A stretch of DNA of 64,000 nucleotides from Pyrinomonas methylaliphatogenes (lineage in GTDB: Bacteria; Acidobacteriota; Blastocatellia; Pyrinomonadales; Pyrinomonadaceae): positions 189,001-253,000 of the forward strand of contig NZ_CBXV010000008.1 of the NCBI RefSeq assembly GCF_000820845.2. The letters run 5' to 3'. The notes under the pieces are model-generated. The model did no database searches and was not told the origin of the DNA. It saw nothing but the letters and a program-made list of their open reading frames with translations. How positions within the stretch are numbered: position 1 is the first letter of the stretch; the number at the start of each line of letters is the position of its first letter. Shown here in pieces: positions 1 to 64,000 of this stretch. Both the position numbers and the translations under genes were made by a program.

Positions 1-198
1 GATGCCCATCAAGGAGAGCTTGTTCCCCACCTCCAGACGCACGTCGTCGCAAAATATCGTGTAGACGAGCTCCAATTTTCCGCTTTTGCTCTGCTTCACG
101 CCCTTCTCCACCGAAAGATCTTCTGGCGCCGCCGAATCCCCGCCTCCGTCAGATAAGAGGCTAGACTCGAAACTCCCGGTTGCACGGTGAACCCTCAT
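1..198 (-). CDS. Unknown protein, N-terminal fragment cut by the window edge (DUF6941-like)
   Basis: An open frame runs leftward from an ATG at 198 off the left end of the window, giving about 66 residues. The first 40 are low-complexity and acidic/basic (SLLSDGGGDSAAPEDLS). They are followed by KLELVYTIFCDDVRLEVGNK and LSLMGI. The 'IFCDDVR...GNKLSLMGI' stretch resembles the start of small bacterial proteins of the DUF6941 type, which open with a buried 'CD' strand and a 'GK..l.GI' turn. That likeness is from memory and the function of the family is unknown. A GTG at 225 is in frame and could be the true start. A GGAAG lies only 0-4 bases before the ATG, so the start is not settled. Confidence 0.5.
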   Translation of the reverse strand, partial: MRVHRATGSFESSLLSDGGGDSAAPEDLSVEKGVKQSKSGKLELVYTIFCDDVRLEVGNKLSLMGI

Positions 199-300
199 CT
201 TCCGCAGGTTATTCCATACTAACACCGAAACTTCTGGACGGGTATCGCGATTCACAGGTTCCATGCAAGCGGGCCGGAAAGCGGCGCGCAAGTTCTCGCG

Positions 301-2361
<2,061 letters not shown>

Positions 2362-2446
2362 CTAGTCGCACGACTCCGAAAGCCGCGCTCGTTTTCCCTC
2401 ATCGCCCGCAGAAGCAGCGAAGCCAAGTAAAGCGCCGGCCCGCTTT

Positions 2447-2950
2447 TCAAGCCTCATCCGCCGATGGCCCATAGACCGAAGGCACTGGGATGCCGTTCAG
2501 ACGTAGGTAGACGCCGAGCTGCGCGCGATGGTGGATCAGGTGATTGAAGACCATGCGGCGCAGCACGGCAAAGCGCGGCGCGGTGAAGAGCGTCTGCTCT
2601 CCAGCGCGCAGCGCCCACGCCTTCGCCAGCTCTTCATCGCTTGCCGCCGCGATCGCCCGGCGCGCCGCTTCGACGTTCTGTTCGAACAGTTTCAAAAGCT
2701 CCTCGCGCGAAGCGACCTCGGGCGCGCGCACTGTTTTCCCGTCGGGACCGATCACGTCGAACGCATCCGTTTCGATGACCACTCGGGCCCAACTCGGGAT
2801 ATTGGCGACGTGCGTCGCTAGCGCGCCCATGGTCATGGACTTTTCGTGCGGTCTCCAATCGAACCGGTCGTCGGGCACGCGCTCCAAAGTGCGGCGCGTG
2901 CTCGCCACTTCTTGCTCGAATTCCGGCAGAAAAAGTTCACTGATCGTCAT
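2447..2950 (-). CDS. DinB-family (DUF664-like) protein
   Basis: The 167-residue protein fits the DinB/YfiT four-helix-bundle family, thought to be metal-dependent thiol transferases or hydrolases. The pattern seen is FEQEVASTRRTLERVPDDRFDWRPHEKS near the start, an internal LATHVANIP histidine, and the C-terminal FNHLIHHRAQLGVYLRLNGIPVP. The three histidines of HEKS/LATHV/HHRAQ would bind the metal. Its ATG lies inside the 3' end of the M20 peptidase gene (14-bp overlap), so the two are translationally coupled and probably made from one mRNA. The substrate cannot be read from the sequence. Confidence 0.85.
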   Translation of the reverse strand: MTISELFLPEFEQEVASTRRTLERVPDDRFDWRPHEKSMTMGALATHVANIPSWARVVIETDAFDVIGPDGKTVRAPEVASREELLKLFEQNVEAARRAIAAASDEELAKAWALRAGEQTLFTAPRFAVLRRMVFNHLIHHRAQLGVYLRLNGIPVPSVYGPSADEA

Positions 2951-4391
2951 CTCTCGCTCCTTTCGCGGCGATGGCTTGCCCGCGCGGTAGATTCAAGGCG
3001 TTTTTGCTCTCGCCCTGAAAGTTCGCCTCTTCGGCCAAGCGTCCGAGTTGATGAATGACGCGACCGAAATATTTGATGCCTTGGATGAAATCTTCCAACC
3101 GTATGTTCTCATCCGGTCCGTGCGGATTCGATCCCTCGTAACCGATGCCGAACGAAACGACCGGCGTCGGCGGTTCGACGGCTCCGCATAACGCGCCTAC
3201 AGGGCCGCTCGCCGGATCGAGCGGATAGATGATCGGCTCCGTGCCGTAAACTTCGTTCGCCGATGCGACGGCAGCGCGCGCGACCAGAGAGCGCGCCGAC
3301 GATTTCGCCACCGGCGCGCGCGCCAGCACCGAGATCTCGATGTCGTCGAACCCGCGCCGGTCCAGATGTTCGCGCAACAGCCTGAGGACGAGTTCGGGCG
3401 TAAGATTCGGCACGAGCCGAAAATCGACGCGCGCCGCCGCCGTCCCCGGCAAAGCCGTCCGCGGCCCGGTCTCCGTATGCCCCGTCTGGATGGCGCAGAT
3501 CGTGCAGGTTGGTCCAAAGACCAGCTCGCGCACAAGTTCCGAACCGGAAAGACCGCGCGCCCAACTTTCGATGCGGAACTCGCGCTTGAGCCCCTCCTCA
3601 TCCAGCTCGACCGAAGCGAGCAGGCGCAAATCCTCTTCGTCGAGCGGAGCGACATGTCGCATGTAATCGTCCACCGTGATCTTGCCGTCGGGAGAAAGAA
3701 GGGTCGCCAGCGCGTGGACCAGCCGCCACGCCGGATTGGGCACGATCCCGCCCCACTTCGAGTGTATGTCGGTGCGCGCGCCATGCGCTCTGAGCTCGAC
3801 GAACGCGATGCCTTTAAACCCCAAACTGATCACCAAACGACCGCGTTCGTCTATGTAGCCATCATCCCAGATCGCGCCATGAGCGCGCAGCAAATCTGCA
3901 TGCTCGGTCGCAAACTGGTAGAGGCTCGGGCTGCCCAACGCATCCTCGCCTTCGACAATGTAGCGAAGGCAGAACGGGAGTTTGCCGAAGCTCTTCTGGT
4001 AGGCTTCGATGGCAGCTAGGCGCGCGACCAGATCGCCTTTGCTGTTGGCCGCGCCGCGCGCGTAGAGCTTGTTGCCGATGACCTGCGCGGCGAATGGTCC
4101 AGAGGTCCACTCGGTGAGCGATCCGACCGGTTGCACGTCGTAATGGCCGTAGATGAGAAAGCAATGCGAACCGGCGCCGAACTCGGCATAGATGATCGGA
4201 TAACCGCTCCCCAGACGGAAAAGGCGCGTGCCGCCGCCGGCGCGCTGCATCATCTGCTCGACCGTTTCGGCGACGGCGCGCATCCCCGTGCCGCGCGCGG
4301 CGACCGACGGCATGCGACACAGCGCTTGCAGCCGCTCGATGAAGCTCTGCGCGTTGCGTTCAACGTAACGGTCGAATCGCGTAAAACTCAT
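2937..4391 (-). CDS. M20-family peptidase (dipeptidase-like metallohydrolase)
   Basis: The protein has 484 residues, the size of M20 dipeptidases. The metal-binding pattern is visible: FLIYGHYDVQP (first metal His and catalytic Asp), then ARGAANSKGDL (bridging Asp replaced by Asn in the usual 'G..DdKG' turn) and IVEGEDALGSPSL (catalytic Glu; EGE rather than the usual EGEEE). The dimerisation lid occupies roughly residues 205-360. The bridging-metal position normally reads 'GA.DDKG' and here reads 'GAANSKG', so metal binding may differ from the textbook enzyme. It is the upstream partner of the overlapping DinB-like gene. It is probably cytoplasmic, as no signal peptide is present. Confidence 0.88.
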   Translation of the reverse strand: MSFTRFDRYVERNAQSFIERLQALCRMPSVAARGTGMRAVAETVEQMMQRAGGGTRLFRLGSGYPIIYAEFGAGSHCFLIYGHYDVQPVGSLTEWTSGPFAAQVIGNKLYARGAANSKGDLVARLAAIEAYQKSFGKLPFCLRYIVEGEDALGSPSLYQFATEHADLLRAHGAIWDDGYIDERGRLVISLGFKGIAFVELRAHGARTDIHSKWGGIVPNPAWRLVHALATLLSPDGKITVDDYMRHVAPLDEEDLRLLASVELDEEGLKREFRIESWARGLSGSELVRELVFGPTCTICAIQTGHTETGPRTALPGTAAARVDFRLVPNLTPELVLRLLREHLDRRGFDDIEISVLARAPVAKSSARSLVARAAVASANEVYGTEPIIYPLDPASGPVGALCGAVEPPTPVVSFGIGYEGSNPHGPDENIRLEDFIQGIKYFGRVIHQLGRLAEEANFQGESKNALNLPRGQAIAAKGARDDDQ

Positions 4392-4452
4392 CCTTCGGTT
4401 CGCCCTTCCCCGCGTGAAGGTTCAAAGCCCCAAAACTCGATGTCGTTCATCC

Positions 4453-5211
4453 TCAAGAGAGATCTTTCGCGCAATAGAGCAGATACCGCGGGCGCTCCGC
4501 GTCGCGCAAGAATCCGGCGCAGACGAGGCCGGCGGCGAAGGCTTCGGCAAATTCCGCGCGCACGCGCCGTTGCTCGCGGCGGGCCGCGTCGGCATCTCGG
4601 CGCACGAGCGCGCTCCAATCGGGCGGGATAACGATCTCGGCAGCTGGCTGCGCTCGCGGCGTTGGATCTTCGCCGCGCTGCGCGCGCTCGACTCGCGCCG
4701 AATCCAGCTCCCATTCGGCAAAGAGCCGATCGCTATCGATGCCGCCACGCTCGGGCATATTGTAATCCGTTCCGTAAAAATTGACGGCATAGGTGCGCAC
4801 GATCGCGCCGAGACGATTGAGGTTGAAGTGGGCGTTGCGCGCCTGCATCGGATCCCACGTCCATTTGATGAAGCGCACGCCTTCGCTGAGCGCCCGCTCG
4901 CGTTGCGCCCATTTGAGCTGCGCGCCGATGCCGCGATTCTGATAGTCGCGATGCACGGCCATCATGTGAGAATAGCCGATGATCTCCGCGCCGCGCCGCG
5001 CCACCAGATGGTGAACGAATCCCACTAAAAGATCGCCAGCAAACGCGCCGAGCGTCCAACCGCCAGCGTATCTGGAGACGATCAGGTGTCTGCGCGGCGA
5101 GACTTCAAGATCGGGCAAGCCGAAAACCTCGCGTTGCAATTCGATGCAACGATCGAACTCCTCGATCGTCGCGCATTCGCGGATGACGATCTCCGTCTGC
5201 GCTCGATTCAT
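4453..5211 (-). CDS. GNAT-fold protein of the COG3375 type
   Basis: A 252-residue protein starting at MNRAQTEIVIRECATIEEFD. The acetyl-CoA-binding stretch is HRDYQNRGIGAQLKWAQRER (motif A, Q/R-x-x-G-x-G) and is followed by IKWTWDPMQARNAHFNLNRL. The latter, with the NFYGTDY element, is typical of the uncharacterised COG3375 acetyltransferases. The C-terminal 70 residues are an alpha/beta extension rich in Arg and Ala. The frame stays open further upstream, but that N-terminus looks unlike the family. GGTAGGG directly precedes the ATG at 5211, so I chose this start. The substrate is unknown. Confidence 0.85.
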   Translation of the reverse strand: MNRAQTEIVIRECATIEEFDRCIELQREVFGLPDLEVSPRRHLIVSRYAGGWTLGAFAGDLLVGFVHHLVARRGAEIIGYSHMMAVHRDYQNRGIGAQLKWAQRERALSEGVRFIKWTWDPMQARNAHFNLNRLGAIVRTYAVNFYGTDYNMPERGGIDSDRLFAEWELDSARVERAQRGEDPTPRAQPAAEIVIPPDWSALVRRDADAARREQRRVRAEFAEAFAAGLVCAGFLRDAERPRYLLYCAKDLS

Positions 5212-5344
5212 CCCTACCATTTCCCCAAAACGATGTGCCACCGCATAAGCTAGCCGATCCTTACGCCTTCGCGCAACAAGCGCCATCGATCGACCGAGGG
5301 CGCCCCGATCGCGATTCGACCTTACAGAGTGGATCTTTCTCCGG

Positions 5345-5475
5345 GCGCGAGGAGCGATCTTATGCAAGGCTGGTCCAGATCATTATTGTTAACGACCTTT
5401 ACCCCAAGCGCGAGGAGCGATCGTTCCACGTGAACGATTCGGTCGCCGATGTCTCCTAAGCGCGAGGAGCGGCCG
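5345..5475. repeat. Three copies of a 15-nt intergenic repeat
   Basis: The 15-mer GCGCGAGGAGCGATC occurs at 5345-5359 and 5408-5422. A third, diverged copy (GCGCGAGGAGCGGCC) lies at 5460-5474. Offsets are 63 and 52 bp. All three sit in the 272-bp space between the acetyltransferase start and the chemoreceptor-fusion stop. No open frame or promoter explains them. Confidence 0.75.
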
Positions 5476-5483
5476 CAGGAAGC

Positions 5484-8400
5484 TTATGCTGGACCTGACG
5501 ACTTCCTCGCCAACCAAATCTTTTGCGGCCTGATCGCCGGCGCGACCAAATGCAATTCCAACCCTTCGACGTAAGGCTGCTGCACGACCGCCATATGTCG
5601 GTGCGCGAGGAATACGGCCAGCGCCTCTTCGGCAATCAAGCGCTGTAAGCGCGCATAGATCTGCGCGCGTTCGGCGTAGCTGATCGTACACCGCGCCCTT
5701 TCCGATAGTTCATCCACCTCCGGCACGCGCGCCATCCGCCCAACGCTCGAGTGGCGATTGGCAGAGTGAAATAGAAGGTAGGTGAAATTATCTGGATCCG
5801 CGTAATCAGCGTACCAACTGACCTCGATGAACTGCGCGCGCCCTTCCAAAGCCGCGTTTATGATCTCGGCGATCTCGGCGACGCGCACCCTAGCTTCAAT
5901 CCCTATGGCCGCCAAAGATTCGCAGATGAACTGGCCCGCCCTCTCGCAAATCGATTGCTCGGCGACGGAGCGCCACAACTCGACCTTCAAGCCGGAGCGA
6001 TATCCGGCCTCTGCGAGCAGCTTGCGCGCAAGTTTCGGATCGTAAGGGATGCCGGACCACCCGGCGTCATGTCCGATCAGGCCGGGCGGGATCGGTCCGA
6101 CGGCTGGCACGGCCATCTCGCCGTAAGATTCGCGGACGAAACGCTCGCGATCGATCGCATGCGCGATGGCGCGACGAACGCGCACGTCATTGAACGGCGG
6201 CTGTTCGGCATCGAAGGCGAGAAATTGCGTGTGCAGTTGAGCGCCGACGGAGATGCCTGAACGCCACTGTGCATCTTCGGCCAGACGCGCCAGCCTTTGG
6301 GCCGAACTCTCGCGCACGAAATCGAGTTCGCCACGTTTGAGGCGTTCGATTAAGGTCTCGCCGCTTTCGTTGTACTGCACAGTCACGCGATCGACGTATG
6401 GCTCGGTCTCGCGCCAGTAAAGATCGAATCTCTCCAGTTCGACGCGCCCCGTCTCCGCATCATAGGAGAGCAAGCGAAATGGTCCAGTGCCGATCGGATG
6501 GCGTGCGAACCGCGCCCCGCCGTCCTCTTCGATCTCTTCGCGTGGGACGATCGCGGCGAAACGCCGGCAGAGCGTCTGCAAGAAGAAAGCCAGCGGTTCC
6601 GTCAACTCGAGTTCGACGGTCCAGTCATCGAGCGCGCGCGCGCCGATCAACTCGTCCGTTTCGCCGCGGGCGTATTCCGGCGCGCCGACTAGGTTCATAA
6701 AGATCAACGAGCCCACGCGCGAGTGGCGAAGCGTCCGCTGAATCGAATAGACCACATCATGAGCCGTCATTACGCGACCGTTGTGAAAACGCACGCCGCG
6801 CCGCAGATTGAAGACGTAAACTCTGCCGTTGGCCGCGATCCGCCAACTTTCGGCGAGAACGGGCTTGACTTCTGCGTTCTTCCCCGTTTCGACCAAGCAC
6901 TCCAGCATCAGACTCAGAAGATCAGCGCGCGCGAGCGTCGTCGCCTCGAGCACATCGAGCGAAGGGATGAGCGTCTGCAGACCGTAGCGCAAGTGTCCGC
7001 CGCGCCGCGGCGTCGGCACGCGGAATTGCTTGACCGCGGCGCGCAGCGAGTTCGCTTCATAACCAAGAAGGCTCGATGTGTAATTGATCTGAACGATCGA
7101 AGCTTGATTGTTGCGCACCGATTCGTGGATGACCTCCATCGCGCGCAGAATATCTTCCGTCCCACGATGCTGCTCATCGGCAGCGTAGCCGATCTGATCG
7201 ATCAGCTCGGTCAAACGCTCCATCGCCTGCGCGACCTGTTTGGAACTATCCGCCTGCTCTTGCATCGCCCGCTGGACCTGTCCGGTGAGCAGGGCCATCT
7301 GCGTGGCGCGCTGTCCGATCTGCTGGGCCGTCGCCGCCTGTTCCGAGGTGGCGCGTTCGATCTCCTGCGCGCGCCGACGGACCTTGGCGACCAGTTCCGT
7401 CACCTGACGCGATTCGACAGCCTGCGTGCCAGCAGCCTCAGCGATCTGGCGGATCGCTCTGGCCGATTCCGCCGTCAAGCGGCTGATCTCGTTGAGCGAA
7501 CGCGCAGCGCGCTCGGCCAAACGCAAACCCTGATCGGCCAACTGGCGATTGGCATCCGCCTGGGCCATCGCGACGGCGACCGATTCGCGCACGCCCTTGA
7601 TCAATTGATTGATCTCCTCGGTCGAGCGCGCCGTCCGTTCCGAAAGCTCCTTGATCTCTTCAGCGACGACGGCGAAGCCGCGACCTTGCGGACCAGCTTG
7701 GGCGGCGAGGATGCGCGCGTTCAACGCCAGCAAGTTCGTGCGATCGGCGATCTCGTCGATCACGCGCGTGATCGCGCCGATGCGCTCCGAAGCTGCCCCC
7801 AACGCCGCGATCGTCTCAGCCGTCTCCTCGACGCTGCGGCGCGTCGTGCGCATCGACTCCGCCGTTTCGATGACGACCGCCGATCCCTGCTCAGCCGAAC
7901 GCTGCACCTCTTCGGCCAGCGCCGCCGCTTCGCCGGCAGCTTGATCGACGCGCTGCGTCGAATCGTCGATGGCGCGCATCGAACGCTCGGCCTCATCGGT
8001 CGCCTGCGCGAGCGACTCGGTCGCCGTGGCGACGTTGCGGACCGAAGCGGCCATCTCCTCGATCGATGAGGCCGTCTCTTCGACGAAAGAGGCGAGCGCA
8101 TCAGAGTTGGCCGACGCCTCATCGATCGAAGCGGCCATCTCCAAAATGGAGGTCGAAGTCGTCTGGGCCAAGTGCGATAGCGCGTTTACCGCCTCGGCGA
8201 TCGACGCCGCCGAAGCGCTGATCTGCGTGATCGCGCTGACGGTCGAATCGACCGATGCCGCCTCATCGCTTACAGCCGCAGCCAGTTGGCGTCCGCCTTC
8301 GAGCACGCGCGTCGCCACATCCTCGATGGATTCGGCGGCTTGTTGCAAGCTGTTAACCATGCGGCGGATGCGGCGCGCGAGCGCGATCAACTCCATCAAC

Positions 8401-8567
8401 GCCAACCTCTCTCCGGCGCGAAGCCGCGCGCTTTCAAGATCTAAAGCGATATCGGCGGTTAGATCGCCCGCAGCCAAGGCCATCGCCACGCGGCCCAACA
8501 GGCTCATCTCATCCCTGGTCCTTTTGGCGCCCTTCGTGCGCTCTATCTCTCTTTCTTCGACGCCCAT
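5484..8567 (-). CDS. Soluble methyl-accepting chemotaxis protein fused to a family 5 solute-binding domain
   Basis: The 1027-residue protein joins two families seldom seen in one chain. Residues about 20-90 are HAMP-like helices, and 90-500 are an MCP signalling coiled coil with the hairpin tip around residue 286 ([16 protein letters not shown], then [18 protein letters not shown]). From about residue 514 the chain is an SBP_bac_5/DppA-like oligopeptide-binding domain: LAESW...[54 protein letters not shown]. No signal peptide or membrane segment is present, so the binding domain should be cytoplasmic. The tip differs from E. coli Tsr at E385 (here Leu), R388 (Gln) and E391 (Pro), residues important for trimer contacts and CheA/CheW coupling. 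The start is supported by GGGAGAAAG before the ATG. No other che genes are nearby. Confidence 0.9.
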
Positions 8568-8828
8568 CTTTCTCCCACGTCACGTTTCATGATCAGGCTC
8601 TCCTCACAAACCACACGGCGGCTTTTGACGCTGAGTGTAGACAAAGCTCAAAAAGGAGCGAATTCCGCCACCGCTAGGTTTGCCGCGTGCATCATAACAC
8701 AGCCCTTCGCCACCTGTGCGACCCAATTTTCACCACAGATGATGCTGGCAGAAGCGTCTCTGCGATTCCTCAATCAGCCTCGATTGCGCTATGATTGAGC
8801 GCGGGCCGCGGACGGGAGCCCGTTTCAC

Positions 8829-10241
8829 ATGAACGGTCAGCTTGGCGAATACCCGCTCGCCGAACTCATTCGCGAAATCTCAGACGAAAGTTTGTCGGGC
8901 GCCTTGCGTTTGCGGCGCGCGCGCGCGCGCGCGGCCCTTTACTTCGATCACGGCGATCTGGTCCATGTGGCGACGAATCTGCGCCCGTTACGCCTAATTG
9001 AATGCCTTCGCCGGTGGCGCGCAATCTCCGCAGAGACGCTCGCGCGTTTCGCCGCACTTCCCGACCTCGAACTGGGAGCTGCGCTCCTATCGCATGGCGT
9101 GATCGGAGCCGAAGAACTGAAGTCGTTGCGCGCCCGTCAAATGCTGGAATCGCTGCCTCCGCTGCTCCTTTGGACCGATGGCGAATGGGAATTCGACCCG
9201 CGCGTGCGCGTGGCCGAAGAACTGCGCTCGGCAACGGATATTAGATCACTGCTCGTCGAAAGCGCGCGGCGCCTTCCTGCCGCCTTCATCGCCTCGCGAC
9301 TCATTGACGATGAACTCCTCGCGCCAACGGGCTCGCCACTCATCCTCGATCTAAAGCCGACCGAAGCCTTCATCCTGTCGCGCCTTGACGCCCCGCTGAA
9401 ACTGGGCGAACTGCTTTCGATCAGCGGCCTTCCCGAAGACGAAGCGCGCCGAGCCGTCTACGCATTGATGTTGGCGGGTCTCATTCGACGCGCCGCAGAC
9501 AAACGCGCGCTCGCGCCGCAAGGGCCGCCGACGCAAAGAAGAGAGGCGGCGCCCACGCAAGATCAGGAGCGCGACGAACGGGCGGAGATCGCCGAGCTTC
9601 TTGCGCGCGCCGAGGCGGCGGACTTTTACCAGACGCTCGGCGTCAGTCGACAAGCGACGCCGCAGCAGATCAAAACCGCTTACTACGCGCTCGCCAAACG
9701 CTTTCATCCCGACCGTTTCTCGCGCGCGTTGGATGCAGAAACCCGTTCGCGCATCGAATCAGCTTTCGCCCGAATCACCCAGGCTTACGAGACGTTGAAC
9801 GATAGCGCGGCGCGTGCCGCCTACGACCTCAAGCTCGCATCGCCAACTTCTGCGCCGACTGGACCGCACCAACCGGACGCGGAAGAGTTTTACGAACGCG
9901 GCCTCGCCGCGCTACGGGCAGGCGAGATAGAGAGGGCCGCGGCGGAGTTTTCCGAGGCGGTGAAGCTCTCGCCGCATGAAGCCCGCTATCGGGCCGCGCT
10001 CGGACGCGCCCTGATGGGCGAACGCAGCAGACGCCGCCAAGCCGAGGCCGAATTGCAGATGGCCATCAAGCTCGACGGGAGCAATGTTGATTACCGCGTC
10101 TGGCTCGCCGAGCTTTACCGTTCGGTTGGGCTTTATCGTCGCGCCTTGCAAGAGTTGGAACATGCGTTATCGTTCGATGCGCGGCACGCGGAAGCCCAAC
10201 GTCTGTTTCGCGAAATAAGCGGCGCGGTGAAATCGTCATGA
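8829..10241 (+). CDS. PATAN (DUF4388) - J domain - TPR protein
   Basis: A 470-residue, three-part protein. Residues 1-100 are a PATAN/DUF4388 domain (GQLGEYPLAELIREISDESL, then ALYFDHGDLVHV), a module usually tied to bacterial signalling and gliding/pilus systems. About residues 173-222 look like a winged-helix repeat. Residues 263-330 are a J domain with the essential HPD at 294-296, so it should stimulate a DnaK ATPase. The C-terminal 120 residues form three TPR-like helices pairs (FYERGLAALRAGEIERAAAE and similar). It is the first gene of a plus-strand operon with the HD-GYP gene 57 bp downstream. The client or partner is unknown. Confidence 0.88.
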   Translation: MNGQLGEYPLAELIREISDESLSGALRLRRARARAALYFDHGDLVHVATNLRPLRLIECLRRWRAISAETLARFAALPDLELGAALLSHGVIGAEELKSLRARQMLESLPPLLLWTDGEWEFDPRVRVAEELRSATDIRSLLVESARRLPAAFIASRLIDDELLAPTGSPLILDLKPTEAFILSRLDAPLKLGELLSISGLPEDEARRAVYALMLAGLIRRAADKRALAPQGPPTQRREAAPTQDQERDERAEIAELLARAEAADFYQTLGVSRQATPQQIKTAYYALAKRFHPDRFSRALDAETRSRIESAFARITQAYETLNDSAARAAYDLKLASPTSAPTGPHQPDAEEFYERGLAALRAGEIERAAAEFSEAVKLSPHEARYRAALGRALMGERSRRRQAEAELQMAIKLDGSNVDYRVWLAELYRSVGLYRRALQELEHALSFDARHAEAQRLFREISGAVKSS

Positions 10242-10298
10242 GTGGGCCAGCGCGGCATCGATTCGTTCTGCCGATTTATCAAAGTTAAGATCGGAGTC

Positions 10299-10895
10299 AT
10301 GAGTAAGGGACACAAACAGGATGTGCGTCACGAGGCGGCGCTTCATGAAGAGTGGGCCAGAATCGCGGCAGAGACGGACCGCTTCGAGGCCTACGAACGG
10401 GCACACGCGACACGCATCGCCAAATTGGTTGACGAACTCGCCAAGCTCTTCCACCTGCCGTTTCTCGATCGCGCCTCCTTACGGATCGCGGCTCTACTCC
10501 ATGACGTAGGCGAGGCGGCGATGAACCGCTCCTACATCCGCCGAGCTGGACCGCTCACCGAAGATGAGCGGCTCGATCTAGCGCGCCATCCTGTGATAGG
10601 TGAACAAGAAGCGGCGCGGCTCGAAGTGGATGTGGGCGCACAATTGATCATCCGCTGGCATCATGAATGGTGGAACGGGATGGGTTACCCAGATGGCCTT
10701 TGCCGTAGCGAGATCCCGCTTCCCGCGCGCATCCTGCGCGTCGCCGATGCCTACGCGGCGCTCACCGAAACACGCCCTTACCGCTCCGCGCTGAGCGCGG
10801 ATGAAGCGCGCCGCCATCTGGCGAAGATGAGCGGCGTAGAGTTCGATCCCGAAGTCGTCACGGCTTTTCTTGGACTCGAGATCTCGCTCGACTAG
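10299..10895 (+). CDS. Small HD-GYP domain protein (putative c-di-GMP phosphodiesterase)
   Basis: The 198-residue protein is essentially a bare HD-GYP domain. Visible motifs are LLHDVG (H68, D69), HPVIG, the WHHEWWNGMGYPDG stretch (H121, H122 and GYP 129-131) and the C-terminal ILRVADAYAALTETRPYR. These are the metal ligands and GYP signature of enzymes that open c-di-GMP. The usual Lys after HD.G (LHDIGK) is Glu here, so activity is not certain. I chose ATG 10299 over an in-frame GTG at 10242 because CGGAG precedes it and the extra 19 residues look unstructured. It lies between the PATAN-J gene and the methyltransferase-like gene. Confidence 0.87.
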   Translation: MSKGHKQDVRHEAALHEEWARIAAETDRFEAYERAHATRIAKLVDELAKLFHLPFLDRASLRIAALLHDVGEAAMNRSYIRRAGPLTEDERLDLARHPVIGEQEAARLEVDVGAQLIIRWHHEWWNGMGYPDGLCRSEIPLPARILRVADAYAALTETRPYRSALSADEARRHLAKMSGVEFDPEVVTAFLGLEISLD

Positions 10896-10914
10896 ATCGA
10901 GCGTTGCAGACAAG

Positions 10915-11832
10915 ATGAACTTGAACCATTGCTCCACGCCCAACCGCTGGCTCGCCTTCGAGCTGAGCGTCCTGCGTCGCCTTAAGTTCGCCTCCGCCAT
11001 CGATCCCTTCGCCGGAGACGCTCGTCTCGGCGCGCGTCTGAAACGTTGGGGCGTGCGCGTGATCGTCAACGATATCGCTCAGTGGGCTTGGACCTGCGGC
11101 CTCGCGCGTGTACAGAATGACGCGAGGCGATTGACCGAAGAAGATCTCGCGCTCGCGCTTGAAGACGCTTACGTGCCGCGTCAACGCCTACAGAACGAAG
11201 CCCTCCGTCGCTGGTTCAAAGAGACCGACGCCATCTGGCTCGACAACGTGCGCGCCAACGTCGAGAGGATACCCGATCCGATGAGCCGCGCCGCCGCGAT
11301 GACCCTGGCGTTGATGGTCGGCGATTACGCCCTGTCCTTCGACGAAAGGACGGAAGCGCTTCGTCAACCGCTCTCTCAGGTCTTTCGTCAACTGTGGATG
11401 ACCTTCCCTTCTCCCATCGACAACCAGCAACAGAATCTCGCCTTCAACGATGAGGCGCGCGAGTTCATCCTTCGGCAGAAGGCCGATCTGATCTTCATAC
11501 GCCTGCCGCGCCCGCGCCCGGCGCGGCGCTGGGCTTGGCGCGAGACATGGGTACGAGGGCACGAAGCTTGGATGGAGGAACTCGAGCTAAAGCTGGTGGA
11601 CCGCTTGGGGACGCGCGTCGCGAGCAAACGTCAATACCTGCGCCTGGCCGAAGAGACGTTCGAAGCCGCTTCGCATATCCCTCTGTGGGTCATCGAATGG
11701 ACGGAGGACGGTTTCATCTCCGCCGAGGAGATCGCCACGGCGGTCAACCAAGTGCGCAAAGTGGAGACCATCTATGCGAAGGATTTCTCCGAACTGACGA
11801 ACGGGCGGGCAGCGATCATCACCGCCACCTGA
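10915..11832 (+). CDS. Methyltransferase-fold protein lacking the catalytic DPPY motif
   Basis: A 305-residue protein whose N-terminus follows D12-class adenine methyltransferases: PNRW near residue 10, then DPFAGDARLGARLKRWGVRV and VNDI (residues about 30-53), the SAM-binding loop and the acidic end of strand 2. Where the catalytic DPPY should stand (about residue 195) the sequence reads DLIFIRLPRPRP, so base methylation looks unlikely. The C-terminus ends with SAEEIATAVNQVRKVETIYA. The start at ATG 10915 is 19 bp after the HD-GYP stop; an in-frame TTG at 10870 would overlap that gene. It may bind SAM or DNA without catalysis. The function is unknown. Confidence 0.6.
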   Translation: MNLNHCSTPNRWLAFELSVLRRLKFASAIDPFAGDARLGARLKRWGVRVIVNDIAQWAWTCGLARVQNDARRLTEEDLALALEDAYVPRQRLQNEALRRWFKETDAIWLDNVRANVERIPDPMSRAAAMTLALMVGDYALSFDERTEALRQPLSQVFRQLWMTFPSPIDNQQQNLAFNDEAREFILRQKADLIFIRLPRPRPARRWAWRETWVRGHEAWMEELELKLVDRLGTRVASKRQYLRLAEETFEAASHIPLWVIEWTEDGFISAEEIATAVNQVRKVETIYAKDFSELTNGRAAIITAT

Positions 11833-11869
11833 AACCAGATGAGATCTCGACAGATCGCCTCAGATCGAT

Positions 11870-12859
11870 TCACCGAACTTCGTCGGCCATCCCAGAACTC
11901 CGCCCTTCAGCGCCCGCCTTCCCGCTTAAAGCCCGCAGATGCGCCCGCACCGCTCCGCCTAAATTTCGCAGATTGTAGCCCCCCTCCAAACATGAGATGA
12001 GGCGTCCGGCACAAGCCTCCTCGGCCCAAGCCATGACGAGCCGCGTAAGATGAGTGAAATCGTCATCTTCGAGCAATAGCTGGCCCAGCGGATCATCTTT
12101 ACGCGAATCGAAGCCAGCCGAGATGATGATGAGATCAGGGACGAACCGCGCGCGTATGTCGGCGAGCGCGGCCTCGAACATGCGCCGATATTCGACGGCG
12201 GGCGTGAAAGCGCGCACCGGCACGTTTAAAGTGTAGCCCGCTCCGCGCCCCGTCCCCGTTTCGCCGCGCGCTCCCGTCCCCGGATACCACGGATATTGAT
12301 GGATGGAGAAGAAGAAGACGGTCGGATCGTCATAGAAAATCCCTTGTGTTCCATTGCCGTGATGCACATCCCAGTCGACGACGGCCACGCGCTCAATCTC
12401 CTTGTAACGATTCTGCGCATAACGCGCGGCGATCGCGACGTTATTGAAGAGACAGAACCCCATCGCTCTATCCCGCGTTGCATGATGGCCGGGCGGGCGT
12501 GCGGGCACAAAAGCGTTCTTCGCCTGCCCGGCCATCACCAAATCGATGGCGCGGCATGCCGCTCCGGCAGCGCGCAAAGCCGCATCGAATGAACGCGGCG
12601 AGACGACCGTATCTGGATCAAGGTACCCCCATCCTTCGCGCACCGCCTCTTCGACGCGACGGTAATGCTGTGGCGAATGGCACGCCTGAATATCACCACG
12701 CGCTGCTGCCGGAGCTTCGATCTCGATCAGCTCCGCCCACAGCTCCGCATCAGCGCGCAGCGCGTCAATGATGGTCGTGTAACGCTCTGGACGCTCAGGG
12801 TGCTCCCCGCCCGTGTAATGCTCACGGTAGATCGGATGATGAACGAGAGCCGTCGCCAT
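11870..12859 (-). CDS. Histone-deacetylase-family amidohydrolase
   Basis: The 329-residue protein is a complete class II-like HDAC-family enzyme, which in bacteria removes acetyl groups from protein lysines, polyamines or acetoin-pathway proteins. It opens with HHPIYREHYTGGEHPERPER. The paired catalytic histidines are H125-H126 (PPGHHATRDRAMGFC). Zinc ligands are D164 and H166 in DWDVHHGNG, with the third Asp in SAGFDSRKDDP. The conserved ending SCLEGGYNLRNL is intact. It converges on the methyltransferase-like gene (37-bp gap). Which substrate it uses cannot be told from the sequence. Confidence 0.92.
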   Translation of the reverse strand: MATALVHHPIYREHYTGGEHPERPERYTTIIDALRADAELWAELIEIEAPAAARGDIQACHSPQHYRRVEEAVREGWGYLDPDTVVSPRSFDAALRAAGAACRAIDLVMAGQAKNAFVPARPPGHHATRDRAMGFCLFNNVAIAARYAQNRYKEIERVAVVDWDVHHGNGTQGIFYDDPTVFFFSIHQYPWYPGTGARGETGTGRGAGYTLNVPVRAFTPAVEYRRMFEAALADIRARFVPDLIIISAGFDSRKDDPLGQLLLEDDDFTHLTRLVMAWAEEACAGRLISCLEGGYNLRNLGGAVRAHLRALSGKAGAEGRSSGMADEVR

Positions 12860-12937
12860 TGGTTCCCCAAAGGGCCTTGACTCGATGCGACTGTTCCGGA
12901 AGCGCCTTTAGACTTCGAAATAAGGAGGATCTATTGA

Positions 12938-12967
12938 CCGGCGCTCCAGAAGCTCGCCAAGCGCCGG
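12938..12967 (-). terminator. GC-rich hairpin downstream of the AbrB-like gene
   Basis: CCGGCGCT (12938-12945) pairs perfectly with AGCGCCGG (12960-12967) around a 14-nt loop, 41 bp past the stop of the small gene at 13008. No T-run follows on the minus strand, so termination is only a possibility. Confidence 0.3.
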
Positions 12968-13007
12968 CCAAAGCATTCCCCTCAAGATCACGGACGGTCG
13001 CGCAGGA

Positions 13008-13223
13008 TTACTTGGCGCCCCCCTTGGCCACCTTTTTTGCCGCACCGTGCGTGCGTCGCAAACTGACGACTACCCGACCAGTCTCATCGGCGCGAAAGAC
13101 CAAGTAATCGCCAGCACGGCCGCCCAGATAACTGACAAGCGGCGCAGGGATTTTGCCGCGCACTATGCCGCCATCGTTCGTCAACTTAGCTTTGAATTCC
13201 ACAGGCTCTTTCTTCGCTGCCAT
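13008..13223 (-). CDS. Small AbrB-like basic protein
   Basis: A 71-residue protein with an excellent ribosome site (AAGGGAGGTCGG). The centre, VRGKIPAPLVSYLGGRAGDY followed by LVFRADETGRVVVSLRR, follows the SpoVT/AbrB swapped-hairpin layout (a strand, 'IP..l...lg...GD.lvf'). The tail is lysine/alanine-rich (AAKKVAKGGAK), which suggests nucleic-acid binding. AbrB-like folds act as transition-state regulators or antitoxins. No toxin gene adjoins it, so a stand-alone DNA-binding role is more likely. This assignment is by pattern only. Confidence 0.65.
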   Translation of the reverse strand: MAAKKEPVEFKAKLTNDGGIVRGKIPAPLVSYLGGRAGDYLVFRADETGRVVVSLRRTHGAAKKVAKGGAK

Positions 13224-13431
13224 TTTTCCGACCTCCCTTGAATCGAAGCTTGTCGAATGGTGTGGCTCAACCCTCCGAATGTTAGATGCAACCGATCCCC
13301 GTCTCTGACCGGTACAAGCTGTTAGAACTTAGGATACGCGCTTACTGGTCCACTAGGCAAGTAAGCAGCCGGAGGTTCAGGAACGCTCTCATGAGACCGT
13401 CGGGGAAGCTGGCTTGATGAGGCCGGATGGC

Positions 13432-13465
13432 CCGGAGGCTCGCCTTCGATTCAGCGAGCCTCCGG
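13432..13465 (-). terminator. 12-bp perfect stem-loop after nrdJ
   Basis: CCGGAGGCTCGC (13432-13443) and GCGAGCCTCCGG (13454-13465) form a perfect stem with a 10-nt loop, 18 bp beyond the nrdJ stop. There is no poly-U tail on the minus strand, so it may be an RNA-end stabiliser as much as an intrinsic terminator. Confidence 0.45.
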
Positions 13466-13482
13466 TATAAAGGGGGTTAAGA

Positions 13483-16400
13483 TCACTTGCATTTCGAGTA
13501 ACCGCAATCTCTGCAGGTGTCGCAATTCGAGGCGTGCTCCAACTGCCCGCCGCATTCCGGGCAGACGCCCGTCTGGGCGCGCTTGACGTCGTCCGCTTTG
13601 GCGATCTGGCGCGCCGCATCGGGCAACCCCGCAAGCCTTCGCGCCGTGATCAGGATGCACTCGGCGACGGCCTGTTCGGGGCTCGTCAGCAACCGCTGAT
13701 TGAACCAGACCGCATGAGTTCCCGTCACTTTGTTGAGCGAGCGGGCGACCTCTTCGGCCTCGAAGCCGCCGCGCAACATTTTACTGGCGAGAAGGCCGAC
13801 TCCGCCTGAGATGGGGCCGGTGGCAAAGACTTCGAGGATTTGGCGTCCGTCGTGATTGACGGTGACGTAGAGGTTCTGTCCATCGAAGGGGATGCGCCAC
13901 GTCCAGCCTTGAAGTTCGCGCGGGCGCTCCAGGCGAGTCGCGCTCTTCGCTTCCAGATTTGGCGACTCATGCGAGGCGGTTCCGGTCGCCTGTTGTGGGG
14001 CCGTGGAGACCGTGACGGTGTTCAGGACTTGGGAGTCGCGGCTGCCGTCGCGATAGTAACTGACGGCCTTGCATCCGAGTTGGCGCGCCAGTCTGTAAAG
14101 GCGATCGACGGATTCGACCGTATCATTGGCCGCCCCGTTGACCGTCTTCGACACGCCGTTATCGACGTGGCGTTGCGCTGCGGCCAAAACTTTCACGTGC
14201 TGTTCGGCGGTGATCTTCATGGCGGAGATGAAATGCTCCGGCAACTTCTCCTCGTGCTCGACGACATACTGAGCAGCCCGATCGATCGACGCCTGATCCG
14301 TCTGATCGACTTCTAGCCCGAGAGCTTCTGCGGCCAGCGTGTGCACATAAGTGCGCGTCCCCAAGGTATCGCGCCGGACGTAAGCCCAACTGAAATTAGG
14401 TTCGACGCCCGAACTGGTTTCGGCGACGAGCGAGATGGTTCCCGTCGGGGCGATCGTCGTCACCTCGTAGTTGCGCGGCGTCAAGGGGAGGTCGCGCGGA
14501 ATGCCGACTTCGCCGTAGAGAAAATCGGCGTAAGCGTCGCGATTGGGTTCGAGTTCCGGGAACGTCCCCTTTTCGCGCCCCAGAGCGAGCGAGGCGAGCC
14601 ACGCTTCCTTGCGAATGAAGCCCATCACTTCATCCATCACGGCGATCGACTCATCGGACCCGTAGGTGATGCCGAGTTTAAGCAATAGATCGGCGTAGCC
14701 CATAATGCCGAGGCCGACCGGACGTGTCCGCTTCACCACGTCATCTATTTCTGGGAGCGGCCAACCGCACACGTCGATGACGTTATCGAGGAAGCGAACG
14801 GACCAGCGGACCGTATCAGCGAGCGCTTCCCAGTCGACTCTCCGTTCCGGGTCGTAGAACTTCGCCAGATCGATCGAGCCCAAGTTGCACGAATTATTGA
14901 AATGAAGCGCTTGTTCGGCGCAGTTGTGGACCACGATGCCGTTGGCGATGAACGAATGTGTGGCTGGCTCGGTCAGATCGAAGACATCCTCCACGCCGTC
15001 GAAAGTGACGCGCGCGACTCTTGCCGTAAAGGTTTCTTTGGGTTCGCGCGTGCGCCTTTCGACGATCATTTCAAGTTTCTGTTGCTTAGCGCTCTGGAGA
15101 AAACCTATCTCACGGGCGAATGTTCTCAGGTTTTCACGCGAGATCACAAGTTCGTGGATGGGCTGGCAAGCATAAAGCCCTTCGCCCCCGCGCCCGTTCG
15201 GCAAGATCTGCTTCCTTGCTTCCCTTCGATGCTGATAAATCCGACTGGCGATGCCGAAATTGAGAAGCAGACACTGCACGTCTCGCAACAATTCCAGCGA
15301 AATGGAGCAGAGACGCACCGAAGCGCCTTTCTCCAAATTACTGAGCACCGTACCATTGGCCGAGAAGAGACCTTGCAGGAAGCCGCGCTGCATCTGTTCC
15401 GACCCGCGAAAGACGCGCTCCGAAACGCGCAACTTCTCGCGCACCAACCAACGATCTTCGATCAACAGATCACGCAAGCGCGTGGATGTGATTCGCGCTT
15501 CGTTGCGCTCCACTATTCGGGCGACGCCTACCACATAATCTTTGCGCGCGCCGCGTCCCATTGGGACGAGTTCGTTGACGTAAGACGCAAAAGTCGGCGC
15601 GAGCGCGCGATCTTCGCCCCAAAAACTGAGCACGGCTTTGCTCGACGTAAGGTGTCCATCGCCGACCATCCACCCCGTCACGCGCCCCAATTCGAGCGAT
15701 CCTTCCGTGCCGAATGCGCCCTTGCGGTTGAGGATGTGGATTTCGTCTCCCGGCTGTAGTTTGCCGAGTTCGACCCAACCGCGCTTGGTCATGATGCGGT
15801 GATCAGCGGTGGCGCGCAGGACGTACCCTTCGATGGTTTCGAGCCGGAAGACCGGACGGCGTCCGGTGCGGAAGACCGCCGAAGCTTGCGCGACCGCAGG
15901 CTCATGCCCGAACCTTCCATCGACGACGACGCTGACCTTTTGACCTTGCCGGAACAGTTCGCCAGCGCGCACCAACCCCTGATCCGTGTAGATGAGCGCG
16001 TCGGCCGTCACGCAGGGATTTGTCGCGTAGATCGGCCCCATCGAGGCCATCATGTGATTGTGCCGGTTGACCTCGTCGATGAAGATGACGCCCGGTTCGG
16101 CGTAACGATGAGCCGAGGCGACGATGCGATTCCACACATCCGGCGCATAGACCATCCCGGGGCGGGGCGGATCCTCGCGGCGCAAGGTTGAAAAATCGGT
16201 GCGCAGGAAATCCTTTCGATCGGCGAAGGTGACGGTCGAACCGTCCTCGCGCCGCCACACGCAGTAATCCCCCTCTTGGACCGGATCGTAGATGGGTCGC
16301 TCCCACGGGCGGCCATCGAACTCGAGTTGGAACCACTCGCCGCGATCGACGGCCTCCATGAAGCGGTCGGTGACGGTCACCGAGATATTGAAGTTGGTTA

Positions 16401-17022
16401 AACTGGTCTGATCGTTCTTGGCGTGGATGAAGCGCAGGATGTCCGGGTGGGTGACGCGCAAAATGCCCATGTTGGCTCCTCTTCGGACGCCGCCCTGCTT
16501 GACCGTCTCGGTGACGGTGTTGACGATCTGCATGAAGGAGACCGGTCCCGAAGCCTGTCCGTGCGAGGAGCGCACTAAACTTCCGGCCGGGCGGATGAAC
16601 TCATAGGTCATCCCCGTTCCACCCCCGCTTTTGTGAATGAGAGCGCAGCGTTTGGCGTGCTCCATGATGCCTTCGATGGAGTCCGGCACCTCCAGCACGA
16701 AGCAGGCAGCCAGTTGGCCGCGCGGCTTTCCGGCGTTGACCAGACACGGCGTGTTGGGGATGAAGTAGCGCCCCAACATGATCTCGCTCATCGCCTCGTA
16801 GAAGGCGCGGCGGGCGGCCTCGTTGGTCTCAGCTTGCGCGATCGCGCCGACAACCCGACGCACGATGTCGGGCCACTCTTCGAGCGGCCTTCCTTCCGCA
16901 TCCTTCAGGCTGTAACGCTTGGCGATGACGCGCCGCGCGTTCAGTCCGAGCGCTTCGGCGTTTGATCCCTTGAGAGCTGATCGGTAGATCCTATCTTTTC
17001 GCTTTTCGATCACGGTGCTCAT
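13483..17022 (-). CDS. nrdJ: B12-dependent ribonucleoside-diphosphate reductase with an intein
   Basis: Class II ribonucleotide reductase makes deoxyribonucleotides using adenosylcobalamin and no oxygen. The 1179-residue precursor contains residues 1-336 of the enzyme ([27 protein letters not shown]), an intein (337-700) and the remaining 479 residues. The mature enzyme would be 815 residues. After the junction come [20 protein letters not shown], the PTGT loop ([20 protein letters not shown]), a TSCPD domain ([10 protein letters not shown]...) and a C-terminal zinc ribbon (CPECGG...[13 protein letters not shown]). The intein separates NP from C of the NPCxE active-site motif, so splicing is essential. 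The next residue is Ala, where Gly is usual. GGCGGAAGAA precedes the ATG. A consensus promoter lies 180 bp upstream. Confidence 0.96.
14923..16014 (-). mobile_element. Intein with LAGLIDADG endonuclease remnant inside NrdJ
   Basis: The element encodes 364 residues (337-700 of the precursor). Block A starts with Cys1 ([20 protein letters not shown]). Block B holds TADH ([19 protein letters not shown]). Block F is [16 protein letters not shown], and block G ends IVVHN before Cys+1. All splicing residues (Cys1, block B His, penultimate His, terminal Asn, Cys+1) are present, so it should splice. The DOD endonuclease keeps its first motif (GWMVGDGHL), but the second reads [11 protein letters not shown], with Asn where the catalytic Asp of 'FSADG' is expected. 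Homing is therefore probably lost while splicing is kept. Confidence 0.95.
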
Positions 17023-17192
17023 CGTTCTTCCGCCTTTCTTTCGACGCGAAAAGGCGCACGCTCCCGCGCGCCGCCTTCGAAGTGGGTAGAGCCTCAGGAT
17101 TTCAAAGCTTTTTCCTTGCGAAGAATAGAGCGCCCCGCCGCTGACACCTCGTGCCAGCCCCCAGCGTCGCTCCTTTTTGAACCTTGAAGACG
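17023..17192 (-). promoter_or_regulatory. Long structured 5' leader of nrdJ
   Basis: The promoter places the likely RNA start near 17192, leaving about 170 nt before the ATG. The leader can form a stem GCTGGCAC/GTGTCAGC (one G-U pair) and a second, GGCGC/GCGCC, closer to the ribosome site. I searched for the conserved boxes of the cobalamin riboswitch, which would suit a B12-dependent enzyme, and did not find them. It may be an unrecognised regulatory RNA or simple leader. Confidence 0.4.
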
Positions 17193-17198
17193 CGGCGC

Positions 17199-17227
17199 AG
17201 TATACACGCTAGCCCGCCCGCTGTCAA
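17199..17227 (-). promoter_or_regulatory. Sigma-70 promoter of nrdJ
   Basis: On the minus strand TTGACA (17227-17222) is followed, after exactly 17 bp, by TATACT (17204-17199). Both hexamers match the vegetative consensus almost fully. It reads only towards nrdJ. Confidence 0.85.
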
Positions 17228-17576
17228 TATTCATCTCCCCAATATGTTGTGGCACCCTTTTCGAAAGCTCCAACAGAGCGTGCCTATTAAGAGTTTACCT
17301 CAACTTTCCTGAAGTGGCGACTCGGCAAGAGGCTAACCCGGCTAATGGCGAGGAGGACGGAATCTGCGAGCCGCTGCTGCTCCTCTGTTCCTACGCCCGT
17401 TGCCGGGCGCATGGCGTGTGATGGGCGGGACAGGATCTCGCAGCATAAGAAGCCCCGCCTGCATCTAAATTCGCGCGTCCTTGCGCGAGGCGATCGCTCC
17501 CGGCAGAATGGATGCGCTGTCCGATCGCTGCGGACGGCAAGATGAATTACTAAGGAGCAAAGGTTTTTCAAGAGTC
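17228..17576. other. Region between nrdJ promoter and hslO with no recognised gene
   Basis: These 350 bases hold an AAGGAG at 17552-17557 and weakly coding frames only. I see no tRNA, SRP RNA, RNase P or tmRNA signature. The reading frame of hslO is open back to 17481, but the family N-terminus begins later. A plus-strand promoter for hslO should lie here, and I could not identify a convincing one. Confidence 0.5.
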
Positions 17577-18518
17577 GTGGCATTGATTCAACCCAAGGAT
17601 GGACCTTTTCGGGATAGCTTAGCACACGCCATCGCTGCCGATGGGAATGTCAGATGCATGGCCGCCGTGACGACCAATCTGGTGGCAGAGGCGGCGGCGC
17701 GTCATAAGACCACGCACACAGTGACGGCAGCTCTCGGGCGAACATTGACCGGCACGCTGTTGTTGGCTGCGGGCGTAAAAGAGCTGGACCGCCTGACGGT
17801 GCAGATCGACTGCAATGGCCCCATCGGAGGCATCACGGCGGAAGCCAACGGGCGCGGCCAAGTGCGCGGTTACGTGCGCAATCCGCGCGCCGACGCCCCG
17901 CTCAACGCGCAGGGCAAGTTCGATGTGCGCGCCATCGTCGGCGAAGGCACTCTGTATGTGACCTACGAATCTGGATTCGAGATCGGCCTTTACCGCGAGC
18001 CCTATCGCGGCTCAGTTCCGCTCATCTCGGGCGAGATCGCGGAAGATTTCGCTTATTACCTGTCCAAATCGGAACAGATCCCCTCGGCGGTCATGCTCGG
18101 CGTGCTCGTGCGCGCGCGGGCCAACGGCGATCACTTCATCGAAGCCGCAGGCGGCATCATGATCCAGATCATGCCCGGCGCGGATGAGCAGACGGTGCGC
18201 GCGCTCGAAGAATCCGTCAAACGGACGCCGCAAACGACGACGCTCATACGCAGAGGGGCGCGGCCTGCCGATCTACTGCAGGCGGCGCTGGGCGATTTAC
18301 GGTTCGAGTTGCTCGAAGAGCGAGAGGTCGAGTTCGCTTGTACGTGCTCGCACGAGCGCGCGCTCGCGCTGATCTCAGCGATGTCGCTCGCCGAGATCCG
18401 CTCGATGCTCGAGGAAGATCGCGGAGCCGTGATGACCTGCCATTTTTGCAACACCACCTATCGCGTGCAGGAGAGAGAGCTTGCCGAGATCTTGCAGCGG
18501 GCTGAAAAGGAAGGATGA
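17577..18518 (+). CDS. hslO: Hsp33 redox-regulated holdase chaperone
   Basis: Hsp33 is a cytosolic chaperone that is switched on when oxidation releases zinc from four cysteines. Those cysteines are present: C255 and C257 (CTC) and C288 and C291 (CHFC). The body shows the family pattern TVTAALGRTLTGTLLLAAGV and AIVGEGTLYVTYESG. From the GTG at 17577 the protein has 313 residues, near the usual 290. An in-frame start at 17481 would add 32 residues unlike the family. AAGGAG at 17552 is far away (19 bp), so the exact start is uncertain. It stands alone on the plus strand. Confidence 0.93.
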   Translation: MALIQPKDGPFRDSLAHAIAADGNVRCMAAVTTNLVAEAAARHKTTHTVTAALGRTLTGTLLLAAGVKELDRLTVQIDCNGPIGGITAEANGRGQVRGYVRNPRADAPLNAQGKFDVRAIVGEGTLYVTYESGFEIGLYREPYRGSVPLISGEIAEDFAYYLSKSEQIPSAVMLGVLVRARANGDHFIEAAGGIMIQIMPGADEQTVRALEESVKRTPQTTTLIRRGARPADLLQAALGDLRFELLEEREVEFACTCSHERALALISAMSLAEIRSMLEEDRGAVMTCHFCNTTYRVQERELAEILQRAEKEG

Positions 18519-18538
18519 GCGGGCGAGCGCTCGAAAGT

Positions 18539-18625
18539 TGCGCTCGCTCTCTTTCCATCATCGGCGAAGACGGGCGCGCGATCCTGAACGCGGATCGAAG
18601 CTGCGCTCGCTCTCTTCCCATCATC
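18539..18625. repeat. Pair of 24-nt direct repeats, offset 63 bp
   Basis: Copies at 18539-18562 and 18602-18625 (TGCGCTCGCTCTCTT, then T or C, CCATCATC) differ at one base. They lie between the converging hslO and the membrane coiled-coil gene. The second copy runs into the last bases of the latter. Confidence 0.8.
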
Positions 18626-19457
18626 TCGATGATGTTCCGGGGGTGAGAAGATCGTAGTTGCCGAGCGCGCGGTTCTGCGCGTCGAGCGCGCCGATCGCCT
18701 CTGACGTCTCCTCGAGCATCTGTTTAGTCATCGCGATTGAATCGCTCAACTGCTCGAAGTCTATCATCGAGACGCGCTCCGGCGTCGGCAATGCGACGAC
18801 CTGATCCTTGACCAGACCGAAGAAGTTTTCGATCGACTGCAGTTGGCCTTCGACCAATTTCACAGAACGTTCAAGCTCATCGAAAGCGGCCAAGCGACGC
18901 CTCAGTATGGCGACGTTGGCCTGTTGAATACGCCGCTCGCGTTCGTCCGCGGCCTCTTCGACGGCGCGTTCAGCCTGCTTCAATTGGTTCTGGATCACTT
19001 GCCGATTGATCGAACGCAGATGCTTTTTCCGCCGCCGGTAGACATCAAGCAGATCGACGAAATCCTCCCAGCGCTGATCGAGGCTCTTGAGATTCGAAGG
19101 GATCTCGCGCGCCCCGGTCAACCGCTTGTAGTCCTTGTAGATCTGCTCTTTGACGTAGTTGAGGTAGTTGACCGCTTCGCGCTCACGCGGGTCGAAGCTT
19201 TCGATCAATCTTTGCCGCTGTCTTCGCCGCTCCTCGAGGGCTTCGCGCCGCCGCCGTCGATCCACCAACCGACGATAGACGGAGCTGGTCGGAACGGTCG
19301 AAAGGTAGAGCAGCTCACTGATCAACGCGGCGATGAGCGGGATGAGCGATTGCGTATAGGCAGCGGCGATGGCGAAACCGGCTAGCCCCCAGAAGTTCGC
19401 CGGTTCACGCAGCGCCTCTTTCAGATATTCCAAGTTGTTCTTCGTCCTCTCCATCAT
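18621..19457 (-). CDS. Membrane-anchored coiled-coil protein next to PspA
   Basis: A 278-residue protein of unknown family. Residues about 22-55 (FWGLAGFAIAAAYTQ then LIPLIAALISELLYL) form one or two membrane segments. The rest is highly charged helix, rich in Arg, Glu and Gln (RRRRREALEERRRQRQRLIE), typical of a long coiled coil. It ends 14 bp downstream of the pspA stop, so the two are one transcription unit. The simplest reading is a membrane anchor or partner for the PspA ring. This is inference from position and build only. A strong start is supported by GAGGACG before the ATG pair (MMER). Confidence 0.7.
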   Translation of the reverse strand: MMERTKNNLEYLKEALREPANFWGLAGFAIAAAYTQSLIPLIAALISELLYLSTVPTSSVYRRLVDRRRRREALEERRRQRQRLIESFDPREREAVNYLNYVKEQIYKDYKRLTGAREIPSNLKSLDQRWEDFVDLLDVYRRRKKHLRSINRQVIQNQLKQAERAVEEAADERERRIQQANVAILRRRLAAFDELERSVKLVEGQLQSIENFFGLVKDQVVALPTPERVSMIDFEQLSDSIAMTKQMLEETSEAIGALDAQNRALGNYDLLTPGTSSR

Positions 19458-19471
19458 CTTGAACCGCTCGA

Positions 19472-20227
19472 TCAGCGCTTGGCGATCTGCGTATCCTCGT
19501 TCGTGCCCTCAGCGTCGGCGGCAGGAAGCGCCCCCTTCTCAGCCGTCTGCGCGCCGGGCAGCATCCCCATTTGTCGTTTATATTCGAGCAGGCGCTCCTG
19601 TAGCTGCATATCCATGGCCTCGCGCTCGATCTCGTGCATCTGCGCTTCGACCGAAGAGGCCCCTAACTGCATTTTGGCTTCAGCCGCGGCGACGCGGCGA
19701 TCGATCTTCTCGCGCATCTCGTTGAAGGTTGATGCGTCATCGCCGAGCTGGAAGGCTTCCATCGTCTGCGCCAGTTGCTCTTGCAACTTAGCCTGTTTCG
19801 ATTGGTTGATAAGCTGCATCGCCTCCGCGGTGCGCCGCTGCATCTGCAAGATGTAGTTGTCGCGCGCGCGGATCGCTTGCTGAGATGCTTGTCGTGCGTG
19901 CTCTAGTTGCTGTGTGGTCCGCTGCAGATCGAGTTGCGCTTGCTGCAATTGACCGATGTAAGCGGTGGCGATATCGTCGCGCCCCATTTTGATCGCCGCT
20001 TTGATTTTGGCATCGAGATCGGTGATCTGTTCTTCAAGCCGTTGCTTGGAACGCTCAAGCAGCTTTTCGGTCGCGATCACCTGTGCCACGGAGCTGTTCA
20101 ATTCCGGCACGCGGTCGCGCATGTCGCGAATCGTCTGCTGCAAGATCAACTCCGGGTCCTCGACCTTCTCGACCAATCCGCCGAACAACGCCCGGATGGA
20201 TCGCTTCAATCTCTTCCAGACTCCCAT
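19472..20227 (-). CDS. pspA: PspA/IM30 (Vipp1)-family membrane-stress protein
   Basis: PspA proteins are ESCRT-III-like helical proteins that coat and mend the inner membrane. The 251-residue chain starts with the amphipathic helix WKRLKRSIRALFGGLVEKVE and continues with DPELILQQTIRDMRDRVPEL, both typical. Long helices follow (KLLERSKQRLEEQITDLDAK), with ATAYIGQLQQAQLDLQRTTQ in the middle. A C-terminal tail of about 30 residues (GTNEDTQIAKR) is extra. It heads a two-gene unit with the membrane coiled-coil gene. No PspF-like activator or sigma-54 gene is present. Confidence 0.9.
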   Translation of the reverse strand: MGVWKRLKRSIRALFGGLVEKVEDPELILQQTIRDMRDRVPELNSSVAQVIATEKLLERSKQRLEEQITDLDAKIKAAIKMGRDDIATAYIGQLQQAQLDLQRTTQQLEHARQASQQAIRARDNYILQMQRRTAEAMQLINQSKQAKLQEQLAQTMEAFQLGDDASTFNEMREKIDRRVAAAEAKMQLGASSVEAQMHEIEREAMDMQLQERLLEYKRQMGMLPGAQTAEKGALPAADAEGTNEDTQIAKR

Positions 20228-20475
20228 GATTTCCGCCTCCAGCTCGCAAGCGACCGATCAGAAAACTAGTACGACGCGGATCGTGGCACGGTTTCATGCG
20301 CGCCGACGCCACCTCGATTCGAGTATATCAGGAAGGGAGCGTAAACGGCTAGATCGATGGGGACGAGGTTTCGCGAGCGAGGCGAACCGGCACGGACGAG
20401 CGCGTTCTCCTCTTCGGGTTTGACGAAAGGGAGCCCGAGGCTGTCGCGTGCCGAGATCGCCTTTTCGGTCACGCT

Positions 20476-20583
20476 CCCGAATCAGAGAGGATTGAACCGA
20501 GCGAACGCGGATTGCAAGGTCGGCAAACCCGAGTCAGTTCGCGGCCCGAATCAGAAGGGATTGAACCGAGCCAACGCCTATTG
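20476..20583. repeat. Pair of 39-nt direct repeats, offset 69 bp
   Basis: Copies at 20476-20514 and 20545-20583 match at 34 of 39 positions, sharing CCCGAATCAGA and GGATTGAACCGAGC. A shorter relative (GATTGAACCGA, then a CCTATT) occurs at 21910-21931 on the other side of purD. The surrounding 387-bp space (20228-20614) holds no gene. Confidence 0.75.
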
Positions 20584-20614
20584 CGTCGAAGGACTCGAGT
20601 GAAAAAGCGGATCA

Positions 20615-21889
20615 TCAGCGTCCGATGTCGCGACGATAGTGCATGCCGTCCCAGTCGATCAGTTCGATCGCTTTGTAACAGCGAGCGAGCGCTTGTTCGA
20701 GCGTCGCAGATGCTGCGGTGACGCCAAGCACACGCCCTCCAGCGGTGAGCCACTCGCCTTTGCGCCCCTTCTCCGTTCCCGCATGGAAGATTTCGACTTC
20801 CGCGGCGCGCGTCGCTTCCTCTAGACCGCGGATCACGGCTCCGGTTTCGGGCTTTTCGGGATATCCGCGCGCGGCGAGCACGACGCACGCGGAAGCGCCA
20901 TCGGCCCAGGAGACCTTCACCTCGCTCAATCGCCCGCGCGCGACCGCATCGCAGATCTGGACCAGATCGCTCCGCAAACGCACGAGGATCGCCTGCGCTT
21001 CCGGATCACCTAACCGCACGTTGTACTCGAGAACGCACGGCCCTTCAGCCGTCAGCATCAGACCGAGGTAGATGACGCCGCGGAATTCGATCCCTTCGAC
21101 CCGCAACCCTTCGAGCGTCGGTTCGATGATCTCGCGCACGGCGCGCTCGAAAGCCGTTCGATCGATCACCTCATCCGAGGTGATCGCGCCCATGCCGCCC
21201 GTGTTCGGGCCGGTATCGCCTTCGCCCACACGTTTGTGATCGCGCGCCGGCGGGAGCAAACGATAGTCGCGCCCATCGGTCCAGAACATCAGCGAGGCTT
21301 CGCGCCCTGTAAGCGCCTCTTCGATCACGACGCGGTTGGCCGCTTCGCCGAGCTTGCGCTGGACCATCATCTCCGCGATGGCTCGCTCGGCTTCTCGATG
21401 ATCGCGCGCGACGACGACGCCTTTGCCTGCCGCTAAACCGTCGGCTTTGATGACCACCGGCGCATCTTCGCCGAACTCTCCGCTGCGCACGATCCGTACC
21501 GCTTCGTCGGCCGATTCCGCGACCCTAAACCGCGCCGTTGGGATTTTGTGTCGCGCCATGAACTCTTTGGCGAAGACCTTGCTTGATTCCAAGCGAGCCG
21601 CAGCGGCGACTGGACCGACGATGGTCAGACCTCGCCGTCGAAATTCATCGACGATGCCGCGCGCAAGCGGAGCTTCGCTGCCGACGATCGTCAGATCGAC
21701 GCGCTCATCCGCAGCGAATCGAGCCAGCGCCGAAACGTCTGTGGCCCCGATCGGCACGCAGCGCGCGATCTGCCCGATCCCGGCGTTTCCCGGAGCGCAA
21801 AGCAGTTCCACCTGATCCTCCGCCGTCCGACGCAAAGCCCACGCGAGGGCGTGTTCGCGCCCACCTGAGCCGATGACGAGAACCTTCAT
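20615..21889 (-). CDS. purD: Phosphoribosylamine-glycine ligase
   Basis: PurD makes glycinamide ribonucleotide from phosphoribosylamine, glycine and ATP, the second step of purine synthesis. All parts are present in 424 residues: the N-terminal MKVLVIGSGGREHALAWALR, the ATP-grasp core (APVVIKADGLAAGKGVVVAR), the TGPNTGGMGAITSDEV loop, and the metal-binding LGDPEAQAILVRL. It is not in a purine operon here and stands between the c-di-AMP gene pair and pspA. Confidence 0.97.
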   Translation of the reverse strand: MKVLVIGSGGREHALAWALRRTAEDQVELLCAPGNAGIGQIARCVPIGATDVSALARFAADERVDLTIVGSEAPLARGIVDEFRRRGLTIVGPVAAAARLESSKVFAKEFMARHKIPTARFRVAESADEAVRIVRSGEFGEDAPVVIKADGLAAGKGVVVARDHREAERAIAEMMVQRKLGEAANRVVIEEALTGREASLMFWTDGRDYRLLPPARDHKRVGEGDTGPNTGGMGAITSDEVIDRTAFERAVREIIEPTLEGLRVEGIEFRGVIYLGLMLTAEGPCVLEYNVRLGDPEAQAILVRLRSDLVQICDAVARGRLSEVKVSWADGASACVVLAARGYPEKPETGAVIRGLEEATRAAEVEIFHAGTEKGRKGEWLTAGGRVLGVTAASATLEQALARCYKAIELIDWDGMHYRRDIGR

Positions 21890-21975
21890 CCTCTTCCCAT
21901 CCTCTGGCGATTGAACCGAAGCGGCCTATTCTATGAGGTCGGAAGCGAAAGTTAAAGTCGGGCGTCGCCCTCAAA

Positions 21976-22014
21976 CGACCGAGCGTGCGCTTTGACAAGC
22001 GCAAAGCTCGGTCG
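21976..22014 (-). terminator. Long stem-loop between the diadenylate cyclase and purD
   Basis: CGACCGAGC (21976-21984) pairs with GCTCGGTCG (22006-22014). Inside, TGCGCTT (21986-21992) pairs with AAGCGCA (21997-22003) around a 4-nt loop. On the minus strand it is followed by TTTGAGG, only a short U-run. It lies 115 bp past the cyclase stop. Confidence 0.5.
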
Positions 22015-22129
22015 CGCCTCAAATGGGCCTTTAGCGCTTGATCTGAAGCGATGCTCGGATCTTTTGAGCTTACGGCGATGGGGGATCTCGCCGCCCTCCG
22101 ACTCGCTTTCGGCTGCTGGACCAGCGCGT

Positions 22130-22777
22130 TCACGGCTCCTTGACGAGGACGGCCAGATCGCTCACGTGCTCTTCGGTGAACGGCGCGCGTAGCTGTATGT
22201 TGTAGCGACTCAGCAACCACAGCTCGGGTATGATCTCGGCGATCAGCGAACCGCAATCGAAGACGCGCACCATCGCGCTTTCGGAGACGACGATGGCGAT
22301 CGCCTGCGTCACCTTCGAGATCGAAGCGGCGGCGAAGTGGCGGCTCCCTAAACCGAGCGGGATATCGACATCCGAAGCCTTGGCGTCAAGATAACGGCAG
22401 GCCGAAACGACGACGCCAGCATCGGAGATGACGAACGCGCCATCGAGCTGCGCAAGCTCCTTGACCGTGCCGCGCAAATCCGGGTCGGTTATGTGTTTGA
22501 CCTCATCCGGATGCCCGGCGAGCGGATCGAGTATGAGCGGGCGCGAATGGGCCAGCACGTTATCGGCGTCGCCGACCGTAAAGAGCGTGCCGATGCGCCG
22601 CCCCTCGCGCCCTTCGCGCGCGATCTCGACGGCGAGCTCTATCGTCGGATGCAGAACCTCCTTGCTGCACCAATGCGCGCGATCGCAGATACGATCGAAC
22701 AACATCCCTCCCTTCTCTCCCTCAATCGCTAAACCGTCGCGCCGAAAAGCTCTCCTCTCCAACCGATCGCTCATCAC
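22130..22777 (-). CDS. DisA_N-domain diadenylate cyclase
   Basis: The domain condenses two ATP into the messenger c-di-AMP. In 215 residues it shows DGAFVISDAGVVVSA (DGA at 112-114) and LGSRHFAAASISKVTQAIAI (145-148 at the RHR position), then VVSESAMVRVF. The usual RHR reads RHF, as in some soluble archaeal-type (DacZ-like) enzymes, so I expect activity but cannot be sure. There is no membrane segment, unlike CdaA. The start may be GTG 22777 or ATG 22774, with GAGGAG directly ahead. It begins 3 bp after the DHH gene, so the two are co-transcribed. Confidence 0.85.
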   Translation of the reverse strand: MMSDRLERRAFRRDGLAIEGEKGGMLFDRICDRAHWCSKEVLHPTIELAVEIAREGREGRRIGTLFTVGDADNVLAHSRPLILDPLAGHPDEVKHITDPDLRGTVKELAQLDGAFVISDAGVVVSACRYLDAKASDVDIPLGLGSRHFAAASISKVTQAIAIVVSESAMVRVFDCGSLIAEIIPELWLLSRYNIQLRAPFTEEHVSDLAVLVKEP

Positions 22778-22780
22778 TCC

Positions 22781-24004
22781 TCATTCGGGTTTAGTCGGCG
22801 ATGAATCGGGATTTCGCCCGCGAAGCTGGCTTTCGATCTCCTGCTCGCGTTTCTGCTCGATGGCTTCGAGGACGCCGAGCTTGGTCCAGAACTTGCGCTT
22901 GATCTGCCGATCGTAGAGATACCACTTCCAGCGCATGAACTCCTCTTCATAGGTTCCGGCCAAGAACCCGACCGGAATCTCGAAACCGCCCGCCTCGCGC
23001 CGCCCGCCGCCGTAGTAACGCCCCGAATCGCTGCTGCCGAGCGCCTCCTTCAGGAAAGCGTCCGGGTTGAGCGTCGCCTTGCGCGTGCGCAAGCTGCCGA
23101 TGACCATCTCGCGCTCGCCCGGTTTGATGACGATGCCGTAGACGATCGCCGTGTGGACGTTCTCTTCGGTTAAGAGGAAGTCCGCCGCTTGCGGGATCGC
23201 GTCGCGATCCTCGTAGCGCACGTAACCGACGCCAGCGATGCTGTAGTTGTCGCGCACGATGCGCGATTCGAGAGCTATCTTGATGATGTCCATCGCCTTG
23301 CGCGAACGCTCGATGGAAAGTATGGCGGCGAGCGTCGTCTGATTGACGAACTCGGCCAGATACGCGGCGGCCATGTAATCTTCGCGCCGCGCGCGGACCA
23401 TGCCGCCCGTCTCGCTCCTGATGCCGTGCATCAGCGCCGTCGCCAACCGCACGTGGCTTTCGTCGGTGCGATCGAGCGGGAGCAAACCATCCTGTAGATA
23501 TTCGGTGTAGATGGTCGCCGTCGCGCCCACATGCCGGATATCGACGAATTCGGCCTCGATGACGTTCTGAAACTCATGGTGATCAACGATCGCGAGAACC
23601 GGCACGCGCGCTTCGGCGAGTCTTTCCGTCAGCCGCGTCGTCGTCCCTTGCGTATCGACGAAGACGCTCGCATGATACCGCGCGACATCGTCGCGTTCGG
23701 TCAAGCGAATGAGCGGGATGTCGAGCAGCTCGACGAGCGCGACGTTCTCATGATGGCTGATGACGCCATCATAAGCGATGTCGCACTCGATCTCGTAGCG
23801 CGCCGCGATCATCTGATGGGCGAGCGCCGACGAGATCGCGTCCGGATCGGGGAAACTCTGCAACACGATGATGTGGCGCTCGCCGCGGTGGCGTTCGAGC
23901 AGCGCGGCGAGCTCAGCCGCTTTGGAACCTGCAGGCAACGAAGGAGCCGTCTGCTCCTTGGTTTCGGTCGATCCCTCAACCACCTTGTACCTTTCGCGTT
24001 CCAT
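22781..24004 (-). CDS. DHH/DHHA1 phosphoesterase
   Basis: The 407-residue soluble protein has the DHH metal centre: D53-P-D55 (PDPDAISSALAHQ), H84-H85, D118 (FVDTQG) and the DHH triplet at 141-143 (DHHEFQ). The DHHA1 half has a glycine loop RYYGGGRREAGGFEIP where the family consensus is GGGHxxAAG. Such enzymes cleave c-di-AMP, pApA or oligoribonucleotides. Its place 3 bp upstream of a diadenylate cyclase argues for c-di-AMP turnover. A C-terminal tail (after FMRWKWYLYDRQIKRKFW) is extra, helical and charged. It follows degP on the same strand after a strong hairpin. Confidence 0.9.
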   Translation of the reverse strand: MERERYKVVEGSTETKEQTAPSLPAGSKAAELAALLERHRGERHIIVLQSFPDPDAISSALAHQMIAARYEIECDIAYDGVISHHENVALVELLDIPLIRLTERDDVARYHASVFVDTQGTTTRLTERLAEARVPVLAIVDHHEFQNVIEAEFVDIRHVGATATIYTEYLQDGLLPLDRTDESHVRLATALMHGIRSETGGMVRARREDYMAAAYLAEFVNQTTLAAILSIERSRKAMDIIKIALESRIVRDNYSIAGVGYVRYEDRDAIPQAADFLLTEENVHTAIVYGIVIKPGEREMVIGSLRTRKATLNPDAFLKEALGSSDSGRYYGGGRREAGGFEIPVGFLAGTYEEEFMRWKWYLYDRQIKRKFWTKLGVLEAIEQKREQEIESQLRGRNPDSSPTKPE

Positions 24005-24039
24005 AGGCCATCCCTTCTTTCGCTACGCGCACGAAATTT

Positions 24040-24073
24040 GGCAACGCGCGCCAACTACCAAGCGCGCGTTGCC
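24040..24073 (-). terminator. Perfect 11-bp stem-loop after degP
   Basis: GGCAACGCGCG (24040-24050) pairs with CGCGCGTTGCC (24063-24073). On the minus strand it is followed by AAATTTCG. It lies 14 bp past the degP stop and ahead of the DHH gene. Confidence 0.5.
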
Positions 24074-24086
24074 CCAGCTATGGTCA

Positions 24087-25562
24087 TCACTGCGGTCTGA
24101 CCGGCAAGAAGAAAGTCTGCGCCTCGCCCGTGTTCGGATTCTGCCGCGCAACGAGCAGCAGCACGGGATGATCGCCAGCCTGTCGAATGATCGATTCAAG
24201 CTCGGCTGGCGTGCGCACGGGTTGCCGATTGGCCTCCTGAATCACATCGCCCGGCCTGATGCCGGCTTGCGCCGCTGGTCCATCCGGATCGACATCGGCG
24301 ACGATGAGCCCTTGCAATTGACCGCGGATACCGTAACGCGCGGCTAGCTCCGGCGTCAACGGCTCGACCACAATGCCGAGCCGTCCGCCCGGTCGGTTCT
24401 GATCGCCACCGCCCATCGTCCGGCGGCGCCCCTGATTCGGCAACTGCAGCTCAGCCAGCGTCACTCGCACTTGCTCCTCACGTCCGTTGCGCCAGATCGT
24501 GAGCGTCACCTCCGTCCCGGGCAGGAACGAAGCGATGCGATTGCGCAGATCGTTGCTGTCATTGACAGGCGTGCCGTTGACCGCGAGGATCACATCGCCA
24601 ACGCGGATGCCTGCCCGCTCGGCGGGGCTGCCAGCTTCGACGCTATTGACGATCGCGCCGCGCACCTCGCGCAGCTTCAAACTTTCGGCGATGTCAGCCG
24701 TCACAGGCTGAATGCCAACGCCCAATTTGCCGCGCCGCACCGTCCCCGTCTTGATTAGCTGCTCCATGACGTTCTTCGCCATGTTGGACGGAATGGCGAA
24801 ACCGATGCCGATGTTGCCGCCGGTCGGACTGACGATCTGCGAGTTGATCCCGATCAATTCGCCGTTCGTGTTCACCAGCGCGCCGCCGGAATTGCCGCGA
24901 TTGATCGGCGCGTCGGTCTGGATGAAATCCTCGAAACTGCCGGAACCGGGACTGCTCGTTGCACGCCCTTTGGCGCTGATGATCCCCATCGTCACCGTCT
25001 GCTCCAAGCCGAGCGGATTGCCGATCGCCAACACCACGTCGCCCACTCGCGCTTTGTCCGAATCGCCCAGAGGCAATACCGGGAGATTGTGAGCCTCGAT
25101 CTTCAGCACGGCCAAATCCGATGGCGGATCGGAACCGACGACCTTCGCCTTGAAGACCCGCTTATCGCTGAGTTCGACCCGTATCTCTTCGGCGCCATCG
25201 ATCACATGATGGTTCGTCAGAATGTAACCATCCGGCGAGACGATGACCCCTGAACCCAGAGCCTCCTCCGGGATCGTGCGCGGCTCTTGCGGCAAGTTGC
25301 GAAAGCCGAAGAACTCGCGGAAGAAAGGATCATCGAAGAACGGGAACTGCTGCGCCACGCGCACGCGCCGCTCCGCCGTGATCGTCACGACGGCGGGCGC
25401 AACGCGCGCGACCACATCCGCATAAGAAGTCTGGGCGACGGGTGCGGCCACTGGCGGCGTCGCGACTGCGGTCGCCGCGCGCGAGCTGGCGCCGCGTTCA
25501 CTACAAGCGACGATCAGTAAAAGGATTGCGAGAAACAGACCAAGCTTCGTTCGAACGAACAT
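24087..25562 (-). CDS. degP: HtrA/DegP serine protease, predicted lipoprotein
   Basis: An envelope protease/chaperone that degrades misfolded proteins. From ATG 25562 it has 491 residues. The N-terminus MFVRTKLGLFLAILLLIVAC is a signal peptide with a lipobox ending at C20, so it should be lipid-anchored rather than soluble. The triad is H119 (TNHHVID), D149 (SDLAVL) and S225 (GNSGGALV). Two PDZ domains follow (GIQPVTADIAESLKLREVRG and LGIVVEPLTPELAARYGIRG). A TTG eight codons upstream keeps the frame, but the ATG gives the proper signal peptide. It is the last stress gene of the leftward proteostasis cluster. Confidence 0.95.
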   Translation of the reverse strand: MFVRTKLGLFLAILLLIVACSERGASSRAATAVATPPVAAPVAQTSYADVVARVAPAVVTITAERRVRVAQQFPFFDDPFFREFFGFRNLPQEPRTIPEEALGSGVIVSPDGYILTNHHVIDGAEEIRVELSDKRVFKAKVVGSDPPSDLAVLKIEAHNLPVLPLGDSDKARVGDVVLAIGNPLGLEQTVTMGIISAKGRATSSPGSGSFEDFIQTDAPINRGNSGGALVNTNGELIGINSQIVSPTGGNIGIGFAIPSNMAKNVMEQLIKTGTVRRGKLGVGIQPVTADIAESLKLREVRGAIVNSVEAGSPAERAGIRVGDVILAVNGTPVNDSNDLRNRIASFLPGTEVTLTIWRNGREEQVRVTLAELQLPNQGRRRTMGGGDQNRPGGRLGIVVEPLTPELAARYGIRGQLQGLIVADVDPDGPAAQAGIRPGDVIQEANRQPVRTPAELESIIRQAGDHPVLLLVARQNPNTGEAQTFFLPVRPQ

Positions 25563-25694
25563 GGCTCGTAACCGATCTCCTTCCAAGAACTGGTTTCAAA
25601 AGCACTTCTTGCGGCGGACTTCCGGAGTTGAACGTTTGAACCGCGGGCAAACATCCCTCGCTCCTTCCATCCGGCTGAACGCTTCTGTTAGACG

Positions 25695-25711
25695 CCAAGC
25701 TTTAAGCTTGG
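25695..25711. promoter_or_regulatory. 17-nt palindrome upstream of degP
   Basis: CCAAGCTT and AAGCTTGG flank a single T. The site lies 130 bp upstream of the degP start, in a 217-bp spacer with no gene. It may be an operator; no matching family is known to me. Confidence 0.3.
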
Positions 25712-25779
25712 GGCTGTCCATCGACGCGCTACAAGCCATGCTCCGGCATCTTGAGGGGGCTGCGGTCGTCAAAAGATCT

Positions 25780-26337
25780 TCAAACCGCGCGCCAGAGCCC
25801 CTGCTCCAAACGGCGCAATCGCAAAGCGAGGGCGATGAGCAGAAGACCGAACAAGAATGCGTAAAAAGCAATGATCCAAACGACGCCGATCGCTCCGGCG
25901 GATGGCACCAGAACGATCAGGATGCCGAAAAGGAGCGAAAGCGCCCCGCTCAGCGCCAACAACCATTCGCCCGCCACATAGCGGCGCAATCGGATCGCCG
26001 CGGCGATCTCGAGCACACCGGTGATGATCGCCCACGCCGCGATCAGGTAGAGCAGCGCGAAGGCCGTAATCCCGGGCCAGAAAAAGGCGATAATGCCGAC
26101 GAGGACGCCAGCGAGCCCTTCGAAGAAATGCACCCACCAACGCTCGTATCCTTCCGGCGCTCTGAGCGCGGCGAGGATGGCAAATAGACCGTCTACCAGA
26201 GCGTAAGCGCCAAAGAGCAGAGCGAGGACGATCAACGTGAGGCCAGGCCACATGACGGCGAGGATGGCGAAGATGATCGCCAAAACGCCGCGTAGCGCGA
26301 GCGCCCACCAATTGCGCGCCAGTAGAACGTAAGTCAT
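25780..26337 (-). CDS. HdeD-like membrane protein (DUF308)
   Basis: A 185-residue protein with six hydrophobic segments in three repeats (WWALALRGVLAIIFAILAVM, VGIIAFFWPGITAFALLYLI, LLFGILIVLVPSAGAIGVVW). This is the HdeD/DUF308 layout, including the repeated 'fWPG' turn. E. coli HdeD is linked to acid resistance, while many relatives have no known role. GAGGAGGAGGTGCG before the ATG is a very strong ribosome site. Position between hsp20 and degP suggests a stress-induced envelope protein. Confidence 0.88.
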   Translation of the reverse strand: MTYVLLARNWWALALRGVLAIIFAILAVMWPGLTLIVLALLFGAYALVDGLFAILAALRAPEGYERWWVHFFEGLAGVLVGIIAFFWPGITAFALLYLIAAWAIITGVLEIAAAIRLRRYVAGEWLLALSGALSLLFGILIVLVPSAGAIGVVWIIAFYAFLFGLLLIALALRLRRLEQGLWRAV

Positions 26338-26353
26338 CGCACCTCCTCCTCAA

Positions 26354-26456
26354 AAAGAACTCAACAAAGCGAAACAAGATGGATCCGATTATGGAGCGCC
26401 GCGATGACGCTCAAGATGATCCAAATAAAGAACTCAACAAAGCGAAACGAAGATGG
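26354..26456. repeat. Pair of direct repeats upstream of the HdeD-like gene, offset 73 bp
   Basis: AAAGAACTCAACAAAGCGAA (plus AC) is identical at 26354-26375 and 26427-26448, and each copy is followed by (GA)AGATGG. Both are in the 153-bp spacer between hsp20 and the HdeD-like gene. Confidence 0.8.
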
Positions 26457-26490
26457 GGCTGCCTGCTGAGGGCAGCCCCGCTTTACAGAA

Positions 26491-27099
26491 TCACTGAGTG
26501 CGGCCAGCGGCTTGGGCCTGTTCCTGCCCGGTCTCAGTGGCCTCCTTGATCTCGATGCGACGGCCACGCGGCTGACGCTCCGGCACCTGCAAGGTGATTT
26601 CGAGCACGCCGTTGCGGAAGGTCGCCGTCGCGTTCTCCGCGTTCACGCCCTCGGGCAACGGGATCTCGCGATAGAAGCGCCCGTAGCTGCGCTCCGAGCG
26701 ATAGAAGCCTTCGCGCCGCTCCTCGTGCTCCTGCTTGCGCTCGCCTTGGATGATGAGCGAGTCGTCAGTGATCTCGACGTGCACATCATCCTTGGTCAAG
26801 CCCGGCAGATCAGCACGCACCACGAGTTGATTGTCACGTTCGAAGACCTCGATCTGCGGCGACCACATCCTCTCCCTGAATTCAGAAAGTGAACCGAACT
26901 CAGTCCAGCGCGGAATGAGGCTGCCGCCGAAGAAGTCTTCGAAGAGGCGATCCATCTCTTCAGTGAAGCGGCGCATGAAGGCGAACGGGTTTGTGATCGG
27001 CGAAGGCATGAACGTCTCACGCCGCGCCAAGCCGCCCTGCCGCGGAGATTCGGTCGTCTGCACGGTCTGTTCCTGACGCTCTTTGTCCTTCCTGGTCAT
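26491..27099 (-). CDS. Hsp20 small heat-shock protein
   Basis: ATP-independent chaperone that binds unfolding proteins. The 202-residue chain has a Q/T-rich N-terminal arm, the phenylalanine-rich FAFMRRFTEEMDRLFEDFFG segment, and an alpha-crystallin domain from about WSPQIEVFERDNQLVVRADL to ATFRNGVLEITLQVPERQPR. The GxL signature (NGVLEI) is intact, and the C-terminal tail is long and polar. The ribosome site is AAAGGAGGTGAGAGGAG. It lies between a BON protein and the HdeD-like gene in the leftward stress cluster. Confidence 0.95.
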   Translation of the reverse strand: MTRKDKERQEQTVQTTESPRQGGLARRETFMPSPITNPFAFMRRFTEEMDRLFEDFFGGSLIPRWTEFGSLSEFRERMWSPQIEVFERDNQLVVRADLPGLTKDDVHVEITDDSLIIQGERKQEHEERREGFYRSERSYGRFYREIPLPEGVNAENATATFRNGVLEITLQVPERQPRGRRIEIKEATETGQEQAQAAGRTQ

Positions 27100-27155
27100 C
27101 TCCTCTCACCTCCTTTCGGGAAGATCTTGTGAAGATTTGCGAAGCCGATTTCGAA

Positions 27156-27761
27156 TTACGATCGCTTTTCGGATCCTTCGACGCGCAGTTCATTGGTGAC
27201 CTCGAAGAGGCCAGGTACGCTGCGCGCCGCAGCATAGGCGAGTTGACTGTCCGCCTCGCTCGCCACCACGCCCTTCAGCGTCGCCCGCCCATTCTTGACG
27301 ATGATGTGAATTGGCGGGATCGCTTGCACGGCGTAGCGGAAGAGCGGCGAATCCCAATTGTAGATGGCGCGATAGAGCGCAATCCGCAACCGATCGTCCT
27401 GCGGTGAAAGAGGTAAAACCTCGATGTTGTTGACGACGCGCGAGACGCCTTCGATCTCTTTGACGCGCGCTTCGGCGTCGGACTTGGTTGTCGGACGCAC
27501 GACCTGCCCGCTCAAGATGACGGTGCCATCAGGCTGCACCTGGTATTCGAGCCAATCGAAGACGCCATACCAAGGTAGCGTCGCTAACTCGTGTCGCACC
27601 TCGCGCTTGATGTATTCGAGGCTGCGCGCGGTGCCAGCTTCGCGCGGCGTCGGCGTTCTGCTGATCGTCGGCTGCTGCCGACGCTGGGCCTGCCGCGCAC
27701 TTACTCCGACGCTCGTCAGCAAAAGTAACGCGATGAGCGAAGCGAATGTTTTGCGAATCAT
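27156..27761 (-). CDS. Exported BON-domain protein
   Basis: A 201-residue protein with signal peptide MIRKTFASLIALLLLTSVGV. Two BON-type repeats follow: VFDWLEYQVQPDGTVILSGQ with EIEGVSRVVNNIEVLP, and AIPPIHIIVKNGRATLKGVV with SVPGLFEVTNELRVEG. BON domains bind membranes, and OsmY-like periplasmic members act in osmotic and folding stress. The ATG at 27761 (GGGGAG before it) is chosen over a TTG six codons upstream. It lies 82 bp downstream of clpB and 56 bp upstream of hsp20. Confidence 0.9.
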   Translation of the reverse strand: MIRKTFASLIALLLLTSVGVSARQAQRRQQPTISRTPTPREAGTARSLEYIKREVRHELATLPWYGVFDWLEYQVQPDGTVILSGQVVRPTTKSDAEARVKEIEGVSRVVNNIEVLPLSPQDDRLRIALYRAIYNWDSPLFRYAVQAIPPIHIIVKNGRATLKGVVASEADSQLAYAAARSVPGLFEVTNELRVEGSEKRS

Positions 27762-27814
27762 CTCTCCCCTCCTCCTCAAATCGAACCGCGCGACGCTGAC
27801 CGTAGATCTTTCGC

Positions 27815-27841
27815 CCCGAGAGAGGTCACGTTCACCTCGGG
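27815..27841 (-). terminator. Hairpin immediately after clpB
   Basis: CCCGAG (27815-27820) pairs with CTCGGG (27836-27841), with an alternative inner AGGT/ACCT pairing. It begins 2 bp past the clpB stop. No U-run follows, so partial termination or RNA processing is as likely. Confidence 0.3.
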
Positions 27842-27843
27842 CT

Positions 27844-30483
<2,640 letters not shown>

Positions 30484-30639
30484 GGATCAGGCCCCTTTTC
30501 AAAGAGTCAGCGATGCGGAACCGAATTTGCCCGAACTCTCGCAGGTCGTTTGGAAACCGATCGGATTCGTCACTCGATTGACCTTCGAGGCACATGACGT
30601 GCCATCCGGGTTCGTTCGCATCCATTTTGATGCACCGAG

Positions 30640-30669
30640 ATGATAAAAAGTTGAGTCTTCCATTGTCAA
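30640..30669 (-). promoter_or_regulatory. clpB promoter
   Basis: On the minus strand TTGACA (30669-30664) and TATCAT (30645-30640) are 18 bp apart. The leader to the clpB ATG is about 150 nt. It mirrors the ftsH promoter, with the same -35 and -10 hexamers. Confidence 0.75.
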
Positions 30670-30670
30670 G
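30650..30670. promoter_or_regulatory. HAIR-like (HspR-type) operator in the clpB promoter
   Basis: The sequence GTTGAGT-N7-TGTCAAG matches the HspR-associated inverted repeat CTTGAGT-N7-ACTCAAG at 11 of 14 arm positions with exact spacing. It covers the clpB -35 box and part of the spacer, a position suited to repression. A MerR protein of the HspR/CbpM type is encoded at 36048. Confidence 0.4.
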
Positions 30671-30693
30671 AGTTTTGATAGAGGACTTGACAA
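30663..30693. promoter_or_regulatory. Inverted repeat formed by the two divergent -35 boxes
   Basis: TTGTCAAG (30663-30670) and CTTGACAA (30686-30693) are perfect 8-bp arms separated by 15 bp. Each arm contains one -35 hexamer, so any factor binding the repeat could act on both promoters. Confidence 0.6.
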
Positions 30694-30715
30694 GTCGGGG
30701 CGGCCCGTGTATCAT
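30687..30715 (+). promoter_or_regulatory. ftsH promoter
   Basis: TTGACA (30687-30692) and TATCAT (30710-30715) are 17 bp apart. They lie about 33 bp before the ftsH ATG, whose ribosome site is AAGGAGAGG. Confidence 0.8.
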
Positions 30716-30748
30716 TCACCACGAAAGCCCTGAAGGAGAGGCCTTGAA

Positions 30749-32626
30749 ATGAAGAAGCTGTCTCCAGCCCACGTCCTTCATGCCGCGCTCCAGCTACTCC
30801 TGCTCGGCGCTGCCATCTATCTCCTCTACTCCTTCTGGGTGGGGACAGCCGCGCGCCAAGTTCCCTACTCGACCTTCATCGAGCAACTCCGACAAGGGAA
30901 GATCGTAAGCGTCCAAATTGGTTCGACCGAGATCCGCGGTCTGCTCAAAGCAGAGAATGGGCGTCAAGAGATCGTCGCGGCCATCCGTCCGCCTGAGGTT
31001 CAGGATCCGGATCTGCTGCCGCTCCTGCGCGAAAAGAGGGTCGAGGTCGTCGGTCAGCTCGATACCGACGGTTGGTGGCGGGCGCTCTTCGTTTCGGCCT
31101 TTCCCATTCTGCTGCTGATCGGCTTCTGGCTATGGACCTTCCGCCGCTTTGCCGGACAGGGGGCTGAAGCGCTTCAGTTTGGGCGCAATCGCGCCAAGAT
31201 CTACGACCGGAGCGAAGAGCAGAAGGTCACGTTCGCCGATGTGGCGGGCGTGGACGAAGCCGAGGCAGAGCTTGTCGAGATCGTTGATTTTCTGAAGCAT
31301 CCGCAGAAGTATCAGCGTCTTGGCGGGCGCATTCCGAAGGGCGTGCTGCTGGTCGGCCCGCCGGGCACGGGCAAGACCTTGCTCGCGCGCGCCGTGGCGG
31401 GCGAAGCGGGCGTGCCGTTCTTCTCCATCTCCGGATCGGAGTTCGTCGAGCTGTTCGTCGGCGTCGGCGCGGCGCGCGTGCGCGATCTATTCGAGCAGGC
31501 AAAGAAACACGCGCCCTGCATCGTCTTTATTGATGAGCTGGATGCCATCGGCAAATCGCGCGCAGGCATCGCGGCGGCTTCGTTCGGCGGCCATGACGAG
31601 CGCGAGCAGACTTTGAATCAGCTGCTCGTCGAGATGGACGGGTTCGATTCGTCCAAGGGCGTGATCATCATGGCCGCGACCAACCGGCCCGAGGTTCTAG
31701 ATCCAGCGCTGCTTCGACCCGGAAGGTTCGATCGGCAGATCGTCGTTGATCGGCCCGACATCAAGGGGCGCGAAGAGATCCTGCGCGTCCATGCGCGGCG
31801 CGTCAAACTCGCGCCGGACGTCGATCTTTCGGTCGTCGCGGCGCGCACGCCTGGCATGGTCGGAGCGGATCTGGCGAACATCATTAACGAGGCCGCCCTT
31901 CTTGCCGCCCGCCGCGGGGCCGAAGCGGTCGAGATGCGCGATCTCGAAGAGGCGATCGACCGCGTGATGCTTGGGCTCGAAAAGCGCAGCCGCGTGATGA
32001 GCGCTGAGGAGAAAGAGCGCGTCGCCTATCACGAAGTGGGCCATGCGCTCACGGCCCTGTCGGTCGAACATGCCGATCCGGTCCATCGGATCACGATCAT
32101 CCCGCGTTCGATCGGCGCACTGGGCGCGACGCTTCAGCTTCCGACGACCGAGAGGTATCTTCTGACCAAACCCGAGCTGCTGGACCGGCTGGCCGTCATG
32201 CTCGGCGGGCGCGCAGCGGAAGAGATCGTCTATGATGGCGTGATCTCGACGGGCGCACACAACGATTTAGAGCGCGCGACGGAACTGGCTCGGCAGATGG
32301 TCATGCGCTACGGGATGAGCGAGCGGCTGGGCCACATGACCTTCGGCAAGCCGCTCACGGGCCGCTTTCTGGATTCGACGCTTTCGTTCGGCGAGGAGCG
32401 CAACTTCAGCGAGCGTACCGCCGAACTCATTGACGATGAGGTGAAGCAATTGATCGACGCGACCTACGAGCGCGTGAAAGAGATTTTGCGGCGGCGACGC
32501 GCAGCGCTCGATCTGGTCGCGCGCGAACTGCAGAAGCGCGAGACCATCGGACGCGAAGAACTCGAACGATTGGTCCACGAAGCCGAAGCGGGCAAACCCG
32601 CTGAAGCCGCCGCGACCGTTCACTGA
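30749..32626 (+). CDS. ftsH: FtsH membrane-bound AAA+ zinc protease
   Basis: Degrades misassembled membrane proteins and short-lived regulators. The 625 residues have two N-terminal membrane segments ([16 protein letters not shown] and [19 protein letters not shown]) flanking a periplasmic loop, then Walker [21 protein letters not shown] (about 200), Walker [12 protein letters not shown], the second-region-of-homology RPGRFDRQ, and the zinc site HEVGH near residue 428 (HEAGH in most members). The third zinc ligand is in [14 protein letters not shown]. It leads the rightward cluster and faces clpB. Confidence 0.97.
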
Positions 32627-32644
32627 AGGATGGGATGGGGGCGT

Positions 32645-33028
32645 ATGCACAGGTTCTACGTCATGCGCGGACCACAAGGTCAGATCGAGACGGTGAAGGT
32701 CGGGGGGCAGGCTTTCGTCGCCGTCTGGCCCGATATGATCTCGGCCTTGCGGTATAAAGCGCGCCATCCCGAATTGATGAGCTTCTGGACGGTGCCGCTC
32801 GACCGGCGCCTTTACGAGGAGAAGTTTTTGGACGCCAGCGGCGGGCGGGCGCGCTTCTTCCTGATGTCGGGCGCCAATCCGGGGCAGGAGATCGAGCGCG
32901 GGCGCGCGCTTGATGTGAGCGAGATCGAAGCGGAGCTCTATCCCGAGCTAAGCCGCCACGCGCTGCAAAAGTGGCGTCATGCGGCGCGCTCCGCATCGGG
33001 TCTGCGTGCCAACGAGGCGCGAGTTTGA
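32645..33028 (+). CDS. Small unknown protein between ftsH and dnaK
   Basis: A 127-residue soluble protein I do not recognise. It opens with HRFYVMRGPQGQIETVKVGG and continues with AVWPDMISALRYKARHPELM and WTVPLDRRLYEEKF, then a charged helical C-terminus (ALQKWRHAARSASGLRANEA). The layout, two strand pairs then helices, recalls SseB-like regulatory proteins, but only weakly. ATG 32645 is preferred; an earlier in-frame start at 32630 would begin only 3 bp after the ftsH stop. It is 18 bp from ftsH and 60 bp from dnaK, so it is part of the chaperone operon. Confidence 0.7.
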   Translation: MHRFYVMRGPQGQIETVKVGGQAFVAVWPDMISALRYKARHPELMSFWTVPLDRRLYEEKFLDASGGRARFFLMSGANPGQEIERGRALDVSEIEAELYPELSRHALQKWRHAARSASGLRANEARV

Positions 33029-33088
33029 TCGAAAGTTCGAATCGAAAAGCGATATTGAGTCATACAGCAGCGAGGAGGTGCAGCACTA

Positions 33089-34981
33089 ATGGCTAAAGCG
33101 GTTGGCATAGATTTGGGAACGACCAACTCGGTCGTCGCCGTTATGGAAGGCGATAAACCGACCGTCATCATCAACAGCGAAGGTGGGCGCGTGACGCCTT
33201 CGGTCGTCGCCTTCACCAAGACGGGCGAAAGACTAGTCGGCCAAGTCGCCAAGCGGCAAGCGGTCTTGAACCCGGAGCGCACGATCTACTCGATCAAGCG
33301 TTTCATGGGCCGGCGTTATTCCGAAGTCACGCAAGAGATCAAACAGGTTCCTTACAAAGTCGTCCCCGGTCCGAACGACGCCGTGCGCGTCGAGATCGAC
33401 GGCAAGCTCTATTCGCCCGAAGAGATCTCGGCGATGATCCTGCGCAAGCTGGTCGATGAAGCGTCACGCTACTTGGGCGAGCGGGTCACCGAGGCCGTCA
33501 TCACCGTCCCCGCCTACTTCAACGACGCGCAACGGCAGGCGACCAAAGACGCCGGGACCATTGCCGGATTGAACGTCCTGCGCATCATCAACGAGCCGAC
33601 CGCCGCCGCGCTCGCTTACGGTCTCGACAAGAAGAAGAACGAGACGATTCTGGTCTTCGACCTTGGCGGCGGCACGTTCGATGTCTCCATTCTCGAAGTG
33701 GGCGACGGCGTCTTCGAGGTCAAAGCCACATCGGGCGACACGCATTTGGGCGGCGACGATTTCGACAAACGCATCGTCGATTGGATGCTCGAGGAGTTCA
33801 AGCGCGATCAGGGCATCGACTTGAGCCGCGACCGCCAGGCTCTGCAACGGCTGACCGAAGCCGCCGAGAAGGCCAAGATCGAGCTCTCTTCGACGATGGA
33901 GACCGAGATCAATCTGCCCTTCATCACGGCGGACGCTTCGGGACCGAAGCATCTGTTGATGAAACTGACGCGCGCCAAGTTCGAGCAATTGACGCACGAT
34001 CTGGTCGAGCGCTGCATGGGGCCGGTCCAGCAGGCGCTCGCCGATGCCAAGTTGACGCCTGATAAGATTGACGAAGTGATCCTCGTCGGCGGCGCAACGC
34101 GCATCCCGGCGGTCAAAGAGTTGGTCAAGCGCCTGACGGGCGGCAAAGAGCCCAACCAGTCGGTCAATCCCGATGAGGTGGTCGCCGTTGGCGCGGCGAT
34201 TCAGGCCGCCGTGCTCAAAGGCGAAGTCAAGGACGTCCTCTTGCTCGACGTGACGCCGTTGAGCTTGGGCGTCGAAACGTTGGGCGGCGTGATGACCAAA
34301 CTGATCCCGCGCAACACGACCATTCCGACGCGCAAGTCGGAGATCTTCTCCACCGCCGAAGACAACCAGACGGCCGTGGACATCCACGTGTTGCAGGGCG
34401 AGCGCGAGCTGGCGCGCGACAACCGCACGCTCGGGCGCTTCCGTCTAGAGGGCATCGCGCCCGCACCGCGCGGCGTGCCGCAGATCGAAGTCACTTTCGA
34501 CATCGACGCCAACGGTATCTTGAACGTCTCGGCCAAGGATCTGGCGACCGGCAAAGAGCAGAAGATCACCATCACGGGTTCGACTTCGCTCGACAAGAGC
34601 GAGATCGAGCGCATGATCCGCGACGCCGAGCAGCATGCCGAAGAGGATCGGCGTCGGCGCGAACTGGTCGAAGCGCGCAACAACGCCGACTCGCTCGCTT
34701 ATCAGGTCGAGCGCTCGCTCCGCGATCTGGGCGATCGGGTGCCCGTCAACGAACGCGCGCGCGCCGAGCAGTTGATAAGCGAGATCCGAAGCGCGATCAA
34801 GGATGATTCGGTCGGCATCGATCGCTTGCGCCAGTTGACGAGCGATCTACAGCAAATCTCGCATGCGATCGCGAGCGCCGCTTACCAGCAGACGACCTCG
34901 GCGGGCGCTGGCGCGACGAGCGGCACCTCTGGCGGTTCGGGCGACGATGTGATCGATGCCGAGTACACGCCGAAGAACTGA
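33089..34981 (+). CDS. dnaK: DnaK (Hsp70)
   Basis: ATP-driven chaperone of the cytosol. The 630-residue protein has the complete nucleotide-binding domain ([59 protein letters not shown]), the linker LLLDVTP, the substrate-binding domain and the helical lid. The C-terminal tail is glycine-rich with the usual ending [19 protein letters not shown] lies 9 bp before the ATG. grpE and hrcA, which flank dnaK in many bacteria, are not present. DnaJ follows after 52 bp. Confidence 0.98.
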
Positions 34982-35033
34982 TCGCGCGCTGGCCCAATCG
35001 AAGAAGGCGCAAGCTTAGGGTTGAGGGCGGAAG

Positions 35034-36032
35034 ATGGCGGCTCAGGTGAAGGATTACTACGAGATACTCGGCGTCAGCCGCACGGCTTCGGAAGACGAGA
35101 TCAAGGCGGCTTACCGCCGTCTGGCGCGCAAGTACCATCCCGACCTCAACCCGGGCGACAAGGCCGCCGAAGAGAAGTTCAAAGAGTTACAAGAAGCCTA
35201 CGATGTGCTCTCCGATCCGGAGAAGCGCAAGCAGTACGACCAGTTCGGGCCGAACTGGCGCGCGGCGACGGCGGGTGGTCCACCGCCCGGTTGGGAAGGC
35301 TTTCGCACTGGACCAGGCGGTTTCGATTTCAGCGATTTCGAATTCGGTTTCGGGCGGGGCGTCGGCGCCGATATCTTCGAGGAGCTTTTCGGCACGCGCA
35401 CGCGCCGACGGCGCAGTCGCGGTCAAGACGTCGAAGCCGAGCTGGAGCTTTCGCTCGAAGAGGCGCACCGCGGCGGACGGCGCACGATTCAACTTCAGGT
35501 CGCTGATCTCTGTCCGAGTTGCCAGGGCACGGGACTGGTCGGCGGCAATCAGATCTGCGCGACCTGCCGCGGCGCGGGGCAAGTGTCGCGATCTAAATCG
35601 ATCGAAGTGAACATTCCGCCGGGCGTGCGCGACGGCACGACGCTGCGGCTCGCCGGTCAGGGTGGAGCCGGGGCGAGCGGCGCGCCCGCAGGCGATCTCT
35701 ACCTGCACATCAAGTTGCGACCGCACCCGCGCTTTACGGTCCACGGCGATGACGTTGAGACCGAACTGCAGATCGCGCCATGGGAAGCGGTCCTCGGCGC
35801 GCGCGTCACGGTGCCGACCATCGATGGGCAGGTCGAGATGACCATCCCGCCCGGCGCGCAGACCGGCCAGCGATTGCGTCTGCGCGGGCAGGGATTGAAC
35901 CGTCGGCGCGGCGGTCGCGGCGACGAGTACGTGCGGTTGAAGATCGTCGTCCCGCGCGCGCCGACGCCGGAGGAGCGTCGTTTATTCGAGGAGCTGCGGC
36001 GCATCTCACGTTTCGATCCGCGCGCCGTATGA
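35034..36032 (+). CDS. dnaJ: DnaJ with a reduced zinc-binding region
   Basis: Co-chaperone that feeds substrates to DnaK and stimulates its ATPase. The J domain is complete (HPD at 35-37), followed by a G/F-rich linker with [19 protein letters not shown]. The zinc region has only two CxxCxGxG units, C160/C163 (CPSCQGTG) and C175/C178 (CATCRGAG), where canonical DnaJ has four. One zinc site can form. Two C-terminal beta domains follow ([20 protein letters not shown] and [20 protein letters not shown]). At 332 residues it is between CbpA and full DnaJ in build. It is 15 bp upstream of the CbpM/HspR-like gene. Confidence 0.93.
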
Positions 36033-36047
36033 AGGGAGCTGAAAGCG

Positions 36048-36362
36048 ATGACGACCACGGCCTTCGTCCGCTTGACCGATTTCGATCTGGATGAGCCGTT
36101 GGCCATCGAAGAGGTGGCCGAAGCGACGGGCGCGCATGAGCGTTTGCTCCACAGACTGGTCCAGTCAGGTCTGCTCGAAGCCATCTGGAACGAGGCGGGG
36201 AAACCGATGCTCACCACACGCACGATGCTCCGCTTCCGCCGGATGCAGAGGTTGCACCGCGATCTCGGGGTTAATTTCGCCGGCGCGGCTGTGATCCTCG
36301 ATCTGCTGGACCGGATCGAGCAGATGCGCCGCGAGCTAGACAACCTGCATGAAAAGTTCTGA
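36048..36362 (+). CDS. CbpM/HspR-like MerR-family protein
   Basis: A 104-residue protein with a MerR-type helix-turn-helix ([20 protein letters not shown] then LVQSGLLE) and a helical C-terminus ([20 protein letters not shown]). The 'DLGVN.AG' helix is shared by HspR, the repressor of dnaK and clpB in actinobacteria and epsilonproteobacteria, and by CbpM, which binds the J domain and controls CbpA. The order dnaK-dnaJ-this gene fits both. It has no zinc or effector-binding domain. DNA repression and J-protein modulation are both open. GAAGGGAG precedes the ATG. Confidence 0.75.
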
Positions 36363-36371
36363 CCTGGGCGT

Positions 36372-36389
36372 GCGGAGATCAGTCTCCGC
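36372..36389 (+). other. Perfect hairpin ahead of groES
   Basis: GCGGAGA (36372-36378) and TCTCCGC (36383-36389) flank a TCAG loop in the 68-bp spacer before groES. There is no U-run after it, so it could be a processing site separating dnaKJ and groE messages. No CIRCE element is seen here. Confidence 0.35.
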
Positions 36390-36430
36390 GCCGAAAATCT
36401 CAAAAACTTCATGAGGAGGTGAATGCAAAG

Positions 36431-36754
36431 ATGTCGGTTCCGATTCGTCCGCTTCATGATCGCGTTCTGATCAAGCGTATCGAAGAACCCGAGCAGATCC
36501 GTGGCGGTATCGTCATCCCTGACACGGCCAAAGAGAAACCGCAGCAGGGCGAGGTGCTCGCCGTCGGCGAGGGCAAATACGACAAGGACGGCAAGCGCAT
36601 TCCGCTCGATGTCAAGCCGGGCGATCGCGTCCTCTTCGGCAAGTACAGCGGAACAGAAGTGCGCATCGACGATGAAGAGTATCTCATCATGCGCGAAGAT
36701 GAGATCCTCGGCGTCTTCACCGCTGCGGCCCAAACTAAGTCGGCGGGACGCTGA
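36431..36754 (+). CDS. groES: GroES co-chaperonin
   Basis: The lid of the GroEL chamber. The 107-residue protein begins [20 protein letters not shown], shows the mobile loop [20 protein letters not shown] and ends [26 protein letters not shown] at 36414 favours ATG 36431; an in-frame GTG at 36419 overlaps the ribosome site. It is followed by groEL after 82 bp. Confidence 0.97.
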
Positions 36755-36803
36755 TCGCCTCCGCGCGACGGGACTTCAACTTTAACTCGACTCTGGTAGA
36801 TGA

Positions 36804-38465
<1,662 letters not shown>

Positions 38466-38492
38466 TCCCGAATAAGGGATGCGAGATCTTTC

Positions 38493-38525
38493 GGGCCCCT
38501 AAAGCAAAAGGGGCCCAATTCTTTC
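38493..38525 (+). terminator. Intrinsic terminator of the groESL operon
   Basis: GGGCCCCT (38493-38500) pairs with AGGGGCCC (38509-38516) around AAAGCAAA, followed by AATTCTTT. It lies 28 bp past the groEL stop. Confidence 0.8.
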
Positions 38526-38604
38526 ATAACCATCGCCCACCATCTTTCTCGCGCCGATTTGGTCTTCAGTTGCGAACCCATTTTTCATAACCATCGCTCA
38601 CCAT
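38522..38604. repeat. Pair of 22-nt direct repeats downstream of groEL, offset 61 bp
   Basis: TTTCATAACCATCGC (then C or T) CACCAT occurs at 38522-38543 and 38583-38604 with one difference. It starts inside the T-run of the groEL terminator. No gene overlaps. Confidence 0.8.
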
Positions 38605-38626
38605 TACCTTGATCTTCTCTTTAAAC

Positions 38627-38659
38627 CCATCGGGACTTTGCAAAACGGCGTCCCGATGG
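38627..38659 (+). terminator. Hairpin in the leader of the DUF1015 gene
   Basis: CCATCGGGAC (38627-38636) pairs perfectly with GTCCCGATGG (38650-38659) and is followed by ATAGTCTTT. It may be a second terminator or an attenuator before the next gene. Confidence 0.45.
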
Positions 38660-38707
38660 ATAGTCTTTAAGATCGATCGTCAAGCATCGGGTTCAAGGAG
38701 AAGAGTC

Positions 38708-39937
38708 GTGGTCACAATCTACCCTTTCCGCGCACTTCGCCCGCCAAAGGAGCGCGTCGCGCAAATCGCCGCAGTGCCGTACGATGTCGTCGACACGGAA
38801 GAGGCGCGCGCTCTTGCTGCCGATAATCCGTGGAGCTTCCTCCACGTCTCGCGGGCTGAGATAGATCTTCCGCCGAACGTGGACCCATACAGCGATTCCG
38901 TTTACGAGAGAGCGAAAGCTAATTTCGAACGCCTGATCGAGACCGGCCCGCTCACGACGGAAGCCGAACCGAGCATCTACGTTTACCGTCTTCGCATGGG
39001 ATCGCACACGCAAACGGGGATCGCCGCCTGTTTCAGCGTGGACGAGTACGATTCCGACATCATCCGCAAACATGAGAAGACGCGGCGCGACAAGGAAGAC
39101 GATCGCATGCGCCACATACTCGCGCTGCGCGCGCAGACCGGTCCAGTCTTCCTCACTTATCGTCCACACAAGAGGCTCGATGAGTTGGTAGCGAACGTGA
39201 CGGCGAGCGAACCGCTCTACGATTTCACCGCCGCCGACGACGTGCGACATACGATCTGGCGCGCGCCGATCGCGGATCCTTTCGTCGAAGCTTTCCGCGA
39301 AGTGCCGGCGCTTTACATCGCCGATGGGCATCATCGCGCGGCAAGCGCCAGTCGCGCGCGCGCCGTCTTGCGTCAACAGAATCCGCACCATACGGGCGCG
39401 GAAGAGTACAATCGCTTCCTCGCCGTCGCCTTCCCGTCAGATCAGGTTCAAATCCTCGCTTACAATCGCGTCGTGCGCGATCTCAACAATCTGACGCCGG
39501 GCGAGTTTCTAAATGAGGTCGAGAAGCGTTTCGAAGTCACGACGAACGCGCCGCCCGCCCCGGCGGCGCGCGGCGAGTGGTCCATGTTTCTGGACGGGCG
39601 ATGGTATGGCTTGAAGTTAAGGGAGAAGTTCAAGCCGGCGACGGACGATGCCGTCGCCAATCTCGACGTGAGTCTACTGCAGGATAACTTGCTTGAACCG
39701 ATCCTCGGGATCAAGGACGTGCGAACTGACAAGCGAATAGATTTTGTCGGCGGCGCGCGCGGCACTGCTGAATTGGAGCGTCTGGTCCGCGAAGGTCACG
39801 CGGCGGTCGCTTTCTCGCTCTATCCGACGACCGTTGACGATCTTCTGCGCGTCTCGGACGCTGGTGGGATCATGCCGCCGAAATCGACCTGGTTCGAACC
39901 GAAGTTGCGTGATGGGCTTTTGATCCATCTCATTTGA
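38708..39937 (+). CDS. DUF1015 family protein
   Basis: A 409-residue soluble protein of a widespread but uncharacterised family, often sitting beside serA and serC as here. Family marks seen are YPFRALRPPKERVAQIAAVP then YDVVDTEEARALA, FLHVSRAEIDLPP, the ADGHHRAASASRARAVLRQ block, and the C-terminal PPKSTWFEPKLRDGLLIH. The GTG at 38708 is preceded by AAGGAG at good distance, and the frame upstream is unrelated to the family. It begins a plus-strand run with serA 19 bp downstream. A role tied to serine metabolism is inferred from position. Confidence 0.9.
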   Translation: MVTIYPFRALRPPKERVAQIAAVPYDVVDTEEARALAADNPWSFLHVSRAEIDLPPNVDPYSDSVYERAKANFERLIETGPLTTEAEPSIYVYRLRMGSHTQTGIAACFSVDEYDSDIIRKHEKTRRDKEDDRMRHILALRAQTGPVFLTYRPHKRLDELVANVTASEPLYDFTAADDVRHTIWRAPIADPFVEAFREVPALYIADGHHRAASASRARAVLRQQNPHHTGAEEYNRFLAVAFPSDQVQILAYNRVVRDLNNLTPGEFLNEVEKRFEVTTNAPPAPAARGEWSMFLDGRWYGLKLREKFKPATDDAVANLDVSLLQDNLLEPILGIKDVRTDKRIDFVGGARGTAELERLVREGHAAVAFSLYPTTVDDLLRVSDAGGIMPPKSTWFEPKLRDGLLIHLI

Positions 39938-39956
39938 AGAAAGGGGCCAACGGAAC

Positions 39957-41165
39957 ATGCGGGTGCTCATCGCCGATAAATTCGAACGCTCCGGCTTGGA
40001 AGCCTTACAAGCTTTCGGCTGCGAGGTCATCTATCAACCGGATCTCAAGGATGATTCGCTCGTGGCGGAGATCAGAAGAGTGCGCCCAGATGTCTTAGTC
40101 GTCCGCTCGACGCGCGTAACCGAGCCTATGTTCGACGCTGGACCGATCAAACTGGTCGTGCGCGCGGGCGCAGGTTACAACACGATCGACGTCGCGGCAG
40201 CATCGAAACGCGGCATATATGTATCGAACTGTCCGGGCAAAAATTCGATCGCCGTCGCCGAACTCGCCTTCGGGCTAATCCTCGCGCTCGATCGGCGCAT
40301 CGCCGATAACGTCATCGAGCTCCGACAAGGTCGCTGGAACAAGAAGGAGTTTTCGAAAGCGCGCGGCCTGTATGGACGAACGCTCGGGCTGATCGGCGTC
40401 GGACAGATCGGCCAAGAGATGATCCCCCGCGCGCACGCTTTCGGGATGAAGGTGATCGCTTGGAGTCGGAGTTTGACGCCTGAACGGGCCGCCACGCTGG
40501 GCATCGCGCGCAAAGATTCGCCGCTCGATGTCGCGCGCGAGGCGGATGTCATAAGCGTCCATTTGGCGTTGACGCCGGAGACGCGCGGGATGATCGGCGC
40601 AGAGTTTTTCGCCGCGATGCGCGAAGGCGCCTATTTCATCAACACCTCGCGCGGCGAGATCGTCGATCAAGCGGCGCTGATCAAAGCGATGCGCGAGCGT
40701 GGCATACGCGCCGGACTCGACGTTTACGCCAGCGAGCCGACTGCCGGAACGGACGATTTTAACGACGAGATCGCGCGCGAACCCAATCTTTACGGCACGC
40801 ACCACATCGGGGCGTCGACCGATCAGGCGCAAGAGGCGATCGCGGCAGAGACCGTCCGCATCATCAAGACCTTCAAAGAAACGGGCAAGGTGCCGAACGT
40901 CGTCAATCTGGCCGAACGCACTCCGGCCACACATACGCTCGTCGTGCGCCATCGCGACCGGCCCGGCGTGCTCGCCCACGTGCTCGGCGCGATCCGCGCC
41001 GCCGAGATCAACGTCCAGGAGATGGAGAACATCGTCTTCGCTGGCGCGCAAGCCGCCATCGCGCGCATCAATCTGGAATCGGCGCCTTCGCGCGAGATGT
41101 TGGACCGTTTGCAGGTCGAGAACCCCGACATCATCGAGCTTGATCTGCTGGAGTTGAAGAGCTAG
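39957..41165 (+). CDS. serA: D-3-phosphoglycerate dehydrogenase with ACT domain
   Basis: First step of serine synthesis: oxidises 3-phosphoglycerate with NAD+. The 402-residue enzyme has the nucleotide-binding loop GRTLGLIGVGQIGQEMI, the catalytic Arg in INTSRGEIVDQ and the His in NLYGTHHIGASTDQAQ. The C-terminal ACT domain (THTLVVRHRDRPGVLAHVLG) probably senses serine. It follows the DUF1015 gene by 19 bp and is followed by an SDR and serC, the third enzyme-coding partner. Confidence 0.93.
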   Translation: MRVLIADKFERSGLEALQAFGCEVIYQPDLKDDSLVAEIRRVRPDVLVVRSTRVTEPMFDAGPIKLVVRAGAGYNTIDVAAASKRGIYVSNCPGKNSIAVAELAFGLILALDRRIADNVIELRQGRWNKKEFSKARGLYGRTLGLIGVGQIGQEMIPRAHAFGMKVIAWSRSLTPERAATLGIARKDSPLDVAREADVISVHLALTPETRGMIGAEFFAAMREGAYFINTSRGEIVDQAALIKAMRERGIRAGLDVYASEPTAGTDDFNDEIAREPNLYGTHHIGASTDQAQEAIAAETVRIIKTFKETGKVPNVVNLAERTPATHTLVVRHRDRPGVLAHVLGAIRAAEINVQEMENIVFAGAQAAIARINLESAPSREMLDRLQVENPDIIELDLLELKS

Positions 41166-41181
41166 CTGATCGTTTGCGGCG

Positions 41182-42000
41182 ATGGAAGCGACTCTGATCA
41201 CGGGCGCATCGAGCGGAATCGGCGAGGCTTTCGCGCGCCGTCTCGCCGAGCGAGGCGATAATCTGGTGCTCGTCGCCCGCACAGAGGCAAAGCTCAAAGC
41301 TTTGTGCGAAGAACTCCATCGAACTCACCGCGTCGCCGCGCGATACATCGTCGCCGACCTTACGATTCACGATGCCCCGCTCCGCATCTTCGAAGAGACC
41401 GAAGAACGAGCTCTGCGCATCACGACGCTCATCAACAACGCCGGCGTCGGCGCGGTCGGCGATTTCGCGACGCTCGATCTCGACAGGCAACTGCGAATGC
41501 TCGACTTGAACGTGCGCGCGCTCGTTGCGCTCACCCATCTCTATTTGAGAGGGATGCGCGAAAGAGGCCACGGGACGATCATCAACGTCGCTTCGACGGC
41601 CGCCTTTCAAGCCGTCCCTTACATGGCGACCTACGCGGCGACGAAAGCCTTCGTGCTCTCCTTCAGCGAAGCGCTGGCCGAAGAGAATCGCCCATTCGGC
41701 ATCCGCGTCATGGCGCTCTGCCCCGGAGCGACCGCTACCAACTTCTTCAAAGTCGCGGGGGCGGAAGAAGCGCTGCCCTTCCGCGCATTGGAGAGGCCCG
41801 AACGGGTCGTCGAAGCGGCGCTCCGCGCGCTCAAGCATCACCGCGTCCGGGCAGTTCACGGTCGAGCCAATCGTTTGCTGATCGAACTCGAACGTTTCGT
41901 TCCACGCTCATTCGTCACGCGGCTCATCGGGCGCGCCATGCGCCCTCATTACGGAAAGATCGAACGCGACGAAAGCGAGAAGAGCCTCCTCGACGTGTAA
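41182..42000 (+). CDS. Short-chain dehydrogenase/reductase
   Basis: The 272-residue enzyme has the classical SDR marks: cofactor loop TGASSGIGEAFARRLAE, the NNAG motif (LINNAGVGAVGDF), catalytic Ser (INVASTAAFQ) and the YAATK pair. After the active site comes a 'PGATATNFF' loop. It resembles the YqjQ/DltE-like group (COG0300), whose substrates are unknown. It lies 16 bp after serA and 90 bp before serC, so it is probably co-transcribed, though no step of serine synthesis needs it. Confidence 0.9.
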   Translation: MEATLITGASSGIGEAFARRLAERGDNLVLVARTEAKLKALCEELHRTHRVAARYIVADLTIHDAPLRIFEETEERALRITTLINNAGVGAVGDFATLDLDRQLRMLDLNVRALVALTHLYLRGMRERGHGTIINVASTAAFQAVPYMATYAATKAFVLSFSEALAEENRPFGIRVMALCPGATATNFFKVAGAEEALPFRALERPERVVEAALRALKHHRVRAVHGRANRLLIELERFVPRSFVTRLIGRAMRPHYGKIERDESEKSLLDV

Positions 42001-42090
42001 ATCTCTCCGCGATCCTGTATCATTTTCCGTTCAACCACCGAAGCCGCTGGCTTCCGATGAAAATTTCACTCGATGGATGGAGACGAGATC

Positions 42091-43185
42091 ATGACCGAAA
42101 AGACGGAGAGAGTTTACAATTTCAGCGCTGGCCCAGCCGTGTTGCCCGTTCCGGTCCTTGAAGAGGCGCAACGCCATCTGCTCGCGCTGCCCGGAGTCGG
42201 CATGTCGGTGCTCGAGATCAGCCACCGATCGAAGACCTTCGAGGAGATCATACGGCGTGCCGAACAAGGCGTGCGCGAACTTCTCGGACTGCCCGACCAT
42301 TACCATGTGCTCTTTTTGCAAGGCGGCGCGAGCCTTCAATTCTCAATGGTGCCGATGAATCTGTTGCCGAAGGATGGCAGCGCCGATTACATTCTAACGG
42401 GCAGTTGGGGCAAGAAGGCGATCAAAGAGGCCAAACGCGAAGGGCGCGTTCAGATCGCCGCGACCACTGAGGATTCGAACTTCGATCGCATCCCCGAACC
42501 GCACGAGATCAAACTCGACCCGAACGCCGCCTATGTTCACATCACGACGAACGAAACGATTCAAGGCGTGCAGTGGCCGAAAGAGCCCGATACCGGCGGC
42601 ATCCCGATCGTCGCCGATGCTTCCTCCGACATCATGTCGCGCCCGATCGATATCGAAAAATACGGCCTAATCTACGCTGGCGCGCAGAAGAACATCGGCC
42701 CTGCGGGCGTCACGCTGGTCATCATCCGCGACGATCTCCTCAGCCGCATCCCGGATGGGCTCCACACGATGCTCGATTATCGCACGCACGTCGAAAACCG
42801 TTCGCTCTACAACACGCCGAACACGTTCGGCATCTACATCATCTCGCTCGTCTGTCAGTGGTTGAAAGAGAAGGGCGGGCTTGAAGCGATGGCGCGCGAA
42901 AATGAGGCTAAAGCGAAGATGATCTATGACGTGATAGATTCGAGCGGTTTTTACCGCGGCCACGCGCAGCCGGGATCGCGTTCGATGATGAACGTCACGT
43001 TCCGCCTGCCCACGGAAGAGTTGGAGAAGAGATTCGTCCAAGAGGCGACCGCCCAAGGGCTCGATGGCTTGAAGGGTCATCGGTCGGTCGGCGGCATCCG
43101 CGCTTCGATCTACAACGCTTTCCCGCGCGAAGGCGTCGAAGCGCTGGTCCAGTTCATGAGGGAGTTCGAACGAAAGAACGGATGA
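42091..43185 (+). CDS. serC: Phosphoserine aminotransferase
   Basis: Converts 3-phosphohydroxypyruvate and glutamate to phosphoserine. The 364-residue PLP enzyme shows YNFSAGPAVLPVPVLEEAQR, GGASLQFSMVPMNLL, and the PLP lysine in IYAGAQKNIGPAGVTLVIIR. It ends GGIRASIYNAFPREGVEALV. ATG 42091 is preferred because GGAG lies 8 bp ahead; an in-frame ATG at 42073 adds six residues. The stop overlaps the next ATG by 4 bp. With serA upstream this leaves only SerB unaccounted for in the window. Confidence 0.95.
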   Translation: MTEKTERVYNFSAGPAVLPVPVLEEAQRHLLALPGVGMSVLEISHRSKTFEEIIRRAEQGVRELLGLPDHYHVLFLQGGASLQFSMVPMNLLPKDGSADYILTGSWGKKAIKEAKREGRVQIAATTEDSNFDRIPEPHEIKLDPNAAYVHITTNETIQGVQWPKEPDTGGIPIVADASSDIMSRPIDIEKYGLIYAGAQKNIGPAGVTLVIIRDDLLSRIPDGLHTMLDYRTHVENRSLYNTPNTFGIYIISLVCQWLKEKGGLEAMARENEAKAKMIYDVIDSSGFYRGHAQPGSRSMMNVTFRLPTEELEKRFVQEATAQGLDGLKGHRSVGGIRASIYNAFPREGVEALVQFMREFERKNG

Positions 43186-44270
43186 TCGTTTTCCCGATGA
43201 AGACCAGTAAATCGCTGCGCCTCCTCTGGCGGCTGCTGAGCTTAGCTTCATTTACGATCATCGCGCTAGCGCAAACGCCTGTCGCGCCGACTTCAAACCA
43301 TGATCTCGCGCGACTGGAAAGGCATCTACGTAACATCAAACAGTTGACCTTCGGCGGAGAGAATGCGGAAGCTTACTTCTCCGCCGACGGCCAACGCCTG
43401 ATCTTTCAGTCAAAGCGCGATGGCCGCCGCTGCGATCAGATTTACACTATGCGCATCGATGGGACGGATGTGCGCCTGGTTTCGACCGGTCAAGGGCGGA
43501 CCACATGCGCCTACTTCTTCCCGGACGGTCAGCGCATCCTCTATTCCTCGACCCATCTGGCGGGGCCGGAATGCCCGCCACCACCGGACTATTCGCGCGG
43601 CTACGTCTGGCCCATCTACCCTTCTTACGATATCTTCACGGCGCGCGCCGACGGGTCCGATTTAAAGCGATTGACTGACACTCCCGGCTATGATGCCGAA
43701 GCGACCATCTCGCCCGATGGGCGAAGGATCGTCTTCACCTCGATGCGCGATGGCGATCTAGACATCTACGTGATGGATGCCGACGGGAAGAACGTGCGCC
43801 GCTTGACGACGGAGCTCGGCTACGACGGCGGAGCCTTCTTCTCGCCGGATGGGAAACAGATCGTCTACCGCGCTTATCATCCGAAGACGCCGGAAGAGAT
43901 CGCGCGTTACAAACAGCGGCTCGCGGAGAACGTCATCGAACCGAACGTCTTCGAGATCTGGGTGATGAACGCCGATGGTTCGAACAAACGTCAAGTGACC
44001 CATCTCAACGCGGCAAGCTTCGCCCCCTTCTTCTTCCCCGACGGCAAACGGATCATCTTCTCGTCGAACGTCCACAACCCCGGCGGACGGGATTTCGATC
44101 TCTACATGATCAACATCGACGGGACGGGGCTCGAACGCATCACCTACAACGACACGTTCGATGGCTTTCCGATGTTCTCGCCGGACGGGAAGAAGCTGGT
44201 CTTCGCGTCGAATCGTAATGCGCGCGTGCGCGGCGAGACCAATATCTTCATCGCCGATTGGGTGGAATGA
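43182..44270 (+). CDS. Exported TolB-like beta-propeller protein
   Basis: A 362-residue protein with a signal peptide (SLRLLWRLLSLASFTIIALA) and at least five WD40-like PD40 repeats, each with the 'a.fSPDGkrivf.S' pattern: ADGQRLIFQSKRDG, FPDGQRILYSSTHL, SPDGRRIVFTSMRDG, SPDGKQIVYRAYHP, FPDGKRIIFSSNVH, SPDGKKLVFASNRN. This is the TolB C-terminal propeller without its N-terminal domain. It would be periplasmic and may bind peptides or be a DPP-IV-like remnant without a hydrolase. The ATG overlaps the serC stop; ATG 43197 is an alternative start. Confidence 0.88.
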   Translation: MIVFPMKTSKSLRLLWRLLSLASFTIIALAQTPVAPTSNHDLARLERHLRNIKQLTFGGENAEAYFSADGQRLIFQSKRDGRRCDQIYTMRIDGTDVRLVSTGQGRTTCAYFFPDGQRILYSSTHLAGPECPPPPDYSRGYVWPIYPSYDIFTARADGSDLKRLTDTPGYDAEATISPDGRRIVFTSMRDGDLDIYVMDADGKNVRRLTTELGYDGGAFFSPDGKQIVYRAYHPKTPEEIARYKQRLAENVIEPNVFEIWVMNADGSNKRQVTHLNAASFAPFFFPDGKRIIFSSNVHNPGGRDFDLYMINIDGTGLERITYNDTFDGFPMFSPDGKKLVFASNRNARVRGETNIFIADWVE

Positions 44271-44307
44271 AAGCGCCAAGCTTTAGCGCGCCGCCACGCA
44301 CCAATCC

Positions 44308-45552
44308 CTAGGCCTGCGTTGAAGCCGTCTTTTGCCGCTCGTAATTCGGCGCGAACGCCTGAATCAAACGCCACGACAGAAGCGCCGCGATGAGGGCCAG
44401 CGCCGCTCCGCCCCAGTAAGCCAGCCGTATGGTGTGATCGTTGAACTTCTGCGGCGCCGAAGCATCATAGAGCAGCCACGATCCGAGGATCGGGCCGACG
44501 ATCCGCGCAAGGCTGGCGACCGATTGCGCGACGCCGAGCACGCTCCCTTGCTCACCAGCGCCTGCGCTTTTCGAAGTCAAACTGTTCAACGTCGGCATCG
44601 CGAGCGCATTGCCGATCGCCTGTATGCTGAGAACCAGCAGCAGAGCTTCAAGCCCGCCACGCCGCGGTCCGAGGAATGGGATCAAGAACATCCCCAAACC
44701 GAAGAGCGCGTTGCCGAAAAGAGCGAGCGCCGATTCGCTGATGAATCTGACTACCCGACTCAACAATGCGCCCTGAACGATGACGCCGATCAACCCCGTA
44801 AAAGCGAACAAGTAACCGTTATGCTGCGCATCGAAGCCGAAACGGTACATCGTGAAAAGGGCGAAGGTCGTCGTCAAAATCGAAAACGATGTGACGAAAA
44901 GGAAGTAGATGATGAGCACGAGCGATAAAGGCGGACGCCGCAAGTACGCCACTAGATCACGCCAACCACTGCGCGCCGCCGTCGCGTGGTGGCGCCCCGG
45001 AAGCACCGTCTCGGGCAACAGGAGATAAAGGAGAAAGGCGCTGGCAAAAGCGAGCGCTGAAGCGAAAAAGAAAGGGACGCTCTCTCCCCACCGGCTGAGC
45101 ATTCCGCCGAGCGCCGGGCCGAAGATGAATCCCAAACCGAAAGCCGCTCCGATCACGCCCATCCCTTTAGCGCGCTCTTCCGGCGCGGTTATATCGGCGA
45201 CATAGGCTTGCGCCGTCGAGATGTTCCCGCCCGTTATGCCATCGAGGATACGCCCGACAAACAGCATCCAAAGCGCCCTTGCGCTCCCCAAAATCCAAAA
45301 GGCGACGCCTGTCCCCAGCAAGCTCAAGAAAAGCACGGGCCGCCGCCCGTAACGATCCGACAATCTTCCCAAGATCGGCGAGAAGATCAATTGCATGATC
45401 GAGTAGGAGGCGAAAAGGAGTCCGATAGCCACCGGGCTGGCGTCGAATCGAGGGCTGGCTGCGTAGATCGGCAGAACGGGGATGACGATTCCGAAACCGA
45501 CGAGATTGATGAAGACTGTGATGAAAATGATGAACAACGGAGAACGTCTCAT
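44308..45552 (-). CDS. MFS transporter (TetA-like, DHA1 family)
   Basis: A 414-residue, 12-segment transporter. The DHA1 signature loop 2-3 reads GRLSDRYGRRPVLFLSLLGT, and motif C in segment 5 appears as GAAFGLGFIFGPALGGMLSR. N-terminal FIIFITVFINLVGFGIVIPV is typical of tetracycline/multidrug efflux relatives. The substrate cannot be inferred. ATG 45552 is the natural start; the frame extends ten codons upstream. It converges on the TolB-like gene and has its own pair of repeats upstream. Confidence 0.92.
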   Translation of the reverse strand: MRRSPLFIIFITVFINLVGFGIVIPVLPIYAASPRFDASPVAIGLLFASYSIMQLIFSPILGRLSDRYGRRPVLFLSLLGTGVAFWILGSARALWMLFVGRILDGITGGNISTAQAYVADITAPEERAKGMGVIGAAFGLGFIFGPALGGMLSRWGESVPFFFASALAFASAFLLYLLLPETVLPGRHHATAARSGWRDLVAYLRRPPLSLVLIIYFLFVTSFSILTTTFALFTMYRFGFDAQHNGYLFAFTGLIGVIVQGALLSRVVRFISESALALFGNALFGLGMFLIPFLGPRRGGLEALLLVLSIQAIGNALAMPTLNSLTSKSAGAGEQGSVLGVAQSVASLARIVGPILGSWLLYDASAPQKFNDHTIRLAYWGGAALALIAALLSWRLIQAFAPNYERQKTASTQA

Positions 45553-45604
45553 AAAACCATCCCGATGGGCGATCGAGCACAAAGCTCCAGGCTCCGCGCC
45601 CGAT

Positions 45605-45717
45605 CGTTCCCTCTTCGGTCGAGAGGATCTTAACGCCGGCGCTATCGTTCGATGGCATGCTTCAGATGGCGCGCGCCGTACCTCTCTCCAGTCGAGAGGA
45701 TCCTAACGCCGGCGCTA
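45605..45717. repeat. Pair of about 40-nt direct repeats, offset 73 bp
   Basis: GTCGAGAGGATC, then T or C, then TAACGCCGGCGCTA matches at 26 of 27 positions between 45618-45644 and 45691-45717. Similarity reaches back to CGT(T/A)CC at 45605 and 45677. Both copies are between the MFS and DoxX genes. Confidence 0.8.
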
Positions 45718-45740
45718 ACCGATAAAAGGCCGTCCTTGGA

Positions 45741-46187
45741 TCAACGCCTGCGCCCGCGCCCTCTCATTAAAACGCCATCGAAGGAGATGCGCCCACCGCC
45801 CATGATGAGCAACGCAAGCGATGCGCACAGAAGAGCGAACGCATATTCGATCCCCCGGTTCTGCAAAAAGAAGCCTCCGCTCCAGTGCACTCCGAAGACC
45901 GCCGTCAGCATAACGATCAAGATCATCGCCGCACCGATCCGCGTAAGCAGTCCGAGAAGGATCAGCGCTCCCCCGATCAATTCGAAAAGAGCCGCCGCTC
46001 CCATCCAAAACCAAGCTGGTCGCATGAAGGCGAAAGGCGTAGGGTTAGCCACCCATCTGGCCAGTCCCGGCCCATTCCACACACCGAAGACTTTCTGCGC
46101 GCCGTGCGCGATGAAGATGAGACCGAGCGCTAGCCTTAATGGCACCGTAGCCCAAGTCACATGAGTTTCCATCAACCTTTGAAACAT
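45741..46187 (-). CDS. DoxX-family membrane protein
   Basis: A 148-residue protein with four membrane segments: VPLRLALGLIFIAHGAQKVF (with the family's 'HG.qK.fg' motif), FWMGAAALFELIGGALILLG, IGAAMILIVMLTAVFGVHWS and YAFALLCASLALLIMGGGRI. DoxX proteins form a complex in archaeal and mycobacterial redox stress systems, but most members are unassigned. AAGGAG 6 bp ahead supports the ATG at 46187. It diverges from the fad operon. Confidence 0.9.
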   Translation of the reverse strand: MFQRLMETHVTWATVPLRLALGLIFIAHGAQKVFGVWNGPGLARWVANPTPFAFMRPAWFWMGAAALFELIGGALILLGLLTRIGAAMILIVMLTAVFGVHWSGGFFLQNRGIEYAFALLCASLALLIMGGGRISFDGVLMRGRGRRR

Positions 46188-46386
46188 CCATCTCTCCTTG
46201 AAAAGATGGCCTTCGCGACAGCGGAAACCACACGCCCGCCGGAAGGCGAACGCGCCTCTTTGCCCGAAGGCCCATCGAACAAGACTCGTTTAGTTTTACC
46301 ACAGCGCCCGGCAAGTTGAGAACGTTGGGCTAAACGATCGTCATGAGGCTTCGTTAGCCTCTCATGTCCGGATGGGCGCGCCGCCG

Positions 46387-46415
46387 TTGCTGAATGAACA
46401 TTCATTCAGTATCAT
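46387..46415 (+). promoter_or_regulatory. fad operon promoter
   Basis: TATCAT (46410-46415) is a good -10 and TTGCTG (46387-46392) sits 17 bp upstream as a weak -35. The operator fills the spacer, so repression by occlusion is likely. Confidence 0.6.
46390..46409. promoter_or_regulatory. FadR-type (TetR-family) operator
   Basis: A perfect palindrome: CTGAATGAA, CA, TTCATTCAG. It matches the Bacillus FadR (YsiA) operator pattern TGAATGA-N4-TCATTCA, which controls fadN-fadA-fadE, the very genes found downstream. The regulator gene is not in this window. Confidence 0.75.
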
Positions 46416-46462
46416 AGTGCCATGCTCTCCCAACCCGGATCGATTGACGAGGTCGCCCGAGG

Positions 46463-48874
<2,412 letters not shown>

Positions 48875-49009
48875 ATTCTCGACGGATGCGAAGCGCACGC
48901 GGACGCATCCCAGACGCGCAGAAAGCAATTGGAGTTGGATCGGGACGAATTCAAGCGAATTTGAAACCGTGAAGGCACCGAGTTGAAGCCTTAATCTTCG
49001 GAGGCGCTC

Positions 49010-50191
49010 ATGAAGGAAGCGGTGATCGTTTCGGCTGTGCGCACAGCCGTCGGCAAGGCTCCCAAGGGGACGCTCAGGCATACGCGGCCCGATGAGATGG
49101 GCGCGGCGGTGATTCGCGAGAGCATCGCGCGCGTGCCCAATCTTCAACCATCGGACATCGAAGATGTGATCATGGGTTGCGCGATGCCGGAAGCCGAGCA
49201 GGGGATGAACGTCGCGCGCGTGGCGGCGATTCGCGCCGGGCTTCCCGTGGAAGTGAGCGCGATGACGATTAATCGTTTTTGCTCTTCGGGGCTGCAAGCG
49301 ATCGCCATCGCCGCCGACCGGATCAGGACGGGGCAGGCCGAATGCATCGTCGCCGGTGGGCTGGAGACGATGTCCATGATCCCGATGGGCGGCCACATCA
49401 TCCGCCCAAACCCTTATTTGGTCGAGCACTACCCGGACTTTTACTTGAACATGGGGCTGGCGACGGAGAACGTGGCGCGCAAGTATGAGATCTCGCGCGA
49501 AGATCAAGATCGCTTCGCGCTTCGCTCGCACGAACGGGCCGCGCGCGCACAAGACGAAGGCAAATTCAAGGACGAGATCGTGCCGCTCAACGTCACGCTC
49601 GAAGAGCTGGACGAACGCGGAAAGAAGCAACGGCGCGAGATCATCTTCGACACGGATGAAGGCGTAAGGCGCGATACTTCCATGGAAGCGCTGGCGAAGT
49701 TGAAGCCCGCTTTTCACGCCAACGGCACGATCACAGCGGGCAACTCCTCGCAGATGTCCGACGGCGCGGCTGCCGTGGTCGTCATGTCCGCCGAAAGGGC
49801 CGAACAACTGGGCGCGCGTCCCTTGGCGCGCTTCGTCGCCTATGCGGTCGCCGGTTGCCCGCCCGAAGAGATGGGCATCGGTCCGGTCTATGCGATTCCG
49901 AAGGCGTTGAAGCTTGCCGGATTGAGGCTGGACCAGATAGATCTCATCGAGCTTAACGAAGCCTTCGCCGCGCAGAGTCTGGCCGTCATCCGAATGCTCG
50001 AGCTCGATCCCGAACGGGTCAACGTCAATGGCGGAGCCATCGCGCTTGGTCATCCATTGGGTTGCACGGGCGCGAAGCTGACGGCGACCATTTTGCGCGA
50101 GCTTGAGCGGCGCGGCGGGCGCTACGGGATGGTGACGATGTGCGTCGGCGGCGGCATGGGCGCCGCGGGGATTTTCGAAAGGATCGCATAA
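49010..50191 (+). CDS. fadA: Acetyl-CoA acyltransferase (thiolase)
   Basis: Cleaves 3-ketoacyl-CoA in the last beta-oxidation step. The 393-residue enzyme has the acyl-accepting Cys in [20 protein letters not shown], the [11 protein letters not shown] His motif and the C-terminal [13 protein letters not shown] cysteine. GGAGG 7 bp ahead of the ATG supports the start. It follows fadN after 135 bp. Confidence 0.95.
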
Positions 50192-50274
50192 GCCGGCCAC
50201 GAGGATGATAAGCATCGTTCAGTTGCTAATGGTGAAGAAGATGGAGTTCCGAATCGCAAGAAAGGAGCGAGCTT

Positions 50275-52056
50275 ATGTCAGCCGTATTGGAGCATAAAGA
50301 CCTGATCGCGGGTGGAAGCTTCTTGATCGAAGAGCGTGCGCCCGAGGAGATATTGACGCCGGAAGATTTCACCGAAGAGCAGCGGATGATCGCCGACACG
50401 ACGCGCCAGTTCGTCGATTCGGAAGTACGTCCGGCGATCCCGCAACTCGAACGGCACGATTGGGATCTAGCGCGCGCGTTGCTGCGCAAAGCGGGCGAAC
50501 TCGGCCTGCTCGGTGCCAACGTGCCCGAAGAGTATGGCGGCCTCGGGCTGGACCAGACGAGCGGCACGCTGATCTCCGAGAACGTCGGACGGTCGGCGTC
50601 ATTCGCCGTCACCTTCGGCGCGCAGACCGGGATCGGCATGTTGCCCATCCTCTACTTCGGCACCGAAGAGGCCAAGCGCAAATATCTGCCGCGACTGGTG
50701 ACGGGCGAACTTGTCGCCGCTTACGCGCTGACCGAAGCCGGCTCCGGCTCCGACGCGCTCGCCGCGAAAACTACCGCGCGACTGAGCGAAGACGGGCGCC
50801 ACTACATCTTGAACGGCGAGAAGATGTGGATCAGCAACGGCGGTTTCGCCGACGTTTTCGTCGTCTTCGCCAAGGTGGACGGCGAAAAGTTTAGCGGCTT
50901 CATCGTCGAACGCGGACCGGGGCTGACTAACGGGGCCGAAGAGCATAAGATGGGGATCAAAGGCTCTTCGACGACGGCGCTCATCCTGTCGGATGTCAAA
51001 ACGCCAGTGGAGAATCTGCTCGGCGAAGTCGGCAAGGGGCATAAGATCGCCTTCAACATCCTCAACATCGGGCGCTTCAAGTTGGGGGCTTCGTGCTTGG
51101 GCGGCATGAAGCTGATGCTTCACGAATCGATCCGCTACGCAAACGAACGGCATCAATTCGGGCGCCCCATCTCCTCTTTCGGCGCGATCAAGTCGAAGCT
51201 CGCGGAGATGGCGATCAAGACGTGGGTCGGCGAATCGGTCGTCTATCGCACAGTCGGATTGATCGAAGCGGCGATCAAGGCGACGGCGCATGATGCTGAA
51301 TCGAAGCTCCGCGCCATCGAGGAATACGCCGCCGAATGCTCGATCATCAAGGTGATGCTTTCCGAGTATTGTGATGAGGTCGCCGACGAGATGGTCCAGA
51401 TCTACGGCGGTTACGGCTACTCGGCTGATTACCCGGCGGAAAGAGCCTACCGCGATTCGCGCATCAACCGCATCTTCGAGGGCACGAATGAGATCAACCG
51501 TATGCTCATCCCCGGAATGCTCATGAAGCGCGCGATGCAAGGGCGGCTCGCGCTCCTTCCGGCGGCGCAACGGTTGATGGATGAAGTTCTGCAACCGGCA
51601 CCCGCTTCCTTCGACGAAGAGGATGGATTGCTCGTCGCAGAACATAAACTCGCGCAAAATGCGAAGAAGATCGCCCTGATGACGCTCGGCACAGCGGTGC
51701 AGAAATACATGCAGGCGCTCGAAGATCAGCAAGAGATCCTGATGAGCGTTGCCGACATCATCATGGACGCATACGCGATGGAGACGGCTATCTTGCGCGC
51801 GCGCCGGATCGCCACGCGGGATGGCGAAGAGGCGGCTGCGCGCTACGTCGCGATGGCGCGCGTCTTCTGCCACGACGCCATCGAGCGCGTCGAGACGAAC
51901 GCTCGGGTGGCGCTTGCCGCCATGAGCGAAGGCGATGAGTTGCGCACGTTGCTCGCCGCACTGCGGCGATTCGCAAAGCGCACACCGGCGAACGCGGTCG
52001 CTGCGCGACGGCGCATCGCTGACGCTTTCATCGAGGCGAATCGTTACCTCGATTAA
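50275..52056 (+). CDS. fadE: Acyl-CoA dehydrogenase (FadE type)
   Basis: FAD enzyme that introduces the first double bond. The 593-residue protein has the acyl-CoA dehydrogenase core (YALTEAGSGSDALAAKTTAR, MWISNGGFADVFVVFAKVDG, QIYGGYGYSADYPAERAYRD, FEGTNEINRMLIPGM) and a helical C-terminal extension of about 170 residues, as in Bacillus FadE (YusJ). GAAAGGAG supports the ATG. It completes the fadN-A-E order seen in Bacillus, 83 bp after fadA. Confidence 0.93.
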   Translation: MSAVLEHKDLIAGGSFLIEERAPEEILTPEDFTEEQRMIADTTRQFVDSEVRPAIPQLERHDWDLARALLRKAGELGLLGANVPEEYGGLGLDQTSGTLISENVGRSASFAVTFGAQTGIGMLPILYFGTEEAKRKYLPRLVTGELVAAYALTEAGSGSDALAAKTTARLSEDGRHYILNGEKMWISNGGFADVFVVFAKVDGEKFSGFIVERGPGLTNGAEEHKMGIKGSSTTALILSDVKTPVENLLGEVGKGHKIAFNILNIGRFKLGASCLGGMKLMLHESIRYANERHQFGRPISSFGAIKSKLAEMAIKTWVGESVVYRTVGLIEAAIKATAHDAESKLRAIEEYAAECSIIKVMLSEYCDEVADEMVQIYGGYGYSADYPAERAYRDSRINRIFEGTNEINRMLIPGMLMKRAMQGRLALLPAAQRLMDEVLQPAPASFDEEDGLLVAEHKLAQNAKKIALMTLGTAVQKYMQALEDQQEILMSVADIIMDAYAMETAILRARRIATRDGEEAAARYVAMARVFCHDAIERVETNARVALAAMSEGDELRTLLAALRRFAKRTPANAVAARRRIADAFIEANRYLD

Positions 52057-52123
52057 TGATCCGCGTCCGCGCGCCCGGCAAACGAGCGGTCAGTTATTGT
52101 CGCAACGTGGCTTTGCGCGTCGA

Positions 52124-52399
52124 TTAGAGGCGACGGCGCGTGAGCAGGCTGATGAACGCGACAAACAGCGCCGCACCGATGATCGACCAGATCAAAGGGA
52201 AGCGCGTCCCGCCGATATCGATGATGAAGAGCTCAGGCAAACGGAGCATACGCGCGATCCAGAGCCCAATCAATGCGCCGATGAAACCGAGCGCGATTGA
52301 AACCAAGCAACCGCCGCGCGATGAACCGCTGATCGCTTGTCCGAGCGCGCCACATAACCCGGCGATGAGAAACAAAATGAGCAGATCGGTGAGCGTCAT
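52124..52399 (-). CDS. GlsB/YeaQ/YmgE-family membrane protein
   Basis: A 91-residue protein with three membrane segments: LLILFLIAGLCGALGQAISG, CLVSIALGFIGALIGLWIAR and LIWSIIGAALFVAFISLL. It shows the family's glycine pattern ('GllG..i....iGA..G'). Such transglycosylase-associated proteins are stress-induced with unknown role. ATG 52399 is favoured over the upstream in-frame GTG at 52405 because GGGGTG would then serve as ribosome site. Confidence 0.88.
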   Translation of the reverse strand: MTLTDLLILFLIAGLCGALGQAISGSSRGGCLVSIALGFIGALIGLWIARMLRLPELFIIDIGGTRFPLIWSIIGAALFVAFISLLTRRRL

Positions 52400-52538
52400 A
52401 AACACCCCAAGTTGAAAGAATAATCAAAGAGGGATACCTAAAGGAGGATCAAAGGACGGCCTCAGTTTGCTATCGTCGCTGTTTAAGATCAAGCGCCCGT
52501 ACCACATAAGGCGCGAAGGAGCGTCTCTCGCTCTTAGC

Positions 52539-52579
52539 TTCGAAGGGATTCGCCTTCACCGAAGACGAATCCCTTCGAA
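52539..52579 (-). terminator. Long stem-loop after the SRPBCC/BON gene
   Basis: 52539-52557 pairs with 52561-52579 (19 positions, one mismatch at 52553/52565) around a 3-nt loop. It is 17 bp beyond the gene's stop. There is no U-run on either strand. Confidence 0.5.
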
Positions 52580-52595
52580 CTTCCCCGCGCATCTT

Positions 52596-53768
52596 TCAAG
52601 CCGCGTGTCCACCCGATGCTTCAAGCACTCGTTCGGCTGGTTGTGCGGCATCATGCGGCGGCTTGCCGGTTTCGATGAAGGTCTTCATTCGGATGAGATC
52701 ATCATCCATTTCGCTCTTCGGATCGACGCCCAGAATCTCCGCGATAGCGTGACCGATGAGTCCAGCCGGCGGATTGTAGCTCAATTTTATATCGACGCTC
52801 GTCGTGCCATCGGCATTCCCGCTGAAATGGACCATTCCAGCTTGTCGGATGGTGGAGCCAGGCAGGCTCTTCCACGCGATCAGTTTGTTCGGTTCGTATC
52901 TGGTGACCATCGTTTCCCACTCGACCGGCACGCCGGCTGGACCATCCACCGTCCACCGGTAACGACCATCGCCGATCTTCCTCACTTCGCGCACGTGCTT
53001 CATGAAGTGCGGGAAATTCTCCGGATGCTCCCAGAACTGGAAGACCTTCTCGAGCGGCGCGGCGACGTTGATCGTCTTCTGGATATCGACGCCGCGGCGT
53101 CCGCCGCCAACCCCTAATAAGCGCGCGAAATCTTTATTCGTCACGGCGCGAGCAAGCAACCCCAAACCGACCACCCCCATCGCTGGACCATACGCGCCAT
53201 TCCGGCGTAGACCATAGAACGCAGCCGCCCCACCAACCAGACCGGCCACCAAGCGCGCCGTCGGCGACCAGTTCTCCTGAAGCAAAGCGAAGCGCTGACC
53301 GGACCGCGCGCGCCCGCCTTGTAGGGCGGGGATATCTTGCTTTTCATGGATCTCCAAGCGGTTTTCGACCTCTTTCACCCCGCGCACCGCGGAGACTTGA
53401 TCGAGCAACCTTTCGACCTCGTGGGCGAGTATCGGCCCTTCGAGAGTCACGCGACCGTCCTGCGCGTGAACCCTAATGGCATGTGGATGTGAGACCACCC
53501 GACCGAGTTTGGAACGAATGCGCGCCACCAGCACCTCATCCGATACGCGCTCTTCGTGAAGCAAGGACTCCGTTTCGGCGATCAGACCGCGCGTTCGATT
53601 CGCCACGTCGCGTGCCGTCTTATCCAAAGCCTGTCCGACCTCGTGCCAAGCATGCACCGCTTTGTCGCGCAACAGCGCGCGACGACGACGTCCGCGGTCG
53701 GGATCGAACAGATACATCAGTCCTGCTCCCAAACCCGCCACACACAAGATTTTCGCTCCGTCGTTCAT
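52596..53768 (-). CDS. BON plus SRPBCC domain protein
   Basis: A 390-residue protein. It opens with a short hydrophobic stretch (ILCVAGLGAGLMYLFDPDRG) then a basic loop; this 'G.G.myl.DPd.G.RRR' motif is common to a membrane-associated stress family. A BON domain follows (VSHPHAIRVHAQDGRVTLEG then VRGVKEVENRLEIHEK), then two hydrophobic helices near residues 165-210. The C-terminal half is an SRPBCC/polyketide-cyclase-like lipid-binding domain (VDIQKTINVAAPLEKVFQFW to MKTFIETGK). Ligand unknown. It is followed by the GlsB-like gene on the same strand. Confidence 0.85.
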   Translation of the reverse strand: MNDGAKILCVAGLGAGLMYLFDPDRGRRRRALLRDKAVHAWHEVGQALDKTARDVANRTRGLIAETESLLHEERVSDEVLVARIRSKLGRVVSHPHAIRVHAQDGRVTLEGPILAHEVERLLDQVSAVRGVKEVENRLEIHEKQDIPALQGGRARSGQRFALLQENWSPTARLVAGLVGGAAAFYGLRRNGAYGPAMGVVGLGLLARAVTNKDFARLLGVGGGRRGVDIQKTINVAAPLEKVFQFWEHPENFPHFMKHVREVRKIGDGRYRWTVDGPAGVPVEWETMVTRYEPNKLIAWKSLPGSTIRQAGMVHFSGNADGTTSVDIKLSYNPPAGLIGHAIAEILGVDPKSEMDDDLIRMKTFIETGKPPHDAAQPAERVLEASGGHAA

Positions 53769-53940
53769 ACCGCCTCCTTTCCGCCGGCGCTCGAGGCGCC
53801 GACATCTTAACTTTAGAGAGGTGATCCGAGCGGAGGTTCAAAGAGTCTTCAAACGCCCGTTCGGGCTACGCTCGAAAAGGGGAAGATCGAATTGAGATTC
53901 TAACAGATGCGCCTTCAAGGTCAACTCGCGCGCCCGCCTC

Positions 53941-54954
53941 TCAACCGCCGGACGACGCTTCATCTAACGCCTGCGAGATCAAGGCAAACGACCGGTTGTA
54001 ACGATAGCTCACGTTGAAATGACCGTCATCGAACTCCTCGTGAATGAATTCGATCCCGAACTGGCGCAGACGCGAAGCGAGTATCCGCGTGCCCAGATCG
54101 ATGGCGAATTCATCTCGCGTGCCCGCGTCAAGATAGATCATCTTGAGTCGGCGCAAGTCTTCGACGTGCCGCTCGATCAAACGCACCGGATCGTGTTCGC
54201 GCCAGCGTTGCCAAACATCTTCGATCAGCTCGCCGGTCTGCAGATCGAAGGGCAAGCGGTAGCCGAGCGCCGTATCGGGATCGGGCGAGTAGCAAGCGCT
54301 CATGGCGATGATGTTGAGCGCCGCAAAATCATCTTTTCCCCTCTTCTCATCGCGCCAGAAGCGCTCGAGGAAAGAGGCGGGATCGCCTTTGATCGCGCGG
54401 AAAGCTTTGACGAAATCCGGCAAGTAACAATATTCGAAATAGCAATCGGCGCTGTGCGCGGCGACGACGCTAAAGACATCCGGATGGCGCATCGCTTGCA
54501 CGAGCGCGCCGTAACCACCGGACGATTTGCCCATGATGGCGCGTCCAGCAGGCGCGGCGCGCGTGCGAAAATGGGCATCGACGAAGGGAACGATCTCATC
54601 GATCAGATAATCTTCGTAACGCCCAGTAGCCGTCGAATTGATATATTGCGAGCCGCCGAGCCGAGTAAAACAATCCGGCATGACGAGGATCACTTCGCCC
54701 ACTTCACCACCGGCGATGAGCCGGTCCAGGCGTTCAACGATATTGGGAGCGAATGGATGGACGTTTAAAAGCGTTTCGCCGCGACCAGCGAAGCCTGCAA
54801 GCACATAAACTGTAGGATAACGGCGCGCAGGATCCCGATCATAGCTGGGCGGAAGATAGATGTAAAGATCGCGTTCCGCGGGATCCCCAAGCGGATTGCC
54901 GCGCAACAGATCGCTCGCTAACCGTTCGGCGACGATGCGCCCTTGTAATTCCAT
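53941..54954 (-). CDS. Enterochelin-esterase-like alpha/beta hydrolase
   Basis: From ATG 54954 the protein has 337 residues. Marks of the esterase D / Fes-like group are RDLYIYLPPSYDRDPARRYP, a nucleophile elbow AIMGKSSGGYGALVQ (Ser in GKSSG), and a late His in EFDDGHFNVSYRYN. No signal peptide is seen. An in-frame ATG 23 codons upstream is less likely, since GGAGAAAG lies just before 54954. Substrate unknown. Confidence 0.87.
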   Translation of the reverse strand: MELQGRIVAERLASDLLRGNPLGDPAERDLYIYLPPSYDRDPARRYPTVYVLAGFAGRGETLLNVHPFAPNIVERLDRLIAGGEVGEVILVMPDCFTRLGGSQYINSTATGRYEDYLIDEIVPFVDAHFRTRAAPAGRAIMGKSSGGYGALVQAMRHPDVFSVVAAHSADCYFEYCYLPDFVKAFRAIKGDPASFLERFWRDEKRGKDDFAALNIIAMSACYSPDPDTALGYRLPFDLQTGELIEDVWQRWREHDPVRLIERHVEDLRRLKMIYLDAGTRDEFAIDLGTRILASRLRQFGIEFIHEEFDDGHFNVSYRYNRSFALISQALDEASSGG

Positions 54955-55236
54955 CTTTCTCCACCATCGACACGGATCGCGCGACTCTGCTATGGATGCG
55001 CGATCGCTTGAACCGTTCATCAACCTATCCGCAGCGGCGAGCCACGGGGCGGTTGACCTGCCGATCGCCAGCCCGAGATGATCGATTCGCCGGATCCGAG
55101 ATTGTATGCTAAGCCCGGAGAGAGGCGAAGGGCGCAGGGCAGATTTCGCGATGGCGCGCCACTCATGCTATCGTTTCTTTCGCTTCCTCTTCGACGGGAA
55201 GTCAAACCGAATACCCTTCGAGCTTTATGCCGAACC

Positions 55237-56928
55237 ATGCATGACGTTGGAACGACCGAAAACAAGGGGACGAGCGGCGAGATCGAAGAGAGGGCGAAAG
55301 AGGATTGGCGGACGCGCCTCATTCAATTCATCGCTGGCGCGATCGCCATCGCCTTCACCTTCTTCTATCTACAATTCCGCACGCAAGCGATCCTCGATGT
55401 CGATGGCTATTACCACATCAAGTGGAGCCGGTTGATCTGGGAAGGATTGCGACAGGGCCACTTCCCGCCCCCTTTTCCATATCTACCGCTGACGACGCTC
55501 AACCCGCAAAGCTACGTGGACCATCACCTGCTCTTTCACATCCTGCTGATCCCTTTCACGCTCTTCGGCGACATGCGCATCGGCGCGAAGATCGCGGCGG
55601 CGCTGTTCGGATCGCTGGCCGTCATCTCCTGCTACTGGCTCATCTTTCGCTACCGGATCAAATATCCGCTCGTCTGGCTGGTGGCGTTGCTCGCTTGCTC
55701 GGCGCCTTTCCTTTATCGTCTGAGCATGACGCGCGCGCAGAGCGTCTCGATCATCTTCATGGTGGTCGGGATCTACCTCCTTTTCGAACGCCGCTACCGA
55801 TGGTTGGCGCCGCTGGCTTTCCTTTACGTTTGGACTTACAGTCTCTTCGTCACGCTGATCGCGGCGGCGGCGATCTGGGTTGCCGTCGTCTGGTGGAGCG
55901 AGCGGAGGTTTGAGTGGCGCGCTTTTCTGTGGACGATCATCGGGACGGTGGTCGGATTCGTCCTCAACCCCTATTTTCCGAAGAACATCTCGCTCTTCAT
56001 CGAACATCTGTTGATGAAGTTGACGGCGAAGGATTTTGCCACGAGCGTCGGAGCGGAATGGTATCCTTATGAGAGTTGGTATCTGTTCTACAGCTCGCTC
56101 GTCGCTTTCACGGCGATGGTCGTCGGCTATGTCGCCACGGGACGGAGCGAACGCTCACAAGCCGCGCGTCCGGCTTTCTTCCTGCTCTTTTCGACCCTGC
56201 TTTTGATCATCACGGCAAGGTCCCGTCGGTTTGTCGAATACTGGCCGCCTTTCGCCATCCTTTTCGCCGCGTTCGCGCTCCAACCGCTCTTCGAACGAGC
56301 GCGTCACGCTTTCGGTTCGCTGCCCGCCGACGTGCTCGCCGATCTACAACCGCTGCTCGATCAACAGGCTGGCGACAAGAAGCGTCGTTTTCGTGAAGAG
56401 ATCGCGCCGGGCCTTTTATGCGTCCTGCTCCTCATCCCGCTTGGATTCAACGTCTACGGCACGGCGCAGACTATCGCCGAAGACGAAAACCCATTCGCCT
56501 ATCGCGGCGGGATGGAATGGATCAAACAGCATGTCCCGCCCGGTGAAATCATCTTCAACACGGATTGGGATGATTTTCCGAAACTCTTCTTTTACGATTC
56601 AATCCACCGATACGTCTCGGGTCTGGATCCAACCTATCTGCTCGACAAAGATCCGGAATTATCGCGCCTTTACGAAAACATCACGCTCGGGCGTGAACCG
56701 AATCCCGCGCCGCTGATCCGCGAGCGCTTTGGAGCCCGTTACATCTTCACAGACAATCAGGAAGTCCACGACGCATTCTATGACAACATCATCAACAGCG
56801 GCTGGGCGGAAGAGGTCTACTCCGACGATAACTGCACCGTGCTGCGCATCCTGGATGAACGACGCGAACCACCGCCGACCGAAGATGAACAACCGGATGA
56901 ACCGACCGATGATGAGCCGCAGAATTAG
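55237..56928 (+). CDS. Membrane glycosyltransferase-like protein (GT-C fold)
   Basis: From ATG 55237 the protein has 563 residues and about ten membrane segments (FIAGAIAIAFTFFYLQFRT, LVWLVALLACSAPFLYRLSM and others). Near the first segment it has ILDVDGYYHIKWSRLIWEGL, resembling the acidic metal/sugar-phosphate motif of STT3/PMT-type GT-C enzymes. After the membrane part comes a soluble domain (GGMEWIKQHVPPGEIIFNTD, then WDDFPKLFFYD) comparable to the WWDYG region of STT3. The frame is open back to 55078 and the start is uncertain. It is followed by two lipoprotein genes. Confidence 0.7.
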   Translation: MHDVGTTENKGTSGEIEERAKEDWRTRLIQFIAGAIAIAFTFFYLQFRTQAILDVDGYYHIKWSRLIWEGLRQGHFPPPFPYLPLTTLNPQSYVDHHLLFHILLIPFTLFGDMRIGAKIAAALFGSLAVISCYWLIFRYRIKYPLVWLVALLACSAPFLYRLSMTRAQSVSIIFMVVGIYLLFERRYRWLAPLAFLYVWTYSLFVTLIAAAAIWVAVVWWSERRFEWRAFLWTIIGTVVGFVLNPYFPKNISLFIEHLLMKLTAKDFATSVGAEWYPYESWYLFYSSLVAFTAMVVGYVATGRSERSQAARPAFFLLFSTLLLIITARSRRFVEYWPPFAILFAAFALQPLFERARHAFGSLPADVLADLQPLLDQQAGDKKRRFREEIAPGLLCVLLLIPLGFNVYGTAQTIAEDENPFAYRGGMEWIKQHVPPGEIIFNTDWDDFPKLFFYDSIHRYVSGLDPTYLLDKDPELSRLYENITLGREPNPAPLIRERFGARYIFTDNQEVHDAFYDNIINSGWAEEVYSDDNCTVLRILDERREPPPTEDEQPDEPTDDEPQN

Positions 56929-56932
56929 AGGC

Positions 56933-57283
56933 ATGATGATCGCCGCCTTCGTGTCGCTGCTCCTCTTCGGCTGCAGCGCGGAGCGTCGCAACAGGACTCA
57001 GACGATGGCTCAACCGACGCCGCGCACGCAATTCGAACAAGATCTAGATTACGTGCGCAAAGGCCAATTCATTCACATCTACGTCATCTCGCGTCTCGAC
57101 GGAGAACCGTTCGATTCGAACGACATCGCTTATCTCAAAGCGAACGCGCATCCCGAGACGAACATGTGGGTGATGACCGATGATGGGCGGCGCGTGATCG
57201 CGGGGACCAATTTCGATTGGACGCGAGAGAATTTCGTGGCGCTCAGCAAGCGTTTCAAAATCGAGGATCGCACTGAAAGATGA
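56933..57283 (+). CDS. Small lipoprotein of unknown function
   Basis: The 116-residue protein begins MMIAAFVSLLLFGC, a lipoprotein signal ending at C14. The mature part has YVRKGQFIHIYVISRLDGEP, then MWVMTDDGRRVIAG and TRENFVALSKRFKIED. I do not recognise the family. It starts 4 bp after the GT-C gene stop and its stop overlaps the open frame of the next lipoprotein, so the three are one unit. AGAGG precedes the ATG. Confidence 0.75.
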   Translation: MMIAAFVSLLLFGCSAERRNRTQTMAQPTPRTQFEQDLDYVRKGQFIHIYVISRLDGEPFDSNDIAYLKANAHPETNMWVMTDDGRRVIAGTNFDWTRENFVALSKRFKIEDRTER

Positions 57284-57324
57284 TCGCCAGACGCCCGAGC
57301 CGCATTCGCCAAAGAGGAGCCGCG

Positions 57325-57870
57325 ATGAAGATGCTCGGATCGAAACGGATCGCTGCGCTGCTCGCCTTGACGTTGGCGCTTTCCTGCGCAAAGCATCAGA
57401 CCGAACCTCGCGCCGAGAGAGCGGAGCTCTCGCCTTCGCTGGAGAATGCTTCATCGGCATCGAGAGAGTCGAACGGCGACGATTCGACGGCGAGCATCCC
57501 ACCGCTTCCAACTGACGATATCCGTCGCATCACCGTCGCCGATCTTCGCGAGAGTTTGCGTCGCGGCGAGGCGATCGTCGTTGATGTGCGCAGCGAAGCG
57601 CAATATCGCGCAGGTCATATCAGCGGCGCGCGCTCGATCCCGACGAGCGAGTTGGCGAAACGCGCACGCCGCGAATTGCCGAAGAACCGCTTGATCGTCA
57701 CCTACTGCTCTTGCCCGGCAGAACACACCAGCGCCCGCGCGGCGTCGGAATTGAAACGGTTGGGCTTCAAAGATGTGGCGGCGCTCCGCGGAGGTTACGA
57801 AGCATGGAAGCAGGCAGGGATGCCAACGAAGGAGGGCATGGAAGATCGCGCCTCGATCTCGCACCGTTGA
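57325..57870 (+). CDS. Rhodanese-domain lipoprotein
   Basis: A 181-residue protein with a lipoprotein signal (RIAALLALTLALSC, C21), an acidic linker and a single rhodanese domain: ITVADLRESLRRGEAIVVDV, RSEAQYRAGHISGARSIP, and the active loop TYCSCPAEHTSARAA (C128 and C130) followed by LRGGYEAWKQAGMP. The loop carries two cysteines where most rhodaneses have one. GAGGAG before ATG 57325 sets the start. It would sit on the outer face of a membrane and may handle sulfane sulfur or serve as a binding module. Confidence 0.88.
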   Translation: MKMLGSKRIAALLALTLALSCAKHQTEPRAERAELSPSLENASSASRESNGDDSTASIPPLPTDDIRRITVADLRESLRRGEAIVVDVRSEAQYRAGHISGARSIPTSELAKRARRELPKNRLIVTYCSCPAEHTSARAASELKRLGFKDVAALRGGYEAWKQAGMPTKEGMEDRASISHR

Positions 57871-57999
57871 TCCGCCTGCGCTCAATCGCGGGCGCCTCAC
57901 GCGAGAAGGCAACGCCGTCAACGGCGCGCCCCGAACGATCCGGATTTAGCCGCCTTTAACAGTAAAGCCTTATCATAATCCGCAGGAGGGATCATCCTG

Positions 58000-58440
58000 A
58001 TGGCTCTTGGATCAAGCGAATCGTCAAAGGAGTTGGCTCAAGACAAACCGGCCATCGCGCTCGTCGCCCATGATGCGTGCAAAAAGGATCTCGTCGAATG
58101 GGCCCGTTTCAACCGCGGCACGCTCTCAGCCTTCACGCTTTACGCGACCGGGACCACCGGCGCGCGTTTGGAAGCCGAAACGGGATTGAAGGTGCGACGG
58201 CTGCTCAGCGGGCCTTACGGCGGCGACGCGCAGATCGGCGCGCTGGTATCGGAAAAGCGCGTATGCTGTCTGATCTTCTTCTGGGATCCGCTCACCCCTC
58301 AACCGCACGATGTGGATGTCAAGGCGCTGCTTCGCCTCGCCGTACTGCACAATATCCCGACGGCCTGTAATCGCGCGACGGCCGATTTTCTGATCTCCTC
58401 GCCGCTTTTGAAGCGACTCATCGCCGATCCTAACGGATGA
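58000..58440 (+). CDS. mgsA: Methylglyoxal synthase
   Basis: Converts dihydroxyacetone phosphate to methylglyoxal, a by-pass that relieves phosphate-limited glycolysis. In 146 residues the catalytic set is present: H24 (VAHD), D76 (SGPYGGDAQ), D96 (FFWDPL) and H103 (QPHDVD). The ATGTTG phosphate loop is at 49-54. GGAGGG precedes the ATG; TATCAT at 57971 may be the -10. A strong terminator separates it from rpoD. Confidence 0.95.
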
Positions 58441-58518
58441 GGCTGCCCGCTTTTCGCCGACGGCGCAAGCTCGCGCTTCAGCCGGGAAGAACTTCCGAGG
58501 ACGGCCACTGAACACAAC

Positions 58519-58556
58519 AAAGCCCGGAGGCTTAAGGCTTTAAGCCACCGGGCTTT
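58519..58556. terminator. Terminator between mgsA and rpoD
   Basis: AAAGCCCGG (58519-58527) pairs with CCGGGCTTT (58548-58556) and GGCTTA (58529-58534) with TAAGCC (58541-58546), with one A-A mismatch between. On the minus strand it is followed by GTTGTGTT, so it chiefly ends the rpoD message. It may also stop mgsA. Confidence 0.75.
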
Positions 58557-58575
58557 GAGACAGATCGTCGCGCCT

Positions 58576-60315
58576 TCACTGCCGCGAGCCCTCGAGGAAG
58601 GCCTTCAGCTTACGCGAGCGCGACGGGTGGCGCAGCTTGCGCAGCGCCTTGGCTTCGATCTGACGGATACGCTCGCGCGTGACGGCGAAATGCTGGCCCA
58701 CCTCTTCGAGCGTGTGCTCAGAACCGTTCGGCCCGAGCCCGAAGCGCATCTTGATGACTTTCTCCTCGCGCGGCGTGAGCGTCTTCAGAACCTCGTCGGT
58801 GATCTCGCGCAAGTTAGCGGCGACCACCGCATCCGCCGGATTTTGGATGGACTTATCCTCGATGAAATCGCCCAGATGCGAATCCTCCTCTTCGCCGATC
58901 GGCGTTTCGAGCGAGATCGGCTCTTGCGCGATCTTAAGCACTTTGCGCACCTTGGAGACAGGGATGTCCATCTTCTTGGCGATCTCTTCCGAGGTCGGTT
59001 CGCGCCCCAACTCCTGGACCAGCGCGCGGCTCGTGCGGATCAGCTTATTTATCGTCTCGATCATGTGGACCGGGATGCGGATCGTGCGCGCCTGATCGGC
59101 GATCGCGCGCGTGATCGCCTGTCGGATCCACCATGTCGCGTAAGTCGAGAACTTGTAGCCGCGGCGCCACTCGAATTTGTCCACGGCCTTCATCAAACCG
59201 ATGTTCCCCTCCTGAATCAGATCGAGGAACTGGAGGCCGCGGTTCGTATACTTCTTGGCGATGGAGACAACCAAGCGCAAGTTGGCTTCGATCAACTCTT
59301 TCTTGGCCTGCGCCGTCTCCTGCTCGCCTGTGGTGATCGCCTGATACGAGCGCTTGATTTCGACCGGCGAGACGTAATGTTCGGCTTCGATCTGCTGCAG
59401 CCGTCGTTTCGCCGCGTTGATGTGGCGCCTGTACTCTTTCTCCTCTTCAGGTTTGAGCCGCTTCTTATTCAGCTTCTCGGTGTACTCTTCGATCTCCTGC
59501 TCGGCAGCACGCACTTCGTCGTGGACCTTACGGATCGCTTCGATCAAACGCTGCTTGGCCTTTTCGGTCAGATTGAGCTGTTTGATCTCTTGGGCGATTT
59601 CGAGCCGGATGCGCGCCACCTTCCGTCGCAGGCGAAGGAGTTTCTTAGTCTTCTTGCCGCGCGATACTTTCTGTTCGGCCCGCAGCTTCTCCCACTCCTT
59701 CAACCCCTGCTTGAAGAGCTTGCGGATGTTTTCGATCCCTTCGAGCGTCCACTGCAAGTATTCGTCGACTTTATCCACCTCTTGACCGGTGAACTCCGCC
59801 TGTTCGGCGAAGTTTACCACGTCACGAATATGGAGCGAACCGGCTTCGAGCTCTTCGCCGATCTTGAGCAATTCCTTGACGGCGATCGGCGAACGAGCAA
59901 TCGCTTTCTGTGTCTTGATCTGCCCGCGCTCGATGCGCTTGGCGATAGCAACCTCGCCCTCACGGGTCAGAAGAGGCACCACCCCCATCTCGCGCAAGTA
60001 AAGACGAACCGGGTCGTTCGTCTTATCGAGCGCGCCCGCCGACAAATCGAGCTCGAGATCCTCTTCGATCGGCTCTTCCGTATCGTCGACTGTGGCGATC
60101 GCTGCTGCTTGTTCGAGCAGTCGCTCGTCGTCCGAGACGGCGATGTTTGACCCTTCGAGCTTCTGCAAAACGTCTTCGATATCATCCGGAGATACGATGC
60201 TATCCGGCAATTCGCGGTTCAGATCGTCGAAGGTCAAATATTTCTTCTCGCCGCCCAGTTCGAGCAAGCGCTGCATGACATCGTCCTGATCTTTATCGTG
60301 AATAGCCAATTTCAT
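58576..60315 (-). CDS. rpoD: Primary sigma factor RpoD (sigma-70)
   Basis: Vegetative sigma factor that directs RNA polymerase to TTGACA/TATAAT promoters. The 579-residue protein has region 1.1 ([20 protein letters not shown]), an acidic segment, region 1.2 ([20 protein letters not shown]), a charged insert, region 2 ([20 protein letters not shown] and [20 protein letters not shown]), region 3 and region 4 ([20 protein letters not shown]). The promoters seen in this window (nrdJ, ftsH, clpB) fit it. GGGAGGTGA precedes the ATG. It lies 58 bp downstream of dnaG, as in many bacteria. Confidence 0.97.
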
Positions 60316-60373
60316 TCACCTCCCAATCGGCTGCTCCGATCTCAAAAATCGCTTCACAAGCAACCGCGCAACT

Positions 60374-62197
60374 TCATCTCCAGCGCGGCGAAGCGGCCTT
60401 AAGATAGAGCGCATTTCTTCGCCGCTGTAGATCCAAGTACTCGAGCGTGAGCTGGTCGCGCGCGTCCGAATCGCCGATCCGTTCGGCCCGCGCGATCTCG
60501 TTCTTCAACTCCCGTATGCGCCGCTCCAGATTCATGCGTCGCAGAGCGAGCAAGCAGTTCTCCGCCTCGGCGATCAGCTCTTCCGGAGACTCGCCTGCGC
60601 CGAGCTCGATTCCGCTCGCTGCAACGAGCGGCACGATCTTCTGGGCCACCGGATCGTCCGCGAGCAGGTCGGCCACCGCCGCCGCCTCGATCGTCTCTCC
60701 GCGCGCGAGGCGCTCCGATAGCGCGCGAAAGATCGGCGCGGTCGCTAACGCCTCATAATCGCTCGACTCTATCTGCGCGAGGATCGCGCGACCGACTTCT
60801 GGGACGGCGAAGATCAACTCGAGCAAGCGTCGCTCGGCCAATGTGACCGGTTGCTGTGCGGCGCGCTCGAATTGAACCTTCATCTCCGACGCATCTAATC
60901 GCGCCCCCGCGCGCATCGTTCCCCACAACTCGCGGCGGAGCGAGTCTTCGACTCGCAACACATCCATCGCGTGGTCGAAATACTCGCGCCGAAGCACGCC
61001 GTTGCGAACGACACGCAGCGACGTGAGAACGTCGTTGACGGCCGCCGCTTTGTCTTCCGGGCGAGCCAGATCGCGCTCTCGCGTCGCTTCTTCAAGCACA
61101 AACTGTAAGTGGGAAAGTGCCGCCCCCCGCCGCCGGTTGTACTCCTCAATGCCGAAACGTTTGATGAATTCATCAGGGTCAGCGTTGTCCGGCAACACCA
61201 GCACTTTCACCTCAAACCCTTCTGCCAAAAGGATTTCGATGGCCCGCCGAGCCGCTTCCCGACCCGCCTCGTCACCGTCATAATTTACCACAACTTTACG
61301 CGCAAAGCGCCCTAAGAGTTTCGCCTGTTCGCCGGTCAAAGCCGTCCCAAGGCTGGCCACGACATTGCGAATGCCGGCTTGATAAAGCGCGATCAGATCC
61401 AGATAGCCTTCGACTAGGATGGCAAATCCGCGCCGCCTGATCTGTTCACGCGTCAAATTGAGGCCAAATAGATGGCGTCCCTTTGAATAGACGGGCGTTT
61501 CCGGCGAGTTCAAATATTTCGGTTCGCCGTCGGGCGCAAGCGTCCGCCCGCCGAAGGCGATCGGGCGCCCCTGCAGATCTAAGACCGGGAAGATCAAACG
61601 CCCGCGGAAACGATCGTAACTGCCGCCCGTCTCCTTTTTGACGACGAGACCGCTTCGCTCGATCTCGGCCATCGTCGCCCCGCGCTCTTTCAGATGCGAG
61701 ATCAACCCATCCCAGCCGTCCGGCGCATAGCCGAGTCGAAAAGCTCGCCGCGTCTCGTCGGTGATGCCCCTTTGCAGAAGATAGCGCAGCGCCTCGGGTC
61801 TGCTTTCGAGCTGCGCTTCCCACCACTCGAGCGCCCAGAGGTTGAGCGCGATGATCCGCTCGCGCTCGCGCCGTCGCAACATCTCTTCGCGCTCGTCTCG
61901 GGGCGAAGGCAGCGGCACGCCCGCCTTTTCGGCGACTAAGCGCACGGCCTCAGGGAAAGAGAGGTGCTCCATCTCCATGATGAAAGTGAAGACGCTCCCA
62001 CCTTTCCCGCAGCCGAAGCAGTAGAAGATGTTCTTCGCTGGGCTGACGGAAAATGACGGGGTCTTCTCTTCATGGAACGGGCAACGGGCCATCCAATTCG
62101 CGCCGCGTTTCTTGAGCGGCACGTACTCGGAGATGATGCGGACGATGTCGGCCCGCTGTCGCAGATCGTCGATGAAGTTTTGCGGGAATTTAGCCAT
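60374..62197 (-). CDS. dnaG: DNA primase
   Basis: Makes RNA primers for replication. From ATG 62197 the protein has 607 residues: CHC2 zinc-binding domain (CPFHEEKTPSFSV, YCFGCGKGG), the catalytic core with FGGRTLAPDGEPKYLNSPET, the toprim domain (ILVEGYLDLIALYQAGIRNV and VVNYDGDEAGREAARRAIEI) and a C-terminal helicase-binding region. An open frame runs 14 codons further upstream, but CCGAGAG before 62197 and the family start MAKFPQNFIDDLRQ favour this site. It is between mutS2 and rpoD on the same strand. Confidence 0.96.
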   Translation of the reverse strand: MAKFPQNFIDDLRQRADIVRIISEYVPLKKRGANWMARCPFHEEKTPSFSVSPAKNIFYCFGCGKGGSVFTFIMEMEHLSFPEAVRLVAEKAGVPLPSPRDEREEMLRRRERERIIALNLWALEWWEAQLESRPEALRYLLQRGITDETRRAFRLGYAPDGWDGLISHLKERGATMAEIERSGLVVKKETGGSYDRFRGRLIFPVLDLQGRPIAFGGRTLAPDGEPKYLNSPETPVYSKGRHLFGLNLTREQIRRRGFAILVEGYLDLIALYQAGIRNVVASLGTALTGEQAKLLGRFARKVVVNYDGDEAGREAARRAIEILLAEGFEVKVLVLPDNADPDEFIKRFGIEEYNRRRGAALSHLQFVLEEATRERDLARPEDKAAAVNDVLTSLRVVRNGVLRREYFDHAMDVLRVEDSLRRELWGTMRAGARLDASEMKVQFERAAQQPVTLAERRLLELIFAVPEVGRAILAQIESSDYEALATAPIFRALSERLARGETIEAAAVADLLADDPVAQKIVPLVAASGIELGAGESPEELIAEAENCLLALRRMNLERRIRELKNEIARAERIGDSDARDQLTLEYLDLQRRRNALYLKAASPRWR

Positions 62198-62245
62198 CTC
62201 TCGGCCCCCAAAGATGCCCTCGCCAAAGATCCGGCTCACGAGAGG

Positions 62246-62338
62246 CTCATCGCTTCGGCTCGACGATCGTCGCGATGACGAATTCGATGATTCGCTTTAG
62301 ATGCAAAAGTCTCATCGCTTCAGCTCGACGATCGTCGC
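62246..62338. repeat. Duplicate of the mutS2 3' end in the dnaG leader, offset 65 bp
   Basis: The 28 bases at 62311-62338, which encode the last residues and stop of MutS2, are repeated at 62246-62273 with one difference (CTCATCGCTTC, A or G, GCTCGACGATCGTCGC). The upstream copy has no coding role and lies just ahead of the dnaG gene. Confidence 0.85.
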
Positions 62339-64000
62339 CCCGGCCCCACCCTCTTCAGGCGGAGCAAGCGAGAAGCGCGCGACATGCGGGTGGAATTGCA
62401 AAACCGCCGCCACCGCGCGGCGTAACGCGCCCGTCCCATGTCCATGGATGATCCGCACGCGATCCAAATCGTTCAAATAAGCCTCATCGAGGAATCTGTC
62501 CAATTCTTCGGCCACCTCATCAGTCGTGCGCCCGATCAAATTCAATTCTTCGCGCAACTGCCTGTCTGCGGCCCGCAACTTGAACTCCGTTCCGATCGAA
62601 GGGGCGTGCGGCTGCTCCTCGGCACCTTCGATGAGCTCTAGGTTCGCGACCTTTTCGCGAAAGCGCAAAGCGCCCGTGCGCACTTCGGCCTGTTCGCCGC
62701 TGAGGCTTTCGACAATTCCCACGGCTCCCCCCAACGCCACCAAACGCACGCGATCGCCGACGGCGATCGGTCGAGCTGGCGCGATCGCCCGCTCTTTGCG
62801 CCCGCGTCGAACGACGCGCACCTTGGTTTTGGCGCCCACCGCTTCCGTTTGAACCTCGCGTTGCGCTTCAACCGCGCGCGCCGTGCGACGCAGCTCGGCG
62901 GCGCGTTTTTCGGCTTCGCGCGCGGCGCGTTCGCGCGTTATGCGGTCTTCGATCTTAGCCACCAACGCGCGCGCGCGCCCTTCGAAATCGGCGACGACGC
63001 GCCGCAACTCGGCGGCGAACTCCTGCTGTCGTTCCCTCTCGCGTCGCTCGAACTCCGCTTCGAGGGCGTGATATTTCGCGGCGACCGCCTCGCGCTCCTC
63101 CTCCAACGCGCGGCGCAAATCCACGATCAACTCGGTCTCGCTCCTAAGATGCCGCAGGTATTCGCCGATGGCACGAGACTCCTCGCTGACGCGCCGCCGC
63201 GCCGCCTCGATCACGCCTTCAGGAAGGCCGAACCGGCGCGCGATCTCCAATCCGGCTGAAGCCCCTGGCAGGCCGATGATCAGACGATAAGTCGGCTGCA
63301 AAGTCTTCTCGTCGAATTCGACGCTGGCGTTTATGACGCCCGGTTCGCTCGCAGCATAGATCTTCAACCCGCTGTAGTGCGTCGTCGCGATCACGTGCGC
63401 GCCACAGACGCGCCGGAAATGGTCCACGATGGCGACACCCAAGGCGGAGCCTTCCTCCGGGTCAGTCCCGGTCCCAACCTCATCGAGCAAGACGAGCGCT
63501 GGCGCCTGACAGGACTCAATCATGTGACTGATGTTGGCGATGTGGGAAGTGAAGGTCGAAAGGTTCGCAGTGAGCGATTGTTGATCGCCGATGTCCGCAA
63601 GGATCGATCGGTAAAGCGGAAGATGCGCACGACGCGCCGGCACGTGAATGCCGCTCAAAGCCATGAGCGCAAGCAAGCCAGCCGTTTTAAGGACCACGGT
63701 CTTCCCGCCCGCATTGGCGCCCGAAATGATCATGACCGGATGTGCGGCATCGAGCTTAAACGAGACGGGGACGATCCGCCGCTCGCCCGCGCGCCGCAAC
63801 TCTTCTTCAAGGAGCGGATGCCGCGCTTCGATGAGCTCCAGCGGCCCATCAGCTTCGACTACAGGTTCGATCGCGTCGAACTGTTCGGCAAAGAGCGCCT
63901 TGGCGCGCACGAGATCGAGTTCGGCCACCGCCTCGACCGCCTGTTCGAGCGCGATAAGGTGTCCGCGCAACTCATCGCTCAAAGCGAGCAGAATGCGCCC
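62312..64000 (-). CDS. mutS2: MutS2 (endonuclease/ribosome rescue type), N-terminus beyond the window
   Basis: The C-terminal 562 residues are visible, and the frame continues past the right edge (GRILLALSDEL); family length is near 780. Present are ISGANAGGKTVVLKTAGLLA (Walker A), LVLLDEVGTGTDPEEGSALG (Walker B), a long Arg/Glu coiled coil (REAVAAKYHALEAEFERRER), and the Smr nuclease domain (VRIIHGHGTGALRRAVAAVL). MutS2 limits recombination and, in Bacillus, splits collided ribosomes. It is followed by dnaG after 114 bp. The apparent start at 63982 (TTG) is internal and should not be used. Confidence 0.95.
   Translation of the reverse strand, partial: GRILLALSDELRGHLIALEQAVEAVAELDLVRAKALFAEQFDAIEPVVEADGPLELIEARHPLLEEELRRAGERRIVPVSFKLDAAHPVMIISGANAGGKTVVLKTAGLLALMALSGIHVPARRAHLPLYRSILADIGDQQSLTANLSTFTSHIANISHMIESCQAPALVLLDEVGTGTDPEEGSALGVAIVDHFRRVCGAHVIATTHYSGLKIYAASEPGVINASVEFDEKTLQPTYRLIIGLPGASAGLEIARRFGLPEGVIEAARRRVSEESRAIGEYLRHLRSETELIVDLRRALEEEREAVAAKYHALEAEFERRERERQQEFAAELRRVVADFEGRARALVAKIEDRITRERAAREAEKRAAELRRTARAVEAQREVQTEAVGAKTKVRVVRRGRKERAIAPARPIAVGDRVRLVALGGAVGIVESLSGEQAEVRTGALRFREKVANLELIEGAEEQPHAPSIGTEFKLRAADRQLREELNLIGRTTDEVAEELDRFLDEAYLNDLDRVRIIHGHGTGALRRAVAAVLQFHPHVARFSLAPPEEGGAGATIVELKR

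Follow-up and report, generated by a model that had tools for sequence, protein, structure and literature searches.

A soluble chemoreceptor with a C-terminal family 5 substrate-binding domain in Pyrinomonas methylaliphatogenes K22T, a probable intracellular ligand receptor

Pyrinomonas methylaliphatogenes is a heat-loving soil bacterium, and the genome of strain K22T is composed of 3,788,560 bases in 16 contigs. The window analysed here, a stretch of 64,000 nucleotides (contig NZ_CBXV010000008.1, positions 189,001 to 253,000), contains one complete ORF that we call MCP-SBP5 (Table 1). Pfam finds two domains in this single ORF, each far above its cut-off: MCPsignal (PF00015; E 8.7e-38, 130.3 bits against a curated cut-off of 34.6) and, C-terminal to it, SBP_bac_5 at residues 566-938 (5754-6872; E 7.4e-82, 275.8 bits against 32.4). 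The preliminary description of this DNA, made from the sequence alone, had read it, without giving the strand, as one chain of 1027 residues joining an MCP coiled coil to a DppA-like binding domain, and the domain searches of the two halves agree with that reading. Regarding the surrounding genes, a GNAT and an M20 metallopeptidase gene also lie downstream of the receptor in the relative G007, and the M20 gene alone was noted in G036. The M20 neighbour hints at peptide metabolism, although the arrangement is not general. No permease or ATPase genes adjoin the K22T receptor and no transporter genes recur at its orthologues. A link to a che operon or an Opp permease was also considered, and neither these nor any other che genes stand beside the receptor in the orthologue neighbourhoods examined. 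Elsewhere in the window, a ribonucleotide reductase-like ORF of 1179 aa (13483-17022, minus strand) has an apparent intein, as judged by eye.

Table 1. Features of the MCP-SBP5 locus, in positions of the window.
Feature	Position	Strand	Remarks
MCP-SBP5 ORF	5484..8567	minus	Complete, ATG to stop, 1027 aa; soluble MCP coiled coil and C-terminal SBP family 5 domain
HAMP-like stretch, residues 25-92 (..AAGDL..)	8292..8495	minus	HAMP E 0.008, below cut-off
MCP long antiparallel helical hairpin, residues 51-509	7041..8417	minus	Low-confidence full-length model and MCPsignal
Two perfect methylation consensus motifs, residues 159-175	8043..8093	minus	Motif match
Pfam MCPsignal (PF00015), residues 217-397	7377..7919	minus	Pfam
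Hairpin tip, residues 278-298	7674..7736	minus	IxAAQAG, Geobacter/myxobacterial type, where EAARAG is usual
SBP family 5 domain, complete, residues 519-1022	5502..7013	minus	High-confidence predicted fold and Pfam
Pocket motif with D921, residues 918-928	5784..5816	minus	D921 aligned to D436 of the DppA precursor (D408 of the mature chain)
GNAT acetyltransferase, next gene downstream of the receptor	4453..5367	minus	Adjacent or near in Pyrinomonas-family orthologues
M20 metallopeptidase, second gene downstream	2937..4391	minus	Order kept in the Pyrinomonas family
DUF4388-DnaJ-TPR protein, divergent neighbour of the receptor	8829..10241	plus	DUF4388-type gene also near the receptor in two other genomes (L025, L028)

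By hydropathy the receptor has zero transmembrane helices, as do the class IV (cytoplasmic) chemoreceptors. The highest Kyte-Doolittle mean over 19 residues is 1.28 for the whole chain and 1.24 for the first 60 residues. A hidden N-terminal extension is absent, the stop-to-stop frame (1031 codons) being just four codons longer than the ORF (1027). Hydropathy and the upstream in-frame stop are thus in accord with the earlier claim that the chain has neither a signal peptide nor a membrane segment. The signal peptide or lipobox and the extracytoplasmic location that define the substrate-binding proteins of ABC transporters are lacking in the receptor; three other SBP_bac_5 proteins of the K22T genome (L042-L044) bear lipoprotein-type signal sequences, with lipoboxes read by eye.

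In a survey that covered Acidobacteriota genomes, the MCP-then-SBP order was found in 30 of the 396 sampled, belonging to 23 of 210 genera, and nearly all of these proteins matched the receptor from residue ~22-33 to 1023. Relatives within the source class contribute 12 other copies with this order, most of them complete or nearly so and a few ending at contig edges, and the K22T receptor is 65-66% identical to the long family members. These data bear on the most trivial explanation of the chain, namely an assembly or frameshift artefact that joined two genes, which the preliminary description had itself raised, or an exported protein whose N-terminus was missed. The join is excluded by orthologues with identical order and full or near-full length in the 30 genomes of the phylum, and the missed N-terminus is ruled out by the upstream stop and the absence of a hydrophobic stretch, so that the probability left to either is negligible. 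Genome G040 has two diverged MCP-SBP5 paralogues (L026 and L032), the SBP domain of L032 grouping weakly with kinase-fused SBPs. In family f20 (L159, L160, L161 and L163), the receptor gene comes after genes that by eye resemble acetyl-CoA hydrolase/transferase and alanine dehydrogenase, and the MCP tip of these receptors is strongly diverged.

The full-length AlphaFold2 model of the receptor, made with 11 sequences, is poor (pLDDT 57.8). The model of the SBP domain, made with 81 aligned domains, has a pLDDT of 95.7 and a pTM of 0.92, and predicts a complete SBP fold at high confidence. The top Foldseek matches are peptide-type SBPs (8upi and DppA of E. coli, Yersinia and Helicobacter, with E down to 6.5e-50); 8upi, the closest solved structure, has aminoserine bound, and the matches further include NikZ, AgaA and SapA. 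In DppA, D436 holds the amino group of the ligand and R383 the carboxylate (PMC12136057). Of the 42 intracellular fused domains, 41 retain D921, the counterpart of the former, and all have D926, against 31 and 14, respectively, of the 39 stand-alone SBPs; overall, the fused branch conserves the pocket motif WxxDYxDxD better than the stand-alone SBPs do. In contrast to the Asp, the Arg that anchors the carboxylate is not conserved in the alignment, so only one of the two residues characteristic of DppA is present and a plain dipeptide ligand is not assured. As far as the sequence goes, this pattern points to a ligand that bears an amine and would not necessarily be a dipeptide. The nearest NCBIfam model for the second half, the DppA equivalog NF043070, gives 180 bits against a cut-off of 1005, and the SgrR model NF010149 gives 41 bits against 476, the receptor being without a DNA-binding domain.

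The reading we favour is that MCP-SBP5 binds a ligand inside the cell and signals through CheA, which we regard as probable. The SBP domain could instead have ceased to bind small solutes and serve for docking or as a scaffold, binding a transporter subunit or another protein, for instance, in which case the receptor would report transporter state or localisation and not a metabolite. The unconserved carboxylate anchor would fit such a role, as would the fused SBPs being only ~30% identical between classes, but the complete fold of very high confidence and a pocket motif better conserved in the fused branch argue for a retained binding function and make docking unlikely. A variant of the favoured reading concerns the class of ligand: the sensor may detect a non-peptide metabolite, such as a sugar phosphate, a modified amino acid, a nickel-ligand or an opine-like compound. 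The chemical diversity of SBP family 5 ligands, represented here by the aminoserine of 8upi and by NikZ, AgaA and SapA, and the precedent of SgrR make this a serious possibility, about one chance in three, which overlaps with the confidence given to the favoured reading. Peptide-type ligands are preferred because sequence and fold both match peptide binders best, the amine-holding Asp is kept and an M20 peptidase is encoded nearby.

The MCP half has two strict methylation motifs, which precede the hairpin tip by 122 and 129 residues; conserved E/Q pairs occupy the return helix at a similar distance from the tip, and CheR and CheB are both encoded in the genome. The tip, the putative site of contact with CheA and CheW, keeps the core GRGFAVVA, with L and Q in place of the E and R of EAAR, and (L/I)AAQ replaces EAAR throughout nearly the entire fused family. 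Since the Geobacter and myxobacterial MCPs found as neighbours generally carry the same substitution, the altered tip would denote a receptor class and not decay. A dead receptor, as a degenerate tip might imply, was rejected on the ground that IxAAQAG is common to many Geobacter and myxobacterial MCPs. The MCPs of Geobacter belong mostly to classes 40H, 40+24H and 34H (PMC3543383). A basic N-terminal tail occurs in two or three relatives; it is not clearly present in the K22T receptor, and the idea of a DNA-binding tail like that of FrzCD was dropped.

An MCPsignal search of the K22T genome, which is 99.5% complete, returned a single match, the MCP-SBP5 gene itself, a circumstance that the preliminary description had overlooked. 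The che set comprises one CheA, two CheW, one CheR and one CheB, the CheB gene lying 0.9 kb past the window end. The only CheA found in the genome has the layout Hpt-HATPase-CheW (L021:11886-13895); the Pfam dimerisation domain was undetected in it, as it was in G001, G002, G007 and G031, four close relatives that likewise have the fused protein as the one MCP found. Other families have several MCPs, MCP-SBP5 being one of them, and 32 of 60 relatives are without any MCP. The single MCP would make P. methylaliphatogenes a direct case for a chemosensory pathway with internal input only. If the sole input is indeed internal, the behaviour under CheA control would read the internal state of the cell and not outside chemicals.

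Strain K22T has been described as a non-motile user of peptides, with Opp importers and a nearly complete set of flagellar genes that possibly lacks flgF (PMC4644332). Its genome contains flagellin genes and three ATPases of the PilT family. One flagellar cluster with flagellin-type genes was seen in L174 (G000 C4:1-20000), though the species is described as non-motile. Flagellin was not found in most other source-class genomes with the receptor, and a strict flagellar role is not supported; the conserved output is therefore more likely to be type IV pili or something else. The reported lack of motility might also mean that the chemosensory set is a non-functional relic, in which the receptor is only partly kept, and the possible loss of flgF (PMC4644332) and the relatives devoid of MCPs are in line with this. 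We consider it improbable, even more so than a docking role, because the ORF is intact, identity to long family members is high (65-66%), methylation and pocket motifs are preserved, the Che set is full and the receptor is retained phylum-wide. The receptor may help to clarify whether the lack of motility despite flagellar genes is a matter of signalling.

Taking MCP-SBP5 as an intracellular ligand receptor, the following chain of events can be proposed. A small solute inside the cell that carries a free amino group, most probably a peptide or a metabolite derived from one, either taken up by Opp importers or released by proteolysis, would close the Venus flytrap that the SBP domain forms at the C-terminal base of the MCP hairpin. 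Closure would alter how the coiled coil packs at its base, and the signal would run along the hairpin to the tip, where the change would alter CheA autophosphorylation; methylation by CheR/CheB would reset the receptor. In this way the cell's internal nutrient state may govern its motility apparatus (type IV pili, in Pyrinomonas perhaps also flagella) or a different output of CheA. As to the preliminary description, its cytosolic placement, the covalent union of MCP and SBP5, the intact fold of the cleft and the domain order all stand, and its suggestion that internal peptides or metabolites are sensed is kept as the best-supported interpretation. A chemoreceptor that holds a family 5 sensor inside the cell would sense solutes already imported, that is, the cell's own internal chemistry.

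Analysis of the homologues outside the source class gives some indication of how this arrangement evolved. Their N-termini carry one or two stretches of strong hydrophobicity, a few residues apart, followed by a HAMP-like ..GDL.. segment, and thus have a membrane hairpin only, without a periplasmic domain. Because no periplasmic domain is present and the MCP is necessarily inside, their SBP is predicted to be cytosolic as well, and because just the membrane hairpin precedes the HAMP-like stretch, it is the sole sensor candidate. The K22T receptor and its class-mates are without the hairpin and keep the GDL stretch as a weak HAMP match, which aligns with the post-hairpin segment of the homologues outside the class. 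The membrane-anchored form may be ancestral.

Within the source class, the best non-MCP BLAST matches to the SBP domain of the receptor are proteins of 1400-1900 residues. Six of them (L035-L038, L040 and L041) have the architecture Ser/Thr kinase-AAA-SBP5, with one or two SBP copies, and L039 is an OmpR-type wHTH-AAA-SBP5 protein with two. Their SBP domains are the nearest to that of the receptor outside the MCPs, share its branch of the tree and are intracellular by architecture, although these proteins differ from it in their output domains, in mostly having two SBP copies and in being much larger. A tree built from 81 SBP domains separates every stand-alone SBP from all the MCP-, kinase- and wHTH-fused ones (branch support 95); its sampling favours relatives of the query, and its deepest forks are weak (54). 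This topology would be compatible with one capture of the SBP as an intracellular sensor. The kinase and wHTH proteins probably constitute a family of intracellular solute sensors in Acidobacteriota, and intracellular SBP sensors on kinases and regulators suggest a signalling module of this large and poorly studied soil phylum. In a bolder scenario, SBP5 was captured once, early, in a membrane-anchored receptor and then spread to soluble MCPs, Ser/Thr-kinase-STAND and wHTH proteins, and the behaviour governed by CheA in Pyrinomonas follows internal peptide status alone; we put this forward tentatively, as having somewhat less than an even chance.

SBP family 5 proteins are normally extracellular catchers that pass their ligands to importers or to separate receptors, and among the periplasmic binding proteins of the DppA/OppA type, DppA feeds the Tap chemoreceptor. 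The receptor shares with DppA/OppA the SBP family, the fold and the conserved Asp that anchors the amine. In contrast, DppA/OppA are periplasmic, separate from the chemoreceptor and shared with an ABC importer, whereas the SBP of the receptor is intracellular and fused. SBP profiles also match the sensor domains of cytosolic signalling proteins (PMC9602780). The E. coli transcription activator SgrR has a C-terminal SBP-like domain and is believed to be activated by a small molecule, as proposed in glucose-phosphate stress; it is a cytosolic sensor of SBP family 5 type tied to an output domain, like the receptor, to which its sequence match is partial and weak, but its output is DNA binding and not an MCP coiled coil. 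On the chemoreceptor side, FrzCD of Myxococcus xanthus is a soluble MCP (PMC2535941, PMC6952110). It resembles the receptor in being cytoplasmic and methyl-accepting, without a periplasmic sensor, in a pathway not directly driven by outside ligands, and differs in having no SBP domain, whereas the receptor has a complete family 5 domain and its gene lies outside a che operon. The preliminary description knew of no characterised example of the MCP-SBP5 order, and we found no description of it in the open-access literature; it had overlooked SgrR and the kinase- and wHTH-fused SBP5 proteins, which are precedents for cytosolic family 5 sensors, as well as the relatives outside the source class that are held at the membrane with the SBP still predicted inside. 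Overall, a cytosolic family 5 sensor (SgrR) and a soluble MCP (FrzCD) are known, and what appears to be new is a phylum-wide family of receptors with a C-terminal intracellular SBP.
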